From Sphaerochaeta associata (GTDB lineage: Bacteria > Spirochaetota > Spirochaetia > Sphaerochaetales > Sphaerochaetaceae): DNA of 64,000 nt. How positions within the stretch are numbered: the first letter of the stretch is position 1; each line of letters begins with the position of its first letter. The notes below the pieces were generated by a model. That model searched no databases and had not been told where the DNA came from. It saw only the letters and a program-made list of their open reading frames with translations. Location: NCBI RefSeq assembly GCF_022869165.1, contig NZ_CP094929.1, positions 3,162,001 to 3,226,000 on the forward strand, given 5' to 3'. Of this stretch, positions 1-64,000 are shown one piece after another. Both the position numbers and the translations under genes were made by a program.

Positions 1-1
1 C

Positions 2-937
2 ATGAGTATAACCATCACCGACGAAGGCCTTACCCTCTCATCAAGCCAGGGCACCCAATTCTTCGCGCTCCAGGTCTCCAAGGCGAACAAGAAGCAGGAA
101 ACAAAGGCAAATCTTACGCAGATTTTCAGCCAGAGCGATACCTCGTACTTCACCCTGGGATCACTGACTCTGGAAAATCGTACCAAGTATGGTCTGGATG
201 AGCTGTTCTTACCGCTCTCATCACTCAAAGCGGCCAGAAGGGCATGGTATGAGAGCCTGGACAGGAACCTTGCCCGGTTCTTCACCTCCACCGAGGAGCA
301 TAAGATTGTTGCTGACAAGCAGGAGATGGAAACCCTTCCTCCCCGCTCAGCACTGCAAACCGACGCCCCCCTCCCCTTTCTTGACCTGAAAGTATTGAGG
401 CGCAAGGTAGAGGAGGGAGCCTCCCCCTCTTCCTTGCTCTTCACCTTTGAAGACCGATTATTCCTTCCTCTCAGTCCGGTGATGTTCGACGAGCGGCAGT
501 TCAACGCCGACCTCGATGAGCTGATCGAGGCGCTGCGTAATGAAGGAGTACTCCAGCAGGTACGCTTCGGACTGAACAATATCGGCCAGGTTTCTTATTT
601 CGAGGAGCGGCAGCTTGCCTGCTTCTTTGACATCTACCTCTACCTTGCCAACAGCGAAGCTGCAAACCTGGCTCTTTCGATGGGCCTCAATCTCAAGGGA
701 GGATACCTTTGGATGGAACGGCATGAAGGCGATTTCTCCTCATGGCCGTTCATCCCTGCCATCGTGGAGGATTCTTTCAAGCCGCCGCTCTTCATCAGCC
801 GTTCGTGTTTCCGCCGTGATTCGTTGATGCAAAGCTGCGAGCATTGCCCTCATAGGGGCTCCTGGTACGTCAAGGGGGACAAGGAGCGTTACAAGGTCCT
901 GGTCGAGGATTGCATTACGTATTTGGTGAGAGCATAG
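2..937 (+). CDS. U32-family peptidase, C-terminal part (5' end outside window)
   Basis: The frame is open from the first bases, so the ATG at 2 is probably an internal methionine and only about 311 C-terminal residues are seen. Residues 20-95 resemble the DUF3656 segment that follows the catalytic domain in collagenase-like U32 peptidases (FLPLSSLKAARRAW near residue 68). A Cys/His cluster, CEHCPHRG, lies near residue 279. The catalytic part is outside the window, so activity cannot be judged. Known members act on peptides or take part in RNA/tRNA modification and hydroxylation, and nothing here decides between these. The gene converges on the Nudix gene and the two 3' ends overlap by 23 bases. 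Confidence 0.6.
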   Translation: MSITITDEGLTLSSSQGTQFFALQVSKANKKQETKANLTQIFSQSDTSYFTLGSLTLENRTKYGLDELFLPLSSLKAARRAWYESLDRNLARFFTSTEEHKIVADKQEMETLPPRSALQTDAPLPFLDLKVLRRKVEEGASPSSLLFTFEDRLFLPLSPVMFDERQFNADLDELIEALRNEGVLQQVRFGLNNIGQVSYFEERQLACFFDIYLYLANSEAANLALSMGLNLKGGYLWMERHEGDFSSWPFIPAIVEDSFKPPLFISRSCFRRDSLMQSCEHCPHRGSWYVKGDKERYKVLVEDCITYLVRA

Positions 938-1433
938 ATTCAAACAATGTCCTGAACTGCTCGAACCGATAGGCTACAGGGAAGGCAAGCTTGCCTTGCC
1001 GGTGGATGTGTTCCAGTTCAGGGAGGGTCACCCACCGGTAAGCGGTGGTTTCCCCCTGCTGCAGGCGGATTGCCGAGTCTTTCATCGTCTTTCTGACCAG
1101 ATAGATATCCACGAAGGAGAACACTTTGCGTGCCGTTCCAAGGAAGACCAATTCATCCTCGGTCGCAACGATGCCGGTCTCCTCCTCAAGCTCCCTCAGG
1201 GCCGCCTGGGCGCTGGTCTCTCCGCTGACCACCGAACCGGAGGTGTTCTCCCAAAGGTTTGGGTAGAGCTCCTTCTCCTCGGAACGGAGAGTCAACAGCA
1301 GCTTGTTGTCCTGGTTGACCGTCCACACCGAGACCACCACATGGTAGGTATTCTCTGGAAGGGGGCGGCCGCGAAGGTGCGTTCTGCCCAATGCCTTGCG
1401 TTCATTGTCATACAGATCCCAGTACTCTGCCAT
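915..1433 (-). CDS. Nudix hydrolase
   Basis: A 172-residue Nudix protein. The Nudix box is complete: G66-x5-E72-x7-R80-E81-L82-x-E84-E85-x-G87-I88 (numbered from the chosen start), giving the Mg2+-binding helix that hydrolyses nucleoside diphosphates linked to another group. The N-terminus WDLYDNERKALGRTHLRG is typical of a broad group of stand-alone Nudix proteins related to isopentenyl-diphosphate isomerases. The substrate cannot be told from sequence. I chose the ATG at 1433 because GAGGAG lies 5 bases upstream; the in-frame ATG at 1451 has no ribosome site. It lies downstream of asd on the same strand but behind a good terminator, so it probably has its own promoter. Confidence 0.9.
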   Translation of the reverse strand: MAEYWDLYDNERKALGRTHLRGRPLPENTYHVVVSVWTVNQDNKLLLTLRSEEKELYPNLWENTSGSVVSGETSAQAALRELEEETGIVATEDELVFLGTARKVFSFVDIYLVRKTMKDSAIRLQQGETTAYRWVTLPELEHIHRQGKLAFPVAYRFEQFRTLFESMLSPNT

Positions 1434-1463
1434 GGATGCTCCTCGATGCATGCACTATACCCA

Positions 1464-1505
1464 TAAAAAGCAGGGCTTCCAATCCCTGACAGAGATTGAA
1501 AGCCC
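1464..1505 (-). terminator. Rho-independent terminator of asd
   Basis: Read on the minus strand, a 12-bp stem with one mismatch (plus-strand arms 1473-1484 and 1494-1505, 9-base loop) is followed by TGCTTTTTAT. It sits 22 bases after the asd stop and before the Nudix start, so it should end asd transcription. Confidence 0.75.
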
Positions 1506-1526
1506 CGGAGTGCATGATGGTCTTGT

Positions 1527-2546
1527 TTAGATGAGGCCGAACCGCTTTACAAAGGCTTCGGCATTCTGAATCGACCCGCCGGCAGCGCCCTTGACGATGT
1601 TGTTGACCAGCAGGAGGAACCCGATCTTGTTGTTTTTCTTCTTGAGGCGGCCGGTATAGACAACCATTCCGCTGGGGTTTCCCCAGAAGGCATACTTGGG
1701 CTGAGGGAAGGTGTTGTCGCTGCCATACTCGACCGGCAATTCAGGAGTGGAGGGCAGGTCGGAGACTTCCTTGAAAGACGCCCAATCGGCGATGATGTCC
1801 TCGACCTCAACGTCCTGCTCGAGATCAAGCCAGACAGCCTCAAGGTGTCCGAACATGACCGGTACGCGCACGGTGTAGCAATACACTTCCGGATTGATGG
1901 TGAGAATCTTCTTGATTTCTTTCTCGATTTTCTCTTCCTCACCCTTGATGAAAGGAATGCAGTTGTCGGTGATGTCAAAAGAGGAAAGACCAGGGTATCC
2001 TGCACCGCTGACACTCTGATAGCTGTGAAGCATAATGTTCTTGATCCCGTACTTGCGAAGCGGGGCGAGGGCCATGGCCAAGCCGGTTGTCACACAGTTG
2101 GCATTGGTAACCACGAAACCCTTATCCGGATATCCCTGGTCCTTGATCAAGTCGAGCTGTTCGACGTTGGTCTCGGGAATGAGAATGGGAACATTGCTCT
2201 CATAGCGCATGGAAGCGGCGTTGGAGAAGACATAAAAGCCGTTGTCACGCAGCTGGGGCTCGGCTTCACGTGCGACTTCTGCAGGAAGAGCAGAGAAGAC
2301 GATCTTGACTCCTGCTTCCTTCATCGCTTCCATGTTGAACTCTTTCACTTCCACGTCACGTACATTCTTCGGCATCTCAAAAGGCATGACCCAATGTACG
2401 GTCGAAGCATATTTCAAGCCAACGCGGGAAGCTGAAGCTGTGGTGTATGCCAATTCAAACCAAGGATGATCGGCCAGCATCCACATAAACACCTGGCCAA
2501 CTGCGCCAGTAGCACCCATTACGGCAACTTTAATTTTCTTGTCCAT
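1527..2546 (-). CDS. asd: Aspartate-semialdehyde dehydrogenase
   Basis: Catalyses NADPH-dependent reduction of aspartyl-4-phosphate to aspartate-4-semialdehyde, the branch point to lysine/diaminopimelate, threonine and methionine. The 339-residue protein starts with a Rossmann glycine motif (GATGAVGQ, 11-18). It has the active-site cysteine in NANCVTT (C151) and ends with the conserved NNIVKGAAGGSIQNAE segment. Its length and the HSYQSVSGAGYPG stretch fit the archaeal/fungal-like subclass found in some bacteria better than the E. coli type. GGGAGA lies 9 bases before the ATG. It is monocistronic by layout: a terminator follows and a roughly 200-base AT-rich leader precedes. Confidence 0.95.
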   Translation of the reverse strand: MDKKIKVAVMGATGAVGQVFMWMLADHPWFELAYTTASASRVGLKYASTVHWVMPFEMPKNVRDVEVKEFNMEAMKEAGVKIVFSALPAEVAREAEPQLRDNGFYVFSNAASMRYESNVPILIPETNVEQLDLIKDQGYPDKGFVVTNANCVTTGLAMALAPLRKYGIKNIMLHSYQSVSGAGYPGLSSFDITDNCIPFIKGEEEKIEKEIKKILTINPEVYCYTVRVPVMFGHLEAVWLDLEQDVEVEDIIADWASFKEVSDLPSTPELPVEYGSDNTFPQPKYAFWGNPSGMVVYTGRLKKKNNKIGFLLLVNNIVKGAAGGSIQNAEAFVKRFGLI

Positions 2547-2753
2547 CTACGGTTCTCCCAAACGGCAAAAGGCCGTTCATGTACGATAAAGTATCCGTAC
2601 GGTACTGTTTTTACGTGAGTTTTTCAAGTGTTTGGTAACAAATAATTGATAATTTTAACAAATTGTTATTATATTAACACAGAGTTTCATCATACTAAAC
2701 TTCTTTGTGCAGCAAAAGCATAGCAAATCTGTGTGATTTTGCCTAGGAGGAGC
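2547..2753 (-). promoter_or_regulatory. Upstream region of asd
   Basis: About 200 bases, very AT-rich between 2630 and 2700, lying upstream of asd and downstream of the P-II-like gene. Read on the minus strand, a TTGAAA box followed after 17 bases by TACCGT is a weak promoter candidate. A small hairpin (ACGGCCTTTTGCCGT, about 2557-2571) sits just before the ribosome site. I do not see the conserved core of a lysine riboswitch. A short imperfect hairpin around 2721-2740 could be a weak terminator for the P-II-like gene. Confidence 0.35.
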
Positions 2754-3359
2754 CTATCTCCCAAGTTTTATAACTTCTTGCACTGCTAAGGTAAAGGCGA
2801 TTCCACTGCCAGGATTCTGCATGCAGGAAAGCTGTGCGATGGAAGCAAGAATCCTATCGGTATGTTCCCGTTTCACGAACATCATCAAAAGTTCCTTCTC
2901 GGGTACCAAAGTCGAGCCGTAAAAGGCAATGTCATCCGATTTGGCGGTTCCCCGGCCGTTGACGATGGTTCCTCCGCTTGCTCCCGCCTTGCGGGCTGCA
3001 GTCATGATATCGTCGGCATACCCGCTGGTGCAGATTACGTTGATCAGATTCCACTCTACAGTCTTTGGTGCGGAAGAGGCCTCTCCATCCCATGAAGCCG
3101 GCACGGCGGCAAGCACCCCATGCACATGACGGTCGTTGCTTATTGCTTTGAAGACTGCATCCTTGACTGCATCATTGATTACGGTCATCAGGATTTCCTT
3201 GTGGGAATCACCAAGACCAAGGATGCACAAAAGAGAGCTGGATGCGGTACCGCGTCCGGTAAGGATGGTGCCTCCGGTACTGCCGGCTTTCTTGGCTACC
3301 TGCATCAGAACATCGGCCTTCCCTTCTTCTACAATTGCAAACAACAAGGTATTTCTCAT
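2754..3359 (-). CDS. Tandem P-II-like regulator protein
   Basis: A 201-residue protein made of two P-II/GlnB-like repeats in one chain, about 1-95 and 100-201. The repeat signature is easy to see: VAKKAGSTGGTILTGRGTA in the first and ARKAGASGGTIVNGRGTA in the second. P-II proteins are trimeric sensors (ATP/ADP, 2-oxoglutarate or other ligands) that bind and gate membrane transporters. The T-loop region has no obvious uridylylated tyrosine motif, so classical GlnB/GlnK function is unlikely. The start codon overlaps the stop of the DUF1538 gene by 4 bases (ATGA), implying translational coupling. It is therefore the probable regulator of that membrane protein. The ligand is unknown. Confidence 0.8.
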   Translation of the reverse strand: MRNTLLFAIVEEGKADVLMQVAKKAGSTGGTILTGRGTASSSLLCILGLGDSHKEILMTVINDAVKDAVFKAISNDRHVHGVLAAVPASWDGEASSAPKTVEWNLINVICTSGYADDIMTAARKAGASGGTIVNGRGTAKSDDIAFYGSTLVPEKELLMMFVKREHTDRILASIAQLSCMQNPGSGIAFTLAVQEVIKLGR

Positions 3360-4822
3360 ATGCTCTTTTCTCCTTTTGAAGCGTCCATTTTCTTTTGCGT
3401 TCGTTTGTAGACAAGGCCCAGAAGCTCAACAATGACTACAGGTGTCATCGAAACAAAGATTATCACCCCGAATGCATCAGTGAGGGGATTGCCTCCCACC
3501 GACACCGAGCTGCCGATGGCGAATGCAAGAATGAACGTGGAAGCCATGGGACCCGAGGAGACGCTGCCGCTATCGAAAGAGAGTCCGACGAACAGGTCGG
3601 GCACAAAGAAGGAGAGTAATACTGCCAATGCATAGGTGGTCAATACAAAGTACCAGATGGAGAGTCCGGTTATCACCCGAATCATGGCAAGAAAGAGCGA
3701 CAAACCCACCCCGATTGCAAGAGCGACAAGCATGAGAGGTTTTTTGATATGTCCCTGGGTGATCTCCTGCACCTGGTTCACCAGCACCCACACGGAGGGC
3801 TCCGAGAGGACGGTGATGGCGCCGATGACCGCCCCAACCAAGAGCAGCAGGTACTGATTGTAGGTCCCGATGGCGTATCCGATCTGATACCCCACCGGGA
3901 TGAAGCCGCCGTTGCTCCCCATGAAAAAAAGGGTAAGCCCGATGAAAAGATAGACAAATCCCGTTCCCATGCGGACAAGTTGGCCAAGGGGCATTTTCAA
4001 CAGAAAGATTTGATAGAAAAGACAGAGCAGGAGAAGCGGAACGAGGGCTTGGGTCGTCATTGCAAGGCTCGGCTGGATGAGTGTGAGGAAGTTTCCCGCC
4101 GCAGCAACGCTGGCATCGCCCGAAGCAGCAGCGCCTCCTCCTTTGTTGAACAGGCCAAGAATTCCAAGGGCGAACGTCGGACCGATGAGGGCGAGGGAGA
4201 CATACCCAAAGTTGTCGGCGTCGTTCTGTTTCTTCTGGACACGGGCGATACCGATACCGATGGCCATGATGAAAGGCACCGACAGCGGACCGGTGGCTGC
4301 TCCACCGGCATCGAAGGCGATACCCATCATTTCAATGGGGCTGAAGATGAAAAGAATGAATAACAGGGCATAGCTGACCAGATAGACCAAGCGAAGCGAG
4401 AGGTGGAAAACAACCCTGACCATGCCGACCATGAGATAGAACCCAACCCCGATGGCTATCATGGAAACAAGGGATGTCTTGGAAATCGAAGGGTTCACCC
4501 CTTTCACCTGTTCGGCCAGGACCGCAATATTCGGCTCTGCGAGAATGATGACGACCCCTACAAGAAAGCCGGTTCCAAGCAGGACCGGCAAGTGCTTGGA
4601 GCGCGTTGCCGCTGAACCTATGCGCTCACCAATGGGCAGCAATCCAATGTCGACTCCCAGCAAAAACAGGGAGAGGCCTACGATAAGCAGGAAACCTCCG
4701 ATGATGAAGGATGTCAATGAGCCCGCCGGCAGCGGAGTGATGAAAAAATGCATGAGTGCAACAAGCGCGAGAATGGGAATGATGGATGATCCAACTTCCT
4801 TTAACTTCTTGAGCAACTCCAT
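3356..4822 (-). CDS. DUF1538 polytopic membrane protein (transporter-like)
   Basis: A 488-residue, very hydrophobic protein with about 12-14 predicted membrane helices. It consists of two homologous halves. GLSLFLLGVDIGLLPIGERIG in the first half corresponds to GLTLFFMGSNGGFIPVGYQIG in the second, and VIILAEPNIAVLAEQV corresponds to ITVLSEPSVWVLVNQV. This matches the DUF1538 family, whose substrate is unknown to me. The conserved Glu-Pro in each half and the inverted-duplication style suggest a carrier or channel. AAGGAGG stands 5 bases before the ATG. A TTGACC box followed by 17 bases and TAATAA lies upstream on the minus strand. The P-II-like gene follows with a 4-base overlap. Confidence 0.8.
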   Translation of the reverse strand: MELLKKLKEVGSSIIPILALVALMHFFITPLPAGSLTSFIIGGFLLIVGLSLFLLGVDIGLLPIGERIGSAATRSKHLPVLLGTGFLVGVVIILAEPNIAVLAEQVKGVNPSISKTSLVSMIAIGVGFYLMVGMVRVVFHLSLRLVYLVSYALLFILFIFSPIEMMGIAFDAGGAATGPLSVPFIMAIGIGIARVQKKQNDADNFGYVSLALIGPTFALGILGLFNKGGGAAASGDASVAAAGNFLTLIQPSLAMTTQALVPLLLLCLFYQIFLLKMPLGQLVRMGTGFVYLFIGLTLFFMGSNGGFIPVGYQIGYAIGTYNQYLLLLVGAVIGAITVLSEPSVWVLVNQVQEITQGHIKKPLMLVALAIGVGLSLFLAMIRVITGLSIWYFVLTTYALAVLLSFFVPDLFVGLSFDSGSVSSGPMASTFILAFAIGSSVSVGGNPLTDAFGVIIFVSMTPVVIVELLGLVYKRTQKKMDASKGEKSI

Positions 4823-4958
4823 GCAATCCTCCTTGTGCTGGGAATCGGAATTTTCCTCAGTGGAATGAGATACTTTATATTATAATTATACAAAGAATTA
4901 TTACTCTGTACGAGAAAAAAGGTCAAGCAGTTGAAAGTATAATTCTTTTTGCACCTAC

Positions 4959-4987
4959 TTGACTTATTGGTTTTCAATTCGTATGAT
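4959..4987 (+). promoter_or_regulatory. Sigma70-type promoter of tRNA-Ala
   Basis: TTGACT (4959-4964), a 17-base spacer and TATGAT (4982-4987). The predicted start site is near 4994, about 12 bases before the mature tRNA. Confidence 0.8.
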
Positions 4988-5005
4988 ACCTTCTGTTATT
5001 GCCTT

Positions 5006-5079
5006 GGGGGTGTAGCTCAGTTGGCTAGAGCGTTTGAATGGCATTCAAAAGGTCAGGGGTTCAATTCCCCTTACCTCCA
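5006..5079 (+). tRNA. tRNA-Ala(GGC)
   Basis: Folds as a full cloverleaf: acceptor GGGGGTG pairing with TACCTCC (5072-5078), D-stem GCTC/GAGC, anticodon stem TTTGA/TCAAA with loop ATGGCAT and anticodon GGC at 5040-5042, and T-stem AGGGG/CCCCT with loop TTCAATT. The acceptor contains the G3-U70 pair that identifies alanine tRNAs. The CCA end is not encoded. It reads GCC codons. Confidence 0.96.
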
Positions 5080-5084
5080 TTGGA

Positions 5085-5112
5085 AAAAGTCGTTGCGAAA
5101 GCAACGGCTTTT
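5085..5112 (+). terminator. Terminator after tRNA-Ala
   Basis: Stem GTCGTTGC/GCAACGGC with a GAAA tetraloop, flanked by an A-run and a T-run, six bases after the tRNA. It can work in both directions. Confidence 0.85.
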
Positions 5113-5260
5113 CTGTTTCTATTGGCTCACGTCATTCTTCAATCCAAATCCAGTGGGTCTACATAAAGCTTGGCCGCATACACGCTCTGAGGGTGCATAC
5201 GGCCAAGGAGAAGGAATCACCCCGACACTGGGTGAGTTTGACTATCTGTAGCGCAACGGT

Positions 5261-6049
5261 TTACGGAGCGGGCTGTGTCACCGTAGCTTGGTCCAGCGCA
5301 ACAGAGGTTTGGGCCAACAATCTTCCGTTCATACTGGAACTGGTTTGTATGTTGATATTCGTCATGCACAGTACGACACCCTCAAAGTGAGAGTTCGCCC
5401 CCATGGTCACCGAACCTGCCACCTGCCAGAAGATGTTCTTTGCCAATGCTCCACCGGCAAGAGTCACCTGGATTGCGCTTGCCAGGGAAAGATCGCCATC
5501 AACTTGGAAAATCCATGTGTCTGTAGCGGTGCCGCTGATGATGAGATTGGCTCCACTGATATTCACTGAACTTGTCCATTTATAGAGACCAGGAGCGAGA
5601 GTCTGCCCACCGATTGCTCCAGACATGAGGTTCAGCTCATCGGGCTCGGTTCGACCGGCTGCAAAATTGTATGCTGTCTCCATATCCGATATCGCCGTAG
5701 TCAAATTCGAAGGTGTAGGCGAAGTCATGTTGGCGGCATAGAGATTGCCGGTTACCTGCGTAGAGGTTGCATAGGTTCCAATAAGAGTTTCAGAGAATCC
5801 TGTATAATAGGTTCTGGCAGCCGGGCTAAGCCCCAGATCGCCGGTAATAGCAGAAGTGGGAGTTGTCGCAACTCCGGTTTTTGACAGGATTACAAAGTCA
5901 CCTGCAGTACCCAGGTCAACTACTGTGGCCCCGATGCCAGTACTGGCTGGAGAAGAAACTCCCCCATCACAAGCTATAAACGAGCCTGCAATCACGATGA
6001 TTGCAAACATTGCAACGAGAACATTTCTTACATATTTGGTTTTTTTCAT
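5261..6049 (-). CDS. DUF3494 (ice-binding-like) lipoprotein
   Basis: A 262-residue secreted protein. Residues 1-27 form a signal peptide ending in FIAC, a lipobox-like site with C27, so it is probably a lipoprotein. The rest matches the DUF3494 beta-solenoid family: VDLGTAGDFVILSKTGV at the start, SAITGDLGLSP, TYNFAAG-like helix region, GLYKWTSSVNI, WIFQVDGDL and KNIFWQVAGSVTMG. Some members bind ice, while others are adhesion or surface proteins of unknown role. A strong GGAGG lies before the ATG. The gene stands alone behind a leader of several hundred bases with AT-rich promoter-like sequence. Ice binding is not implied for this organism. Confidence 0.85.
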   Translation of the reverse strand: MKKTKYVRNVLVAMFAIIVIAGSFIACDGGVSSPASTGIGATVVDLGTAGDFVILSKTGVATTPTSAITGDLGLSPAARTYYTGFSETLIGTYATSTQVTGNLYAANMTSPTPSNLTTAISDMETAYNFAAGRTEPDELNLMSGAIGGQTLAPGLYKWTSSVNISGANLIISGTATDTWIFQVDGDLSLASAIQVTLAGGALAKNIFWQVAGSVTMGANSHFEGVVLCMTNINIQTSSSMNGRLLAQTSVALDQATVTQPAP

Positions 6050-6512
6050 TGAAATCCTCCGGATCTCTTGTTTCGATGTACGGCTTCTCGCCGTACTCTG
6101 TTGGCTGCTGATTTGAAGTGCACATGCTCACAGATGATGCATCGGTAGAAAAGCGGCTCCTCTTCGAGCACGATTTCCGATACACCTGTAAATGGGTACT
6201 TTCACTGGGGAAGAAGTTCGATGTTTTTCGGTATAAGTACCAACGTATTCCGTGCAAAGTCCTTGCATTTCCAGAAAGAATGTTGGTTGGTCCTACGCCA
6301 AGATGCGCAAGCCTACTGAGGGAGGGGCCCGATACTTCAATGACACCTTCCCTACCTATATCATCACACAAATAGGCCTTATTGTCAATCAATAAATATT
6401 AATAACCATCAATTAATATAAATATTTATCACTATTTGTTTATATTTGTCAATAAACAACAACAAGGATCAGTTTAAGTCTTTTTAGACCATAGGTGTAG
6501 GAAACGTACCGA
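6050..6512 (-). promoter_or_regulatory. Long leader and AT-rich promoter region of the DUF3494 gene
   Basis: 463 bases without a credible gene. On the minus strand two TTGACA boxes occur in the AT-rich part (around 6382-6387 and 6448-6453). The nearer one is followed after 17 bases by GATGAT, which would give a 5' leader of about 300 bases. A perfect 7-bp hairpin, GTACGGC/GCCGTAC with a 5-base loop, lies at 6078-6096 just before the ribosome site GGAGG. I could not match the leader to a known riboswitch class. Two open frames in it (6118-6375 plus, 5967-6392 minus) look like noise. Confidence 0.45.
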
Positions 6513-7073
6513 TCATTGCTGAGTCTTCCTGCCCCAAAGCATGCTTCGGATATTTACGTCGGGATTCTTATACAGGCTCATGATCAGCAACTCCTCAATG
6601 GCGCTGAGAATGCCTGTGACGACCAACACCGCCGTAAACATACCATCTCCGGTCAGCAGGATCAGGCAGATGGATACCACCACCATGATGCCGGTGAGTT
6701 TATTTCCATAGGTATGCAGTGAGTAGGTGGTATGGTTCTTGATGGTACAGACGACCAGCGAGACGGTTTTGATCAAGAATATCGCATAGACACCCAGCAG
6801 ATATCTCTGGATTGCGTCCATCTGGTACCGTACGACATACAGAACCAGAGCGCTGAAGAACAGCAGATCACCCAAGGAGTCAAGGCGGGATCCCAAGTCG
6901 CTCTCACAATGCAATCGGCGAGCCAAAAATCCATCCAGTGCATCGGTGATGCCGCAGACGACGATGACCCAGAACAAGACTCGGGGCTTTTGGGCAACGA
7001 AGAACATGCCGAAAGACAATACGATTCGTGAAAGGGACAGAATATTGGGGATGTTCCTGGTACCACGTCTCAT
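6513..7073 (-). CDS. CDP-alcohol phosphatidyltransferase family membrane protein
   Basis: A 186-residue integral membrane enzyme with about five to six helices. The family signature D-x2-DG-x2-AR-x8-G-x3-D-x3-D is complete, from TDALDGFLARR to RLDSLGD (about residues 44-69). This binds the metal and the CDP-alcohol, so it should transfer a phosphatidyl or related group to an alcohol in phospholipid synthesis (PgsA-like or a relative). The acceptor is not decided. I chose the ATG at 7073 because AGGAG lies 8 bases upstream; the longer frame from 7151 has no ribosome site and adds non-membrane residues. It is divergent from the methyltransferase. Confidence 0.85.
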   Translation of the reverse strand: MRRGTRNIPNILSLSRIVLSFGMFFVAQKPRVLFWVIVVCGITDALDGFLARRLHCESDLGSRLDSLGDLLFFSALVLYVVRYQMDAIQRYLLGVYAIFLIKTVSLVVCTIKNHTTYSLHTYGNKLTGIMVVVSICLILLTGDGMFTAVLVVTGILSAIEELLIMSLYKNPDVNIRSMLWGRKTQQ

Positions 7074-7222
7074 AGCGTTTGCTCCTAGTTTCATAATACC
7101 AGAAAATATCGGGCTGTCAGCAGATGCAGACCAACTTTTTGTTGTTGCCAAGCTGATACCGGAACTATACTTGATGGTGCACTATGTGCTTTGAATGCAA
7201 AAAGGAAAATCGAGGCCCGTCC

Positions 7223-7933
7223 ATGAAAGAATCGTTTCCCCACCAAGCCTATACCAAGCTCAGCGCTGCGTATGCTGCAGCCATCGACACGAAGCCCCAC
7301 AACGCTTTCTACGACCGGCCGGCGGTCAAATCCCTGGTGGGTTCTCTTGGTGGGCGGCACATCTTGGATGCTGGATGTGGAACAGGGGCCTACACCCAGT
7401 GGCTGCTGCAGGAGGGCGCACGTGTTGTTGCACTCGATGCCAATGAAGCCATGCTTGCCCATGCCCGGGACCGAATCGGGGACAAAGCCGAATTCGTGCA
7501 AGCAAATCTTGAGGAACCGATGCCCTTTCTGCAATCTTCTTCCTTTGACGGCATTCTCAGTGCCTTGACCATCACGTACTGCAAGGACCTGCTGCCGGTA
7601 TTTACCGAGTTCTCACGAGTACTCAAGCCCCAAGGGTGGCTGGTATTCTCCACCGAGCACCCTTTTTTTGCTTACAGGAACAACAATCTCCAGTCCTATT
7701 ATGAGACGCAGGAGTTGCATATTCCCTGGAAAGGGTTCAGCGTCGAGGTGGTCATGGACAGCTATTACCACAGTTTGAGTGCAATTACTGAAGCCCTTTC
7801 GTCTTCCGGATTTCTTATAGAACGCATCATCGAACCCTATCCTGCCAAGGAGTTTGAAGCCGCCGATCCCAAGGGATACGAAAAACTGATGAAGTTTCCC
7901 CTCTTCTTGTTTGTAAGGGCGATTAGGCGTTAG
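7223..7933 (+). CDS. Class I SAM-dependent methyltransferase
   Basis: About 236 residues from the chosen ATG at 7223 (GAGG upstream); an in-frame ATG at 7184 lacks a ribosome site. Motif I is ILDAGCGTGAYTQWLL near residue 47. The acidic residue of motif II is in VVALDANEAML, and the post-I segment is FDGILSALTITY. This is the Methyltransf_11/25 type of small-molecule or RNA methylase. The substrate is unknown. A TTGTTG / 18 bases / TATACT promoter candidate lies at 7142-7171. Its stop codon overlaps the stop of the convergent transposase gene. Confidence 0.85.
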   Translation: MKESFPHQAYTKLSAAYAAAIDTKPHNAFYDRPAVKSLVGSLGGRHILDAGCGTGAYTQWLLQEGARVVALDANEAMLAHARDRIGDKAEFVQANLEEPMPFLQSSSFDGILSALTITYCKDLLPVFTEFSRVLKPQGWLVFSTEHPFFAYRNNNLQSYYETQELHIPWKGFSVEVVMDSYYHSLSAITEALSSSGFLIERIIEPYPAKEFEAADPKGYEKLMKFPLFLFVRAIRR

Positions 7934-9486
7934 GTCTCCAATCCCAGATGCAGCAGTTCATTGACTTTCTTCTGTACTGAGGTAAGTCGGCCGCAATAGC
8001 AGGTCCCCTGTTCGCTGAATGAGACATTCCGCAAGTCACTGAGGGAGAAGAGCACCTCTTCCACGGAAAGTCCACTTCCTTCCAGAGCCTCGTGGAGTAC
8101 AGCCCTGATCGTCTCACTGATCAGTTGCAGAAATACCCTGCCAAGGAAGTATTGCGGGCTTTGGACCTGCAGGTTTTGACAATCCTCGAAGTTCATGAGG
8201 TTATCGAATCTTCGTTCGAACGCATTGCGTTTCTCGTACATATCCAGTGCTTCCTGGCTCGAAAGTTCCGTATTGGTCACCAAGGCCCAGAATCCGGCAT
8301 GGGAGGCTTCGAAACGCTGTACGGGATCGGATGCAAGCTGTACATGATGCAAGGCTTTGCTGCGCTTTCGGACTCTGAAGTACGTCTCATACAACCTTGC
8401 ATGCTCCTCGACATGCTGGCCGGTTTCAAGCTCCCGCTTGCATCGGCCCAACAAGGAAAAGAGATTCTCCCTTTGATTGGTCCGCCAGAGCTCATCATAA
8501 AACAGATGCACATAGAGAGATTGGTTCCCGAAAAATGGAGCCAGGAGGCGAAGGCTCCGTATATTTCGTTTTTGTGAATCAACCAGGCCAATACCCGTTT
8601 CGATTGCCTGCCGGTTGCTTGCGATCAATTCATCGAGCCATCCTTGTCTGGTAGGAACCCGGAAAAGGAAGGATCTGTTCTGTTGCAGCAACTGTTCAAT
8701 CCTCGATAATGAGAAGAACCTGCGGTTGAGCATGAGAATGCTTGCATCGTCCGCATCGAGAAACGACAGGGTCTCGTCTACCGTCCTGCAGTCAAGCATG
8801 GTGCCGGGCAGGATTTGGAAGGAGATGGGGTGAAATCTCTCATAGGTGGTCAGAAGTACGATGGTATTCTGTTCGAGCGCCTCGCTGTCTCGATTGTACC
8901 CATACTGCAGGTATGGATTGTGATTCTCATAACTGGCGATTGCACACAGGTCGAAAACCGCATACTTCTGCCCTCCTTGTGTCAGTTTGGCCTGCCATGT
9001 CCGCAGCAGCTCCACATCGAGCAATCTCAGCAGTTCTCGCACCGCCTGAAGGTCGGCAGGCCCCTGATGGAGACCCGACTTCCCTTGTTCCCAGAACAAG
9101 GCGAAGGACAAAGGCCTTCTGTTACAGAGGAGAAACCAGGCCAGATGCAGAAGCCGGTCGGTCGCATCGGGACCGAGCAGGGAAGCAAGCTCCTGAATTG
9201 GTCGACAGTGTTGCTGAACATAGTCCTGCAGGCGGGCAAGACCCGGCGAGGTGAAGGTGGGAATCACCTGCATCCCGGTATCTTCCTGCCGGGAGATTTT
9301 TTCCCGATATGCTGGATTATAGACACGCTGGCCTGTCACACGATCCAGCTTTCCAATGCATCGACGCTTATGGCGTGTTTGTTTCTTGTGCGGGTCCCAA
9401 TAGTGTTGGTCCTCGTAGAGATAGGTAACGTTGTTCTTTTTATTGGTAATTTCAATGACTTTTGGAGGAGAAAGTGTAGCTTCCAT
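7930..9486 (-). CDS. IS4-superfamily (IS1634-like) transposase
   Basis: About 518 residues from the ATG at 9486; a TTG at 9543 would add 19 residues. N-terminal beta segment VTYLYEDQHYWDPHKKQTRHKRRCIGKLD and C-terminal YEKRNAFERRFDNLMN resemble IS1634-like DDE transposases. In the YREK-type signature the tyrosine, arginine and glutamate are present but the expected lysine is a methionine. The first catalytic aspartate is probably in YAVFDLCAIAS. I found no terminal inverted repeats, and the stop codon abuts the methyltransferase stop, leaving no room for a left end. It may be an immobile remnant or a domesticated copy. The frame itself is intact. Confidence 0.75.
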   Translation of the reverse strand: MEATLSPPKVIEITNKKNNVTYLYEDQHYWDPHKKQTRHKRRCIGKLDRVTGQRVYNPAYREKISRQEDTGMQVIPTFTSPGLARLQDYVQQHCRPIQELASLLGPDATDRLLHLAWFLLCNRRPLSFALFWEQGKSGLHQGPADLQAVRELLRLLDVELLRTWQAKLTQGGQKYAVFDLCAIASYENHNPYLQYGYNRDSEALEQNTIVLLTTYERFHPISFQILPGTMLDCRTVDETLSFLDADDASILMLNRRFFSLSRIEQLLQQNRSFLFRVPTRQGWLDELIASNRQAIETGIGLVDSQKRNIRSLRLLAPFFGNQSLYVHLFYDELWRTNQRENLFSLLGRCKRELETGQHVEEHARLYETYFRVRKRSKALHHVQLASDPVQRFEASHAGFWALVTNTELSSQEALDMYEKRNAFERRFDNLMNFEDCQNLQVQSPQYFLGRVFLQLISETIRAVLHEALEGSGLSVEEVLFSLSDLRNVSFSEQGTCYCGRLTSVQKKVNELLHLGLET

Positions 9487-9543
9487 GTTATAATTTATAG
9501 CATTCCTACTCCTCAATCTCAAGGGTAAATCATAGCCTCCCAA

Positions 9544-9677
9544 TTAATTAATCAACACCATGTTATAACTGAACTCTAATTACAAACATATATATTATAA
9601 CAAATAGAGTACTTGTTATTGTTCTTGATCATACAATTTTGTTACAATTTCCTATCACGTTCTTAAAGGAGATACAT
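9544..9677 (+). promoter_or_regulatory. AT-rich promoter region of the first amino-acid ABC operon
   Basis: Contains an inverted pair ATAACAA (about 9597-9603) and TTGTTAT (about 9613-9619) separated by 9 bases, and a TACAAT box near 9632. This looks like an operator/promoter region, but exact promoter boxes are uncertain. Confidence 0.4.
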
Positions 9678-10463
9678 GTGAACATAACTAAAAAGTTGTA
9701 TCGTATTATGCTGCTTGTTGGTCTTTTGGCCTTGCTCGTCCTGCCTTCCTTGGTCGGCCAGGGACAGAAAGAAAGCAACAATACCATCTCATTTGCAGGC
9801 TCTGGAGGGTATCCCCCATTCAACTACCTGACCGAAACCGGCGAGGTTGCCGGCTTTGACGTGGATGTCGCCCAAGAAATCGCCGACCGAATGGGAAAGG
9901 AACTCACCTACGTAACCACCAGCTGGGACGGCATTGTCGAAGGTTTGCGTGCAAAACGCTATGACGGCATCCTGGGAAGCATGGGGATTACGGAGGAGAG
10001 ACAGAAAGTCGTTGATTTCTCACAGCCCTACTACTATAGCGGACCGCAGCTGATCACCCGCAAGGACAGCACCATCAAGCAGGTGGAGGACCTGAAGGCA
10101 AGCCATCTCCTGGGTTTGGTGACCGGTACCACCTTCGAACGGGATGCTGAACAGCTGGGCACCCAGGTCAAGCTCTACGAGGACGACAACCAGACCTTGA
10201 TCGAGCTGCTCAACGGCAGGATCGATGGAGTGCTCACCGACAGGATCGTCGGCCTCAATGCCATCGCAGAACTCAAGGAAGGAGACAGGCTCACCTTGGT
10301 CGGCTCGGTACTGAGAAGCGAGGTGATGGCCATTGCCTTCCATAAGGACAACACTGAGCTGAAGAACCAGGTCAATGACATACTCTCATCAATGTTCGCC
10401 GATGGAACCATGAAGGCGATCAGTGAGAAGTGGTTCGGCGGAGAAGACATCACCGTCGAATAA
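9678..10463 (+). CDS. Polar amino-acid ABC transporter, substrate-binding protein
   Basis: A 261-residue periplasmic binding protein of the SBP_bac_3 type. It starts at a GTG (9678) with AAGGAG 7 bases upstream. The signal peptide runs to about residue 28 (LLALLVLPSLVGQG). There is no lipobox cysteine; instead GQGQKES follows. Family marks are YPPFNYLTETGEVAGFDVDVAQEIADRMG, VEGLRAKRYDGILGSMGITEERQKVVDFSQPYYYSG and the C-terminal MKAISEKWFG. It collects a polar amino acid and delivers it to the permease/ATPase that follow in the same operon (14 bases, then an 8-base overlap). Ligand not determinable. Confidence 0.9.
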   Translation: MNITKKLYRIMLLVGLLALLVLPSLVGQGQKESNNTISFAGSGGYPPFNYLTETGEVAGFDVDVAQEIADRMGKELTYVTTSWDGIVEGLRAKRYDGILGSMGITEERQKVVDFSQPYYYSGPQLITRKDSTIKQVEDLKASHLLGLVTGTTFERDAEQLGTQVKLYEDDNQTLIELLNGRIDGVLTDRIVGLNAIAELKEGDRLTLVGSVLRSEVMAIAFHKDNTELKNQVNDILSSMFADGTMKAISEKWFGGEDITVE

Positions 10464-10477
10464 GGGAGCATCCTACC

Positions 10478-11146
10478 ATGCATATACTACCTTGGGATCT
10501 CACAGTCATCCCGTCGAAGTTTTTTCTGTTCGCCGAAGCCGCTCAATACACGTTGCAGATTACCTTCTTCGGGATCCTGCTCGGTCTCATGATTGGATTG
10601 GTGGCCGCCCTCGGCCGCCTCTCCCATCGCTCTTGGCTCTCGGCTGTCTGCAGGTCGTACATTTTTCTGGTGCGGGGGACTCCACTTTTGGTGCAGCTGT
10701 TCATCGTCTACTACGGGCTGACAAGCCTGGTCACCATCGCCCCGATTCCCTCGGCGGTCATAGCCCTGGGTTTCCATAACGGGGCATATATTGCAGAGAT
10801 ATTCAGAGGGTCCATCCAGTCGATCGATATAGGCCAGATGGAAGCGGCGCGAAGCCTGGGCATGCCCCGCTCGAAAGCCATGCAGCGAATCATCCTGCCT
10901 CAGGCCTTCAAGCGAGCCGTACCCCCGCTTGGAAACCAGCTGATCATTGCACTCAAGGACAGCTCGCTCGCTTCGACCATCGCAGTTCCCGAACTCATGC
11001 TGAAGGGAAGGCAGATGGGTTCATCCTCATTCATGTATATGGAGATGTTTCTGATCGTCGGCATCTGGTACCTGATCATGACCAGCGTGCTCTCATTTGT
11101 GATGCATCGTATCGAACAAAGACTAAAGGTGAGCGACCGTGACTAA
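10478..11146 (+). CDS. Polar amino-acid ABC transporter, permease
   Basis: A 222-residue HisM/GlnP-type permease with about five helices. The ATG at 10478 has AGGGAG upstream; the longer frame from 10430 overlaps the binding-protein gene and begins with an unlikely arginine-rich stretch. Conserved marks are [18 protein letters not shown] and the EAA loop [34 protein letters not shown], which docks with the ATPase. It probably works as a homodimer, since only one permease gene is present. The end overlaps the ATPase start by 8 bases. Confidence 0.92.
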
Positions 11147-11906
11147 CGAAACAAAGAAAACCGACGAAACCATTCTGAGAATCGAGCATCTGGTAAAACG
11201 ATTCGGGGAATTGGAGGTGCTCAAGGACATCAATCTCGAAGTCAAACGCGGGGAGGTGGTGGTCATCATCGGAGCCTCGGGCAGTGGAAAAAGCACCTTG
11301 CTGCGATGTGTGAACTTCCTTGAGAAGGCGCAGAAAGGAAAGATTTTCATCAACGGAAAACTGGTGAAGCAGAGCGAGAAGCAGCTGAACAAGGTACGGC
11401 AGGAGCTCGGCATGGTGTTTCAGCACTTCAATCTCTTCCCTCACATGACAGTTATACAGAATGTGATGGAGGGGATGGTACAGGTGAAGAAATTCCCCAG
11501 GGAGAAGGCCCGCAAGGCAGCCTCGGACCTCCTTGATCAAGTCGGTCTGGCAGAGAAGGCCGACGTCTATCCTGCGATGCTCAGCGGCGGACAGAAACAA
11601 CGCGTCGCCATCGCCCGCGCTTTGGCGATGAACCCGAAGATCATGCTCTTCGACGAACCCACCAGTGCACTCGACCCCGAACTGGTCGGGGAAGTCCTTT
11701 CGGTAATGACGGATCTTGCCAAGAAAGGAATGACCATGCTGGTGGTCACTCATGAAATGTGGTTCGCCAAGGAGGTAGCCGACCGGGTGATATTCATGGA
11801 TGAGGGCTTCATCCTTGAAGAGGCGAACCCGCAGGACATGTTTACGTCCCCGAAGGAAGAACGGACCTTGGCCTTCCTCAAGCAGGTGTTGCCCCAGCAA
11901 GGTTGA
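11139..11906 (+). CDS. Polar amino-acid ABC transporter, ATPase
   Basis: A 255-residue GlnQ/HisP-type ATPase starting at a GTG that overlaps the permease gene. Walker A is GASGSGKST, followed by a Q-loop in [17 protein letters not shown], the signature [17 protein letters not shown], Walker [15 protein letters not shown] and H-loop [15 protein letters not shown]. It powers uptake by the preceding binding protein and permease. It ends 3 bases before the convergent serine hydrolase gene. Confidence 0.94.
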
Positions 11907-11909
11907 GTC

Positions 11910-13079
11910 CTATTCCAGGAGGTTCAAAATCGCCTGATACGTCTCCATGATGAACTTCTCATCAAGAGGGCTCTGAGCATTATTGACGGTGACCACTACG
12001 GTATGGCGATTGTGCTCCTCATCCTCCAGATAGGTGGTCAGGTTGAGCACTCCCGGCTCGCTGCCTCCCTTATAGGCCACCCGATGCCAGCGCTCCTTGG
12101 TTGCAAGGCCTGCGTTGACGGTCATAAGAGGCAGAATCTGCAGGCGCTCGATCAGGGAGGCAAGCTCATGTGCTGTCATGAACCACTCAATGTCAATGGC
12201 GACAGGATTACCCGAAAGGAGGCCGGGCTCCATAAGAGGACGGCTCTTGATCTGGTCCAGAACCTTTTCCTTTTCTGCAGATGAACCTGTTCGGTACCGC
12301 GCAAGCAGGTCGCTGTTCGCAGGATTCTTCAACCGAAACGCTTCTGCTGTAGAGAGCACGGGCCTGCTGTTCGACAGGTATGAACCCACACTGTTTCTTC
12401 CAACCAACGACATGAGGGCATCGGTGGCGGTGTTGTCGCTCTGGCTGATCATCAAGGTCGCCAGCGTCTCAATGGTAAGACGCGAGCCGGTCGGCCAGTC
12501 CTGCAGGATTCCTGTTGGAAGACTCTTCCACATGGAGAGGAGCCGAACACTCTGAAACCACTGCAGCTTGTTTTCTCGCACGGCATCCTCAACGGCGGCA
12601 AGGATGCCCAGCTTGAAGGAAGAGCCCACGGCCAGGGGAATGTCGGCATTGTGGGCGACCACGGTCTCTGCGTTCTTACGAATCAGGATAGCAGTATCTG
12701 CATCGAGGTCGATGATCTGCTTCACTGCATCGGCGAGGGTAAGGCGGGCTCTGATCACTTCGGTGAATTGCAGACCGGCCACTTGATTCGACCCGTCCAG
12801 GCTGATATAGGCGGTTACGGTTCCTTCATCAAAGACCAGTGTGTACGGATTGGTACTACCCTTCACCTGCTTGAAGGGACCCAGTTGCGCCGAAAATTGG
12901 TCGAGAATCTGGTGCATCACAGCAAGCGGAACAGCACGTTCAAACTGCGCGGCATAGTCAATGCTTTCAGGACCTTTGGTGAACAGGCTTTCCAAGGTGG
13001 AAGCTTCATCGGCAAAGAGAGAGATGCCGAGTGCAAAAAGCAACATGCATATGCATGCAACGTATTTGTATGGTTTCAT
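11910..13079 (-). CDS. Class A beta-lactamase-fold serine hydrolase, secreted
   Basis: A 389-residue exported protein with signal peptide 1-23 (LLFALGISLFA). An N-terminal domain of about residues 25-115 resembles the DUF3887-type small domain. A serine beta-lactamase-like domain follows, with SxxK at S153-K156 (GSSFK), SDN at 214-216 and KGG at 337-339 in place of KTG. E298 may stand in for the omega-loop glutamate, but this is uncertain. It most likely acts on peptidoglycan peptides or another amide/ester, and its architecture is not that of a dedicated resistance enzyme. A promoter candidate on the minus strand is TTGACT (13131-13136), 18 bases, TACAAA (13107-13112). Confidence 0.8.
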   Translation of the reverse strand: MKPYKYVACICMLLFALGISLFADEASTLESLFTKGPESIDYAAQFERAVPLAVMHQILDQFSAQLGPFKQVKGSTNPYTLVFDEGTVTAYISLDGSNQVAGLQFTEVIRARLTLADAVKQIIDLDADTAILIRKNAETVVAHNADIPLAVGSSFKLGILAAVEDAVRENKLQWFQSVRLLSMWKSLPTGILQDWPTGSRLTIETLATLMISQSDNTATDALMSLVGRNSVGSYLSNSRPVLSTAEAFRLKNPANSDLLARYRTGSSAEKEKVLDQIKSRPLMEPGLLSGNPVAIDIEWFMTAHELASLIERLQILPLMTVNAGLATKERWHRVAYKGGSEPGVLNLTTYLEDEEHNRHTVVVTVNNAQSPLDEKFIMETYQAILNLLE

Positions 13080-13216
13080 ACGCTACTATGAGCACAAGTG
13101 AAAATCTTTGTAAAGCACTCCACCGTATCCAGTCAAGTAAATCCGGTATACAGGATGCAATGCCGAGAATAACAAGTATTCACGTCTTTTGTTTCTCACA
13201 ACATATAATTACAGGA

Positions 13217-13244
13217 TTGACAGGTGGCTATAGCGTGCTACACT
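13217..13244 (+). promoter_or_regulatory. Promoter of the sugar ABC operon
   Basis: TTGACA (13217-13222), a 16-base spacer and TACACT (13239-13244). The start site is predicted near 13251, inside the palindrome that follows. Confidence 0.75.
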
Positions 13245-13248
13245 AGAA

Positions 13249-13270
13249 GCAGGTGTTACGTAACACCTGC
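13249..13270 (+). promoter_or_regulatory. LacI-type operator palindrome at the start site
   Basis: A perfect 22-bp palindrome with core GTGTTACGTAACAC and a central CG, the usual form of LacI-family operators. It covers the predicted transcription start, so binding would block the promoter. The likely binder is the LacI-type regulator at the end of this operon. A second small hairpin, CCTGCCT/AGGCAGG, follows in the leader (13266-13283). Confidence 0.7.
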
Positions 13271-13316
13271 CTAAAAAGGCAGGTTGTATCACGAATGTAC
13301 GAAGGAGGATTTTTAA

Positions 13317-14594
13317 ATGAGGAAACATCTGTTGAACATGGTGGCATTCAGCCTCATGCTTGTCCTGGCAGCCGGCACCGTATTTGGAGCAGGCACACAG
13401 GAAGCTGCAAAAGAAACAACCGTCAATATGTTCCAGCTCAAGGTTGAAATCAAGGACGCCATCGACGGCTATGCTGCAGCCTACTCTGCAGCCACACCCG
13501 GTGTGACGGTCAAGGTCGAGACCCTCGGCGGCGGTGCCGACTACGGCGGGGCCCTGAAGGCAAAAGCGCAAGCCGGCCAAATGCCCGACATCTTTGTGAT
13601 CGAAGGCCGCGGCGGCTATGACATCTGGAAAGACTACATCGCCGATCTCGGCGACCAGGCATGGGTTGCAGACACGGACCTGGCTTTCAAGGTGGATGGA
13701 AAGGTCTACGGCTTCCCCGTCGCCATTGAAGGCTACGGTCTGGCGTACAACGCCGACATTCTTGCAAAAGCAGGCATCGATCCGGCTAAGCTGACCACTC
13801 GTGCGGCATACGAGCAGGCATTCAAGACTCTCGAAGCAAAGAAAGCCGAGTTAGGCATTGATGCCCCGGTTTCCATGGCTGCATCGGTTGCAGGCGGAAT
13901 GTGGTGGGTTGCGGCACAGCACAACCTCGCTACCTATTGGGGCGGCGGACTTGACTTTACCGACACCCGCATCATCGACATGGCCCTGCAAGGCAAGCTT
14001 GACGATGCCCGCTTCCTTCAGTATGCCAAGTATCTGCAACTGCTGTTCAAGTATGCCGACCAGAAGATCCTGCTCAACGGCAGCTATGACGATCAGGTCG
14101 GAGCCTTCGCCCAGGGCAAGACTGCATTCCTGCATCAGGGCAACTGGGTCGATCCCAACCTGAAACAGCTTGGTGTCACCTTCCCGATCGGCTACGCCCC
14201 GCATGCCTTCCTCGACACCGAGCAGAAGGGCCTGTACCTCTTCGCTCCCTCATGGTACTGCGTCAATGCCAAGAGCCCCAATGCCGAGGCTGCAAAGGCA
14301 TTCCTCAATGCCATGGCCACCACAGCCGAAGGTCATGACTACATGGTCAACAAGGCCGGTATGATTCCCGCCTTCAAGTCGGTCACGCTCAAGCCGGCCG
14401 GCCAGCTCAGCCAAGCCTTGATGGCGGCAAATGCCAAGGGCGGCAACTATGGCGTCTTCTTCGGCATGCTGCCCGATGGAGCCGGCCAGAACGTCTTCGG
14501 CCCGATCTTCGACCTGTTTGCCCAGAACCAGAACAATATCAATCAGTTCATCGCAGACATGAAGAAGGCTGTCGCCGATCTTCCCAAGATGTAA
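13317..14594 (+). CDS. Sugar ABC transporter, substrate-binding protein
   Basis: A 425-residue extracellular binding protein of the SBP_bac_1 (CUT1) type. Signal peptide 1-22; a G-A-G-T-Q-E-A stretch stands where a lipobox cysteine might be expected. GKVYGFPVAIEGYGLAYNADIL, a hallmark of the family's hinge region, and AFAQGKTAFLHQGNWVDPNL are visible. It should capture an oligosaccharide or glycoside and hand it to the two permeases downstream. AAGGAGG lies before the ATG. The GH4 enzyme in the same operon suggests a uronic-acid or alpha-linked sugar. No ATPase gene is present in the operon, so a shared MsmK-type ATPase encoded elsewhere is expected. Confidence 0.9.
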   Translation: MRKHLLNMVAFSLMLVLAAGTVFGAGTQEAAKETTVNMFQLKVEIKDAIDGYAAAYSAATPGVTVKVETLGGGADYGGALKAKAQAGQMPDIFVIEGRGGYDIWKDYIADLGDQAWVADTDLAFKVDGKVYGFPVAIEGYGLAYNADILAKAGIDPAKLTTRAAYEQAFKTLEAKKAELGIDAPVSMAASVAGGMWWVAAQHNLATYWGGGLDFTDTRIIDMALQGKLDDARFLQYAKYLQLLFKYADQKILLNGSYDDQVGAFAQGKTAFLHQGNWVDPNLKQLGVTFPIGYAPHAFLDTEQKGLYLFAPSWYCVNAKSPNAEAAKAFLNAMATTAEGHDYMVNKAGMIPAFKSVTLKPAGQLSQALMAANAKGGNYGVFFGMLPDGAGQNVFGPIFDLFAQNQNNINQFIADMKKAVADLPKM

Positions 14595-14608
14595 TACACT
14601 ACTCGTTT

Positions 14609-14634
14609 CCTGCACAGGTCTCATCCTGTGCAGG
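14609..14634 (+). terminator. Intercistronic hairpin after the binding-protein gene
   Basis: A perfect 10-bp stem, CCTGCACAGG/CCTGTGCAGG with a 6-base loop, 15 bases after the binding-protein stop, followed only by AGCTTT. It is more likely a partial terminator or mRNA-stabilising hairpin than a full stop, since the permease genes follow with no promoter. Confidence 0.6.
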
Positions 14635-14657
14635 AGCTTTCCGGGGGGCGAACACCA

Positions 14658-15545
14658 ATGAAAAAGAACCGTGCCGTCAATATTGTATTTGTCGCACCAT
14701 GCGTCCTGACCTTCGTCATGGTCATCATCATTCCCTTCTTCTTCGGTCTCTACTATTCAGTGACTGACTGGAACGGAGTACGTAATGATGTCGCCTTCGT
14801 CGGGCTGAAGAACTTCAGCAACCTCATGTCGTCTCCGGATTTCATCTATTCGTTCTTGATCACCATCGCCTATACGCTGATCAATATTGTTTTCATCAAC
14901 ATCGTCAGCTTCGTCCTTTCCTTGATTGTAACCAGCAAGATCAAAAGGCGGAATTTCTACCGCTCGGGATTCTTCGTCCCCTACCTGATCGGAGGAATCG
15001 TACTGGGTTACATCTGGCAGTTCATTCTGAACAACATCCTGGTGAAAATCGGAACCACCTACTCCATCGCCTTCTTGGAGACATCCTTTCTCAGCATGCC
15101 GCATACCGTCATCTGGACGATGGCTGTAGTCAACACCTGGCAGTATGCCGGTTACATCATGCTGATTTTTGTGGCAGCCATCCAAAGCATCCCATCCTCT
15201 CTCATGGAGGCTGCGAATGTCGACGGGGCCAGCTATTTTCATCGGGTCATCCACATACTCATACCGATGATGGCGAACGCGTTCACCATCTCCATCTTTT
15301 TGACCCTTACTACATCATTCAAACAATTCGATATGAACATGACACTGACCAACGGGGGTCCTGCAACACGTTTCATGGACGCACCGGTCAAGGCCAGTCA
15401 GTTGTTGGCCATGAATATATTCAATACCGCCACGGCAAACCGGATGGCGGAAGCCCAGGCCAAGGCAGTGGTTCTGTTTATTGCCTTGTTGATCGTCTCC
15501 CTGATCCAGGTATCAGTGAATAAGAAGAAAGAGGTGGAGATGTGA
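14658..15545 (+). CDS. Sugar ABC transporter, permease 1 (UgpA/MsmF type)
   Basis: A 295-residue CUT1 permease with six helices. The ATG at 14658 is preceded by a GGGGGG ribosome-binding stretch; the longer frame from 14628 starts inside the hairpin. Conserved segments are FGLYYSVTDWNG and the EAA-type loop SLMEAANVDGASYFHRVIHILIPMM. It forms the inner-membrane channel with permease 2 and overlaps it by one base (TGATG). Confidence 0.93.
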   Translation: MKKNRAVNIVFVAPCVLTFVMVIIIPFFFGLYYSVTDWNGVRNDVAFVGLKNFSNLMSSPDFIYSFLITIAYTLINIVFINIVSFVLSLIVTSKIKRRNFYRSGFFVPYLIGGIVLGYIWQFILNNILVKIGTTYSIAFLETSFLSMPHTVIWTMAVVNTWQYAGYIMLIFVAAIQSIPSSLMEAANVDGASYFHRVIHILIPMMANAFTISIFLTLTTSFKQFDMNMTLTNGGPATRFMDAPVKASQLLAMNIFNTATANRMAEAQAKAVVLFIALLIVSLIQVSVNKKKEVEM

Positions 15546-16429
15546 TGAAACCACTACGCTTGGGAAAAAACAACCGCTCCCTGAAACCCGATCTGCTGCT
15601 GCTGGAACTGGTGACGATCCTGCTCTTCATCCTTTTCATGTTCCCCTTCATCATGGTGGTGTTGAACTCCGCCAAGACATCGCGGGAAATCATTTTCGAT
15701 GCAATAGCCCTTCCTGCAAACTGGAACCAGCTGTGGGTGAACGTCGGACTCATCTTCAACAATCCGACGGTCGACTATCTGGGCGCCTTCGTCGACAGCA
15801 TCGTCATTACGGTGTTATCGCTTCTGGTCATATCGATTTGTTCCTCCATGGCGGCATGGATTCTGGTGCGGAACAAGACCCTGTGGTCGACCATCCTCTT
15901 CATGGCCTTTGTTTCGGCAATGGTCATTCCTTTCCAGGTCCTGATGTACCCCTTGGTCCGTTGGATGCGGGTGATCGGGGAGTTCCTGCATTTCCGCCTG
16001 CTCGGAACCGTAGGGGGCATTGTATTCGCATACCTCGGATTCGGAAGTCCCCTGTCGATCTTCATCTTTCACGGATTCATCAAGAACATCCCCTTGGAGA
16101 TCGAGGAGTCGGCGACCATCGACGGCTGTCCGAAGAGTACGGTATTCTTCAGGATTGTATTCCCCTTGCTGCAGCCGATCATCATCACCGTTCTCATTCT
16201 CAACGGGATCTGGATCTGGAACGACTATCTGTTGCCCCTGTTGGTGCTTGGCTCCAACGGGAGGGTGCAGACGATCCCCATCGCTGTAACGGCCTTCGCA
16301 GGCGCATATCTCAAGCAATGGGATCTGATTCTCACCTCAACGTTGATAGCCATGCTTCCGATTATTGTCTTATATATTTTCGCTCAACGATACATCATCA
16401 AGGGCATGGTTGAAGGTTCAATTAAATAG
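15545..16429 (+). CDS. Sugar ABC transporter, permease 2 (UgpE/MsmG type)
   Basis: A 294-residue CUT1 permease. The start ATG at 15545 overlaps the TGA of permease 1; a GTG at 15542 is a less likely alternative. Six helices are predicted, and the docking loop is PLEIEESATIDGCPKSTVFFRIVFPLLQP. It pairs with permease 1. The GH4 gene follows after 13 bases. Confidence 0.93.
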   Translation: MKPLRLGKNNRSLKPDLLLLELVTILLFILFMFPFIMVVLNSAKTSREIIFDAIALPANWNQLWVNVGLIFNNPTVDYLGAFVDSIVITVLSLLVISICSSMAAWILVRNKTLWSTILFMAFVSAMVIPFQVLMYPLVRWMRVIGEFLHFRLLGTVGGIVFAYLGFGSPLSIFIFHGFIKNIPLEIEESATIDGCPKSTVFFRIVFPLLQPIIITVLILNGIWIWNDYLLPLLVLGSNGRVQTIPIAVTAFAGAYLKQWDLILTSTLIAMLPIIVLYIFAQRYIIKGMVEGSIK

Positions 16430-16442
16430 AGGGAGAGAAAAC

Positions 16443-17798
16443 ATGAAAATTGTACTGGTTGGTGCTGGAAGCATCCAGTTTGGCTTGGGTACGCTGGGCG
16501 ATATCTTTACCAGCAAAGCACTCAAGGGCAGCGAGATAACACTGCTCGACATCAATATACAGTCGTTGGACATCGTCCTGCAAACAACGCAGGCATTCAT
16601 ACAGGCGCACGACCTGCCATATACGGTGAATGCGACCATCGACCGAAGGAGCGCCTTTGCCGGTGCCGATTTCATCATCTCCTCCATCGAGGTGGGCAAC
16701 CGATTCCAGATGTGGGACGAGGATTGGAAGGTTCCCCTGCAGTACGGGGTGCATCAGGTGTACGGTGAAAACGGCGGCCCGGGGGGTGTTTTTCATTCAC
16801 TTCGCATCGGCAAGGTGATTTTGGACATCGTCAAGGATGCCATGGAGATTTGTCCCGATGCCTGGATATTCAACTACTCCAACCCGATGACTGCCATCTG
16901 CACCACCGTCAAACGCATGTATCCCCAGGCAAAGTTTGTGGGTATGTGCCATGAAATCGGCTGGCTGGGCCGCTGGTTGCCCAAGATGCTGGGCAGAGCC
17001 CATGAGGACCTCCACTACCGAGCTGCAGGATTGAACCATTTCAGCTGCATGATCAGCCTGACCGACAGAAAGACAGGAGAGAACCTCTATCCCGAAGTGC
17101 TGGCGAGAGCCGATCGGTTCTTCGAACAGGAGCCCGGGTACAGCGACTTGTACGATTCGTACAGGCGCACGGGTTCACTTGCAGCAGCTGAGAAATTCGA
17201 TAAAGGGGAGACGAATCTAAAGAGTGCTTATACGTGGGCCGACCGCAAGCTGGTGCAGTTCATGCTGAAGAACTACAAGCTGCTGCCCATCACCACGGAC
17301 AGCCATTTCGGTGAATACCTCAGCTGGGCCTGGGACGTAGTGGACCATCGGGGCATACTCGATTTCTACGATGTATACAAGGTCATGCTCTCCCAGGAAG
17401 TCCCCCATGAGATTCGGCTGGAGACATCAGAGCGTGTCATTCCCATCATCGACGGGATCATTACCGACGCCAAGAGCGAGGAAGCCGCCGTCAATATCCT
17501 CAATGCAGGACTCATTGACGACCTGCCGTCCTGGTTGGTGGTGGAGGTTCCTGCAATGATCGACAAGAACGGCATCACAGGAATCAGGATGGGGCAGCTG
17601 CCCAAGGGATATCTGGCTCTGTTGCGCTCGTACGCCGGTGTCTATGACATGACGGCCGAGGCGATCATCCATAAAAGCAAGGAGTATGCAATTCAGGCCC
17701 TGCTGGCCAATCCGGTGGTCCACCAAGCCTCTTCATTGGAGGAATTGGTCGATCGAATGATCAGCAAGCAGGAACGTTGGCTGGGATATCTGAAGTAG
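16443..17798 (+). CDS. GH4 glycosidase, alpha-galacturonidase-like
   Basis: A 451-residue NAD- and metal-dependent family 4 glycosidase. N-terminal Rossmann motif KIVLVGAGSIQFG; NYSNPM at 144-149; metal-binding C169-H170-E171 (CHEIGW); GLNHF at 196-200. In this family the CH-x-x motif tracks specificity, and a CHE motif (CHEV) is reported as characteristic of alpha-galacturonidases (LplD type), in contrast to CHS/CHG/CHN in other members. I therefore infer cleavage of an alpha-linked galacturonide or similar uronide. It is the last structural gene of the sugar ABC operon, so it probably hydrolyses the imported substrate in the cytoplasm. GGGAGAG precedes the ATG at 16443; the longer frame lies inside permease 2. 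Confidence 0.82.
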   Translation: MKIVLVGAGSIQFGLGTLGDIFTSKALKGSEITLLDINIQSLDIVLQTTQAFIQAHDLPYTVNATIDRRSAFAGADFIISSIEVGNRFQMWDEDWKVPLQYGVHQVYGENGGPGGVFHSLRIGKVILDIVKDAMEICPDAWIFNYSNPMTAICTTVKRMYPQAKFVGMCHEIGWLGRWLPKMLGRAHEDLHYRAAGLNHFSCMISLTDRKTGENLYPEVLARADRFFEQEPGYSDLYDSYRRTGSLAAAEKFDKGETNLKSAYTWADRKLVQFMLKNYKLLPITTDSHFGEYLSWAWDVVDHRGILDFYDVYKVMLSQEVPHEIRLETSERVIPIIDGIITDAKSEEAAVNILNAGLIDDLPSWLVVEVPAMIDKNGITGIRMGQLPKGYLALLRSYAGVYDMTAEAIIHKSKEYAIQALLANPVVHQASSLEELVDRMISKQERWLGYLK

Positions 17799-17807
17799 GC
17801 GAACCAA

Positions 17808-17837
17808 CAACGGATGGGAGTATACTTCCATCCGTTG
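17808..17837 (+). promoter_or_regulatory. 30-bp palindrome between the GH4 and LacI genes
   Basis: Outer arms CAACGGATGG and CCATCCGTTG around AGTATACT, with a single G-T mismatch pair, followed by AATTTTG. It could be a leaky terminator of the GH4 operon or an operator for autoregulation of the LacI gene, whose ATG lies 21 bases further on. It does not share sequence with the operator at 13249-13270, which favours the terminator reading. Confidence 0.55.
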
Positions 17838-17858
17838 AATTTTGTAGAATGGGCGGAT

Positions 17859-18878
17859 ATGGCTACAATCAAGGAAATCTCCCGTAAGGCCGGGGTGAGT
17901 GCTACTACGGTTGCAAATGTCATTCACGGCCGCACCAGCAAAGTCTCCCCTGCCACCCTGCAAAAGGTGCAGGCGATTATTGAATCGGAAAAGTATGCCC
18001 CCAATATGGGCGCCATGATGTTGCTGGGCAACAACTCACGAATCATCGGCGTGATCATGTTCACCGAGCCCAGACATAACGAAACCGTGTTGGAAGACCC
18101 GTTCTCCTCGGCCATCCTCGGGGCAATGGAGCGTGATATTCGAGCCGCCGGCTACTACATGATGCTCTATGTCTCCAGCGATGAGGAGGAGGTTGTCCGT
18201 CTATCCAAGGCTTGGAAGATGGACGGCCTGATTCTTGTCTGGGTCCCGGGCAAGATTTGCAGCATCATCAGCTCAAGCGTCGATGTTCCCTTGGTCTACA
18301 TTGACTGCTTTTTCAATGACGACGATCACACGTATTATAATATCGGGCTGGAAGACAGACGAGGGGGGTATGAGGTGACGAAGTACCTCCTCTCGATGGG
18401 GCACACCAACATACTGTTCCTCCCATGCAACCCCATTTTTCCCGGCGGCGATTCAGAGCGGTTTTCCGGATGCAAGGAGGCTTTTACTGAACACGGCTTG
18501 GTTCTCACTGATGAAGCAAAGCGGCCCCTGCCGTACGATCGTGCAAAGCGGGAGAAGATCTATCTTGAAATCACGGGAAAGGATGCGGGTTATACGGCTT
18601 TGGTGTTCTCTTCCGATTACTACGCTTCCGAAGCGCTCACTTTCTTGCAGGAACAGGGCATCAATGTTCCCGATGACATCTCCATCACCGGTTTTGACGA
18701 TAATATCTTCTCTCGTCTGGTAACACCCAGGTTGACCACCGTCCATCAGGATTCGAGCAGAAAAGGGAGGCTTGCCATCGAGATGTTGATGCGCCTGCTC
18801 CGTGGAGAAGAAATCGAGCAGCCGAGGGTTACGCTGCCGATATATCTGCAGATACGCGATTCGGTGCGAAAGCTCTAA
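17859..18878 (+). CDS. LacI-family transcriptional regulator
   Basis: A 339-residue regulator. Residues 1-50 are the LacI helix-turn-helix and hinge (MATIKEISRKAGVSATTVANVIHG). The periplasmic-binding-protein-like sensor domain follows, with the typical end GFDDNIFSRLVTPRLTTVHQDSSRKGRLAIEMLMRLL. The ATG at 17859 gives the canonical N-terminus; the longer frame from 17814 runs back through the palindrome. It probably represses the sugar ABC-GH4 operon through the palindrome at 13249-13270, with the imported sugar or its breakdown product as inducer. Confidence 0.9.
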   Translation: MATIKEISRKAGVSATTVANVIHGRTSKVSPATLQKVQAIIESEKYAPNMGAMMLLGNNSRIIGVIMFTEPRHNETVLEDPFSSAILGAMERDIRAAGYYMMLYVSSDEEEVVRLSKAWKMDGLILVWVPGKICSIISSSVDVPLVYIDCFFNDDDHTYYNIGLEDRRGGYEVTKYLLSMGHTNILFLPCNPIFPGGDSERFSGCKEAFTEHGLVLTDEAKRPLPYDRAKREKIYLEITGKDAGYTALVFSSDYYASEALTFLQEQGINVPDDISITGFDDNIFSRLVTPRLTTVHQDSSRKGRLAIEMLMRLLRGEEIEQPRVTLPIYLQIRDSVRKL

Positions 18879-18905
18879 CTCTCGGTTCTCTCCCTATGCA
18901 CAAAA

Positions 18906-18937
18906 GCCTCCCCTTCTGAATCGGATGGGGGGTTTTT
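18906..18937 (+). terminator. Terminator after the LacI gene
   Basis: A CTCCCC / GGGGGG stem with a 13-base loop, an A-rich 5' flank and TTTTTG after the stem, 27 bases past the LacI stop. Confidence 0.65.
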
Positions 18938-18967
18938 GTTGCAGGTATCTTCAACTATCCATGGTTC

Positions 18968-19034
18968 TGTTATTTATATAACAAGTAAAATGTTTTTACA
19001 ACAAATTGACACGTTGCTTCAATGGTTGTATTCT
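18968..19034 (+). promoter_or_regulatory. Promoter and palindrome of the second amino-acid ABC operon
   Basis: TTGACA (19006-19011), 17 bases, TATTCT (19029-19034). Upstream lies a 16-bp palindrome TGTTAT-TTAT-ATAACA (18968-18983). Just before the -35 is the 11-base word TTTTTACAACA, which also forms half of the palindrome next to the Crp/Fnr gene at 63214-63229. An activator or repressor site is likely. Confidence 0.65.
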
Positions 19035-19096
19035 TATTAACATTCACATACCCTATTGGGGCTCTGTTGCCTTATAGAGAGAAAGGAAGGATACCA

Positions 19097-19936
19097 ATGA
19101 AGAAAACTGTTGCTGTTTTGGTCGTACTGCTCTGTCTGACCGGAATGCTGTTCGCCCAAGGGAAGCAGGAAGCCCCCGCTTCACAAGCAAAGGTGCTGAG
19201 AGTCGCCATGGAGTGCGGCTATGCACCGTACAACTGGACCCAGACCACCAATGCGAACGGGGCTGTACCCATCTCCGGTTCAAAGGAGTTCGCATACGGC
19301 TATGATGTAATGATGGCCAAGCTGATCACCGAGCGCCTGGGCTATGACCTTGAGATTGTAAAGCTGGACTGGGATTCGCTCGTGCCTGCAGTGCAGTCCG
19401 GTACGGTGGACTGCGTCATCGCCGGTCAGTCGATCACCTCGGACCGCATGCAGATGGTTGATTTTACCTCCCCGTACTACTATGCCTCGATCGTCTGCCT
19501 GACGAACGGTGACAGCAAGTACGCCTCGGCAAAGGGTATCAGCGATCTGGCGGGAGGCGCCTGCACCAGTCAGCTCGGGACCATCTGGTACGACACCTGT
19601 CTGCCTCAGATTCCCAATGCAAAGATCCTCCCGGCCCAGGAGTCTGCACCTGCCATGCTGGTTGCCCTGAACAGCAAGCGCGTGGACTTCATCTGTACCG
19701 ATATGCCTACTGCCAAAGCCGCCATTGTTGCTTACCCGAACATGAAGATTCTCGATTTCGCTGGCTCAAATGATGATTTTGCTGTCAGTGAAGAGGAAAT
19801 CAACATCGGTATTTCCGTCTCCAAGAAGAACCCTGAGCTGACCAAGGCAATCAACAGCGTACTGGACACCCTCATCGTCGATGACTTCAATGCCATGATG
19901 GAGAGCGCCATCGCCGTTCAACCTCTGTCCAACTAA
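19097..19936 (+). CDS. Amino-acid ABC transporter, substrate-binding protein (second system)
   Basis: A 279-residue SBP_bac_3 protein. The start at 19097 has AAGGAAGG upstream. Signal peptide to about residue 20, then AQGKQEAP without a lipobox cysteine. YGYDVMMAKLITERLGYDLEIVKLDWDSLVPAVQSGTVDCVIAGQSITSDRMQMVDFTSPYY is the family core. The N-terminal insertion NWTQTTNANGAVPISGSKEFAYG distinguishes it from the first system's binding protein, so a different ligand is likely. Confidence 0.9.
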   Translation: MKKTVAVLVVLLCLTGMLFAQGKQEAPASQAKVLRVAMECGYAPYNWTQTTNANGAVPISGSKEFAYGYDVMMAKLITERLGYDLEIVKLDWDSLVPAVQSGTVDCVIAGQSITSDRMQMVDFTSPYYYASIVCLTNGDSKYASAKGISDLAGGACTSQLGTIWYDTCLPQIPNAKILPAQESAPAMLVALNSKRVDFICTDMPTAKAAIVAYPNMKILDFAGSNDDFAVSEEEINIGISVSKKNPELTKAINSVLDTLIVDDFNAMMESAIAVQPLSN

Positions 19937-19951
19937 CCTGAAGGAAATGGA

Positions 19952-20752
19952 ATGTCGATATCTGAAATGAATTTCTTGCAGAGGATGCTCTACATCCTCG
20001 AGCAGTACAGCGGCTCCCTTGCAAAAGGGGCCGCTACCACCATGGTAATCGCCATCGTCTGTACGGCCTTGGGATGCGTTATCGGTTTTGCAGTCGGTAT
20101 CGTCCAGACACTTGAACCAAAGAAGAAGGACAATATTTTCTATAAGATTATCTTGAAAGTCATCAAGCTGCTGCTCACCGCCTATGTAGAACTCTTCCGC
20201 GGAACGCCGATGATGTTGCAGGCTGCGTTCATCTACTATGGTGCAAGCCAGGTCTTCGGCCTCAACCTCGGCATGTGGCAGGCGGCGATCCTGATCGTCT
20301 CCATCAACACGGGAGCCTATATGGCTGAGACGGTCCGCGGGGGCATCCTGTCCGTCGACATCGGCCAAACCGAGGGTGCAAAGGCCATCGGCATGAATCA
20401 CTTCCAGACAATGTTGTCCGTCATTCTCCCTCAGGCACTGAGAAACATCATGCCCCAGATCGGCAACAACTTGATCATCAACATCAAGGATACCTGTGTA
20501 TTGTCCATCATCGGAACCGTCGAGCTCTTCTTCACCTTCAAGAGCATTTCAGGGGCTTTGTATACCTATTTTGAAGCTGCCACGGTCATTCTCATCATAT
20601 ATTTCATCCTGACCTTCGTCTCATCGCGAATCCTGCTTGCATGGGAGAACCGAATGGACGGCCCTGTCAATTTCGACCTTGCCACAACTGATACCCTGGC
20701 TTTCACCAGCGGCATGATGCGTTTTCCGCGCAAGGCGAAGAGGAGGAAATAA
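19952..20752 (+). CDS. Amino-acid ABC transporter, permease (second system)
   Basis: A 266-residue HisM/GlnP-type permease with AAGGAAA before its ATG. Marks are [19 protein letters not shown] and the docking loop [35 protein letters not shown] 40-residue tail after the last helix is longer than usual and ends in basic residues (RKAKRRK). Its stop overlaps the ATPase start by one base (TAATG). Confidence 0.92.
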
Positions 20753-21510
20753 TGTCTGAAATTCTTAGCATCGAGCATCTTTCAAAACGCTTCGGCGAAA
20801 ACGAGGTTCTCAAGGACATCAATTTTCAAGTTCGACCCGGGGATGTAACCTCGATCATCGGAGCCTCGGGTTCGGGAAAATCCACGCTGCTTCGATGCAT
20901 CAACCTTCTGGAGAGCGCCACTTCCGGCAAGATTCTTTTCCACGGACAGAACATCCTCTCAGATCATGTCAACGAGGCGAAATATCGTGCGAAAGTAGGT
21001 ATGGTCTTCCAATCCTTCAATCTCTTCAACAACCATACAGTGCTCAGCAACTGCATGGTCGGTCAAATCAAGGTGTTGAAGAAACCGAAGGAAGAGGCGT
21101 ATGATGCAGCACTGCTCTATCTTGACAAGGTAGGCATGACCAGCCACATCAATGCCAAGCCTCATCAGCTCAGCGGCGGTCAGAAACAACGTGTTGCCAT
21201 CGCCCGCGCCCTGGCGATGCAGCCTGAGATCCTGCTCTTTGATGAACCCACCTCAGCTCTCGACCCCGAGATGGTCGGTGAGGTACTGGACGTCATGAAG
21301 GCTTTGGCCAAGGAGGGAACCACCATGCTGGTCGTCACCCACGAGATGGCCTTTGCACGGGATGTCTCCAACCATGTCGTCTACATGTATGATGGGAAAA
21401 TTGAGGAGGAAGGGGAGCCGAAGAATCTCTTCTCTCGTCCAAAGAGTCCCCAGCTGAAAGAGTTTCTCAGCCGATTCACCAAAACAGACCAATCCAACGA
21501 TGCAACGTAA
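20752..21510 (+). CDS. Amino-acid ABC transporter, ATPase (second system)
   Basis: A 252-residue GlnQ-type ATPase. Walker [11 protein letters not shown]-loop [17 protein letters not shown], signature [17 protein letters not shown], Walker [16 protein letters not shown]-loop [15 protein letters not shown]. It is closely similar to the ATPase at 11139 and coupled to the permease by a one-base overlap. Confidence 0.94.
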
Positions 21511-21673
21511 ACAGTTCAGCCGATGAAACAATTCCCGGCTCGTGTGGACACTTTTTAAGGTGAAAATGCATCATAGTAAGTAACAATGGTCCTTATAAAA
21601 CCTATCATGCACTAGTTTTGCCTGTAGGGCGTTGTTTGGTTTACCTAAAACCAGGCCTGCCCGAGGAGGCAGC

Positions 21674-22987
21674 ATGAGAAAAAGGTTTTACATGGGGCTT
21701 ATTACTGCATTGCTTGCGCTGGTAGTGGGCTGTACGACCACTACAACGACTAAGGCAGGTGTCCATCCGCTCTGGGATGCGGGAAATACCCGCGATAAAA
21801 TCATTGTTCTCAGCGATATTCACCTCGGCATTGAGGATGCATATGCTGAAATTCTGGAAAACCGCTCCCATCTGATCGAATTCCTCAATCGAATCGCCGC
21901 TACAGCAGATGTACGGGAAGTGGTGCTCAACGGTGATATCCTGGATGAATGGTACCTGCCTCTCTCCTTCAACGAGACCGACCGTGATGCCTTCTATCAG
22001 GAAATTCTCGAGAACAACCGGGGGGTGCTCGCTGCGTTCAAGAACATTATGGATGCAGGAATCAAGCTGGTGTACGTAGTAGGGAATCACGATATGTCCA
22101 TTACACCGGCGAGCATCGAAGAGGCAATCCCCGGCATTGTTGTCTGCTCCGACCGCCTCGGCCTCGGTCTCTACAGAACCGGGGACCGAAGCGAGATAGT
22201 CATCGAGCATGGACATCGCTACGACGTATTCTCAGCCCCGGATACCATCACCAATTCTCATCTGGTAAGTGGTCCCACGATGTTTCCTCCCGGATACTTC
22301 TATGCCCGGTATGCAGCCGATTGGGTGATCTCCGGCAAGCCGTCCTTCACAGCCGATCTTCCCGTCATATCAACAGTTCCAGACCGAGCGACGAATCCCG
22401 ACCAGTTCGCCGCCTATGCCTATTACAAGACTCTTGCTACGGAGTTCAGCCGTATTACCTTGGGCAATGCATTCGGTGATGCGCTGTTCGATATCCGCAT
22501 CGATGGGTACAACGATGTGTACTCCGTTAAGGATATGTTTCCGGTCCTCAATGAACAAGGCGAGATTTCTGCACCGGTTTTGTTTCCAAACTATCAGAGG
22601 ACGTGGGATGCCCGTCAGCAGGCGAACGGTGTTCAAAAGAAGGCCAGTTTCATTGAAGCAGCACTCGGAGCACTCGGGGGAGATTACATCGAGACCCAGG
22701 CACGCCTGCAATTCGAAGTCGACAAGGCCCATAGCGATACCAGTGTCGTGCTCTTCGGCCACTCTCATATTCCTGCGTTCTACGACTACGGCAACAACCA
22801 CTACTATGTAAACACCGGTACTTGGATCGACCACAACGTCAATTACAAGGAGGCAGACGGCAGCTACCTCGCCAGAACCTTTGCAGTAGTCACCACCGGT
22901 CCTTCCAATCAGGTGGGAGTCTACCAATATACCACCGATGGCAAGCTTCGTGATATCAAGGATCTGCTTCTCTCGGACCTTGTGTAA
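21674..22987 (+). CDS. Calcineurin-like phosphoesterase lipoprotein
   Basis: A 437-residue exported metallophosphoesterase. The start at 21674 has GAGGAGG upstream; the longer frame from 21632 lacks one. Signal peptide with lipobox LVVGC near residue 20, then a threonine run. Metal-binding motifs are in order: LSDIHLG (D-x-H), LNGDILDEW (GD), VVGNHD (GNHD), VIEHGHRYD and LFGHSHIPA (GHxH). It should hold two metal ions and cleave a phosphomono- or diester outside the cytoplasmic membrane. Resemblance to UDP-diacylglucosamine hydrolases is only at fold level. The ribosome site lies in a small hairpin (GCCTGCC with GGCAG). Confidence 0.85.
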   Translation: MRKRFYMGLITALLALVVGCTTTTTTKAGVHPLWDAGNTRDKIIVLSDIHLGIEDAYAEILENRSHLIEFLNRIAATADVREVVLNGDILDEWYLPLSFNETDRDAFYQEILENNRGVLAAFKNIMDAGIKLVYVVGNHDMSITPASIEEAIPGIVVCSDRLGLGLYRTGDRSEIVIEHGHRYDVFSAPDTITNSHLVSGPTMFPPGYFYARYAADWVISGKPSFTADLPVISTVPDRATNPDQFAAYAYYKTLATEFSRITLGNAFGDALFDIRIDGYNDVYSVKDMFPVLNEQGEISAPVLFPNYQRTWDARQQANGVQKKASFIEAALGALGGDYIETQARLQFEVDKAHSDTSVVLFGHSHIPAFYDYGNNHYYVNTGTWIDHNVNYKEADGSYLARTFAVVTTGPSNQVGVYQYTTDGKLRDIKDLLLSDLV

Positions 22988-22998
22988 CAGGATTGTCT

Positions 22999-23025
22999 GC
23001 CCCGTGGCCGAAGAGGCCATGGGGC
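22999..23025 (+). terminator. Terminator after the phosphoesterase gene
   Basis: An 11-bp stem, GCCCCGTGGCC with GGCCATGGGGC (one G-T pair) and a 5-base loop, followed by TTGTTCT. It lies between two convergent genes. Confidence 0.75.
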
Positions 23026-23031
23026 TTGTTC

Positions 23032-23535
23032 TCAGAGCTTGATCAAACGGGTTTTGGAAAAATCGTCGGTATCACGGTCCAAATGATCGGCGAGATTCTG
23101 CACGGCTGCAACCACTGCTTCGAGATCATCGTCCGAAAGATTCTCCAAGAGGCCGAACATCTGTTTGTACCCGAGTTCCAGCAGCCCCTTGCTCTTGCTG
23201 CTGTAGAACTCCCTGCCAAAAGCCGACGGCCGCAGGATGATTTCTTTTTGGTTATCCGTTTTTTTGTACCGTTCAACCAGATGTTGCTGTACAAGGCGTT
23301 TCACATATTTGGAAAACGTGCTCTGAGGCATACCGAGACAACGGGAAAGTTCCGCCATCTTCAGAACTTCATCCTCATGTTCGATGATGCACTCCAAGAC
23401 CTGCCAGCTCTGGGCGGAGAGAAACACTCCATCCTCCCCTCCCAGCTCAATATTATAGCCACGGACATAGATGTTGGCATATCTGGTCAACTGGCCTACG
23501 AGATTCCTATACCGCCCCATCCAGCTCAATTCCAT
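23032..23535 (-). CDS. MarR-family transcriptional regulator
   Basis: About 167 residues from the ATG at 23535, chosen for the GGAG 7 bases upstream. The winged helix-turn-helix is MAELSRCLGMPQSTFSKYVKRLVQQHLVERYKKTDNQKEIILRPSAFG (about 61-110). It follows the hydrolase/membrane gene on the same strand after 120 bases and may regulate it in response to a small molecule. The upstream extension of the frame looks non-coding. Confidence 0.85.
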   Translation of the reverse strand: MELSWMGRYRNLVGQLTRYANIYVRGYNIELGGEDGVFLSAQSWQVLECIIEHEDEVLKMAELSRCLGMPQSTFSKYVKRLVQQHLVERYKKTDNQKEIILRPSAFGREFYSSKSKGLLELGYKQMFGLLENLSDDDLEAVVAAVQNLADHLDRDTDDFSKTRLIKL

Positions 23536-23655
23536 GAAGCACTCCAGCCTACTCTCAAAGTAGTGTGAGTATAGCACATCTTGGAAGGGTGAAAACAGAA
23601 CCAGGTGACATCGGCGAAAGCGGTTTTTGATGACACCTGGCAAATGGACAAGCGA

Positions 23656-25446
23656 CTACAGCATGACTGCAAAGGAACCGGCAGCACTCAGGTACCAGAC
23701 AATGAAAAGTGTTGCGATGCCGGCCCCTGCATACACCCTGCCGGTCTTGCGGAAGAAATACGTGTAGATGCAGGCAACAAGCGGCCAGAGAACCAACAAG
23801 GGGATGTAGTAGATGCCTCCCATCCCGGCAGCTGTCTGAATCAGAGGATTCGAGCCAAAGATAATGGATCCACCCACCATAAGCGGTACATACAGGAAGA
23901 GCAGCCAAACAACCGCTCCCAATGTCATCACAACGGCATTGATCGCCATCTCCCTGCCTAAACCAAGCTTGCCCTGCTTCGGTCTTTGGAAACCAGCCAA
24001 CACGATTCCTTGCGGTATGAAATAGAGAGCAAAAGGAACCAAGTACCCAAGAAAGGCTAAAAACCGTTTCCCCGTGAATGGAAGCAGGGTGACAACCCAA
24101 GCCCTGAAATCCACCTTCCATACCCCGTCAACGAATACGAGAATCAGGTAAACAGGCAGGAGGGTGCATATTGCAAAGCCTAGGGATTTCAAGATTTTCA
24201 TCCCGTCGAATGTACGTGAAGAGTCGGTCAATCCATAGTGCGCGACTGTAGCTCCTTTCTTCTTCAATTGGGTGTAATGCCCCAATATCATGAGAACAAC
24301 GGCTATACCGCCGCAGAGCATCGACCAAACCATATATACATTGGTGAAATTCTGAGGCCAGAGTCTGTTTGGAGTAATCCAAGGCACAAAAAACATGTGA
24401 TTCCAAACAAACAGATACAGCAGTGGCCCGATGGCGGTGGTGAGCAACGCACCGATCCACCAACTTCTACCCTCATACCCGCGGTACTCCGGGAGTTTCT
24501 CCTTCAAATCGTTGAAATACCGGGTTTCAAGAAGCAATGAACCCATCGGAAAGAGGAACAGCATTGCACCAAATAATGCAAGGGCCGTACCGATAAGCTT
24601 GACAGGCCAAATCTGATTGCGCGCAGAGAGCCCGTTTCCACCTTCAAGCGTCAGTTGCATCCACTCCAAGGCATTTGCAATAGCCGGAATGGAATCTGTA
24701 GCACCTGCATGGTTCTCCCAAGGCTGATAGAGTATTCTTGCTGTTCCTTCTTCGATGGACCCATACACCTTTCCGACCTCGATGGGATCGGTAGTATTGA
24801 ACAACGGCTGCAATACCGGTGATACGGGAGCATCAGAACCCTTGCCGATGAATATCATCACGCCAAGCTCGGTAACCGTTCCAATATTGAAGGCTGCATT
24901 TTTAACCAAGGGGGCGGCCGAGAGGTCCATGGACCCCGGTGCATTCACCTCGGACTCCATGAAGAACACCGATGAGTAGCCATCGGGATTCGAGGTGATT
25001 GCACCCATCGCTCCTGCAAACCCTCCTTGGGACATCCCGACTATACCGATATTCTGCGTATCAACATTCGGCAGGCTTCGAAGATATGCAAGGCCGGCGG
25101 GACCTCCGGCCCCATGGTCGAGATTCTTGGCGGTGGATCTTCCATGACCGCTCATATCCATGGAGAGAACCACATATCCTCTTCGCGCAAATTCCAGCGC
25201 AGTATTCGCCATATGGTTCTTTTGATTATTCAACCCATGAATGGCAAGGATTGCCGGGGCTTTTCCGGTATTGGCCTTGGGCGTATACAGGTAGGCGCTT
25301 ACCTTGAAGCCCGGTGCATGCCAAATGGAGACCTCTTCGACCTTCACCCTCCCAAACCCTGCATTCACCCATGCTCCTACCAGACTACCGCCAACCATGA
25401 GTATGATCGCCAGATAGAGCAACATCCAGTTCTTGCTTGTTTTCAT
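23656..25446 (-). CDS. Alpha/beta hydrolase fused to a polytopic membrane domain
   Basis: A 596-residue protein in two parts. Residues 8-30 are a membrane anchor. Residues about 35-275 are an alpha/beta hydrolase: oxyanion motif LAIHGLNN near H70, nucleophile S139 in GMSQGG, and a possible catalytic histidine in PWENHAGAT. Residues about 285-596 contain some seven to eight membrane helices with no domain I recognise. The topology places the hydrolase domain outside the cytoplasm if the N-terminal helix acts as a signal anchor. The combination suggests a membrane lipid or peptide hydrolase, but the substrate is unknown. It is followed by a MarR regulator. Confidence 0.75.
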   Translation of the reverse strand: MKTSKNWMLLYLAIILMVGGSLVGAWVNAGFGRVKVEEVSIWHAPGFKVSAYLYTPKANTGKAPAILAIHGLNNQKNHMANTALEFARRGYVVLSMDMSGHGRSTAKNLDHGAGGPAGLAYLRSLPNVDTQNIGIVGMSQGGFAGAMGAITSNPDGYSSVFFMESEVNAPGSMDLSAAPLVKNAAFNIGTVTELGVMIFIGKGSDAPVSPVLQPLFNTTDPIEVGKVYGSIEEGTARILYQPWENHAGATDSIPAIANALEWMQLTLEGGNGLSARNQIWPVKLIGTALALFGAMLFLFPMGSLLLETRYFNDLKEKLPEYRGYEGRSWWIGALLTTAIGPLLYLFVWNHMFFVPWITPNRLWPQNFTNVYMVWSMLCGGIAVVLMILGHYTQLKKKGATVAHYGLTDSSRTFDGMKILKSLGFAICTLLPVYLILVFVDGVWKVDFRAWVVTLLPFTGKRFLAFLGYLVPFALYFIPQGIVLAGFQRPKQGKLGLGREMAINAVVMTLGAVVWLLFLYVPLMVGGSIIFGSNPLIQTAAGMGGIYYIPLLVLWPLVACIYTYFFRKTGRVYAGAGIATLFIVWYLSAAGSFAVML

Positions 25447-25592
25447 TCAAGCCCTCCTTATTTCTTTAGAATCTTTTTTGATTCTATAGTAAGTATAGAC
25501 CAAGATATTCCTCCCTGCAACGATGATATTCATCATGACGGTGAGCTTCCCGACTTCTCTATTGCTTTACGATTGGATTTCGAGCGACTCGG

Positions 25593-27497
25593 CTATCCTA
25601 CCATCTCCAGGAACGCTTGCTCCTCCATGGGTTTTGCGTAGTAAAATCCCTGTACACGCTCGATACCCACGCTCTTGACCATTTCCAACTGCTGTTCGGT
25701 TTCCACTCCTTCGGCGATAAGCACCTTGCCCAAGGTGTGCAGCATATCGACAAGCAAGGCAAGCATGGCAGGATCGGCCATGGCTGCATGGATGACGCTC
25801 TTATCGAATTTCACATAGGCGTACGGCAGGTCCATCAACGCCTTCAGGTTGGAATACCCCGTACCGAAATCGTCAAGGGCGAACTTGATGTCCCTAAGCG
25901 AGAGCTCAAGCATCACCTGTGAAACTTTTTCATATGAGCGGAGGGCCACCGATTCGGTGATCTCAAAGCCGATCTTTTTGGGGGCGATTTGCTCTTGCTC
26001 GATAATGGAGATCAATGAACCTGCAATATGGCTCGAATTGAAATCCTCGCCGCTCAAATTCACCGAAATGTACTCCAAAGCACACTCGCCCAGATTTTTC
26101 CTGACCAAGGTGCAGACTTTCGAGAGGAGAATCTTGGTAAGATGAACGATCAACCCCGATTGTTCGGCAAGGCTGATGAACTGGGAGGGAGGCAAAAACC
26201 CCAGATGTTCATCCTTGATCCTCATCAATGCTTCAGCCGAAACCATCCGGCCTGTTGCAACATCGTAGATGGGTTGATAGTGCACCATCACCTGCTCGGG
26301 ATTGCGGATCGAGGATCGGAGTGCGGACAAGACGTTCATCCGACGTTGCTGGTCGAAAGCATCCTGCTTGGTAAAGATGAATACGGGCTGCTTGCGTACC
26401 GAAGTTATTTCGGAGAGCACCCGTTTGCGTGCCTGATCGTACTCTGCAAGCGTAGAAGCATGGCTTGGGATGTGCAGCACACCGAAGTTGACTTGTACGA
26501 ACAGCAGCTCTCCCTCCACCTGCCAACCTTGGGTCATGCGCTGCCTGACCGCCTGAACCACCGAGCCGGCAAGCCTGCCGTCCTTCGATGGAAGACAAAG
26601 ACAAAACCTGCTGCCTTCCAGTCGGAACGCCTCATTCGAAGCAGCCATGGTTTTCAGAAATGTACCAATCCCGACAAGCACTTGCTCGGCTGTCGGGGCT
26701 CCATGGAGCGAGCTGAAATACTCGAAGTTCTCGATATCCAAAAAGATGAGCGTATGAGGTGATTGAAAGCGGAAGATGCGGATGAGTTTACGCTGAAGCA
26801 ATGCTTCGTTGGGAAGGCCGGAAAGACTGTCGAAGGTGACTGAGTCCCGTTGGCCTATCAAGTAGTACAACACCAGCATGAATGCATTAACCAGCATGAA
26901 CATCAAGGGGGAATGGGTCGTCTGAAGCGATATCAAGGAGACTCCGAAGCACAAGGGCAACAGCAGGGAGATGAACAGAAACGACCCTTGGAGGTTCTTG
27001 CGATGGCCCAGGGTTGGCATGAGCATGGCAAAACAAAAGAACCAGGAGAGTGCAATGATATACGTGCTTCCAGAAGAAGGAAGCAGATGCACGAACGCCT
27101 GATTCAAAGGATAGAACTGTTGCCTGGGAACGTCCCGAAATGCAAGAACAGTCAAAACAGCGAGGGGAATGTCGTGGATCAGGGAGAGGATGCCAACTAA
27201 TTTGGGATCATCCATCACATTGACTGCATTGAAGTGCATCCAGGCAGAGAGGAGAAATGGAATCGCCAGCGCATGCAAGGTCCAAACAAGCCGATGGATG
27301 AGAACCGGGTAGATTACAAGACCTTGTTGTGCTGATACCAGCAGCAACGTGAGGATGATGTACAACGAATAGGTGATGGTCAACTCCGAGAAGAACCTGC
27401 TTCCCCTATCCTTGCGTAAAAGCGGGAACCTGAGAACATCGATGAGAATCGAAAGCATCAGGATGCTCGAAAGCAGTGCGACTGTAACATAATGCAT
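25593..27497 (-). CDS. Membrane EAL-domain protein with degenerate GGDEF (probable c-di-GMP phosphodiesterase)
   Basis: A 634-residue protein with seven to eight membrane helices in residues 1-215, a GGDEF-fold domain at about 218-375 and an EAL domain at about 385-634. The cyclase motif is lost: EGSRF replaces GGDEF, so it cannot make c-di-GMP. The EAL domain keeps its key groups: AEALMR, VNLSG, EITES, DDFGTGYS, KFDKS, EGVET and QGFYY. It should therefore break down c-di-GMP, perhaps with the degenerate domain sensing GTP. A good TATAAT with an upstream TG lies in the leader on the minus strand, and GGGGTGG precedes the ATG. Confidence 0.88.
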   Translation of the reverse strand: MHYVTVALLSSILMLSILIDVLRFPLLRKDRGSRFFSELTITYSLYIILTLLLVSAQQGLVIYPVLIHRLVWTLHALAIPFLLSAWMHFNAVNVMDDPKLVGILSLIHDIPLAVLTVLAFRDVPRQQFYPLNQAFVHLLPSSGSTYIIALSWFFCFAMLMPTLGHRKNLQGSFLFISLLLPLCFGVSLISLQTTHSPLMFMLVNAFMLVLYYLIGQRDSVTFDSLSGLPNEALLQRKLIRIFRFQSPHTLIFLDIENFEYFSSLHGAPTAEQVLVGIGTFLKTMAASNEAFRLEGSRFCLCLPSKDGRLAGSVVQAVRQRMTQGWQVEGELLFVQVNFGVLHIPSHASTLAEYDQARKRVLSEITSVRKQPVFIFTKQDAFDQQRRMNVLSALRSSIRNPEQVMVHYQPIYDVATGRMVSAEALMRIKDEHLGFLPPSQFISLAEQSGLIVHLTKILLSKVCTLVRKNLGECALEYISVNLSGEDFNSSHIAGSLISIIEQEQIAPKKIGFEITESVALRSYEKVSQVMLELSLRDIKFALDDFGTGYSNLKALMDLPYAYVKFDKSVIHAAMADPAMLALLVDMLHTLGKVLIAEGVETEQQLEMVKSVGIERVQGFYYAKPMEEQAFLEMVG

Positions 27498-27622
27498 GAA
27501 CCACCCCTGAGAGAAAGCTTGTATCTACAATGGTGGAATTATAACACAAACAAGCAAGAGTACAGCAGGAAAGGCATGGGGAACTACAAAGTCAACAGGT
27601 TCTATAGTATAGTCAATCCCAT

Positions 27623-28153
27623 ATGAGAAAGATTATCAGTATTGCGGTATGCATGCTCGCTTGCAGTATGGTGTTTGCTGCATCCTTTTCCTCGGTGGAA
27701 GGAAAGCTCTTCAACGACAAGTCATTCATCTTTCCCGATGATTTGCTTGAAGAGAGGTCTGTCATCATCGCCCTCACCCTCAGTTCATCCCGTAAGAACG
27801 GAGAGGAACAACAAAAGCACTTCATTGAGTGGCAGAAAAAGCTGAAAGAAACGTCATCAAAACTGAACTCAATTACCGTCTATCATATTTCGGTGATCGA
27901 CGGGGCTCCCTTCTTTGTGCGGGGTGCAATCAGAAACGGCATTGCAAAGGAGTATGGCGACCTTGTAAAGGAGACACAGGGAGGGGTGCTCTACCTCTCC
28001 AAGTCCGAACGGTTCGCCTCCGATGCACGCATCCCCATCGATGGAGAGCCTACCCTCGTGGTGCTCTCAGCCACCGGTTCCATTGAGGGTTTTGTCAAAG
28101 GAGCGTACAGCTCCGACCGAATGCTCCAGCTTCAGTCTTTACTGGGTATGTGA
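27623..28153 (+). CDS. Small secreted protein, thioredoxin-fold-like, unknown function
   Basis: A 176-residue protein with a signal peptide (1-19, ending SMVFAA). The mature part alternates strands and helices like thioredoxin-fold proteins of the YtfJ/DUF4174 kind, but I see no Cys pair and cannot assign it. There is no Shine-Dalgarno. Two overlapping TATAGT boxes (27603-27608 and 27608-27613) end 14 and 9 bases before the ATG, so the 5' leader may be very short. Its 3' end overlaps the convergent EAL gene by 22 bases. Confidence 0.7.
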   Translation: MRKIISIAVCMLACSMVFAASFSSVEGKLFNDKSFIFPDDLLEERSVIIALTLSSSRKNGEEQQKHFIEWQKKLKETSSKLNSITVYHISVIDGAPFFVRGAIRNGIAKEYGDLVKETQGGVLYLSKSERFASDARIPIDGEPTLVVLSATGSIEGFVKGAYSSDRMLQLQSLLGM

Positions 28154-30576
28154 GCTTGAGCTTCTAAAAGCGAGAGGGCGACTTTCTCATCCACCGGTCT
28201 GCTGATCAGGTAGCCCTGAATCTTGTCACAGCCGAATTTCCGTAAGTACTGCAGCTGTCTTTCATGCTCGATGCCTTCGGCTACGACACAGTGGCCGAGC
28301 TTGTGCGCAAGGCTTATGATGTCACCGGTTATTGCTTCTTCGTCGGTGAGTGTCATCAGTTTATCGATGAAAAACTTGTCGATCTTCAAACAGTTGATAT
28401 TGAGCTCCCGTTCCCGGGCGAGGGAGGAATACCCGGTGCCGAAGTCATCGATTGCAATCTGGATACCCATGCTCTGCAGTTGTCCAAGAACCCTGTTGAT
28501 GTCCTGATAGTTGGAAGCAAACACCGATTCGGTGATCTCGAGGCAGATGCAGCGGGGATCGACCTGCATCGCCTTGATCATCCGCAAAAGATTGGCGGTG
28601 AAATCATGTTTGAGCAGCTGGATGGCCGAGATGTTGATGGACATCACAATGTTGTGATACCCCTTGCCGTGCAAGGTGTTCAGAAACCTCAGAGCCTGTA
28701 GGATGATTGAATCACCGAGGGGGATGATGAGCTTGGTTTTCTCGGTGATCGGAATGAATTGCAAGGGGGATATGAGTCCGAGGGAGGAAATCTGAAGGCG
28801 TGCCAACGCCTCGAATCCGACAATCTTGTTGCTCGCAAGTTCAAAAATCGGTTGATAGTTGAGAAACAGCGAACCGCTTCCCTCACCGGCGGCGATGCGG
28901 CTGAGCTCTGCGGTTATCTCCTCCTCCCGGTAGAGCCGCTCCTCCATCTCAGTATCAAAGAAGCAATAGCTGGATTGTCCATGCAATTGCTGCAGAGCCT
29001 GCTCTGAAGCAACCAGGAGATTCCTGAGCAGTTGCTCCACATCCTTGGTGGCATCCCTGCCGATTTCAACAATGCCAATACCCCAATTGATACCCTCAAT
29101 AATGAGAAAGGTCTCTAAAAGAGATGAGATTCTCTTACAGAAGTCTATCAAATCCTGTTTCTCACGGTAGTTTTTTACATAAAAGGAAAAGCGATACTCA
29201 TGAGTTTTGCATAAGAGACACTGCTCGTTGCTGAGTACAAGCAAGGCAGTGGCAACCTTTTTAATGATCTCTTGTGTATACTGAAAACCGTAGGTCATGC
29301 TCGCCGTATGCAGGGCACTCAGATTGACTGCGACCACAGCCCGCTTCAAACAAGCATGCAGCTGGATATCCTCATGCAAGAGATTTTCCAAATGCCGGCG
29401 GTTGTATAGACTCGTCAACATGTCATGCTCGTTGTAAAACGTCAGTTCCTGTTCAACCTTCTTACGATCGGAGATATCGAGAATGATGCCCTCCAGCTCC
29501 TGTACTTCGCCTCTCTGGGTGTAGTATCCCTGCCCGGTCTCCCACACCCACACACGCTGTCCATCAGCTTTGATGATCTCATACTCATAAGTGAACGTCT
29601 GGTGCAAGGGCAACACACGTTCCCACTCCTCTCTGATGGCCTGCCTATAGGAAGGGACGATGAGCTCGTTGAAGCTGATGTCACGATTGCCCACCAAACT
29701 CGCCGGTTCATACCCGGTCAGATTCTTACAGCCGTCGGAAACGTAGAGCACCGTCCAATCAGGGTCGTACTTGGTACGGTAGGCAAGGCCCGGCAGATGG
29801 GAGAGCAACACAGACTTGCTGCGTTCGCTCTCGGCGAGCTGCTGCTCTGCCTGCTTGCGCTGTGATATGTCCTGCACCAGGCAGATATGGCTGTACGAGT
29901 GATTGCTCTGAATTTGCAAGGAAGCCACAACCATGGAAACCCATACCCAGGAACCATCGCTCTTGATATATCGTTTTTCCATCGAGTAGCTTTGGATTTC
30001 GCCTGCCTGGAGTCTTTTAAATTGTACGAGGTCCGCTTCAAGGTCGTCGGGATGCGTGATCGAGGCCCACCCGATTGTCTTCAGCTCCGCCCTGGTTCTT
30101 CCGGTTATCTCCTCAAACCGGGGGTTCACGCTGAACACCTCGTTTATGGTACCATCGAGCGGCCCGATGCCATGGGAGATGGTGATGCCGATGGGGGCCT
30201 GCCAGAAGATGGCGTTGAAGAGGGAGGACTGCTCGTTGAGCTGCTTGCAACGGTCCTTCTGCAGCACCTGCTGCACCTGATCCGATACACAAGCTCTGGT
30301 GAGCGGTGTGTGCAACACCGACTCACCCTCTCCTGTTTGGGATATCAGCATTACTGCGCAGCGGGGATCCTGTTCAAGGGTGTGGAGCAATAAAAGGGCG
30401 TCGAGAGTTTCAGAGGTCGCATCGATGATGATCAACACCAGATTGGAGAGATTTGCAACATACTCCAAGGCCTGCCTGCCGTCCTTGGCAAGAATGACAT
30501 TATACACAGCAAGCGCAGCTTGTATGGTTGCCCAGTCATCCCGGGAAGACCCGACTACCAGTATGTTATCGCCCAC
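28132..30576 (-). CDS. Receiver-like/PAS/PAS/degenerate GGDEF/EAL protein (probable c-di-GMP phosphodiesterase)
   Basis: An 814-residue soluble protein. Residues 1-110 look like a response-regulator receiver fold, with IIIDATSE holding a possible phospho-acceptor aspartate, but the lysine of the switch region is not evident. Two PAS domains follow (about 120-245 and 250-378), the second ending in the PAC phrase GIILDISDRKK. The GGDEF domain (about 380-550) has HEYRF in place of GGDEF and should be inactive as a cyclase. The EAL domain (about 555-805) keeps FEALAR, INISA, EITESV, DDFGTGYSS, LKIDKF, EGIEH and QGYLISRP. It is probably a sensor-controlled phosphodiesterase. Confidence 0.87.
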   Translation of the reverse strand: MGDNILVVGSSRDDWATIQAALAVYNVILAKDGRQALEYVANLSNLVLIIIDATSETLDALLLLHTLEQDPRCAVMLISQTGEGESVLHTPLTRACVSDQVQQVLQKDRCKQLNEQSSLFNAIFWQAPIGITISHGIGPLDGTINEVFSVNPRFEEITGRTRAELKTIGWASITHPDDLEADLVQFKRLQAGEIQSYSMEKRYIKSDGSWVWVSMVVASLQIQSNHSYSHICLVQDISQRKQAEQQLAESERSKSVLLSHLPGLAYRTKYDPDWTVLYVSDGCKNLTGYEPASLVGNRDISFNELIVPSYRQAIREEWERVLPLHQTFTYEYEIIKADGQRVWVWETGQGYYTQRGEVQELEGIILDISDRKKVEQELTFYNEHDMLTSLYNRRHLENLLHEDIQLHACLKRAVVAVNLSALHTASMTYGFQYTQEIIKKVATALLVLSNEQCLLCKTHEYRFSFYVKNYREKQDLIDFCKRISSLLETFLIIEGINWGIGIVEIGRDATKDVEQLLRNLLVASEQALQQLHGQSSYCFFDTEMEERLYREEEITAELSRIAAGEGSGSLFLNYQPIFELASNKIVGFEALARLQISSLGLISPLQFIPITEKTKLIIPLGDSIILQALRFLNTLHGKGYHNIVMSINISAIQLLKHDFTANLLRMIKAMQVDPRCICLEITESVFASNYQDINRVLGQLQSMGIQIAIDDFGTGYSSLARERELNINCLKIDKFFIDKLMTLTDEEAITGDIISLAHKLGHCVVAEGIEHERQLQYLRKFGCDKIQGYLISRPVDEKVALSLLEAQAHIPSKD

Positions 30577-30676
30577 GGTTGCTCTCCTTGCTTATGGTAT
30601 GCAGTATACACGATGCCTGCCCCCGAGAGGAAACATTTTACCACTTGCATACAAGCACACCTGCTTGCCGCGTTAT

Positions 30677-31414
30677 TCAATCGACGATCATCCAAGCCTT
30701 CTCTTGGGCAAGGGTACGCAATACGGTATCATCGCCTGGATTCCTGAGTACTCCAAACCGGGCCAACTGCAGCATCTCCCTATCCCCGATGCTGTTTCCA
30801 AATGCAAGCTGTGCAGCAAGAACACCAGCCTGAGCAAGGCGTTCGACTTTACCCGGGCCGTAGGGCAGCTCATGTCTTGTATCAGCCGCAATGGGGGTGA
30901 TGCCTGAAAGTGCAAACATTTCGCAGAACGCAATCACCACCTGCAAGGGGCTTGCCGAGACAAGGAATACTGCCTTTTTAGCGTGAAGGCAGGCTTGCAG
31001 AAAAGCAAGCATGTGCTGCTCTTTCTTGACAAACAGACTGTGCTTTACGCCATCGAACAGAAAGGAACAACTATTGTCGCCAAAGGCTTCAAAGCAGCGG
31101 ATGCAGGCGGACAGCACTTTAGCGTATGGAAGAGTCTGGACATAGTCGGCAGTGATTGCATAGGCCTCCTTCATAAGACCTTGCCTGACGGCACTGCTGT
31201 ACGAACCGAGGATATGCTCCAAGCCTGTGCCTTTCGACTGTTCAAGCAAGGTGACATCGGAAGCGTTGATGGTCTGAGGCTCCTTGTGCAGCAGCTCGCA
31301 TGCAAGCAGGACGAAAAACGAGGTCTCCCCCAAATCCCCGGCGAACAGCGTACCGTCCATATCAAACAGTGCCGGTCCCTCACCCTGATGACACAATTCC
31401 CATAGATCCTGCAT
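30677..31414 (-). CDS. HAD-family hydrolase (phosphoserine-phosphatase-like, IB type)
   Basis: About 245 residues from the ATG at 31414, chosen for the AGGAGAG just upstream. The nucleophile motif is FDMDGTLF, motif II is VFLVSASP, and GNSIGDREML is the C-terminal acidic motif that binds Mg2+. It should remove phosphate from a small phosphorylated metabolite. The helical cap between motifs I and II is of the IB type. Substrate unknown. Confidence 0.85.
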   Translation of the reverse strand: MQDLWELCHQGEGPALFDMDGTLFAGDLGETSFFVLLACELLHKEPQTINASDVTLLEQSKGTGLEHILGSYSSAVRQGLMKEAYAITADYVQTLPYAKVLSACIRCFEAFGDNSCSFLFDGVKHSLFVKKEQHMLAFLQACLHAKKAVFLVSASPLQVVIAFCEMFALSGITPIAADTRHELPYGPGKVERLAQAGVLAAQLAFGNSIGDREMLQLARFGVLRNPGDDTVLRTLAQEKAWMIVD

Positions 31415-31506
31415 TGCCTCTCCTCCCGATGCAGAGTATCGTTGCATACCTTGGCGCAGATTGCAACTTGCATGATTGGCTGTGATGGACTAGAGTACTA
31501 CTTCAT

Positions 31507-32847
31507 ATGGGAACGCATACAAAACTCATGACCACCGGCTCCATCCAAAGGAATCTGCTCTCGTTTGCGATACCCATATTCCTGGGCAATCTTTTTCAAC
31601 AACTCTACCACACCGCCGACTCCCTGGTCGTAGGGAATTTCGTCGGCAAAGAGTCGCTGGCGGCCATCTCCTCCATCGGGTCACTGACCATGCTGTTGAT
31701 CGGACTCTTTCAGGGCATCTTCGTTGGGGCAGGGGTCGTCATCTCCAAAGCCTTTGGGGAAGGCGATGAGGCTGCAGTGCAAAAAGCTGTCCATACCACC
31801 GTCGCCCTCGGGCTTTCCGGCGGTGTACTTCTAACGCTGCTCGGGTATTTTTTTGCCCCGGTCATGCTTGTCTGGATGCAGACGCCGCCCAGTGTTTTCG
31901 ACGACGCAGAGCTCTACATACGCATCTATTTTCTAGGGATCAGCACCCTCATTCTCTACAATACCGCCAGCGGCATCCTGCAGGCCGTCGGAGACAGCCG
32001 ACACCCACTGTACTTCCTCATCATCGCCTCGGTCATCAACATCGTCCTGGATTTGGTCTTCGTCGCAGTATTTCAGATGGGGATTGCAGGAACCGCCTAT
32101 GCTACGATCATCGCCCAGGCGGTGAGTGCCATCCTGAGTTTCCGCCTGCTTATCACCACGAATGACATCATCAAGGTACGCTTGTGGCATGTTCGTTTCC
32201 ACAAAGGGTATCTCGGCCCCATCCTCAGACTTGGCATTCCCTCGGGAATCCAGAACTCGGTGACAAGCTTCGCCAATGTCATCCTTCAGTCCTCGATCAA
32301 TCTCTTCGGCCCTTCCGCCATGGCTGGCAACGGGGCGTTCATGCGCATCCAAGGCTTTGCATTCATCCCCATCACCGCTTTCGCCCTCGCACTAACCACC
32401 TTCACCGGCCAGAACCTGGGAGCCGGAGAGTATGAGCGGGTACGCAAGGGAGCCCGCTTCGGGGTGATTTTTGCCATGGTGCTGGCCGAAACCATCGGCT
32501 TGTTGATGTACTTCGGCTCCGAACCCTTGATCGCCCTGTTCAGCCGCGATCCGGAGGTCCTGTCCTTTGGAGTACAGAAGTCCCACATCGCCAGCCTGTT
32601 TCTTTGGTCACTCGCCCTCAGCCATGCGATGACCGGCATCTTCCGGGGGGCGGGCAGGTCCATCGTCCCGATGAGCGTCATGCTCGCAATCTGGTGCATT
32701 TTCCGCATTATCTTCATTCAGGTGGGGCTCTCCATCGTCATGGACATCCGCGTTGTGTACTGGGCCTACCCGGTCACGTGGACGATCAGCGCGGTAATCT
32801 TCGTCATCTACTATTTTTCGGTCGACTGGATGCGCCAAACCAAGTAA
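31507..32847 (+). CDS. MATE-family efflux transporter
   Basis: A 446-residue protein with 12 helices in two related halves, of the MATE/NorM class. Typical marks are FLGNLFQQLYHTADSLVVGNFVG, KESLAAISSIGS and, in the second half, GPSAMAGNGAFMRIQGF. It exports drugs or metabolites using a Na+ or H+ gradient. There is no Shine-Dalgarno. A TTGCAT / 17 bases / TAGAGT promoter (31468-31496) places the start site about four bases before the ATG. The aldolase-like gene follows after 26 bases in the same direction. Confidence 0.9.
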   Translation: MGTHTKLMTTGSIQRNLLSFAIPIFLGNLFQQLYHTADSLVVGNFVGKESLAAISSIGSLTMLLIGLFQGIFVGAGVVISKAFGEGDEAAVQKAVHTTVALGLSGGVLLTLLGYFFAPVMLVWMQTPPSVFDDAELYIRIYFLGISTLILYNTASGILQAVGDSRHPLYFLIIASVINIVLDLVFVAVFQMGIAGTAYATIIAQAVSAILSFRLLITTNDIIKVRLWHVRFHKGYLGPILRLGIPSGIQNSVTSFANVILQSSINLFGPSAMAGNGAFMRIQGFAFIPITAFALALTTFTGQNLGAGEYERVRKGARFGVIFAMVLAETIGLLMYFGSEPLIALFSRDPEVLSFGVQKSHIASLFLWSLALSHAMTGIFRGAGRSIVPMSVMLAIWCIFRIIFIQVGLSIVMDIRVVYWAYPVTWTISAVIFVIYYFSVDWMRQTK

Positions 32848-32873
32848 ACTGGAACCACCGATAGGAGGTTCTC

Positions 32874-33476
32874 ATGGATACGACTACCTTCACCCTCTCA
32901 AAAATACGATGCATCCCCATGGTCAAGCTGTACACACAGAGCCAGGCTCCAAAGCTCATCCAAGCCCTCAAGGACAGCGGGGTCAGGGCCGTCAATGTCA
33001 GCCAACAGGGAGGCGACGGGCCGGCTCTCCTCAAGATCCTGTCAAAGGAGGAGACTCTCTTGGTAGGAGCGGGCAATGTGCAGACCTATGAACAAGCAGA
33101 GCGGGCGATTCATGCAGGGGCGGCATTTATCTTCTCCCCCCTCTTTGACGAGCGCATGATCGAGCTGTGCCACAACCGCTGTGTTCCCATCTATCCGGTC
33201 ACCACCCAGGCAAATCTGGCTGTGTTGCATCAGTTGAAGGTCCTTGGCTGCTATCCGGTGGAAGAGCTGGGAGGGCTTTCCTTCATCGACAGGATGGCCG
33301 CCGAAGGCGACTTCTCCTTCTTTGTCGCCGGACATATCGATGAGTCGATGATGAACCACTATCTGAACCACCCTCACGTGCTGGGCATGACCGGCAGTTG
33401 GATGTTCAAGGACGCTGATAATTGGAAGGCTGTCACCGATGCTCTGATCCGTACGAAACAGTATTGGCTTTCATAA
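32874..33476 (+). CDS. KDPG/KHG-aldolase-like protein lacking catalytic residues
   Basis: A 200-residue protein with the overall Eda fold pattern: SGVRAVNV, VGAGNVQTYEQAERAIHAGAAFIFSP, IPV-type strand, YPVEELGG and a terminal TGSWMF. Compared with the E. coli enzyme from memory, the Schiff-base lysine of KFFPAE is G125 (GCYPVE). The glutamate and arginine of LEVTLR are N41 and Q45 (VNVSQQ), and the threonine of GAGTV is asparagine. It therefore should not have normal aldolase activity. It may bind a sugar acid without cleaving it. GGAGG precedes the ATG. It is in a unit with the MATE gene and overlaps the convergent DUF523 gene by 44 bases. Confidence 0.8.
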   Translation: MDTTTFTLSKIRCIPMVKLYTQSQAPKLIQALKDSGVRAVNVSQQGGDGPALLKILSKEETLLVGAGNVQTYEQAERAIHAGAAFIFSPLFDERMIELCHNRCVPIYPVTTQANLAVLHQLKVLGCYPVEELGGLSFIDRMAAEGDFSFFVAGHIDESMMNHYLNHPHVLGMTGSWMFKDADNWKAVTDALIRTKQYWLS

Positions 33477-33906
33477 GAGCATCGATGGTTTTTGGTGTAT
33501 AGAGCGTAAAACCCTGCTCCCTGAGCAGGTTTGCAAATACGCCTTCTCCTTCGATCAAGGTACCGCTGAAGGTTCCATCATATACGCATGTCGAGCCGCA
33601 GGATGGGCTGCGTTCCATGAGCAGCGCAATACTGCATCCTTGAGCTCGAGCAAGAGCCAAAGCCTTGCGTGATCCTTCCACAAAGGGCTCGGTCAGATCC
33701 AAGCCTTCCTTTGTCAGCACCCGCCTGTTCACCAATTCCGCACAGCTACGCGGGGTGGGAAGGCCTCCAAGCTGCTCGGGGCACAAGGCGATGAGCTCAA
33801 AAACCTCATCCAACGCATTCAAACAGGAAAGCAGGGCCGAACTGCCGTCATACCGGCAGCATCTGCCGGCAAGACATGCGCTGATTACAAGCGGGAGCTT
33901 CTTCAT
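33433..33906 (-). CDS. DUF523 family protein
   Basis: 157 residues from the ATG at 33906. Conserved DUF523 marks are VISACLAGRCCRYDG at the start, CPEQLGGLPTPR and SPSCGSTCVYDGTF. Several conserved cysteines suggest a metal or Fe-S site, and the function is unknown. No Shine-Dalgarno is visible. An extended -10 box places the transcription start on the A of the ATG, so the mRNA may be leaderless. It is divergent from the AraC gene. Confidence 0.82.
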   Translation of the reverse strand: MKKLPLVISACLAGRCCRYDGSSALLSCLNALDEVFELIALCPEQLGGLPTPRSCAELVNRRVLTKEGLDLTEPFVEGSRKALALARAQGCSIALLMERSPSCGSTCVYDGTFSGTLIEGEGVFANLLREQGFTLYTPKTIDALMKANTVSYGSEHR

Positions 33907-33942
33907 ATCGAAAGCATAGCACACTGTGATATGCTGTTGCCA
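33906..33942. promoter_or_regulatory. Back-to-back promoters on one palindrome (DUF523 / AraC)
   Basis: The 35 bases between the two start codons hold a 23-bp palindrome (33913-33935) with arms AGCATA and TATGCT and inner CACA/TGTG, one mismatch pair and a central C. Each outer arm is the -10 box (TATGCT, each with an upstream TG at the extended position) of the gene it faces. Counting 7 bases from each -10 lands exactly on the A of each ATG (33906 minus, 33942 plus). A dimer bound here would cover both promoters. Confidence 0.7.
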
Positions 33943-34793
33943 TGGATGGATACGATACCCTGATTGAGACATTGAATCGGTTTGAGAGAAGCCTTGATTC
34001 CGCCACCCCCATTACCACGGTCGCCGAGTTGGCTCAAACCAGCGGCTACAGTGCTCACCACTTTTCCAGGCTCTTCTATTCTCATACAGCGCTTCACCTG
34101 AAGGAGTACCTGCAAGGCAGGCTTCTGACCAGCCTGATGATGGAAGCTGCGCGTTGCGACATCAGCTTTGCTGTTCTTGCCTCCCGCTACGGGTTTCGTG
34201 ACTACGAAACATTCTACCGTGCCTGCAAAAACCGCTGGAACAAGAATCCCTCCCGGATGCGGGAGAGGGGACTCGGCGATGAGGAGAAACAAGAGCGCAT
34301 CCATCCTCGACGAAAAGAAACGTCCTGCATCCTGGCAGGAGAGCTTGTTCATAAGGAAGCCTTCACGCTTTGTGGTCTGAACTTCTTTCTAGGGCCTGAA
34401 ACGAAAACATTCCACACCATTTGGGCACAGTTCGGCCGTTACGAGCATCTGATCAGGCATGCTCTACAAGAGGGGACGACCTATCAATACAGCGCTTGGA
34501 CCAACGAGGAACTGCCGGGCATGAGTGTGCTTTGTGCAAAATCTGTGAACCAAGGCTGGACAGGAGAGGAACTCTTCACCGTTCGAAGAGTTCCTGCAGC
34601 CTCGTACATACGATTCATCCACTCAGAAGATGTAACGCGTATAAGGGACGCGTATCAGTACATCTACGGTACCTATTTTGCCCAAAGTCCCCTGCATCCT
34701 CTGGGCAACTGGGAGTTCCAACGGTATCCGAAGGGACAATCGGTGATCGAAATCTACATTCCCGTCAGAACAGAAACTCCTCTTCCCAACTGA
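33942..34793 (+). CDS. AraC-family regulator with GyrI-like effector domain
   Basis: A 283-residue protein. The double helix-turn-helix of the AraC/XylS type is at about 25-112 (VAELAQTSGYSAHHFSRLFYSHTALHLKEYLQGRLL and LASRYGFRDYETFYRACKNRW). A GyrI-like/SOUL-type ligand-binding domain is at about 130-283. This order, DNA-binding first, is that of Rob and related regulators of stress and efflux genes. It has no Shine-Dalgarno; its promoter appears to be leaderless. The neighbouring MATE exporter is a possible target. The palindrome in its promoter may be its own binding site. Confidence 0.85.
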   Translation: MDGYDTLIETLNRFERSLDSATPITTVAELAQTSGYSAHHFSRLFYSHTALHLKEYLQGRLLTSLMMEAARCDISFAVLASRYGFRDYETFYRACKNRWNKNPSRMRERGLGDEEKQERIHPRRKETSCILAGELVHKEAFTLCGLNFFLGPETKTFHTIWAQFGRYEHLIRHALQEGTTYQYSAWTNEELPGMSVLCAKSVNQGWTGEELFTVRRVPAASYIRFIHSEDVTRIRDAYQYIYGTYFAQSPLHPLGNWEFQRYPKGQSVIEIYIPVRTETPLPN

Positions 34794-35232
34794 AGTGCTC
34801 GCTGTCCTCGATCCATTGCGGCCAATGGGCACACCAAACCGGAGTCTTGTATTCACGAACCCGGTCCTCGCTGCCGTGGTACGGCTTGATGTCCAGCACC
34901 GGCGTTCCATCTTCTGCATCGATGTATCCAAGCTGTAGAATACCCTGCTCCTCATCAACATCCACTACGCAGGCTGTACTGATGCACAGTGAGTTGGGTC
35001 GGTAGGGAGAACGGGTTGCGAAAACCCCGATCTGTTCAGGCCCCTTGGCATACGGCTTGGGGATGACGGTAAAGGCCGAACCGGCATTGCCCGCTTGGTC
35101 GGCAAACCAGACAACTTGTACATGACCAAAGCCTGCAAGGCCCTTCAAGCCATGCTTGTAGGGAGCCTGGAGTACAATCCGACACCCATCGCGCTGCTCG
35201 ACGTTACCAATTACGGTACAGGAAATTTCCAT
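34765..35232 (-). CDS. TrmO/TsaA-like tRNA methyltransferase (UPF0066)
   Basis: 155 residues from the ATG at 35232, with AGGAGG 7 bases upstream. The conserved block is VFATRSPYRPNSLCIS (R-S-P-x-R-P-N), the mark of the UPF0066 family. TrmO uses SAM to methylate N6-threonylcarbamoyl-adenosine 37 in some tRNAs. Other UPF0066 proteins are uncharacterised, and the tail DIKPYHGSEDRVREYKTPVW is shared by both. The 3' end overlaps the convergent AraC gene by 29 bases. Confidence 0.8.
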   Translation of the reverse strand: MEISCTVIGNVEQRDGCRIVLQAPYKHGLKGLAGFGHVQVVWFADQAGNAGSAFTVIPKPYAKGPEQIGVFATRSPYRPNSLCISTACVVDVDEEQGILQLGYIDAEDGTPVLDIKPYHGSEDRVREYKTPVWCAHWPQWIEDSEHFSWEEEFLF

Positions 35233-35319
35233 AGTTGATCCTCCTGATCTGAGCATGAACTGCCTTGTGGGGGAAAACCATGACAAAACCGGAGAGGCAG
35301 ATGACAAAAATTGCTTTAT

Positions 35320-36042
35320 CTACAGGCCCAATTCCAGCAATTTGCGTCCTATTGCCTCAACGGTGGTTTCGATCAAGTACTCCCCGTATGCGGCTGTGGA
35401 AAGACGTGGATCTTCGCCCTTCACCCCCAGCGGCCATGCTCCGGAGGAATCCTCGATGCGACTGAGGTCCACCAAATCAGGATGAAGGGCCATCATGACC
35501 GATGTCTCATTTCGGCCTGCGTGGTCCTGCTGGGTCACAAAGGATTGTGCATCAAAGTCATTGATCGATGAGAGGAGGATGATGTCATACTGTTTCTCCC
35601 ATTGCCCGGCCATGTGGGCCCAGGCTTTGCGTGAGGGCCCATGCCCGTCGGCTAAGAGACAGATGAATCCAGCCCGTTTCGCCTGAACCACGAGCGCCTC
35701 GAGCATCATCAGAAACAAGCCGTTCGAAACCCAGTAGCAACTCCCCTCAAGCCTTTGGTGGGGCTTGGTTGCATCGCTATAGTCCATGCCTATCAGATTT
35801 GTGCCCTCAGGCCCGGCCTCAATACGGTCCGGTCCGAGGTAGAGAGGAGGAAACACGATTCCCCCGAATCGTTGCGCTGCACGGGTGAAGATACCGTCAG
35901 CCTGCAGGGCGTCGGCTCCCAATACATTGTGGAGCCCGTGCCATTCAAGCGTCCCCAAGGGTATGTAGCCCACCGGGTGCTCTTTCAACCGTTTGGTGAA
36001 CGAGGGAACACTCAACCTGGCATAGTGTACACACTCATCCAT
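35320..36042 (-). CDS. Creatininase-family amidohydrolase
   Basis: A 240-residue protein with the metal site of the creatininase/FAPy-deformylase family: LGTLEWHGLHNVLGADAL (E, H and D ligands), ADGHGP and DHAGRNETSVM. These enzymes hydrolyse cyclic amides, formamides or related C-N bonds with Zn or Fe. Substrate unknown. Its start overlaps the end of the preceding diguanylate cyclase gene by 8 bases, so the two are co-translated. Confidence 0.85.
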   Translation of the reverse strand: MDECVHYARLSVPSFTKRLKEHPVGYIPLGTLEWHGLHNVLGADALQADGIFTRAAQRFGGIVFPPLYLGPDRIEAGPEGTNLIGMDYSDATKPHQRLEGSCYWVSNGLFLMMLEALVVQAKRAGFICLLADGHGPSRKAWAHMAGQWEKQYDIILLSSINDFDAQSFVTQQDHAGRNETSVMMALHPDLVDLSRIEDSSGAWPLGVKGEDPRLSTAAYGEYLIETTVEAIGRKLLELGL

Positions 36043-37138
36043 CCGAGGGCCTCCGTTTCATCGCCTCCTTGTTGCGATACATGGCATTGTCTGCAGCAAC
36101 ATAGGTATTGAACAAATTTCCGATGCACGACTCACACCAGGAGGTGCCCGATGCCAACGAGAGTTTGATCGTTCTTGTCGTATTTGACAGCTGAATCTGT
36201 ACGTCCAAAAGCACAAGCGCGCGCTCGATTTCCTTATCGTCGATTTTCGTGCTGACAACGGCGAACTCATCGCCTCCGACCCGATAGACCTTGCCCAACC
36301 CCCTGAAACACCGCTCGATCAGAGAACCGGCATGCACCAACAGCTCATCTCCGGCCTTATGCCCATAGGTATCATTTGCTTTCTTCAGATAGTTGACGTC
36401 AAGCACTACGATTGCTGCTGCATCCCTGCTGCCATGCTGCAAGTCCAGGATATCATGCATGAACATGGTTCGGTTTCTGAGACCGGTCAAGGTGTCGATC
36501 GAATAGCGTTGTTCCAGGAAGAAGAGGTAGAAGAGCAGAAGAGAGAGGGCGACGCTCGGCCAGAGGGTAAGCACCCAAGGATACAGCATCTGGACTATAA
36601 AGCCCAAAATAGGGGTGGTGAGGATGCAGATCAGCAGCAATCGATCGGAATTATTGTAACGCGGCAACGACTTTACAAGGTACAGAATGCTCAAGCCATA
36701 GTAGAAAAGCGTAATGGAGGTGGAGACAAAAAAGAATGGGCCGCGCCGGTAGATATTCTGTTCGTCAACAAAGAAGGCCCACCCCGTCCAATAGCTCGCC
36801 AGGCTGAACATCGCATTGAGAATGAGAGGCAGCACCATAACGGGGCTAAGTTTCCGTACTCTGTAGTACCCGATGAAATGCAGTAAAAAGAAGCAGACCA
36901 CCGGTGAGAGGGAGAAGCCCAACACATTGGTAGCCCTATGGAAAAATATCTGGCCGGCCACTCCCACATCATCCACCTGATAGGCGAACAACTCGGTTCC
37001 GAGTAATACGAGCAACGAGAATGCAGAGAGAATGTACCACCGGTTTCGGGGATTGGTCTGTACGCTTCTGCTGGCCAAGGCTATGGCGAAGAACATCATA
37101 ACAACGGAAAGCATGTCCAGTTCCAACGTCGCTTGCAT
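36035..37138 (-). CDS. 7TM-GGDEF diguanylate cyclase
   Basis: A 367-residue protein with seven membrane helices (1-205, of the sensor-kinase N-terminal 7TM type) and a GGDEF domain (about 210-360). The active site is intact: DVNYLKKANDTYGHKAGDELL and YRVGGDEFAVVS. The inhibitory RxxD site is absent; RGLG occupies that position. It should make c-di-GMP without product inhibition at that site. AAGGG precedes the ATG by 7 bases. The creatininase gene overlaps its end. Confidence 0.9.
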   Translation of the reverse strand: MQATLELDMLSVVMMFFAIALASRSVQTNPRNRWYILSAFSLLVLLGTELFAYQVDDVGVAGQIFFHRATNVLGFSLSPVVCFFLLHFIGYYRVRKLSPVMVLPLILNAMFSLASYWTGWAFFVDEQNIYRRGPFFFVSTSITLFYYGLSILYLVKSLPRYNNSDRLLLICILTTPILGFIVQMLYPWVLTLWPSVALSLLLFYLFFLEQRYSIDTLTGLRNRTMFMHDILDLQHGSRDAAAIVVLDVNYLKKANDTYGHKAGDELLVHAGSLIERCFRGLGKVYRVGGDEFAVVSTKIDDKEIERALVLLDVQIQLSNTTRTIKLSLASGTSWCESCIGNLFNTYVAADNAMYRNKEAMKRRPSDG

Positions 37139-37195
37139 ATCGTTACCCTTGCTTCGTATGATGACACAGCCATTTGCCTTTGCCTAGGGGAAAGG

Positions 37196-37231
37196 TTGCC
37201 ACAGCGGCTTCTCTTGCGTACTATAGCCCTA
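37196..37231 (+). promoter_or_regulatory. Leaderless-type promoter of the RluA gene
   Basis: TTGCCA (37196-37201), 17 bases, TACTAT (37219-37224); seven bases later is the A of the ATG at 37231. No Shine-Dalgarno is present. Confidence 0.6.
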
Positions 37232-38484
37232 TGCATCCACCCCTTCCTCAGTATCCGGCCATGTTGCACGCTCTGTACTTGCAGCACCTGCTGACAACAA
37301 GAAAAGCCATTGATTTCGATTCAGAGTCCGCTTACTCCACCGACCGGCTCTTCGAAAGCGGTGGCGGCCTTATGTTCGGTGTGCTCACAGCGTGCGACCA
37401 AGCGGGAAACGAGGTGCTGCTCAAAGCCTTTTCAGGAAGCCTGGGGGGAAGGCGCAACCTACCCCACTGGGCCCCCCATGTAGTCAACGACCAGGACTAC
37501 GATGTGTATATGAAGCAGTACGACCAGAACATCAAGAAGCTCGCAGGAAGGGCACAGCAGGCCACCCTCTCCCAGAAAGCCCTTTCCCACTACTACAGCC
37601 TCTACAACCTGGCGGCCATCGACGGTACCCGGATTCCTCTCACCTCATGTTTTTCTACTCCCAACATCCCTACCGGCAGCGGGGATTGTTGTGCGATAAA
37701 ACTGCTTCATGAAGCGTTTTCCCGAGGTCTGCAACCGATCAGCATGGCCGAATTCTTTTTCGGCAATAGTTCCAACCGCACACATTCGGCCTTCTACGGC
37801 CCCTGTGACGAGAAATGCAAACCCATATTGCAGCACATGCTGGGCCTCGACATTGTCTATCGGGACGAGCACATTGCAGTGGTCAACAAACAAGCCGGGC
37901 TGCTCTCGGTCCCCGGCCGGACGGAGGACAAGGCCGATTCAGTGGAGACAAGAATCCGCCGCCTCTTTCCCGACGCCCCGCTTCAGTGTGCAACCCATCG
38001 CCTCGATATGGACACCTCCGGCCTGTTGGTGGTTGCCCTGAACAAGCAGGCACACCGCAGGATGCACCAGCTGTTCCGCGACCAACAGGTAAAGAAGTGC
38101 TACACAGCCCTGTTGGAAGGTGTATTGAAAGTGGAAAGCGGGACCATCACCCTGCCTTTCCGTGCCGACATCACCAATCGACCGCATCAAATCTATGATG
38201 AGGTTCATGGCAAATGGGGAACCACGGTCTATAAACGCCTGCGGGTGGAACGTACTGCCGATGACAGGTTGGTCACCCGTGTCCAGTTTGAACCCAAGAC
38301 GGGAAGAACCCATCAACTCAGGCTCCACAGCTCCCATCCAAAGGGTCTGGGCCTTCCTATCGTCGGAGACCGGCTGTACGGCAGCGGGATGCAGGACCGG
38401 CTCTACCTGCATGCACAGATGATCAAGTTCGCGCATCCTGCAACCGGAATACTGATGACCTTCAGCACCGAAACACCTTTTTAA
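37231..38484 (+). CDS. RluA-family pseudouridine synthase with long N-terminal domain
   Basis: About 417 residues from the ATG at 37231. The C-terminal half (about 195-417) is an RluA-type synthase, with the catalytic aspartate in HRLDMDTSGLLV and the RTHQLRLHSSH motif. It isomerises uridine in rRNA or tRNA. The N-terminal 190 residues form an extra domain with GSGDCCAIKLLHEAFSRGLQPISMAEFFFG. I recognise this as the N-terminal part of the longer RluA-like proteins of some bacteria but know no function for it. It is divergent from the cyclase gene. Confidence 0.88.
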   Translation: MHPPLPQYPAMLHALYLQHLLTTRKAIDFDSESAYSTDRLFESGGGLMFGVLTACDQAGNEVLLKAFSGSLGGRRNLPHWAPHVVNDQDYDVYMKQYDQNIKKLAGRAQQATLSQKALSHYYSLYNLAAIDGTRIPLTSCFSTPNIPTGSGDCCAIKLLHEAFSRGLQPISMAEFFFGNSSNRTHSAFYGPCDEKCKPILQHMLGLDIVYRDEHIAVVNKQAGLLSVPGRTEDKADSVETRIRRLFPDAPLQCATHRLDMDTSGLLVVALNKQAHRRMHQLFRDQQVKKCYTALLEGVLKVESGTITLPFRADITNRPHQIYDEVHGKWGTTVYKRLRVERTADDRLVTRVQFEPKTGRTHQLRLHSSHPKGLGLPIVGDRLYGSGMQDRLYLHAQMIKFAHPATGILMTFSTETPF

Positions 38485-38558
38485 GCAGCACATACTTCTT
38501 ACTTCGTACTTTCTTGACCACCAATGTTGGTGTATAGTAGATGGACAGGGGGCACTAC

Positions 38559-39359
38559 ATGCGGAGAAAGAACAATGCCATTTACATCGATCTGGAGAAC
38601 ATCCCTTCCGGTCTCGATCTGAAGATGCTCTTCGAGGAGCTTACACTCAAGCACAATGACAGCCCCGAGGAAGAGAACATCTTCGTCATCAAGATGGCTT
38701 GCGGAAATTCCAAGTCAATCAAGAAACTCGAGAAACAGCTGGCCGAGTATAATTTCACCATCCGCGACACCCCGTCGATCACCACCAATTACAAGAATCG
38801 GGCCGACCTGATCATCAGTCTTGAAGCATTGGAGACCATCATCATCAACACTCCGGTGATCGACCGGTATGTCTTCATCACCAGCGACAGTGATTTCACT
38901 GTCATTATGGAAGCACTGAGGAAATATGGGAAGGAAGTCTATCTGGTGACCAAGGAGGCGGTGAGCGACAAACCTATTTTCAACAACTGCTGTGATGAAA
39001 TCCTGATCATCGAAACATTCATGCCCAAACCCAAGGCCGAAGAGCCGAAGGGAGCCGAGAAGGACAAGGCCAAAAAGGTTGAGAAACCCGACGCCGCCCA
39101 TACCAAGAAAATGGACATTCTGGTCGAGGACTTGATGAGAAAGGTTGTTGAATCCTTCGACCCTGATGCCTGGCAACTGGTCAGCTATGCAGGGGTAAAG
39201 TTTCATCAGATGGATAAGAGCCGGATGATCGAGCGCAGCAGTTATCGCAGCCTCGGCAACTTGTTGTCCAAACTGGAGCAGGAACGCTTCATCGAACGAA
39301 AGCTCAATGAGAAGGGACATCCGGAGATTCGCAAGGCATCTCAAGCAAACCATGCATAG
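38559..39359 (+). CDS. NYN-domain (PIN-like) putative ribonuclease with C-terminal OST-HTH-like domain
   Basis: 266 residues from the ATG at 38559, chosen for AGGGGG 7 bases upstream; an ATG at 38541 falls at the promoter (TATAGT at 38533-38538). The NYN domain (1-150) has acidic residues in AIYIDLENIP, NRADLIISLEAL and FITSDSDF, the metal site of PIN-like nucleases (LabA/DUF88 group). After a Lys/Glu/Pro-rich linker (about 155-190), a roughly 75-residue domain (DAWQLVSYAGVKFHQM, LGNLLSKLEQERFIE) resembles the OST-HTH/LOTUS RNA-binding fold. It probably cuts or binds RNA. Confidence 0.8.
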   Translation: MRRKNNAIYIDLENIPSGLDLKMLFEELTLKHNDSPEEENIFVIKMACGNSKSIKKLEKQLAEYNFTIRDTPSITTNYKNRADLIISLEALETIIINTPVIDRYVFITSDSDFTVIMEALRKYGKEVYLVTKEAVSDKPIFNNCCDEILIIETFMPKPKAEEPKGAEKDKAKKVEKPDAAHTKKMDILVEDLMRKVVESFDPDAWQLVSYAGVKFHQMDKSRMIERSSYRSLGNLLSKLEQERFIERKLNEKGHPEIRKASQANHA

Positions 39360-39368
39360 GAAGGTATA

Positions 39369-41036
39369 ATGCTGGACTTCTCTGCTGAACATCGCATGCA
39401 ACGGATTTTGTTGTTACTGGTCGTAGTCATGCTCTGCATGGCCTGTTTCCTCGACTCGTTTCTGCCCATACCCGCGTTGGACAATGAACCGACCACCGAA
39501 TGGGAAGGCCCTTGGACAATCTACGAAGGGGAAACAGCCATTGCAAAAGACGTCAAGCTTCCCTACTCCATTGAAGGCCCCTTATTGGGAAAGACCTTCA
39601 CCGCTGCCTACCGTCTACCCGCCTCGTTTCCCAACCACAATACCGCCATCGCAGTCAATACCAGCATGAGCAGCCTTATCGTCTCGGTCGACGGGACCAG
39701 CATCTATCGGTTCGAGGGACCCAAGCAAGGTTGGGCGCGCCCGGTTTTCGGGGGCTCGACACCCCATTTCATCCGCCTTGATGATGCCTATCAGGGCAAA
39801 ACCCTTTCTCTGACGTTCGAATACACCTCCAACAACGCATTTGCCGGCTATATCCACGAAGTACGTGCCGGCAGCAAGGCATCCCTCATCCTTACAGAAT
39901 TCAAAGAGTGGCCGTCGTTGTTCTTCGGCTTCTCACTACTGTTGTTGGGAACACTCATCGCCCTCTTCTCGTTTGCAATCCAGACCAAGGAGGAGCAAAA
40001 GAGCTTCTTCTACCTGGCCATGATTCTGCTCGCCCTCGGCGGGTGGGTGTTCAGTCAGACTCCGAGCAAGTTCCTGCTCTGGCGCAACCCTGTCCTTCCG
40101 TTGAATTTCAGTTTTGCCGCCCTGTACACGCTCCCGACCTTCCTGACCAATTATGTCATCCATTCCTATCCGGTACATCGAAGAATCAAGCACTTCAAGC
40201 GCATCTCGATGCTCTTTTTGCTGATGTACATCATCGGAGGCCTGCTGCAGATGACGGGTATAGCTCAGTATACCGACCTCCTTCTCTATTCGGGCTTGGC
40301 CCTGGCCCTCTTCTTGATTGCACTGTTCACCAACCTCGGGTGTGAGTATATAAAAGGAAACAGCCGGCTCAGCTCCTTTTTGCTCGCCTTCTCCTGCCTG
40401 CTTGCATCCATTCTCGCCGAAGTCGTTCTGCTTGCAATGAACATTCAGCTCGACAGTGCAGTCCTCCTGCACTTCGGCATGGCCCTTTCGGCAGTCATTC
40501 TCTTTTGGCACAGCATCACCCTTGTCAGACAGAAAACACAGCAGCTGAGTAAAGAACAACTTTTACAGCAGATCGCCTACACCGATGCACTGACCGGGGT
40601 AGGAAACAGGGCTTCCTACGACATGGAAGTGGAGCGGATCTGCAACGCAGGGAAATTAGAGGTGCTTGGGATTCTGATGATGGATGTCAACAATCTCAAA
40701 CAGATCAACGATGCACAGGGCCATAAGGCCGGAGACAATGTACTGCGGGACTTCGGCCAACGACTCTCACGGTTGTTGCCGGCCTCGGCAAGCCTGTATC
40801 GTTACGGAGGCGATGAGTTCATAGCGCTCATTCCAAAAGTCGATGAGGACCAGATTGCCAAGCTTGCCGATACGGTGCTTGACTTCTTCAGCTCATCGGG
40901 CAAAGTCGACTACGATGTTGCCGTAGGCTATGCTGTGTACATACCCAAGAAGAAGGAGAAGTTTGCACAGGTAGTCAGCCGAGCCGATGCAGCCATGTAT
41001 CGATGCAAGAGTGCGATGAAGGCAAAGAAGGTGTGA
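39369..41036 (+). CDS. 7TMR-DISM-type diguanylate cyclase
   Basis: A 555-residue protein with an N-terminal membrane helix (10-30), an extracytoplasmic beta-rich domain (about 35-175, 7TMR-DISM ligand-domain-like), seven membrane helices (about 180-390) and a GGDEF domain (about 395-555). The active site is intact: DVNNLKQINDAQGHKAGDNVL and YRYGGDEFIALIP. No RxxD inhibitory site is seen. It probably converts an extracellular carbohydrate-like signal into c-di-GMP. AGGAAGG lies just before the ATG, 9 bases after the NYN gene, so the two form a unit. Confidence 0.88.
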   Translation: MLDFSAEHRMQRILLLLVVVMLCMACFLDSFLPIPALDNEPTTEWEGPWTIYEGETAIAKDVKLPYSIEGPLLGKTFTAAYRLPASFPNHNTAIAVNTSMSSLIVSVDGTSIYRFEGPKQGWARPVFGGSTPHFIRLDDAYQGKTLSLTFEYTSNNAFAGYIHEVRAGSKASLILTEFKEWPSLFFGFSLLLLGTLIALFSFAIQTKEEQKSFFYLAMILLALGGWVFSQTPSKFLLWRNPVLPLNFSFAALYTLPTFLTNYVIHSYPVHRRIKHFKRISMLFLLMYIIGGLLQMTGIAQYTDLLLYSGLALALFLIALFTNLGCEYIKGNSRLSSFLLAFSCLLASILAEVVLLAMNIQLDSAVLLHFGMALSAVILFWHSITLVRQKTQQLSKEQLLQQIAYTDALTGVGNRASYDMEVERICNAGKLEVLGILMMDVNNLKQINDAQGHKAGDNVLRDFGQRLSRLLPASASLYRYGGDEFIALIPKVDEDQIAKLADTVLDFFSSSGKVDYDVAVGYAVYIPKKKEKFAQVVSRADAAMYRCKSAMKAKKV

Positions 41037-41085
41037 TTCTTGACCTGCTCGAACTATTTCGGCACCCTTAGCACAGGAGAATTGT

Positions 41086-41829
41086 ATGAAAAGATTCCTT
41101 GCTGTTTCCCTGATTCTGCTTGCATGCTCGGTTTCGTTGTCTGCAAATACCACCCTTGCAGGAACGTCGGGATATATTGTCGTCCCCAGCGCTGAGGTAA
41201 CACCCAGCACCAATGCAAGTGCGGTCACCACCGCCTACAGTGCCACATTCGGCACCAGCGGTGCTCTCCATATACCCGCCCTTCAATTGGCTTTCAAGGA
41301 CACGTTTGAGACGAGTCTTGCCGTTGACATCGCCGATAATACCGACTTGTTGCTCAATGCAAAGTGGCGGTTCAGCAAAAAGGGAACCACCAGTCTTGCT
41401 GCCGGATTGCTTGGACAATGGAGCGGGGTGTCTGATACCAACCAGATATCGACGCAGCTGTACCTTGTCTCCACCTTCGACAGTTCCATCATGGACCATC
41501 CATCCAAGACCACGCTCTTGGTGGGGTACTCACTGATGAAGGGCATGAACAGCGACATCAACTTCGCCCTCGCCTTCCAGACTCCGCTTTTGGAGAAAAC
41601 CTTCAAGGGGAAGGTCGACTTCCTCATGGATTTCGGCAATGTAAGCTACAGTGCAACCCCATCGGCCGGCAATGCCGACATCCGGGGGTTGGTCAATGTA
41701 GGAATACGGCTGCTGCCCATCGAGTTTCTCAAGTCGACCTTCATCTCAGTGGACATCCGTGCCTTGGATCTCTTCGACCATCAGGGAAGAGCCCTGAGTC
41801 TGGGCGCTTCCATCTCCTTCAGGCCGTAG
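41086..41829 (+). CDS. Predicted outer-membrane beta-barrel protein
   Basis: A 247-residue exported protein with signal peptide 1-20 (LLACSVSLSA). The remainder is a run of alternating amphipathic strands ending in phenylalanine-proline (ASISFRP), as in outer-membrane barrels. TLAGTSGYIVVPSAEV near the start recalls the YjbH group. Ligand or role unknown. GGAG precedes the ATG, 49 bases after the diguanylate cyclase gene, so it may be co-transcribed. It ends 2 bases before the convergent pyruvate kinase gene. Confidence 0.7.
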   Translation: MKRFLAVSLILLACSVSLSANTTLAGTSGYIVVPSAEVTPSTNASAVTTAYSATFGTSGALHIPALQLAFKDTFETSLAVDIADNTDLLLNAKWRFSKKGTTSLAAGLLGQWSGVSDTNQISTQLYLVSTFDSSIMDHPSKTTLLVGYSLMKGMNSDINFALAFQTPLLEKTFKGKVDFLMDFGNVSYSATPSAGNADIRGLVNVGIRLLPIEFLKSTFISVDIRALDLFDHQGRALSLGASISFRP

Positions 41830-41831
41830 TA

Positions 41832-43265
41832 CTACTCGATCTCCACCACCTTGATCATGTTGGTCTTGCCCGAGCTGCCCACCGGCACCCCGGCGGTGAT
41901 CACCACAGACTGTCCTCTCTCCACCAACTTGTGCTCTTTCAGGTACCAGGGTGCATAGGCCAACAGATGGTCCACTGAATCCTGAGGCTCGATGAGTATG
42001 GGGGTGACACCCCAGGAGAGGGCAAGGTATTGCACGACCTCCTTCAGGGGGGAGAAGGCGATGATGGGCACCGAGGGACGGAATTTGGCGATCAGGCGGG
42101 CCGTTGATCCGGATTGGGTGAAACAGGCGATGTAGGAGGCTCCTATAGAGAGGGCGAGTTCACGTGTAGCGAGACCCACCGCCTCGGTCTTGGATTGCTT
42201 GCGGTGCGGATCGAGGGTGCTGATCTGATTGAATACCTGCCTGCGGAAGGCACTGCTGCGCTCGGCCAGACTTGCAATACGAGCCATGGTGGTCACCGCC
42301 TGAAGCGGATACTCCCCTGCCGCAGTCTCCCCGCTGAGCATGACCGCACTGGTGCCGTCGAGCACGGCATTGGCAACGTCATTTGTCTCGGCTCGGGTGG
42401 GCCGGGGGTTGTGCATCATCGACTCAAGCATCTGCGTGGCGGTAATCACCGGAATACCGGCATCGATGCAGCTGCGGATGATGGATTTCTGAATCAGGGG
42501 AACCTCTTCGGCTGGAACCTCCACCCCCAGATCCCCACGGGCGATCATGATGACACTGGACTCACCGATGATATCGGCAAGGTTCTCCACAGCTTCGGGT
42601 TTCTCGATTTTGCTGATGATGGGAATGGTCCTGCCGTACACAGCTTTCATATGAGCCTTCAAGGCTCTCACATCATCGCCGCTGCGGACAAAGGAAAGGG
42701 CTACATAATCGAGGTTGTTGGCAAAGGCGAAGGCAAGGTCCGCTTCATCCTTCTTGGTGAAGGAACTGAGATGCTTCAGCGGGACTTGAGGTAGGTTCAC
42801 TCCTTTTCGGGGCAGCAAGGTTCCTTCCTCCAGCATCCTGCAATGGATGTCCCGGCCCTCGATACTCTCCACAACCAGGCTTACCAGACCATCGTTGATG
42901 AGAATTCGCTGACCGATGAGTATCTCTTCGTGCAGGTTCGGATAGTCGATGCTGATACGCCGGCGGTTTCCCACACAGACTTCGGTGGTGATGATCAGCT
43001 TCTCGTCCTTCTTCAGGGTATAGGAGGGATCCTCCAGGCTGCCCAGTCGAATTTTCGGCCCCTGCAGGTCCATGAGGATTGTGACGGGAAAACCCAGCTC
43101 CTCGCTTGCTTTGCGTACGTTGTCGTGACGCTTCTGTTGCTCCTCGTGCGAGCCGTGGCTGAAATTCAGCCTTATGACCCTGCAACCTGCCTCAAGGATG
43201 GTCTTGATCATCTCATAGCTCTCACTGGCCGGACCGAGTGTTGCGACAATCTTGGTATAGTTCAT
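41832..43265 (-). CDS. pyk: Pyruvate kinase
   Basis: A 477-residue glycolytic enzyme converting phosphoenolpyruvate and ADP to pyruvate and ATP. Marks are [11 protein letters not shown] at the start, [13 protein letters not shown] (substrate and K+ binding), [13 protein letters not shown] with the catalytic lysine, [16 protein letters not shown] and [41 protein letters not shown]. The C-terminal allosteric domain is present, so it is a full-length bacterial type. It stands alone and is divergent from the RND exporter. Confidence 0.97.
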   Translation of the reverse strand: [477 protein letters not shown]

Positions 43266-43380
43266 AGTGTTCCCCCTATGGCAATCATCATGGATGGACC
43301 GGCTTTTGTAAAGCGGGTATTACCTATCGGGTGATAGTGTCTCACCCGCAAAGGTGAGGCAATATGCTCTGCTCAGGCGA

Positions 43381-43415
43381 TTGCAGACATGCTTGAAACG
43401 GCTACAGTGATGATA
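43381..43415 (+). promoter_or_regulatory. Leaderless-type promoter of the RND exporter operon
   Basis: TTGCAG (43381-43386), 16 bases, TACAGT (43403-43408); seven bases later is the A of the ATG at 43415. No Shine-Dalgarno is present. Confidence 0.55.
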
Positions 43416-45763
43416 TGGAACACCAACGAAGTCGCGACGCATTGATCGTCATAGCCTGCCTGCTTCTCTCTTCTCTCAGTCTGCTTGGAATCGGAAGATT
43501 AAAAATCGATTCCTCGACCGATGCCTTCATTCCCACCAAGGCTCCAGTCGTGGAGACGAACAACCGGATCGAAGAGCAGTTCGGCTCCCTCGATGCCCTC
43601 GTTGTAAGCCTGTATGACGAAAAGGGCATTCTCAGTGGAGAAAACCTTGCACTCATAGCCTCTCTCACCGATGAGATAGGAAAACTGGAGGGGGTCAAGC
43701 AGGCCAGCTCGATCACCAACTTGAAGCATCTGGAGCCTGCACCCGATGGGGTGGAAGTGGTTTCACTGTATGAAGGGAACGTAGAAGCGCTTGAGACCCA
43801 TATTGCAAGCTGGCCGGGTTTCTACGAGGGAACCTTTCTCAGTGAGGACCGGACAAGCGCCTCGATCCTCATCCAGACACAGCTCGATTACAACCAGGCA
43901 GCGCTGCTCGGCTCGCTGCGCGCCATCCTCGCCCCCCTCTCTGGTTTGGAGTCTTCCATCCTGGGGCTTCCTGTGGTTACCGAGCAGATTCGAATAAGCC
44001 TGCTCGCCGATCTCGCTTTTTTGGTCCCGATTGTTGCGGCCTTGATCATGCTTGTTCTTTATCTCTTCCTTAGAAGTTTCAAGGCAACCCTTCTGTGCCT
44101 TGTTCCTCTGGTTTTCAGCAGCTCGCTGGCTTTGGGAATCATGAGTATCACCGGCATCACCTTCACCATGGCCACCATGCTGGTACCCGTATTGCTGCTT
44201 ATCGTCGGCAGCGCCTACACCATCCATATTTTCAGCCACTTCTTTGAGGAGTATGAGAGCCTGGGAGTAGAAAACGCCTTGAAGAAAGTGGTCAAGAAAA
44301 ACACCTCTCCCATTCTTAGCGCAGCTGCTACGACCGCCTTCGGCTTTCTCGCCCAGCTCTCCAGCCCGTTGTTGCCGTTTCGCACCTTCGGTTTGCTCAG
44401 TTTCATAGGAGTGGTGGTCTGCGCCGCAAGTTCTCTGATCCTGCTGCCGGCCCTGATACGTCTGGTCTACAAGGAACCTATTCACAAGCAAGTACGAAAG
44501 AGAGCAGCAAGGGGCCTGTGGGTTGCGATGGGGAACACCCTCTCCAACCACTACGGGAAAGTCATACTGTTTGCCTCCCTGCTGCTTTTGGTAATCATCC
44601 TGCCGCTCTCCTACAGCAAGCTTGAAGAGGGAACGAACATCCTTGCCTTCTTCAAGAAAGGCTCGGACCTGGTCCAGGATACCCGATCATACAATCAGCG
44701 CATGCAGGGGAGCTTCTCACTCTCGGTCATGGTCAAACCCTCCGAAGAGGTGCTGCTGCCAAGCACCCTCACCATCGTTGAGAAGGCAATTTCAACCTTG
44801 GAAGGAGAAAACCATGTAGGAGGGGTGCAGTCCATCCTGCCGTTTGTGAAGCGGATGAATGAGCTGCTCGGCCCGGGAGATGGAGAGAGTACCGTACAAT
44901 CCGACGAACCGGAGCTCGTTTTTGATTTTTTCACAGACCTGTCCGATGAACAGGCCGGCGGGCAAGCGTACGAGCCGTTACGTGAACAAGCGGGGGGAAT
45001 GGGAAGCTATGAGATTCCTCTCGACCCCTCCCGTTATGGGCTTGAGACAGAAGACCAGTTGGCCGCCCTCATCGCCCAATACCTGTTGCTGTACAGTTCA
45101 TCGCTGGACACCTTCATCAACGACCCGCTTGAGCCCGATGCCATGCTCATAACCATTCTTCTCAAGGATTCCGATACACGGACGCTGCGAAACCTCACCT
45201 CCCTGATCCCCACCCTCTTTCCTGAAGATTGGTCGGTGGAGATCGGCGGCGGGGAAGCGGTAAGCCTTGCACTCACCGATTTGGTGACCAAAAGCCAGGT
45301 CATCTCCCTCTTCAGTTCACTTCTTGCAGTGTGGCTCTTGGTTCTCTTGACCTTCAAGTCGGCAAAGCTAGCCACGCTCAGCCTCATTCCCTGCCTCTTC
45401 GCCCTTACCTCGGTATTCGGTGTCATGGTCATTTTCCATATCAAGTTGGACATTATTACCAGCCTGCTTGCAGCACTGTGCATCGGAGTCGGAGTGGATT
45501 ATGCCATTCACTTGATTTCGGCATTCCAACGCAACGATCAGAGCGTAACCGAAGTCATGCAGACAACGGGCAAGGCGATCATGGCGAATGCAGCCTCGGT
45601 TGCCTTGGGGTTCTCGGGCCTGCTCTTCAGTCGCTTCGTTCCCATTGCCAACATGGGTCTGCTCTTCTCCATCGCCATGATCAGTGCCGCACTTTCCGCC
45701 CTGCTGATTCTTGGAGCGATAAAACTACATTACAGCTCTCTTATTACCAGGAGGCCTTCATGA
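43415..45763 (+). CDS. RND-superfamily exporter, HAE3/MMPL type
   Basis: A 782-residue inner-membrane protein with the duplicated RND plan: one helix, a large periplasmic loop, five helices, and then the same again. Marks are the first periplasmic loop from IDSSTDAFIPTKAP, helices with PVLLLIVGSAYTIHIFSHFFEEYE, and AALCIGVGVDYAIHLISAFQ in the second half. The HAE3 class moves lipids, hopanoids or hydrophobic compounds towards the outer membrane. The LolA-like gene overlaps its stop by 4 bases (ATGA), and a beta-barrel gene follows. This suggests that the cargo is handed across the periplasm. Confidence 0.88.
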   Translation: MEHQRSRDALIVIACLLLSSLSLLGIGRLKIDSSTDAFIPTKAPVVETNNRIEEQFGSLDALVVSLYDEKGILSGENLALIASLTDEIGKLEGVKQASSITNLKHLEPAPDGVEVVSLYEGNVEALETHIASWPGFYEGTFLSEDRTSASILIQTQLDYNQAALLGSLRAILAPLSGLESSILGLPVVTEQIRISLLADLAFLVPIVAALIMLVLYLFLRSFKATLLCLVPLVFSSSLALGIMSITGITFTMATMLVPVLLLIVGSAYTIHIFSHFFEEYESLGVENALKKVVKKNTSPILSAAATTAFGFLAQLSSPLLPFRTFGLLSFIGVVVCAASSLILLPALIRLVYKEPIHKQVRKRAARGLWVAMGNTLSNHYGKVILFASLLLLVIILPLSYSKLEEGTNILAFFKKGSDLVQDTRSYNQRMQGSFSLSVMVKPSEEVLLPSTLTIVEKAISTLEGENHVGGVQSILPFVKRMNELLGPGDGESTVQSDEPELVFDFFTDLSDEQAGGQAYEPLREQAGGMGSYEIPLDPSRYGLETEDQLAALIAQYLLLYSSSLDTFINDPLEPDAMLITILLKDSDTRTLRNLTSLIPTLFPEDWSVEIGGGEAVSLALTDLVTKSQVISLFSSLLAVWLLVLLTFKSAKLATLSLIPCLFALTSVFGVMVIFHIKLDIITSLLAALCIGVGVDYAIHLISAFQRNDQSVTEVMQTTGKAIMANAASVALGFSGLLFSRFVPIANMGLLFSIAMISAALSALLILGAIKLHYSSLITRRPS

Positions 45764-46521
45764 AACGAATGTTCACCAGCCTTATCCTTGTCCTGTTCAC
45801 CTGCAGCCTTGTCTTGGCGGCCGTACCGGCCGGCTACGTGATGGCCAAGGTAATGGAGATCCAGAGTTCCGATACATCCGCACTCGATCTCAGACTCACC
45901 CTTATCGAACCCAACGGTCAGATGCGTGAACGAAGGATTCAAACCCTCAGCCAAACCAAGGAGGGATTGACATCTTCGCTGACAGTCTTTCTCTCCCCTG
46001 AAAATGTGCGAAACACACGGTTTCTCTCCATCGAGCAGCAAGGGGGGAGGACCGAACAGTGGATCTATCTGCCTGCCTTGAAGCGAAGCCGGCGCATAGG
46101 CTCATCAGAGGAGGGAGGCTCGTTCATGGGCAGTGACTTCTCATATTCGGACATGGCCTCGACCACCTATGACGAAAAGGAGGCAGACCATCTGCTGCTG
46201 GATGAGGATGCAACAAGCTGGCGCATCCAATCCACTCCCTTTGCGCAAAAGACCTATGGGAAAACCATTACGGTAGTCGAAAAAGCGACGTACCTTCCTT
46301 TGCGGGTCGAATTCTACGACCTCGATGGAAAAACCCTGGTAAAAACCTTGGTCACCGAAGAGACCGATACCGTCGAGGGAAAACCCATCACTAAAATCCT
46401 GACGATGAAAACAGAGGCCAGCGGCCATGCCACACGCCTTGAGATGCTGCAGACCCGCTTCGACATCCCCCTCAGCAGTGGATATTTCACCTTGAAATTC
46501 TTGGAAACCGGGAGGCTCTAA
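45760..46521 (+). CDS. Outer-membrane lipoprotein-sorting-like protein (LolA-like, COG2834), RND operon copy
   Basis: 253 residues from the ATG at 45760, which overlaps the exporter stop; the long frame from 45229 is only an extension inside the exporter gene. Signal peptide 1-21. The mature part has the COG2834 look: RERRIQTLSQ, EQWIYLPALKRSRRIGSSEEGGSFMGSDFSYSDM and PLRVEFYDLDGKTLVKT. The fold is a curved beta-sheet with a lipid-binding groove, as in LolA. It probably receives cargo from the RND pump and passes it to the barrel encoded next. Confidence 0.85.
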   Translation: MKRMFTSLILVLFTCSLVLAAVPAGYVMAKVMEIQSSDTSALDLRLTLIEPNGQMRERRIQTLSQTKEGLTSSLTVFLSPENVRNTRFLSIEQQGGRTEQWIYLPALKRSRRIGSSEEGGSFMGSDFSYSDMASTTYDEKEADHLLLDEDATSWRIQSTPFAQKTYGKTITVVEKATYLPLRVEFYDLDGKTLVKTLVTEETDTVEGKPITKILTMKTEASGHATRLEMLQTRFDIPLSSGYFTLKFLETGRL

Positions 46522-47765
46522 TGAAACGCATACTCCTTATACTCGCATTCAGTCTTCTCTTGCCGGCGCTGTACAGCTTCGACCTGTTCTTGGAGGAGCA
46601 GCCAAGCAGAATCACCACCTTTACGGTAAAAGCCGGTGGAGGACTCTATCGGGACGAGCAGTTTCTTACTGACTCGAAGCTCTCCTTCGCCGCCGAGCAG
46701 AACGGTCAGCGTTACCGTTCAGTCGCCCAACTCTCATACGATGTGCTGGAAAACCGGTTGGAGGCGGACGAACTCTCGATCTCCCTCTTTGCGCGGAATC
46801 TGACGATCAAGGGGGGCCTGTTCACCCACCCGTGGGGAAGCGCTTCCACCTCCCATGTAGTCGATGTGCTCTCCTCCCGTGACCTCAGAGACGGCTTTGT
46901 GGACGACCTTGAGGCGATGAAACGCCCATCTGCGATGCTGCTTGCATCCTCATACTTCAAGAACAGTTCGCTGGACCTGGCTTTCAAGCCGGGCTTCTCA
47001 CCCTCCTATTTGGTCACCGAAGGCCGATACAGCCTCGTTCCTACGGCCTTTGGAAGTGCAACCATCACCGAGCCGGACACCTCAAACCTTGGCTCATGGG
47101 AAGCCGGCGGCCGGTATCGCACCTCCCTTGGAAACCTGGATATGGGCCTGTTGTACTTCAATGGACATCACTCGGATCCTGGATTCACCATTACAGCATT
47201 CGATTCAGTAACATTTTTGCCAACTTCTTTGAACTTGACCTATACCCGCTACCAACTCTTCGGCATGGAAGGCAGCCTGCTCTTCGACCCATTCACCCTT
47301 GCCCTTGAAGGAGGCTTCTTTCTCAGCGAAGACAAGGATGGAACTGACAGCAGTCTCTACAACAGCAGGTTCGCCTATCTTGCAGAGCTTTCCTATACTC
47401 ACCCGGCAAGCTCGGCCTTCCTGGCCCTCGCCTATCAGGGCAGGTATATATTGGACTACAGCAGCGCAAACCCCGTTGATGTGGATTATCTGGCCTCCTA
47501 CGATGGCAAGGCGTATGAGAACACCCTCTTGATGGTCGTGGAGTATCCGTTCATGCAACAACGGCTCACAGCCAGGGCCGCTGTCACCTACAACATCGAG
47601 AGCGAAGGGTATGCCGTCCTCACTTCTCTTTCCTATGCGCTTGAGGATAACCTGAGTGTATTTCTCAAGGGTACGGTGTATGGGGCTGCCGGCACCAAGA
47701 GCAGTCTGTACAAGAGTTGGGATGACAATGATTCGCTGCAGGTCGGCATGAAGGCATGGTTCTAG
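46521..47765 (+). CDS. Predicted outer-membrane beta-barrel, RND operon
   Basis: A 414-residue exported protein with signal peptide 1-19 (LLLPALYS). Its amphipathic strands end in an aromatic residue (GMKAWF). The start overlaps the LolA-like stop by one base (TAATG). By layout it is the outer-membrane partner of the exporter. It resembles DUF1302-type barrels only in general character and I cannot assign it firmly. Confidence 0.7.
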   Translation: MKRILLILAFSLLLPALYSFDLFLEEQPSRITTFTVKAGGGLYRDEQFLTDSKLSFAAEQNGQRYRSVAQLSYDVLENRLEADELSISLFARNLTIKGGLFTHPWGSASTSHVVDVLSSRDLRDGFVDDLEAMKRPSAMLLASSYFKNSSLDLAFKPGFSPSYLVTEGRYSLVPTAFGSATITEPDTSNLGSWEAGGRYRTSLGNLDMGLLYFNGHHSDPGFTITAFDSVTFLPTSLNLTYTRYQLFGMEGSLLFDPFTLALEGGFFLSEDKDGTDSSLYNSRFAYLAELSYTHPASSAFLALAYQGRYILDYSSANPVDVDYLASYDGKAYENTLLMVVEYPFMQQRLTARAAVTYNIESEGYAVLTSLSYALEDNLSVFLKGTVYGAAGTKSSLYKSWDDNDSLQVGMKAWF

Positions 47766-47802
47766 AGCGCCGGGTGTGATAGGATTCTCCAAGAGGGTCT
47801 CT

Positions 47803-48720
47803 ATGGTGATTCTATCCGACATCCTGCTCTTCTTGACGACAGCCTTGGTAGTCTCGATTACCTGCTTGTGCGTGTTGCTTCGCGTTCGTATGAGTGATGC
47901 CTATACCGGCTCGTTTCTCACCGTGCTCACCCCGTTGAGTTTTCAGATGTGCCTGACTTTGTTGACCACCTACCTGAGCAGGGTTTTGGATGAGCAGCAC
48001 CTGCTTTCACGTTTCTATGAGACCTATGCCCTGGGAGCGACCCTTCTCTCCGTATTGCTGACCACGCTCCTGCTTCTGATGTTCAGCAGGTACTTGATCA
48101 AGTTGATCAGGGCGACCGAGGAGCAGAAGCATCTGGGCAACCGCATTCTCACCCTTTTGATTCTTGTCTTTTTCATCCTCAGCCTCTACATCATTTTTGC
48201 AAAGAGCGGAGGAGACTGGATCAAGGCTTTGCACGACACCATGCGGTACCATTTCTTCAGTGCAAGCATGTTTCTGGTCATTCATGGAGTGCTGGGGTGC
48301 CTCTACGCTAAAAAAGCGACCACCTGGGAGGAGGAGCGGCTGCTGAAAGGCATCTGCTACACCTTCCTGCCCCTGATCATCCTGTTCCCTTTGGACATCC
48401 TTTTCTTCAGGCAGGTGGCATTCAAGCTTGTGTATCTCAGCTTCGCCGTCCTCTCGGTGTACTTGTACTACTTCATCAGCCGCCGTTACTTCCTCACCTA
48501 TGAGATGACAAGCGGACTTCCTGATGCCAAGGTGAAGCAGCTTGGAGTCTCGGAACGGGAGGCACAGATCATCAACCTCCTGGTCGAGGGATTGAGCAAT
48601 CAGGAGATTGCGAAGGAACTCTTCATCTCCCCCAATACCGTAAAGACCCACATCAAGAACATTTATACGAAACTGGGGGTGAGCAACCGCCTGCAGCTCT
48701 TCAATTTGTTGAAGCAGTAG
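47803..48720 (+). CDS. Membrane-bound LuxR-type transcriptional regulator
   Basis: 305 residues from the ATG at 47803 (AAGAGGG upstream). About seven membrane helices (1-235) are followed by a LuxR/GerE helix-turn-helix (LGVSEREAQIINLLVEGLSNQEIAKELFISPNTVKTHIKNIYTKLGVSNRLQL, about 240-300). It would sense a membrane or envelope signal and act on DNA from the membrane. It lies 37 bases after the barrel gene in the same direction and may regulate the exporter operon. Its end overlaps the convergent Fur-family gene by 20 bases. Confidence 0.85.
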   Translation: MVILSDILLFLTTALVVSITCLCVLLRVRMSDAYTGSFLTVLTPLSFQMCLTLLTTYLSRVLDEQHLLSRFYETYALGATLLSVLLTTLLLLMFSRYLIKLIRATEEQKHLGNRILTLLILVFFILSLYIIFAKSGGDWIKALHDTMRYHFFSASMFLVIHGVLGCLYAKKATTWEEERLLKGICYTFLPLIILFPLDILFFRQVAFKLVYLSFAVLSVYLYYFISRRYFLTYEMTSGLPDAKVKQLGVSEREAQIINLLVEGLSNQEIAKELFISPNTVKTHIKNIYTKLGVSNRLQLFNLLKQ

Positions 48721-49102
48721 CATCCTTGCAATTCTTGCACTGGCCGGTCAGAAAAAAGGTATGGTCGCTGACGGTGAAGCCATAGGCCTGTTCCCACCTT
48801 GCCAATTGTTCATCATATTGGCAGTCTCCAAGGTCTATGAACCGATGACAGGTCCGGCAGTGAAACCAGTGGTGATGCACACCATCCTCACAGCTTCGAT
48901 AGCTGTAGTAACGCTCCGTGCCATGCTCGGTGCAGTGAAGAATGAATGAGTCGGCCATCCCTTTCTCCTCCAGGTAATGAAGGTTCCGATAGACGGTGGC
49001 CTGGTCGAACCGAATGGAGGGATGCTGCAGCAAGTGGGAAGCCGAGACCGGTTCATTGCTCATCCTCAGTACCTCAAGAAGTGCTTTTCGCGACTTGGTC
49101 AT
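48701..49102 (-). CDS. Fur-family regulator, probably zinc-responsive (Zur-like)
   Basis: A 133-residue protein. The DNA-binding helix is FDQATVYRNLHYLEEKG. The metal site GVHHHWFHCRTCHRFIDLGDC has one CxxC pair and a second, CKNC, is at the C-terminus; together they form the structural zinc site. Since it is the last gene after znuACB (its start overlaps the znuB end by 29 bases), it is most likely the zinc uptake repressor. Fur-family members cannot be told apart with certainty by sequence alone. Confidence 0.85.
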   Translation of the reverse strand: MTKSRKALLEVLRMSNEPVSASHLLQHPSIRFDQATVYRNLHYLEEKGMADSFILHCTEHGTERYYSYRSCEDGVHHHWFHCRTCHRFIDLGDCQYDEQLARWEQAYGFTVSDHTFFLTGQCKNCKDATASTN

Positions 49103-49961
49103 GGCCCCTCCTTCGCTTCGTAATGAGATTCCCTGCCGCCTTGCCTAAAAAGAAGGCTCCAGCGATGACAACCACCATTGCCCCCACCGGAACGTCGACG
49201 ACCCAACCCACCGCCAAACCCGAAAAGGAGAAGAAGAAGGCATAGAGGGTGGCACCGACCATCATCGATGCCAGGTTCTTTGCTGTATAGCCGGCCGTCC
49301 CCGCCGGCAGGGTCAGCATGGCTATCACCATGACAATCCCTACGAATGTTTGTAAAAGCACCACCGCAACGGCGGTCACCGAGAGGATGATCAGAAATAC
49401 CGAGCGGGTATGGATGCCCCGTACCTGGGCGAACTCCTCATCGAAGGCCGAAGCCTCGATCTGGGGGTAGAAGCGCCAGGCGAGAAAGACCACCACCACG
49501 TCAAGCAGAAGAAGCAACACCAAATCTTGATTGGAAATCAAGAGGATGTTGCCGAACAGGTAACTGGAGGGATCGGTGTATCCGGGAGTCTTTGCCATGA
49601 AGAGCACCCCGATGCTCATCCCGATCGCCCAAATGGCTTGGATGACGGTATCCTCGCGCTGCTTGGACTTCAGTGAGACCGTTCCTATGATAATTGCAGA
49701 GAGCAGGGCGAATACAACCGCACCCACCATCGGACTGAGGCCAGGAACCTTGCCGGTTGCACTAAGGTACAGGGCGATCCCGATTCCTCCCAGCACCGCG
49801 TGGCTGATCGCCCCGGCGAGGCCTGCAATGCGTTTGACGGTGACTACCGAGCCGAGCACCCCGAAGAGCACCGAAGAGAGCAGACCAGCCAGAAAGGCAT
49901 TCCTGACAAAGGGAAAGTCGGCTGAGACCAATGCGCTGAAAAAGCTTGCAAGACTATCCAT
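49074..49961 (-). CDS. znuB: Zinc ABC transporter, permease (ZnuB)
   Basis: 295 residues from the ATG at 49961 (AAGGAGG upstream); the longer frame from 50261 is a shadow of the ATPase gene. An ABC-3 family permease with about eight helices; marks are GLAGAISHAVLGGIGIAL and IVMVIAMLTLPAGTAGYTAKNL. It forms the channel for Zn2+ (or Mn2+) with ZnuC and ZnuA. Its start overlaps the ATPase end by 8 bases. Confidence 0.9.
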   Translation of the reverse strand: MDSLASFFSALVSADFPFVRNAFLAGLLSSVLFGVLGSVVTVKRIAGLAGAISHAVLGGIGIALYLSATGKVPGLSPMVGAVVFALLSAIIIGTVSLKSKQREDTVIQAIWAIGMSIGVLFMAKTPGYTDPSSYLFGNILLISNQDLVLLLLLDVVVVFLAWRFYPQIEASAFDEEFAQVRGIHTRSVFLIILSVTAVAVVLLQTFVGIVMVIAMLTLPAGTAGYTAKNLASMMVGATLYAFFFSFSGLAVGWVVDVPVGAMVVVIAGAFFLGKAAGNLITKRRRGHDQVAKSTS

Positions 49962-50721
49962 CAAGACCCTCCTTCTGGCACTGGTCGCCCGAAAGACGGA
50001 CATCGTGGAGGATGCGCTTGGTCCCGTCTTCGTAGTCTTCCAACGCATGCTGCACCACGGTGCGGCCCACTTTTCCCTGCTTGTGGGCATCGATGCAGAA
50101 CACCCGGTCGGTGAGGTCGGAAACTTGACGCATATCGTGAGTGACGATGAGAATCGTAGTCTCTCCCTTGAGGTTGGCCAGCGTGGCATAAAGCCTTCTC
50201 TCGCTCTCCTTGTCCATATTGGCAGCCGGTTCGTCGAGGATGAGCATGCTCGGCTTGGCACACAGCGCCCTTGCTACCAGGACACGGCGGCGCTGCCCGC
50301 CGCTCAGATCGCTGTAGGAGCGGGATGCCAGATGGGCGAGCTCTACTTGCTCCAGAGCCCATAGGGCTTGCTCCAGCTCCTGCTTGCGCTGGCCGCGTCC
50401 TGTCGATGCCACCATACCCATTCTGACAACTTCCTGCACCGTGATTGGGAATGTCGGGTCATAGGACGCGTGCTGAGGGACATAGCCGATGAGGCTGCTG
50501 CTCTTTTTTGGATTCTGGCCGAGCAAGGTGATGGCTCCCTTCTGTGGTTGCTCCAGACCCAGGATCAGCTTGAGCAGTGTGGTCTTGCCCGATCCGTTGG
50601 GACCGACAAGGGCTATGAACTCCCCGCTATGAAAGTGGAAGCTCACATCCTCGAGTACATCCAAAGCCGGATAGGAGAACGAGACCGATACAAACTGGAG
50701 TGCAATTGGTACATCCACCAT
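49954..50721 (-). CDS. znuC: Zinc ABC transporter, ATPase (ZnuC)
   Basis: A 255-residue ATPase. Walker A GPNGSGKTT, Q-loop IGYVPQ, signature LSGGQRRRVLVARAL, Walker B MLILDEPAANMD and H-loop IVTHDM. The QHASYDPTFPITVQEVVRMG region is usual for Zn/Mn transport ATPases. It lies 4 bases after znuA and overlaps znuB. Confidence 0.92.
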   Translation of the reverse strand: MVDVPIALQFVSVSFSYPALDVLEDVSFHFHSGEFIALVGPNGSGKTTLLKLILGLEQPQKGAITLLGQNPKKSSSLIGYVPQHASYDPTFPITVQEVVRMGMVASTGRGQRKQELEQALWALEQVELAHLASRSYSDLSGGQRRRVLVARALCAKPSMLILDEPAANMDKESERRLYATLANLKGETTILIVTHDMRQVSDLTDRVFCIDAHKQGKVGRTVVQHALEDYEDGTKRILHDVRLSGDQCQKEGLDG

Positions 50722-50725
50722 GGTT

Positions 50726-51628
50726 TTACCGCACCTTCATCAGCGCATCAGCCATGGTTTGGATGCTCTCCATCCAGTTATAGGCAAGCGGATCGAGGCT
50801 CACCACCTCTGCCCCTACGGCTTCGGCTACCGTCTTGGCACTGGCCACGGGGAACTGCTTCTGGACAAAGATTACCTTTGGCTGCTGTGCCTTGGCCTTT
50901 TCGATCAAGGCAGACAAGGCTTTGGCGGTAGGCTCCTTTCCCCCGGTCTCTACGGCTTCCTGAGCGATTGAGAAGGAGTCGAGGAAATAGCCGAAGGAGT
51001 TGTGGTAGACAAAGACGGTGGAACCGGCCAGCGGCTCGAGTTGGTCGGTAAGCGATGCAAACAGCACGTCAATCTTTGAAATCTGGTCTTGGCATCGACT
51101 CTCGACGACCGCCTTGCTCTCAGCACTCAGTACGGGCAAAAGGGCTTCTTTTGTGTTGGCAAGCAGAACCTTGACCTGTTCATGACCGAGCCAGGTATGG
51201 CGGTCGATGTTCAGATTGTGCCCATCATCGTGCTCATCATGGCCTTCGGCCTCATGGTCATGCTCCTCTATCATCCGGAATGTCATTCCCCTTGTCCCAT
51301 CCACTACAACTAGGTTTGGATAGAGACCGGTCACTTTCTGTCGCAGGGAGAGCTCAAAATCGGTTCCGCTGAGAATCCAGAGCTTGGCTTTCGCCAACCG
51401 CGCCATCTGAGAGGGGGACGGTTCGTAGGAGTGCGGGTTCTGCCCCTCACCCACCAAGGTGACAACCTCGACCAAGCCTTGGGTCAATTGGTCGACAAAA
51501 TAGGCGTGCGGCAGGATGCTCACCACTACAACCGGCTTGGAATCTTTATCGGTTGCTTCTTTTGTCCCGCTGCCAAAGAGCAGAGCGGATGAAAGAAGAA
51601 CGAATATGACAAGAATACGAGTACGCAT
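50726..51628 (-). CDS. znuA: Zinc ABC transporter, substrate-binding protein (ZnuA)
   Basis: A 300-residue cluster A-I binding protein. Signal peptide to about residue 18, then GSGTKEATD without a lipobox cysteine. A His/Asp/Glu-rich loop (121-137, EEHDHEAEGHDEHDDGH) marks zinc specificity. Candidate ligands include the histidines of NPHSYEP (H66) and DRHTWLG (H144). It is first in the operon znuA-znuC-znuB-fur. Confidence 0.93.
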   Translation of the reverse strand: MRTRILVIFVLLSSALLFGSGTKEATDKDSKPVVVVSILPHAYFVDQLTQGLVEVVTLVGEGQNPHSYEPSPSQMARLAKAKLWILSGTDFELSLRQKVTGLYPNLVVVDGTRGMTFRMIEEHDHEAEGHDEHDDGHNLNIDRHTWLGHEQVKVLLANTKEALLPVLSAESKAVVESRCQDQISKIDVLFASLTDQLEPLAGSTVFVYHNSFGYFLDSFSIAQEAVETGGKEPTAKALSALIEKAKAQQPKVIFVQKQFPVASAKTVAEAVGAEVVSLDPLAYNWMESIQTMADALMKVR

Positions 51629-51673
51629 GGCACCTCCTCATAAGGTAGGTACAAGATAGTGAAATGTACTGTA

Positions 51674-51694
51674 ATTTGCAAGTCATTCGCAAAT
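51674..51694. promoter_or_regulatory. Candidate Fur/Zur box upstream of znuA
   Basis: A 21-bp dyad with outer arms ATTTGC and GCAAAT around a central C, 8 of 10 pairs matching. It lies between znuA (minus) and the carbonic anhydrase gene (plus) and overlaps the likely -35 boxes of znuA (TTGCGA or TTGCAA). Size and symmetry fit Fur-family operators; the sequence itself is not a consensus I can name. Confidence 0.55.
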
Positions 51695-51751
51695 CAATCA
51701 CTATACAGAAATCACTGAATATGGTTCAATCCATAACAAAGGAGCATTTGC

Positions 51752-52273
51752 ATGATAGCAGGATACAATGGGACCCAGCCTACAATTGGACGACACTGTT
51801 ATGTTGCACCGACGGCCGATATCATCGGGGATGCCAAGCTCGGCGATGGGGTCGGCATATGGTTTCATGCCACGCTCAGAGCCGACGTAAACAGCATCAC
51901 CATCGGTGAGCAGACGAATATCCAGGACAATTGCGTGCTGCATGTGACCAAGGCTCAAGCCTTGGCGGTGGGCAAACGGTGCACCATCGGTCATGGGGCG
52001 ATCCTGCATGCCTGCACGATCGAGGATGACTGTCTGATAGGAATGGGTTCGATCGTGCTGGACGGCAGCCACATCGGAACACAATGCTTGGTCGGGGCCG
52101 GTTCAGTGGTTCCACCCAACAAGACCTATCCACCACACAGCCTGATCATAGGCTCCCCTGCCAGAGCCATCCGCCAACTCACCGAGGAGGAACTGCTGCA
52201 CATGAAGCAGAACACCCTTGAGTACTGGCACTTCGGTGTGGATTTATGTGAAGGCAGACAGACTATCGGCTAG
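51752..52273 (+). CDS. Gamma-class carbonic anhydrase-like protein
   Basis: A 173-residue left-handed beta-helix hexapeptide-repeat protein. The three zinc ligands are in the right spacing: H64, H81 and H86 (NCVLHV, IGHGAILH). Trimers of this family hydrate CO2, though many YrdA-like members show weak or no activity. AAAGGAG precedes the ATG. It is divergent from znuA and shares the region with the Fur-type box, so zinc control is possible. The 3' end overlaps the potassium-channel regulator gene by 4 bases. Confidence 0.88.
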   Translation: MIAGYNGTQPTIGRHCYVAPTADIIGDAKLGDGVGIWFHATLRADVNSITIGEQTNIQDNCVLHVTKAQALAVGKRCTIGHGAILHACTIEDDCLIGMGSIVLDGSHIGTQCLVGAGSVVPPNKTYPPHSLIIGSPARAIRQLTEEELLHMKQNTLEYWHFGVDLCEGRQTIG

Positions 52274-52941
52274 AGCTCGTTTGCCTGCTCGAACTTCTTG
52301 ATCGCCTCATTCGAGCCGCCGACGACCAGCACATCCGCCTCCTCGAGCACAAGATCGGGGGCAATATCGCTGATGGCTTTCTCGTTGCGTATGACTACGA
52401 TGATGTTCAGGTGATAGCGTTTCCTCAAGTTCAGCTGAGCCACACTCTGATCGGCGAATTTGGAAGATAGCTCGATGTTCGCAATGGAAAAGTCCTCACA
52501 CAGCTCCAAAAAGTCCAAGGTACCGGTGCTGACCAGTGAATGGGCAAGCCTCGTCCCCATCTCGACCTCGGGGAACACCGCCTCGGCACCGATGCGCTGA
52601 AGCACCTTTCCATGGTTGGTGCTCGTGGCCTTGGCGATGACCCTGGGAATCCCCAGCTCCACCAGACTCATTGTAACCAGAATATTGGACTCGATGTCCT
52701 TGCCGATGCAGACGATGGCGGTGTGGCAATGGGATATGCCGGACTCCTCCAATACCTCGGGTGTGATCGACTTGATCGGATAGATGTTCTCTATCTGGTC
52801 CTTGACCGCATCCAGCTTTTCCGCCTCGACTTCAAGGACTATCACATGCTTTCCCGCCGCAGTCAACTCAAGGGCCAGGGCCAGACCGAAACGTCCCAGT
52901 CCGATGATTCCAAATGCATTGGGGTCAAACTCTTTCTTCAT
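52270..52941 (-). CDS. Potassium uptake regulator (KtrA/TrkA, RCK domain)
   Basis: A 223-residue cytosolic protein with an RCK-N Rossmann domain (GIIGLGRFGLALALEL, about 11-26) that binds NAD(H) or ATP/ADP, and an RCK-C domain (about 140-220). It forms a ring that gates the KtrB/TrkH channel encoded immediately upstream, 18 bases away. Single RCK pair and size favour KtrA over the duplicated TrkA. Confidence 0.92.
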   Translation of the reverse strand: MKKEFDPNAFGIIGLGRFGLALALELTAAGKHVIVLEVEAEKLDAVKDQIENIYPIKSITPEVLEESGISHCHTAIVCIGKDIESNILVTMSLVELGIPRVIAKATSTNHGKVLQRIGAEAVFPEVEMGTRLAHSLVSTGTLDFLELCEDFSIANIELSSKFADQSVAQLNLRKRYHLNIIVVIRNEKAISDIAPDLVLEEADVLVVGGSNEAIKKFEQANEL

Positions 52942-52959
52942 ATGCTCCAGCTCCTTGCA

Positions 52960-54264
52960 TCAACCGATGAATACTTGTTCTTCAATATAGCCCAGATGGG
53001 AACTCTTCGCCTTGAGGCTGGTGGCGATTGTGATGGGCCCCACCCTTCCGGCAAACATAATAAGCACAATGACCACCTTCGAGAGTGTTGACAATGTCGG
53101 GGTGATACCGCAGGAAAGACCGACAGTAGCAAAGGCGGAGACGGTCTCGAACAACACCGCCATGAAGTCATAGGTTTCACCTTCGATCAACAACAGCGAC
53201 AAAGATCCGAACAGGACAACCAGGAAGGAGAGCAGAAGCACCTGAAAGGCCTTGAGGATACTCTCACCGCCCACCTTGCGTTTGAATGCCGCACTCTCAC
53301 GGCGGAACATCAACGACCCCAGGCTGAGCAACAGGGCGAAAGTCGTCGTGGTCTTGATGCCGCCGCCGGTGGAACCCGGGGAGGCCCCGATGAACATGAG
53401 CAGCATTGCAAAGAACAGACCGGCTTGGGAGAAGGAGGCGATATCGACGGTATTGAAGCCCGCGGTTCGGGTTGTTACGCTTTGGAAGAAGGCGGCAAGC
53501 GGGGATAGGTGCTCGACGGCCATGAAGAAAAGGAAGCCCAGGGTAATGAGCGTTCCGTTCATCAGAATCACGATCCTGCTGTGCATGCTCAAGCTCGACC
53601 ATGTTCGGCTTCTGGCTATGTCGGCAAGTACAAAGAAACCGGTCCCTCCAAGGATGATGAGAACAGCGGTGGTCAGGTTCATTACCGCACTTGCTTGGTA
53701 GGCTGTCAGACTGCGATAGCCGCCCATCAAATCAAACCCGGCATTGTTGAATGCACTGATGGTATTGAAAAGGGCGTGACCGAAGGCGTTCAAAGGCGTA
53801 TAGGCCTGGCGGAACACAAAGTACTCTGCTGCAGTCCCCAGGGCCTGGATTACAAAGGAGGATATCAGGACTGCACGGACGATGCCCAGCGTCCCCTTTA
53901 TCGATGAGAGGTTGTACGCCTCCTTGATGAACAGGCGTTTGGACAGGTTGACGTTCATGCCCAAGAGCAGACTGAAGGAGATGACGATGGAGGCAAAACC
54001 CAAACCTCCAAGGAGTATCAGGATGGCGATAACCGTTCGTCCGAACAATGAGAACGTCAGGGCGACATCGACGGTGACAAGGCCGGTGACGCAGACGGCG
54101 CTTGCAGAGATGAATAGGGCATCGATGTAGGCAACGTCTTGGCCGCTGTTATGGGCGACAGGCAGGCTCAGCAGCATCGAACCCATCAGGATGATCGCCA
54201 AAAAGCCGATAAGCAGCAGATGATTCGGCTCCAAGCGTTTGCCCTTTGGTTTTTTCATGAGCAA
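52960..54264 (-). CDS. Potassium uptake channel subunit (KtrB/TrkH family)
   Basis: A 434-residue membrane protein with four M1-P-M2 repeats. Selectivity-filter-like loops include SASAVCVTGL, NAGFDLMGG, RTAGFNTVD and AFATVGLSCG. It mediates K+ uptake, probably Na+-coupled, with the RCK protein that follows. The TTG at 54264 has GGAG 7 bases upstream; an in-frame ATG at 54258 is possible but its spacing is long. Confidence 0.92.
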   Translation of the reverse strand: MLMKKPKGKRLEPNHLLLIGFLAIILMGSMLLSLPVAHNSGQDVAYIDALFISASAVCVTGLVTVDVALTFSLFGRTVIAILILLGGLGFASIVISFSLLLGMNVNLSKRLFIKEAYNLSSIKGTLGIVRAVLISSFVIQALGTAAEYFVFRQAYTPLNAFGHALFNTISAFNNAGFDLMGGYRSLTAYQASAVMNLTTAVLIILGGTGFFVLADIARSRTWSSLSMHSRIVILMNGTLITLGFLFFMAVEHLSPLAAFFQSVTTRTAGFNTVDIASFSQAGLFFAMLLMFIGASPGSTGGGIKTTTTFALLLSLGSLMFRRESAAFKRKVGGESILKAFQVLLLSFLVVLFGSLSLLLIEGETYDFMAVLFETVSAFATVGLSCGITPTLSTLSKVVIVLIMFAGRVGPITIATSLKAKSSHLGYIEEQVFIG

Positions 54265-54318
54265 AAGTCTACTCCAACTCTTTTCTGCGATGCAACTCCC
54301 CCCACTGCGCGATTACCA

Positions 54319-54347
54319 TTGTCGATACACAATCTTAATTGTATACT
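54319..54347 (+). promoter_or_regulatory. Promoter of the ferritin gene
   Basis: TTGTCG (54319-54324), 17 bases, TATACT (54342-54347); the leader would be about 33 bases. No clear Fur box is seen beside it. Confidence 0.65.
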
Positions 54348-54386
54348 ATTCTTATATCACGCATCTCGACTAAAGGAGAACCAACC

Positions 54387-54899
54387 ATGCTTGCACCTAC
54401 CATTGCAAAATTGATCACCGAACAAATCAACAAAGAGTTCTACTCTGCCTACCTCTATCTGGATATGGCAAACTACTATGCTGACAAAGGCCTGTTGGGC
54501 TATGAGAACTGGTTCAAGGTTCAGGCCCAGGAGGAGATGAGCCATGCCATGCTGATGCGCCAGTATCTGCAGAACAATGGGCATTTCGTAAAATTGAGCG
54601 CCCTTGCAGACCCGTCCAAGCCCTATGCCGACCTTAAAGCCCCGCTTGTGGAGGCCCTCAAGCATGAGGAATATGTGACAGCATCCATCAATACCATCTA
54701 CGAAGAAGCCATCAAGGTGAAGGATTTCAGGACCCAGCAGTTTCTGGACTGGTTCATCAAGGAGCAGGGAGAAGAGGAGATGAACGCCCAGGAGAATATC
54801 CAGAAGTTCGAAGTCTTCGGATCCGATGCCCGCGGCCTGTACCTGCTCAACCAGGAGCTTGCAGCCAGAACCTTCGCACCGCCCTCTCTCGTTCTGTAA
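54387..54899 (+). CDS. Ferritin (bacterial non-heme, Ftn type)
   Basis: 170 residues from the ATG at 54387 (AAAGGAG upstream). Four-helix bundle with the ferroxidase centre residues of bacterial ferritins: E17 in NKEFYSAYLYLDMANYY, E50 and H53 in QEEMSHAM, E94 in NTIYEEA and the KEQGEEE region near 127. It oxidises Fe2+ and stores iron in a 24-mer shell, which also lowers oxidative damage. A terminator follows, so it is monocistronic. Confidence 0.94.
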   Translation: MLAPTIAKLITEQINKEFYSAYLYLDMANYYADKGLLGYENWFKVQAQEEMSHAMLMRQYLQNNGHFVKLSALADPSKPYADLKAPLVEALKHEEYVTASINTIYEEAIKVKDFRTQQFLDWFIKEQGEEEMNAQENIQKFEVFGSDARGLYLLNQELAARTFAPPSLVL

Positions 54900-54915
54900 T
54901 ATCCTGCGTATGAAT

Positions 54916-54955
54916 CTACCCGCCCTTTTGCAAAAAGGCGGGTAGTCTGTTCTTT
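54916..54955 (+). terminator. Terminator after ferritin
   Basis: Stem CTACCCGCC/GGCGGGTAG extended by a TTTT/AAAA segment, followed by TCTGTTCTTT. Confidence 0.8.
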
Positions 54956-54975
54956 AAGCAAACAAAGGAGTTTCC

Positions 54976-55812
54976 ATGCACGTAAAGCCCATCAAACGCA
55001 TCACCGGAGGCGCTGTCCAGTACGACGGAGCCGGTGTAAAACTGGTCCGGGTCATCGGCTACAACGATGTCCAGGAGTTCGATCCCTTCCTTATGTTGGA
55101 TGCCTTTGACTCTGTCGATCCGAAGGACTATGTTGCAGGATTTCCCTGGCATCCCCACCGAGGCATCGAAACAGTCACCTACCTCATCGAGGGGGAGATC
55201 GAGCATGGGGACAGCATGGGAAACAAGGGTTCGATCAACGACGGGTGCTGCCAGTGGATGACCGGCGGCAGCGGCATAATACATCAAGAGATGCCGCAGG
55301 AGAGCAGGCTCATGCTTGGCACCCAGCTGTGGATCAACCTTCCCAAGAAGGACAAGATGACCGATCCTGCGTATCGCGATATCAGAGAGCATCAGATTCC
55401 AGTCATACAGGGAGAGGGTTCGGAGGTCAGGATCATCAGCGGCTTCTATGAGGGCAAGGCCGGACCGGAACAGGGTGACTATGTGAAGACGCTTTATCTG
55501 GACATCAAGCTCGAGCCCGATGCGTCATGGGACCTTTCGGTCAATCCCGGGAATACCCTGTTCATCTACATCGTCCGTGGTTCGGTGCATACCGACAACC
55601 AAGAAGTCCCCTATCACAGGGCGGTGCTCTTCGGCGAAGGAGACACCCTTTCGTTGAAGGCAGGTTCAGAGGGCGCGCGCATTTTCCTCTACAGTGCAAA
55701 ACCACTTGGAGAGCCGATCGCCTGGGCAGGCCCCATTGTCATGAATACCCGTGAAGAGCTCTCCCTCGCCCAGCGTGAGTTGCGTGAAGGAACTTTCATC
55801 AAACACGCATAA
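54976..55812 (+). CDS. Pirin-family protein
   Basis: A 278-residue two-cupin protein. The metal site is in FPWHPHRGIETVTYLIEGEIEH, with further family marks CCQWMTGGSGIIHQEMP and LGTQLWINLP. Bacterial pirins bind Fe and have been linked to quercetinase activity, redox sensing or pyruvate dehydrogenase control. Role here unknown. AAAGGAG precedes the ATG, and a terminator follows. Confidence 0.92.
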   Translation: MHVKPIKRITGGAVQYDGAGVKLVRVIGYNDVQEFDPFLMLDAFDSVDPKDYVAGFPWHPHRGIETVTYLIEGEIEHGDSMGNKGSINDGCCQWMTGGSGIIHQEMPQESRLMLGTQLWINLPKKDKMTDPAYRDIREHQIPVIQGEGSEVRIISGFYEGKAGPEQGDYVKTLYLDIKLEPDASWDLSVNPGNTLFIYIVRGSVHTDNQEVPYHRAVLFGEGDTLSLKAGSEGARIFLYSAKPLGEPIAWAGPIVMNTREELSLAQRELREGTFIKHA

Positions 55813-55834
55813 GATTTTCTGCTCCTCCTTTTTT

Positions 55835-55862
55835 GCTACCCATGCGAGGGTAGCAATTTTTT
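55835..55862 (+). terminator. Terminator after pirin
   Basis: Stem GCTACCC/GGGTAGC with a 6-base loop, followed by AA and a run of eight T. Confidence 0.88.
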
Positions 55863-55887
55863 TTCCATAGACACCACGAGGCTTTTG

Positions 55888-55916
55888 TTGACATTGTACT
55901 AATACACCAGTACAAT
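55888..55916 (+). promoter_or_regulatory. Promoter with GntR operator
   Basis: TTGACA (55888-55893), 17 bases, TACAAT (55911-55916). The inverted repeat ATTGTACT (55893-55900) and AGTACAAT (55909-55916), with 8 bases between, fills the space from the -35 to the -10. The form fits YtrA-type GntR operators, so the regulator encoded next probably represses its own operon. Confidence 0.8.
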
Positions 55917-55937
55917 AGTACAAGAAAGGAGCGCTAT

Positions 55938-56360
55938 GTGGCAAAGCTGAAAGAAGAACCTGCATTGGAGTTCAGCCTGGATGTAAAGAGCGGGGTTCCG
56001 TTCTACAAGCAAATCATCTTCCAGGTGGAGATGGCCATCGCCGACGGGAGGCTTGAAAAAGGTGCACAGCTGCCCACTGTCCGCAGCCTTGCCGTCGATT
56101 TGAGCATCAACCCCAATACAGTCGCCCGAGCGTATGCTGAAATGGAAATACGGAACATCGTGGTCACCCAACAGGGCTCGGGAACCTTCATCAGCGACAA
56201 GAAGGTAACCCTTGATGCAATTGAACGCGAGCGCATCCTCTCCCAAATCACCAAGGAGTATCTTACAAAAGCTTCCAGCTACGGCTTCACGTTGGAGGAA
56301 ATCCAACAAGTCATTGAAGACCTGGGCGCAGAAGCTCAGAAAAAAGAGGGAACAGTATGA
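55938..56360 (+). CDS. GntR-family (YtrA-type) regulator
   Basis: A 140-residue protein starting at GTG with GGAG upstream. Winged helix-turn-helix at about 12-82 (PFYKQIIFQVEMAIADGRLEKGAQLPTVRSLAVDLSINPNTVARAYAEME). Only a short helical tail follows, as in YtrA regulators that control ABC-transporter operons. It is first in a seven-gene operon and should bind the inverted repeat in its promoter. The stop overlaps the SPFH gene by 4 bases. Confidence 0.9.
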   Translation: MAKLKEEPALEFSLDVKSGVPFYKQIIFQVEMAIADGRLEKGAQLPTVRSLAVDLSINPNTVARAYAEMEIRNIVVTQQGSGTFISDKKVTLDAIERERILSQITKEYLTKASSYGFTLEEIQQVIEDLGAEAQKKEGTV

Positions 56361-57463
56361 ACCTGTATCAGAAGAAAATTGAACGAATCAAGAACATGAA
56401 GGGGTTTGTTCTCAAGCGGGACTTCAGCTATGGCTCGATCTCGTTTTTGTGTCTGGCCATCTTTCTGGCCCTTGGAGCGGTTTTACAACTGTCGCTCTAC
56501 CCTTATACACATCTTGAGGCCATCGTATCGGTGAGTGCATCGACTTTTGTGGCGGCTTTGGCTGTAGTAATCTTTCCCATCTGGGCTGTTGTGATGGCAC
56601 TCGTTCTCATGCTGTGGGTCGGCATTGTGGGCGGTCTGTCCATATACCTCTACCCCATCACGCTTCTATCAACCTTAGGGCTATTGCTCTCGGCATGTTT
56701 CCAGTTGGTGTATCACTGGGACAAGGTCCTGGTCCTGAGGCTTGGCAAGTTCCATAAGGTCCGCGGACCCGGATTGTTCTTTCTCATTCCACTGGTCGAC
56801 CGTATTGCAGAGTTCATCGACATGAGAATCAGGGCAACCGATTTCAGTGCGGAGAAAACCCTTACCAAGGATACAGTGCCGGTACATGTGGACGCCCTCT
56901 CCTTCTGGATGATCTGGGATGCAAAACGAGCAATCCTGGAGGTGGAAGACTACACCGAGGCCGTCATCCTATCCGCCCAGACCGCTCTGCGCGATTCAAT
57001 CGGCAAGCATCCTCTCTCGAGTCTGCTCAGCGAGCGCGAGGAGTTGGGACGGGAGATCCAGCAGGCCCTCGATGCAAAGACAAATCCCTGGGGTGTTTCG
57101 ATTCTCTCGGTGGAGATCACCGATATCATCATTCCCAAGGAGTTGGAGAATTCGCTGAGCAAGCAGGCTCAGGCTGAACGGGAGAAGGAGTCGCGCATCA
57201 TCCTCGGGGCCGCAGAGGTGGAGATAGCGAAGAAGTTCACCGAGGCCTCCGCCCAATACGCGAGCGACCCGATTGCCTTGCAGCTGCGCTCGATGAATAT
57301 GATCTATGAAGGCATCAGGCAGAACAATTCCATGATGCTCATGCCTGCTTCCATCCTCGACCATATGGATTTCGGCTCTGTCATGGGCACAGCAGCCATG
57401 CAGAAGGTGGAGGAACTTACACATACACAGTCAAAGACCGACGAGGGAGATACTGAGAAATGA
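56357..57463 (+). CDS. SPFH/band 7 (slipin-like) membrane protein
   Basis: A 368-residue protein. Residues 25-120 hold about three to four membrane helices, more than a usual slipin. The SPFH domain (about 125-300) begins VLVLRLGKFHKVRGPGLFFLIPLVDRI and includes MRIRATDFSAEKTLTKDTVPVHVDALSFW. A coiled helix (KQAQAEREKESRIILGAAEVE) and C-terminal tail follow. Slipins form ring-like scaffolds in membranes and often pair with NfeD proteases; none is present here. Both ends overlap neighbours by 4 bases, tying it closely to the ABC transporter. Confidence 0.88.
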   Translation: MNLYQKKIERIKNMKGFVLKRDFSYGSISFLCLAIFLALGAVLQLSLYPYTHLEAIVSVSASTFVAALAVVIFPIWAVVMALVLMLWVGIVGGLSIYLYPITLLSTLGLLLSACFQLVYHWDKVLVLRLGKFHKVRGPGLFFLIPLVDRIAEFIDMRIRATDFSAEKTLTKDTVPVHVDALSFWMIWDAKRAILEVEDYTEAVILSAQTALRDSIGKHPLSSLLSEREELGREIQQALDAKTNPWGVSILSVEITDIIIPKELENSLSKQAQAEREKESRIILGAAEVEIAKKFTEASAQYASDPIALQLRSMNMIYEGIRQNNSMMLMPASILDHMDFGSVMGTAAMQKVEELTHTQSKTDEGDTEK

Positions 57464-58140
57464 TCAAGGTTCAGAAGGTAAGTCGCAATTATAAGACGGG
57501 TGAGAGTGTTGTTCGTGCATTGAGGCAAGTCTCGCTGGAGATACAGGACGGGGAGTTCCTCTCCATCGCCGGGCCCTCGGGCTCGGGAAAGACCACATTG
57601 CTCAACCTCATCGGGTGCATAGACGCTATCGATGACGGGGAGATCAGCATCAACGGGCAGAAGGTCAGCACCATGAACAAGGAGGAGAAGACTTCGTTCA
57701 GAAGACAGAACCTTGGATTCATCTTTCAGACCTACAACCTTATTCCGGTTCTCTCCGCCTATGAGAATGTCTCATTCGTCCTCTCCCTGCTCGATGTTCC
57801 TGAAGCAGAAGTGAGGCAGCGCACCTATGAGATCCTGAAGGAAGTCGGGCTGGAAGGCATGGAGAACCGTCGCCCTTCAAGGCTCAGCGGAGGACAACAG
57901 CAGAGAATAGCCATCGCCAGGGCGTTGGTGAAACGCCCGCAGATTATCCTGGCCGATGAGCCGACGGCCAATCTTGACTCCAAGACCGGCGAGGAGATCC
58001 TCAAGCTGATGAAGCGGATGAACGAGAAATTCGGCACGACCTTCATCTTCTCCACCCATGACAAGATGGTCATGGAGTATGCCAGCCGGCTGGTGCAACT
58101 GCATGACGGCTCCATCGTGAGCGATGAAAGGAGGCAGTGA
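57460..58140 (+). CDS. ABC transporter ATPase (LolD/MacB type)
   Basis: A 226-residue ATPase. Walker A GPSGSGKTT, Q-loop LGFIFQTYNLIPVLSAYENV (typical for the LolD/MacB/FtsE group), signature LSGGQQQRIAIARAL, Walker B IILADEPTANLDSKTGEE and H-loop FSTHD. These ATPases power mechanotransmission through FtsX-type permeases. It overlaps its neighbours by 4 bases at both ends. Confidence 0.94.
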   Translation: MIKVQKVSRNYKTGESVVRALRQVSLEIQDGEFLSIAGPSGSGKTTLLNLIGCIDAIDDGEISINGQKVSTMNKEEKTSFRRQNLGFIFQTYNLIPVLSAYENVSFVLSLLDVPEAEVRQRTYEILKEVGLEGMENRRPSRLSGGQQQRIAIARALVKRPQIILADEPTANLDSKTGEEILKLMKRMNEKFGTTFIFSTHDKMVMEYASRLVQLHDGSIVSDERRQ

Positions 58141-59396
58141 TGAAATTCATCCTGCAACTGGCAGCAAAAAATTTGATGCGTTACAAGCGCAGGACCGCCA
58201 TAACCGCTGTTGCCATCGCTTTCGGATTGATGATGTACGTATTCGTAGACTCACTGCTGCTTGGAGCAGAGCTTGAGTCGATGAGAAACCTTCGCTGGTA
58301 TGAGACGGCATCGCTGAGGGTCCACGATTCCGCTTACTGGGAGGACCGCTATTTCCTCCCCTTGGATGCATCGATCGAGAGTCCTCAACCAATTCTCGAC
58401 CTGCTCAAGGCTGAAGGAATTACCGCTACCGCACGTACTTCCTTTGCCGCCGATATGATTCTCTATCAGGATGACTTCGGAGAGGACGGCAATATGAGCG
58501 TACAGGTGACAGCCATCAATCCGGCTACCGACTTTGATGTTTATCGCTTTGAGAATACACTCATCGAAGGCCGGTTTCTCCAGAGCGGGGAGATGGACGG
58601 CATCGTTCTGGGCAGCTGGTTTGCCGAGGACATCGGGGCGAAGGTGGGTTATTGGGTCACCCTGGTCACCCGTGGAAAGGGAGGGTTCTATGAAGCCTTC
58701 GACATGCAGGTTGTCGGCATCATCAACTGCCCCAATCCCAATGTGAATCGTTCATTGGTGATGATGGACATCCAAGCCGCCGACCTCTACCTCGCCATGG
58801 ATGGTTCGATTTCGAGCATCGACATCGTGCTGGGAGAGAAAAGCAACCTCAACGAGGTTGTGCAAAGTCTTCAACCAAAGCTTCAAGCCATCGATGCCGA
58901 CCTGACGCTTTATACCTGGGAGGACCTTGCACGCGACTATCTGGCGATTCTTGAAGCCAAGCAAGGAGGCACCGGCATGATCCTCTTTCTTGTGTTCATC
59001 ATCGCAGCCGTCGGTGTTTCCAATACCATGTTGATGGCCATGTATGAACGGATGCGCGAGCTGGGCATGATGCGTGCCCTGGGCATGCGCGACCGCGATA
59101 TTCTGCTGGCTTTCCTCTTCGAGGCCGGCGGCATCGGACTGCTTGGTTCGGTGGTCGGCATTCTATTGGGTTGTCTTGCCAATCTATATTTGGTGAATGT
59201 AGGCTTCGATTTCGGTTTCATGTTGAGGGATATGGACATCGGCTTCAGAATCCAGAACGTCATGCGGGGTGCCTGGAGCATTCCGACTCTGATCAAGGCT
59301 TTCCTCAGCGGCATCGGTCTCTCCATGATCGTTGCATTTTTACCCATTCGAAGAGCCCTGAAGCTGGACATCCCAACCTGTCTGCATCATCAATAG
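58137..59396 (+). CDS. ABC transporter permease 1 (FtsX/MacB type)
   Basis: A 419-residue protein with one helix near the N-terminus, a large periplasmic domain (about 45-270) and three C-terminal helices. The FtsX-domain phrase YERMRELGMMRALGMRDRDILLAFLFEAGGIGLLGS is clear. With permease 2 it should form a LolCE-like heterodimer that extracts lipoprotein or lipid from the inner membrane, or a MacB-like exporter. It overlaps the ATPase gene by 4 bases. Confidence 0.9.
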   Translation: MMKFILQLAAKNLMRYKRRTAITAVAIAFGLMMYVFVDSLLLGAELESMRNLRWYETASLRVHDSAYWEDRYFLPLDASIESPQPILDLLKAEGITATARTSFAADMILYQDDFGEDGNMSVQVTAINPATDFDVYRFENTLIEGRFLQSGEMDGIVLGSWFAEDIGAKVGYWVTLVTRGKGGFYEAFDMQVVGIINCPNPNVNRSLVMMDIQAADLYLAMDGSISSIDIVLGEKSNLNEVVQSLQPKLQAIDADLTLYTWEDLARDYLAILEAKQGGTGMILFLVFIIAAVGVSNTMLMAMYERMRELGMMRALGMRDRDILLAFLFEAGGIGLLGSVVGILLGCLANLYLVNVGFDFGFMLRDMDIGFRIQNVMRGAWSIPTLIKAFLSGIGLSMIVAFLPIRRALKLDIPTCLHHQ

Positions 59397-59407
59397 GAGA
59401 ATCGGCA

Positions 59408-60643
59408 ATGACGACTAAACTACCAGCAGTAGCATTTCGCAATATTTTTCGCAATCTTCGTCGCTCTTCGCTCTCAGCTATAGCGATAGCAGTATCAGCA
59501 ATGGCAATCATGGCCCTGTTGGCCCTGCTTGAGTGCATGGAAGCGGATATGGAGACAAACCTGACCTCCTATTATACCGGTGAGATACGAATCCGGCACG
59601 AGTCGTTCGAGAAGTATGAACGTTACAATCCTCTCCACCTCAGTCTTGATGTGGAGGCAGTGCTTGGCGTTGCAACGTCCGTCGATGGCGTTGAGGCGGC
59701 AACCAGCCGTATCAACTTCCCGGCAAATCTCTATCTCAACGGCAAGAACAACGGAGCCCTCGGCGTCGGTGTCGATTTTGCACGTGAAGCGGCATTCATC
59801 GACTTTCCCTCCTTGGTGACCAAGGGCAGCATTCCTCAAGCGGGAAAGAACGAGCTGCTCATCGGAGCCATTCTGGCTCATGAGCTTCAACTGGAAGTCG
59901 GGGATAAAATAACTGTTTTGACATCCACCGCCCTGCGCGGATCGAATGCAATGACGTTCGAGATAGTCGGCATAGCATCGTTTCCAGTCGGCGGCTTGAG
60001 TTCCAAAACCCTCTATATTCCCTTGGACCGGGCGCAGTACATGCTGCGCATGGAAGGGCAGACCCAGGAGATTCTCCTGCAGGTCGCCGATGGGTACAAG
60101 GAAGCGGATGTCGCTCAATCGGTGAAGGCTGAGCTTCAGGCCTCCTTGGGGCTTGCCACCGAGACCAAGGCTTGGAAGGACCTGAACATGATGTATTCCC
60201 TGCTCTCCATCGCCAAGTTCATCTACTACGTCATGGCCGGAGTATTCTTTGTGCTTGGAAGCACCGTCATCATCAATACCACCATGATGGTAATTTATGA
60301 GCGGATGCGGGAGATCGGTACGCTCGCTGCCTTGGGCATGCAGGGCAAGGAGCTCACCCGGCTCTTCCTGCTGGAAGGGTCGTTCATCAGTATCGCCGGC
60401 TCTACGCTCGGGACCATCGCCGGGCTCATCATCATCGCTGTTCTGGGCAAGGTAGGCCTGAATTTCACCGAGGCGATGAGCGGGGTGGATATGGAAATCT
60501 CTTCCATCCTCTATCCACAGGTCAACTGGTGGATCGCCCTCTTTGTCTGGTTCTATGCCATTCTCACTGCTACCCTTTCCACGCTCATTCCCTCCAGAAG
60601 AGCATCAAAAATCCAAATCGTGGAGGCACTGCGCTATGTCTAA
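59408..60643 (+). CDS. ABC transporter permease 2 (FtsX/MacB type)
   Basis: 411 residues from the ATG at 59408 (AGGAGA upstream); the longer frame from 59171 lies inside permease 1. Same plan as permease 1 but clearly diverged: YERMREIGTLAALGMQGKELTRLFLLEGSFISIAGSTLG. The periplasmic domain has SSKTLYIPLDRAQYMLRM, common in LolC/E-like proteins. It ends with an 8-base overlap into the LolA-like gene. Confidence 0.9.
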   Translation: MTTKLPAVAFRNIFRNLRRSSLSAIAIAVSAMAIMALLALLECMEADMETNLTSYYTGEIRIRHESFEKYERYNPLHLSLDVEAVLGVATSVDGVEAATSRINFPANLYLNGKNNGALGVGVDFAREAAFIDFPSLVTKGSIPQAGKNELLIGAILAHELQLEVGDKITVLTSTALRGSNAMTFEIVGIASFPVGGLSSKTLYIPLDRAQYMLRMEGQTQEILLQVADGYKEADVAQSVKAELQASLGLATETKAWKDLNMMYSLLSIAKFIYYVMAGVFFVLGSTVIINTTMMVIYERMREIGTLAALGMQGKELTRLFLLEGSFISIAGSTLGTIAGLIIIAVLGKVGLNFTEAMSGVDMEISSILYPQVNWWIALFVWFYAILTATLSTLIPSRRASKIQIVEALRYV

Positions 60644-61382
60644 CCGTACTCGCATCATCACAACAACCCTGCTCTTTCTGCTCATTATTCCCTTCAACCT
60701 GAGTGCAATCACGGCAGAAGAGATCATCAACACCATGGACGGGATGCAAACCTTCGACACCTCCTATTCGACTGGGTCCATCAAGACAACCGACCGCTTC
60801 GGTGTGAAGGAGAGTACCTTCAAGGCATGGTCGCAGGGTTCAAGCGACTCCCTGATAGAGTTCACCAGCGTTGCCGAACGCGGGCAGAAGATCCTTCGGA
60901 CCAAGGGCAGCCTGTACCTCTTCTATCCTGATGCCGAGGAGTTGATCAGACTCCAGGGGGCTGCACTGAGACAGTCACTGCTCGGTTCGGACCTCTCGTA
61001 TGAGGATATGACCGAGGAGAAGAACACCCTGGACGATTATACCGTCCGCCTTGACGGCAGCCAGATCGTCAACGGACACGACTGCCATGTCCTGACCTTG
61101 ACTGCCAAAACACGTCAGGTCGCCTATCCCATCCAGAAAATCTGGGTGGACAAGGAGACATACCTGGTGTGGAAAGCCGCTTACTCGACTGCTCAAGGCA
61201 GGCTGCTCAAGGAGATGGAGGTCCTCGATACCATCGTGGTTGATGGAAGAACCCTTCCTAAGCAAACCAAGATCGAGGACAAGATGAAGCGCGACAGCTC
61301 CACCATCATGGCCTTGGATACCTTGGAAGTAAACATCCCGCTCGACCGAAAGATCTTTGCCTTGGAGAATCTGACATGGTAG
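60636..61382 (+). CDS. Outer-membrane lipoprotein-sorting-like protein (LolA-like, COG2834), ABC operon copy
   Basis: 248 residues from the ATG at 60636, which overlaps permease 2. Signal peptide 1-24. COG2834 marks are GQKILRTKGSLYLFYPDAEELIRLQGAALRQSLLGSDLSYEDM, NGHDCHVLTLTAK and PIQKIWVDKETYLVWKAAYST. It is a counterpart of the protein at 45760 and shares the phrase pattern GSDxSYxDM, but the two are well diverged. It probably carries the cargo released by the ABC transporter. Confidence 0.87.
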   Translation: MSNRTRIITTTLLFLLIIPFNLSAITAEEIINTMDGMQTFDTSYSTGSIKTTDRFGVKESTFKAWSQGSSDSLIEFTSVAERGQKILRTKGSLYLFYPDAEELIRLQGAALRQSLLGSDLSYEDMTEEKNTLDDYTVRLDGSQIVNGHDCHVLTLTAKTRQVAYPIQKIWVDKETYLVWKAAYSTAQGRLLKEMEVLDTIVVDGRTLPKQTKIEDKMKRDSSTIMALDTLEVNIPLDRKIFALENLTW

Positions 61383-62464
61383 GAAGACGACTGCTATGTG
61401 CATCCATTCTTATCGGCTGTTTCCTCTTCGGCATCGGGGCGGCACAGAATCCTGTGGTGGAGATGAATCTTTTATCCTCAACAGCCTATATGCTGTATTC
61501 ACAAGATCTCATGCAGGGCATGGGAATGGATTTGAAAATTTCACTTCTCTCAGAAAACTCAGGCAATGTACGGGGAGAGGTTGCTTTTAGAACCACCTAT
61601 AATTCTTTGGTACCGACTCCCATCACGTCTATCGACGATGTCATTTACAAAGCCTATCTGCGTGCCCGATTCCCCTCCTTCCGCCTGACAGCGGGCAAGA
61701 CCCGCCTCAGCTGGGGGGACGGCATGCTCTTCAATGCTGCAGACATCCTCTACGGCAGCTCCTCTGTTTCGGTGGACCTAACGCAGGCTGAGTTGCGTTC
61801 CAAGACCGATTGGATGATAAATGTGAACTATCCGCTGGGCTTTTTCAGCTTCGCCGAGGCGGTTTTTCTGCCGAGCATGACAGGAGAGGCCCAGGACATG
61901 GGAGTGGGTGGTCGCTTCTATACCAATGCGGGAGAGACGAAAGTCGAAGGCGGCTACCTTACCAAGAAGGAAACCACACGGGTTCACAAGCTCTACACAA
62001 GCCTGCAGGGAAACATCGGACCCGACTGGTATCTGGCCTCCTCGATTACCATCGACCAGAGCAATCCCAGTGCCTCCGATATCCAAAAGTCATGGCTGAT
62101 CAGCGGCGGCCTCTTTCATATGCAGTATCTCAGCGGAGAGAGAAACCTGTCCCTTCGCCTTGAAATGCTCAGTCGGCCTTTCGGCACATGGAAGTTTGAG
62201 AGCCAGAGCGAAGCCTCCTGTGCCCTGCTGCTCTACCCGGAGGTCGTATACAGTCCGACCAGCACGCTATCGTTCAGCCTCAGGGCGATACTCTCACCGC
62301 TTGATTTCAGCACCATGCTCTCTGCAGGCGCATCCTGGTCGGTGTTTGAAGGCTTCGCCCTGATCGCAAACATCGCCGCCCCCTTTGGAGAGAGCGGCGA
62401 TCTGTTCAACTGGGATGGAGCAAGTGCAGCAGCGTTGACCTTGGGAGCCTCCTGGATCTATTAG
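61376..62464 (+). CDS. Predicted outer-membrane beta-barrel, ABC operon
   Basis: A 362-residue exported protein (signal peptide 1-22). Strand-rich, with the C-terminus ending in tyrosine (GASWIY), as expected of an outer-membrane barrel. The phrase RLTAGKTRLSWGDGMLFNAADILYG is like that of DUF1302/porin-like barrels in LolA-associated operons. The start overlaps the LolA-like gene by 7 bases. It is the last gene of the GntR operon and its end touches the convergent ferredoxin gene. Confidence 0.75.
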   Translation: MVGRRLLCASILIGCFLFGIGAAQNPVVEMNLLSSTAYMLYSQDLMQGMGMDLKISLLSENSGNVRGEVAFRTTYNSLVPTPITSIDDVIYKAYLRARFPSFRLTAGKTRLSWGDGMLFNAADILYGSSSVSVDLTQAELRSKTDWMINVNYPLGFFSFAEAVFLPSMTGEAQDMGVGGRFYTNAGETKVEGGYLTKKETTRVHKLYTSLQGNIGPDWYLASSITIDQSNPSASDIQKSWLISGGLFHMQYLSGERNLSLRLEMLSRPFGTWKFESQSEASCALLLYPEVVYSPTSTLSFSLRAILSPLDFSTMLSAGASWSVFEGFALIANIAAPFGESGDLFNWDGASAAALTLGASWIY

Positions 62465-63156
62465 CGCAGGATTTCCCCTTCGGTGGAGATGGTCACCACT
62501 GCAAGGGGGATGATCTTGCCGCTTGCGGCGATGGCGCGCTTGACCGCTGAATCCAAGCCTCCGCAGCAAGGGACTTCCATCCGTGCCACCGTAATGCTTC
62601 GAATATCGTGACTTGAGAATATCTGGGTGAGCTTCTGTGCATAATCGCCCTCATCGAGCTTGGGGCAACCAATGAGGGTGACTCGGTTACGGATGAATGT
62701 ATTGTGAAAGTCCCCATGCGCATACGCTGCACAGTCGGCGGCGATGAGCAGATCGCAATTGTTGAAGAAGGCTGCATTGGGGGCTGCAAGCTTGATCTGT
62801 ACCGGCCACTGCCTCAGTTGGCTTACAGATGGTGCAGCGGTGCTGGAAGGCACACTCTGACGCTGACTCTCCTTCATGACCTTGATCTGGCTGCCGGGAC
62901 AGCTGAACACAGGCTTGTTGGCTTGCATGAACTCTTCGACCGCCTCGTGGTTGAAGGCAGGGGCTTCCCGCTCTTCAAAGGTGATGGCTCCGGTAGGACA
63001 TACCGGGAGGCAGTTGCCCAGTCCATCACAATAGTCTTCGCGCAAAAGAACCGCCTTACCGTTGACCAGGCCGATGGCTCCTTCCTGACAGGCGCTGACA
63101 CACAGGCCGCAACCGTTGCACTTCTCTTCATCTATAGTAATCATCTGTCTGATCAT
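62461..63156 (-). CDS. 4Fe-4S ferredoxin-domain protein with C-terminal cysteine-rich domain
   Basis: 231 residues from the ATG at 63156 (GGAGG 5 bases upstream). The N-terminal ferredoxin part has CNGCGLCVSACQEG and CDGLGNCLPVCPTGA, typical of two 4Fe-4S clusters. The second half has further cysteines (FSCPGS, NNCDLLIAADCAA, GCPK, PCCGG), suggesting another metal or redox site. A CCGG-type end is seen in heterodisulfide-reductase-like proteins. It is divergent from a Crp/Fnr regulator, so redox-dependent control is likely. Confidence 0.85.
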   Translation of the reverse strand: MIRQMITIDEEKCNGCGLCVSACQEGAIGLVNGKAVLLREDYCDGLGNCLPVCPTGAITFEEREAPAFNHEAVEEFMQANKPVFSCPGSQIKVMKESQRQSVPSSTAAPSVSQLRQWPVQIKLAAPNAAFFNNCDLLIAADCAAYAHGDFHNTFIRNRVTLIGCPKLDEGDYAQKLTQIFSSHDIRSITVARMEVPCCGGLDSAVKRAIAASGKIIPLAVVTISTEGEILR

Positions 63157-63213
63157 AATATCCTCCATTGTCTCGAATCGAAGGGTATGGTACCATGGGG
63201 CTCAGTTTTATTA

Positions 63214-63229
63214 TGTTGTTTTTACAACA
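63214..63229. promoter_or_regulatory. Palindrome between the ferredoxin and Crp/Fnr genes
   Basis: A perfect 16-bp dyad, TGTTGT-TTTT-ACAACA, 14 bases before the Crp/Fnr ATG. Its TTGT/ACAA form is like sites of Crp/Fnr-family regulators, so it may control both divergent genes. Confidence 0.65.
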
Positions 63230-63243
63230 GAAGAGGGAATCCT

Positions 63244-63906
63244 ATGGATGTAGTACAAATTCTGTTGCAATCGGTATTGTTTACCCGGATTCAAGATGAG
63301 AACATCGAGGGGCTGCTCTCCTGCCTGAAGGCTAGAACGTCAACCTTCCCCAAGGAATACACCATCATCGATGAGGGGGAGTATACCGATGAGATGGGAA
63401 TCATCCTCTCGGGGTCGGCGAACATCGTCCGCCACGATTTCTGGGGCAATCGGACGGTCGTCGCAAACCTCGGTGTTGCAGACAGCTTTGCCGAAACGAT
63501 CGCCTGCACCCAGCTGCCCAGCGAGGTGGTTGTCATCACCTGTGAGCCGACAACCGTACTCTTTTTGAATATTCACCAAGTCATCACGACCTGCCAAAGA
63601 GGATGCGTGCATCATCAAGGACTCATCGAAAACATGGTACGACTGCTCTCGCAGAAGAATCTGGAACTGATGAAGAAAATGAACCACATCACCAAGCGAA
63701 GTACCAGGGAAAAACTGCTGTCCTACCTATCCGAGGAGGCAAAGAAACGCAGCAGCCGGACCTTCACCATTCCTTTCGACCGCCAGCAGCTGGCCGACTA
63801 TCTCTGTGTCGAGCGCAGCGCAATGTCCAGCGAGCTCTCCAAAATGCGCAGCGAAGGTTTGTTGGAGTATCAGAAGAGTACCTTCACCCTATACGAGGAG
63901 GAGTAA
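63244..63906 (+). CDS. Crp/Fnr-family transcriptional regulator
   Basis: 220 residues from the ATG at 63244; the longer frame from 62704 runs antisense through the ferredoxin gene. A cyclic-nucleotide-binding fold (about 10-125) and a winged helix-turn-helix (FDRQQLADYLCVERSAMSSELSKMRSEGLLEY, about 177-208) are present. The N-terminus lacks the cysteine cluster of Fnr, and the cAMP-binding arginine motif is not evident. It is probably of a redox- or nitrosative-stress-type subgroup sensing another ligand. Divergent from the ferredoxin protein, with a shared palindrome. Confidence 0.88.
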   Translation: MDVVQILLQSVLFTRIQDENIEGLLSCLKARTSTFPKEYTIIDEGEYTDEMGIILSGSANIVRHDFWGNRTVVANLGVADSFAETIACTQLPSEVVVITCEPTTVLFLNIHQVITTCQRGCVHHQGLIENMVRLLSQKNLELMKKMNHITKRSTREKLLSYLSEEAKKRSSRTFTIPFDRQQLADYLCVERSAMSSELSKMRSEGLLEYQKSTFTLYEEE

Positions 63907-64000
63907 ATGAAACGATTCCTACTACTTTCAGCACTATCGGCTTTGATGCTGCTCACTTCCTGTGCGAGCACATCCCGTACACCCGGCCCTCTCGCAGTCA
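63907..64000 (+). CDS. Lipoprotein, N-terminal part (3' end outside window)
   Basis: The ATG directly follows the Crp/Fnr stop and has AGGAGGAG upstream. The 31 visible residues are a lipoprotein signal peptide with lipobox LLTSC followed by ASTSRTPGP. The product cannot be named. The position implies co-transcription with the regulator. Confidence 0.75.
   Translation, partial: MKRFLLLSALSALMLLTSCASTSRTPGPLAV

Follow-up and report, generated by a model that had tools for sequence, protein, structure and literature searches.

A DUF1538 membrane protein and its overlapping tandem P-II gene in Sphaerochaeta associata: a candidate P-II-gated antiporter

In the stretch of 64,000 nucleotides of Sphaerochaeta associata analysed here (contig NZ_CP094929.1, positions 3,162,001 to 3,226,000; hereafter the window) a gene for a DUF1538 membrane protein overlaps a gene for a protein of the P-II type. 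P-II proteins, which textbooks describe as sensing the nitrogen and carbon status of the cell, act as threefold assemblies. The locus raises the question of what such a sensor does beside a DUF1538 transporter, and whether the internal duplications found in both products belong together. A sequence-only reading had proposed that they do. We think it probable that the pair is a P-II-gated monovalent-cation/proton antiporter of the UmpAB type, for which a match between the two duplications is not the rule.

The gene pair and its two internal duplications

Pfam detected DUF1538 in two stretches of the 488-aa membrane protein (397 bits, 1.7e-119) and P-II in two stretches of the 201-aa protein (42.6 bits, cut-off 25); the features are listed in Table 1. 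When the halves of each protein were aligned locally, those of DUF1538 scored 310 and those of P-II 109, while the maxima of 1000 shuffles each were 86 and 53, and as both scores are far above the shuffles neither duplication is due to chance. The sequence-only reading had described two homologous halves in the one protein and two P-II repeats in the other, and both descriptions stand. So does the coupling of the two genes by their 4-base overlap, which is expected to link the translation of transporter and P-II. Promoter-like sites (4 against 2.8 in shuffles) and terminator-like sites (4 against 2.6) stayed inside the shuffle spread. Downstream of the pair, on the same strand, lies a gene of the semialdehyde dehydrogenase family (window 1527-2546), and upstream on the opposite strand a tRNA-Ala(GGC) (5005-5080). 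Window 5261-6049 encodes an ice-binding-like (PF11999) protein, and 7930-9543 is a 537-aa open reading frame without Pfam match that is transposase-like by eye only.

Table 1. Features of the DUF1538/P-II gene pair (positions in the window) and loci with three-repeat P-II chains
Feature	Position or loci	Strand	Extent	Remark	Basis
DUF1538 x2 membrane protein	3356..4822	-	488 aa	putative fused form of the UmpA+UmpB antiporter pair	PF07556
DUF1538 half 1	4166..4786	-	residues 13-219	AEP motif E96-P97; FD-GG..TGP motif D171	own HMM
DUF1538 half 2	3428..4051	-	residues 258-465	SEP motif E341-P342; FDSG..SGP motif D417	own HMM
Tandem P-II protein	2754..3359	-	201 aa		PF00543, own HMMs, model
P-II repeat A	3090..3356	-	residues 2-90	degenerate, faster-evolving, without the B-loop PGxG seen in repeat B	
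P-II repeat B	2760..3056	-	residues 102-200	more conserved; B-loop PGSG without canonical lysine	
Repeat B T-loop region	2907..2954	-	residues 136-151	pLDDT <50; shorter than in the genome's own GlnK	
ATGA overlap, transporter stop/P-II start	3356..3359	-	4 bases		ORF coordinates
Triple P-II loci	L141-L146, L148, L149, L156-L174			beside large fused DUF1538 genes	

The structural model of the tandem P-II protein, built from only 5 sequences, reached a mean pLDDT of 72. Strands and helices of repeat A follow the P-II order, and those of repeat B do so except for one short strand, the T-loop being unresolved. Among solved structures, repeat B fitted P-II proteins, best of all 1hwu (83 residues at 2.1 A, Z 10.3); for repeat A the match was CutA1 (1vhf, 86 residues at 3.1 A, Z 9.7). 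It should be noted that these scores are non-specific, as the porter domains of RND pumps, similar in fold, tie with the P-II scores (5en5, Z 10.2, 148 residues) and Foldseek puts different ferredoxin-like proteins at the top of its list, where P-II first comes at rank 15. The family is therefore named by sequence profile and not by fold: the protein passes the profile cut-off for the P-II superfamily, and its ferredoxin-like fold is common to other families. Repeat B is better conserved than repeat A (mean identity 38% versus 26%, higher in 2441 of 2485 pairs).

Across 67 aligned relatives of the transporter the E-P motifs are invariant and the FD-G motifs conserved in both halves. E96, P97, T177 and G178 of half 1 are invariant and D171 is kept in at least 90%, while E341, P342, D417 and G424 are invariant in half 2. 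The NCBIfam models of UmpA and UmpB matched the protein at 4.5e-45 and 2.4e-38, at 153.8 and 132 bits where the equivalog cut-offs are 490 and 500, so that the UmpAB substrate is transferred to the window protein by inference. UmpA and UmpB, a split DUF1538 pair of Halomonas zhaodongensis, were reported to act as a heterodimer and as a Na+(Li+,K+)/H+ antiporter, which conferred salt tolerance and pH-dependent antiport on antiporter-less E. coli (PMC5484666). The published clone was active in antiport without any P-II gene, which makes P-II dispensable for transport (PMC5484666). As to the DUF1538 literature, "P-II" and "PII" had no hits in the main text, as available, of PMC5484666, PMC5996927 and PMC6055358, nor had "P-II" in that of PMC13255231; the sole "PII" hit in the available text of PMC7221264 is part of a sequence motif and not a protein name.

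The sequence-only reading had named no substrate for DUF1538, a gap which the UmpAB relative now fills, and by analogy with it (PMC5484666) the window protein may be expected to carry out antiport. It could be argued that DUF1538 moves something else, such as an organic or inorganic anion, and that antiport by UmpAB is an indirect or side activity. The missed equivalog cut-offs and the single experimental study behind UmpAB antiport speak for this, as do the structural searches, in which no solved relative of DUF1538 was found by sequence and the model (from 5 sequences, pLDDT 77) gave no convincing fold match (Foldseek best E 0.012, VIA best Z 4.9). On the other hand K0.5 values were measured for the antiport with Na+, Li+ and K+ (PMC5484666), and invariant acidic residues lie in the motifs of both halves. 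We consider another substrate rather unlikely, and continue with cation/proton antiport as the probable activity.

Linkage of DUF1538 to P-II and the number of repeats

DUF1538 was present in 160 of 390 Spirochaetota genomes and in 104 of 299 genomes of a Clostridia phylum, and all nine plasmid records with a DUF1538 match also contain a P-II match. One DUF1538 relative was seen in viral contigs (L113) and was left out of the comparisons. For typing, 92 transporter units had usable surroundings; 87 came from the DUF1538 search, 3 (L011-L013) from a P-II search and 2 from the window's own genome. Among the best-scoring matches listed, P-II adjoins 84 of the 87 DUF1538-selected units and 89 of the 92 overall, and the linkage ranges over Spirochaetota, Clostridia and two genera of Alphaproteobacteria. 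As the first matches were the best-scoring ones, 22 further, mostly low-scoring genomes were searched. Fifteen of these gave 18 regions, the matches in the other 7 being fragments that were left out, and P-II was found in 16 of 16 informative units. Outside this count are L147, at a contig end, and L151 (G446), a degraded copy whose DUF1538 gene has internal stops and no P-II alongside. The linkage elsewhere on which the sequence-only reading relied is thus seen in both sets.

Some P-II genes are missed by Pfam, as in 3 Clostridia genomes which have a tandem P-II and no PF00543 match. Left out of the typing were L055 (palindromic contig), L093 (transporter reaching the contig end), L010 (partial, and approximately the window's own sequence) and repeat loci of the own genome. 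The P-II labels of L043, L090 and L091 were set by hand (overlapping open frames), and L069 was scored as split with a short first DUF1538 gene (182-aa frame, partial match). The inverted repeat around DUF1538 in L055 (G374, contig C119) is probably an assembly artefact.

Every intact unit examined has two DUF1538 halves, split or fused, while the number of P-II repeats across units is 1, 1+1, 2, 2+1 or 3. Fused transporters (n = 68) are accompanied by a tandem P-II in 64 cases, by two P-II genes in one and by none in three (L035, L056 and L107). Beside split transporters (n = 24) we found one P-II gene in 10, two genes in 6 and a tandem in 8. Gaps or overlaps between transporter and P-II genes are short, and in L037 two transporters share one tandem P-II gene.

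These counts bear directly on the idea that each half of a twofold transporter has one of the two P-II repeats as its partner. It gains from the fact that a single P-II gene stands beside none of the 68 fused transporters, and that the fused transporters with tandem and with triple P-II each form a group. Against it, the halves stay constantly at two while the repeats vary from 1 to 3, the split units have one gene, two genes or a tandem, and 27 P-II chains are triple. Matching duplication, which the sequence-only reading had put forward, thus fails as a rule, since the repeats take any of the five forms and a tandem occurs in 8 of 24 split units, and we regard one-to-one pairing as quite unlikely. 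The part of that reading which made P-II the likely regulator of the transporter fared better and is supported as a likely role. That the P-II gene is a mere neighbour without direct contact, acting for instance on expression or on another target, seems highly improbable to us, given the short overlaps and gaps, the co-occurrence across phyla and the natural fusion of P-II to a transporter. Gating of the transporter by P-II accordingly remains our preferred reading of the linkage.

Third P-II domains, three-repeat chains and their history

A second DUF1538 locus of the own genome (L006, C1:3144142-3146702) lies about 15 kb before the window start. There a 232-aa tandem P-II gene is located upstream of, and overlaps, the gene of a 621-aa transporter whose C-terminus bears a third P-II domain. 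Such a fusion was found in 4 units, the others being L038, L134 and L136 (from G238, G334 and G336; the P-II gene of L136 is cut by a contig end), and the fused third domain clusters with the B repeats in the domain tree (2 of 4 tested). By this fusion P-II is placed on the transporter itself.

Most unusual of all is the chain with three P-II units. Chains of about 350-410 aa with three P-II repeats were located directly 3' of a large fused DUF1538 gene in the first eight loci, a few frames reading longer at the N-terminus. Pfam placed none of 6 tested triple proteins above its P-II cut-off. In a profile comparison the three segments matched the repeat B profile at 97.2, 98.6 and 97.6%, where a shuffled-column control gave 0.1-0.3%. 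A P-II model built without the triples found all three repeats at E <=0.01 in 12 of 27 chains, and one or two in the rest. These 27 were obtained by a search with the triple alignment (E <=1e-50) in the 390 Spirochaetota genomes; G057, with pieces on several contigs, was excluded. The matches cover at least 340 of 376 positions in 25 of the 27 (less in G372 and G230), and all 27 genes adjoin a fused DUF1538 gene. At E 1e-25 no triple was found in the 299 genomes of the Clostridia phylum, an empty result that by itself shows nothing. No tandem, triple or repeated PII chains were found in the literature searched, judged partly by titles and the openings of abstracts, and the phrase "three PII domains" in the available part of PMC1779786 concerns a lid built from three chains.

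The P-II domain tree has few columns, and many of its forks are weak. One group in it (SH-aLRT 95) comprises every one of the 71 A repeats together with the first genes of 7 two-gene pairs. On the other side stand 70 of 71 B repeats with the 7 second genes, on a weak base (17), the B repeat of L082 falling outside. The 10 genes for a single P-II belong with the A side (94). Read simply, these sequences would go back to a single early duplication that gave A and B, and to a later fusion; as the rooting is open, the single P-II may be ancestral or reduced.

In the transporter tree the fused transporters with tandem P-II lie together on one side of a branch. A separate group among the split transporters, on a long branch of 2.5 changes per column, holds the fused ones with triple P-II; the divergent fused L139 and L140 lie outside both. 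The tandem and triple groups were united in 0 of 200 bootstrap trees (a set that omits L139, L140 and L142, with about two thirds of the fused and half of the triple rows thinned at a fixed step), while a single common fusion was not rejected by the AU test (p 0.061). Together these results favour two separate fusions, short of proof. Transporter and P-II distances over 60 loci are correlated (r 0.84 for B and 0.76 for A, with a permutation maximum of 0.13, n = 2000), a correlation that shared inheritance alone could also produce.

Ligand site, related systems and the proposed gate

To see what this P-II may sense we compared 78 A, 78 B and 10 single DUF1538-linked domains (n = 166) with the genome's own GlnK. 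At the B-loop lysine column isoleucine stands in most domains of each kind (A, 60 of 78; B, 68 of 78; single, 8 of 10), and the C-loop arginine columns are not conserved in the 166; both are positions which we take to be those of ATP binding in canonical GlnB/GlnK. Five columns of the T-loop that the own GlnK occupies are gaps in every one of the 166 domains. The T-loop tyrosine position, presumably the modifiable site of GlnB/GlnK, is Y in 1 of 166, and since the own GlnK has V there this position is uninformative. As measured by T-loop tyrosine, B-loop lysine and C-loop arginines, the domains fall outside the canonical GlnB/GlnK subgroup. The loops contain a conserved G-R-G, which the B and single domains keep best, as well as a P-E-K-E segment. 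With the canonical ATP-binding lysine and arginines lost and the T-loop shorter, classical sensing of MgATP and 2-oxoglutarate is unlikely. Judged from these residues, the usual nitrogen signal is probably not what is sensed, and as ligand we would guess first at an adenine nucleotide or dinucleotide, bound in a changed pocket.

The best known P-II-transporter pair is GlnK-AmtB, and one may ask whether this is ordinary nitrogen signalling, with a P-II of the GlnK type blocking the system that takes up a nitrogen compound. The own genome does contain a fusion of an ammonium transporter and a P-II domain similar to GlnK (L015:2607-4454), and in both systems P-II is encoded with, or fused to, the transporter. 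That fusion is, however, a separate P-II; AmtB-GlnK has the canonical B-loop and an ammonium channel, whereas DUF1538 is no ammonium transporter family and its P-II has mostly I for the B-loop lysine, no kept C-loop arginines and a T-loop five columns shorter. We find nitrogen signalling improbable here, and the antiporter with its own P-II sensor the better account.

P-II genes also occur beside other transporters. In the own genome a P-II heads an operon with PTS EIIA and Mrp/Mnh Na+/H+ antiporter subunits (L017:261-5176), and a search of 61 genomes for similarity to these subunits showed the arrangement again in 11 of 11 strong-match loci (L114-L124). Of the nine weak-match loci from this search six (L127-L132), none of them in the own genome, have PTS EIIA and a PF00999 Na+/H+ exchanger followed by a small protein that is P-II-like solely via the Mrp-linked P-II (blastp 2.7e-8), being called P-II neither by Pfam nor by hhalign against the B profile (3.8% probability). 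These operons resemble the DUF1538 pair in joining a P-II or P-II-like gene to a Na+/H+ antiporter; they differ in their unrelated transporter families and single P-II domain. A further single P-II of the own genome, 79% identical to a DUF1538-linked B repeat, stands in a row with TctA, a transketolase-like gene and an HpcH aldolase (L016:4731-9775). In a machine-learning study of growth pH, DUF1538, MnhB, MrpF and TctA were among the top 20 families (PMC13255231).

Other known systems share single traits with the pair. UmpAB belongs to the same Pfam family and has two homologous halves, encoded by the two separate, overlapping genes umpA and umpB where the window has one fused gene; its published clone has no P-II, and the window protein scores below the UmpA and UmpB equivalog cut-offs. 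SbtA-SbtB, a bicarbonate transporter with a PII-like regulator, likewise unites a membrane transporter with a dedicated PII-like partner, of another transporter family and with a single-domain SbtB instead of a tandem P-II; its structure (7egk) matched the DUF1538 model with a Z of 2.8 only. NifI1 and NifI2 are likewise two different P-II proteins that act jointly, but they are encoded by separate genes and target nitrogenase. In SA1388, a NIF3-like protein into which a PII-like domain is inserted, two trimeric lids are made up of six PII domains (PMC1779786). There, too, PII domains are joined to another protein, and the two-lid plan is a possible model for the tandem P-II; SA1388 differs in having one PII domain per chain and a soluble metal protein as partner.

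From all this we propose the following gate. The DUF1538 protein would be a one-chain Na+(Li+,K+)/H+ antiporter of the UmpAB type, and the overlapping gene would supply its dedicated P-II sensor. A P-II assembly may dock on the cytoplasmic face of the transporter and, upon binding a cytoplasmic ligand, switch or throttle Na+/H+ exchange, in a direction that our scheme leaves free. The assembly would be threefold and built from concatenated repeats, whether from a single domain, two genes, a tandem, a tandem plus one domain on the transporter or a triple chain, in a stoichiometry that we infer; repeat B would retain the more conserved loops, with A as the degenerate partner. The observations beneath this scheme are the two genes, both duplications, the kept linkage, the P-II fusion in the paralogous locus and the loss of ATP residues.

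Further, we speculate that P-II proteins were recruited as general gates of DUF1538/UmpAB, Mrp and PF00999 antiporters in anaerobic bacteria. In the DUF1538 lineage a homotrimer would have become an asymmetric ring, by a tandem with a transporter-borne third domain and, separately, by a single chain of three non-identical repeats, a covalent pseudo-trimer serving as one regulator per transporter. We offer this wider view tentatively, at somewhat less than even confidence.

If true, these proposals would connect a superfamily of sensors with the way anaerobes keep salt and pH in balance, and DUF1538 would gain a regulator. The series from one to three repeats may represent a natural experiment, leading from a homotrimer to a covalent asymmetric ring, and it predicts the oligomeric state and stoichiometry of the purified proteins.
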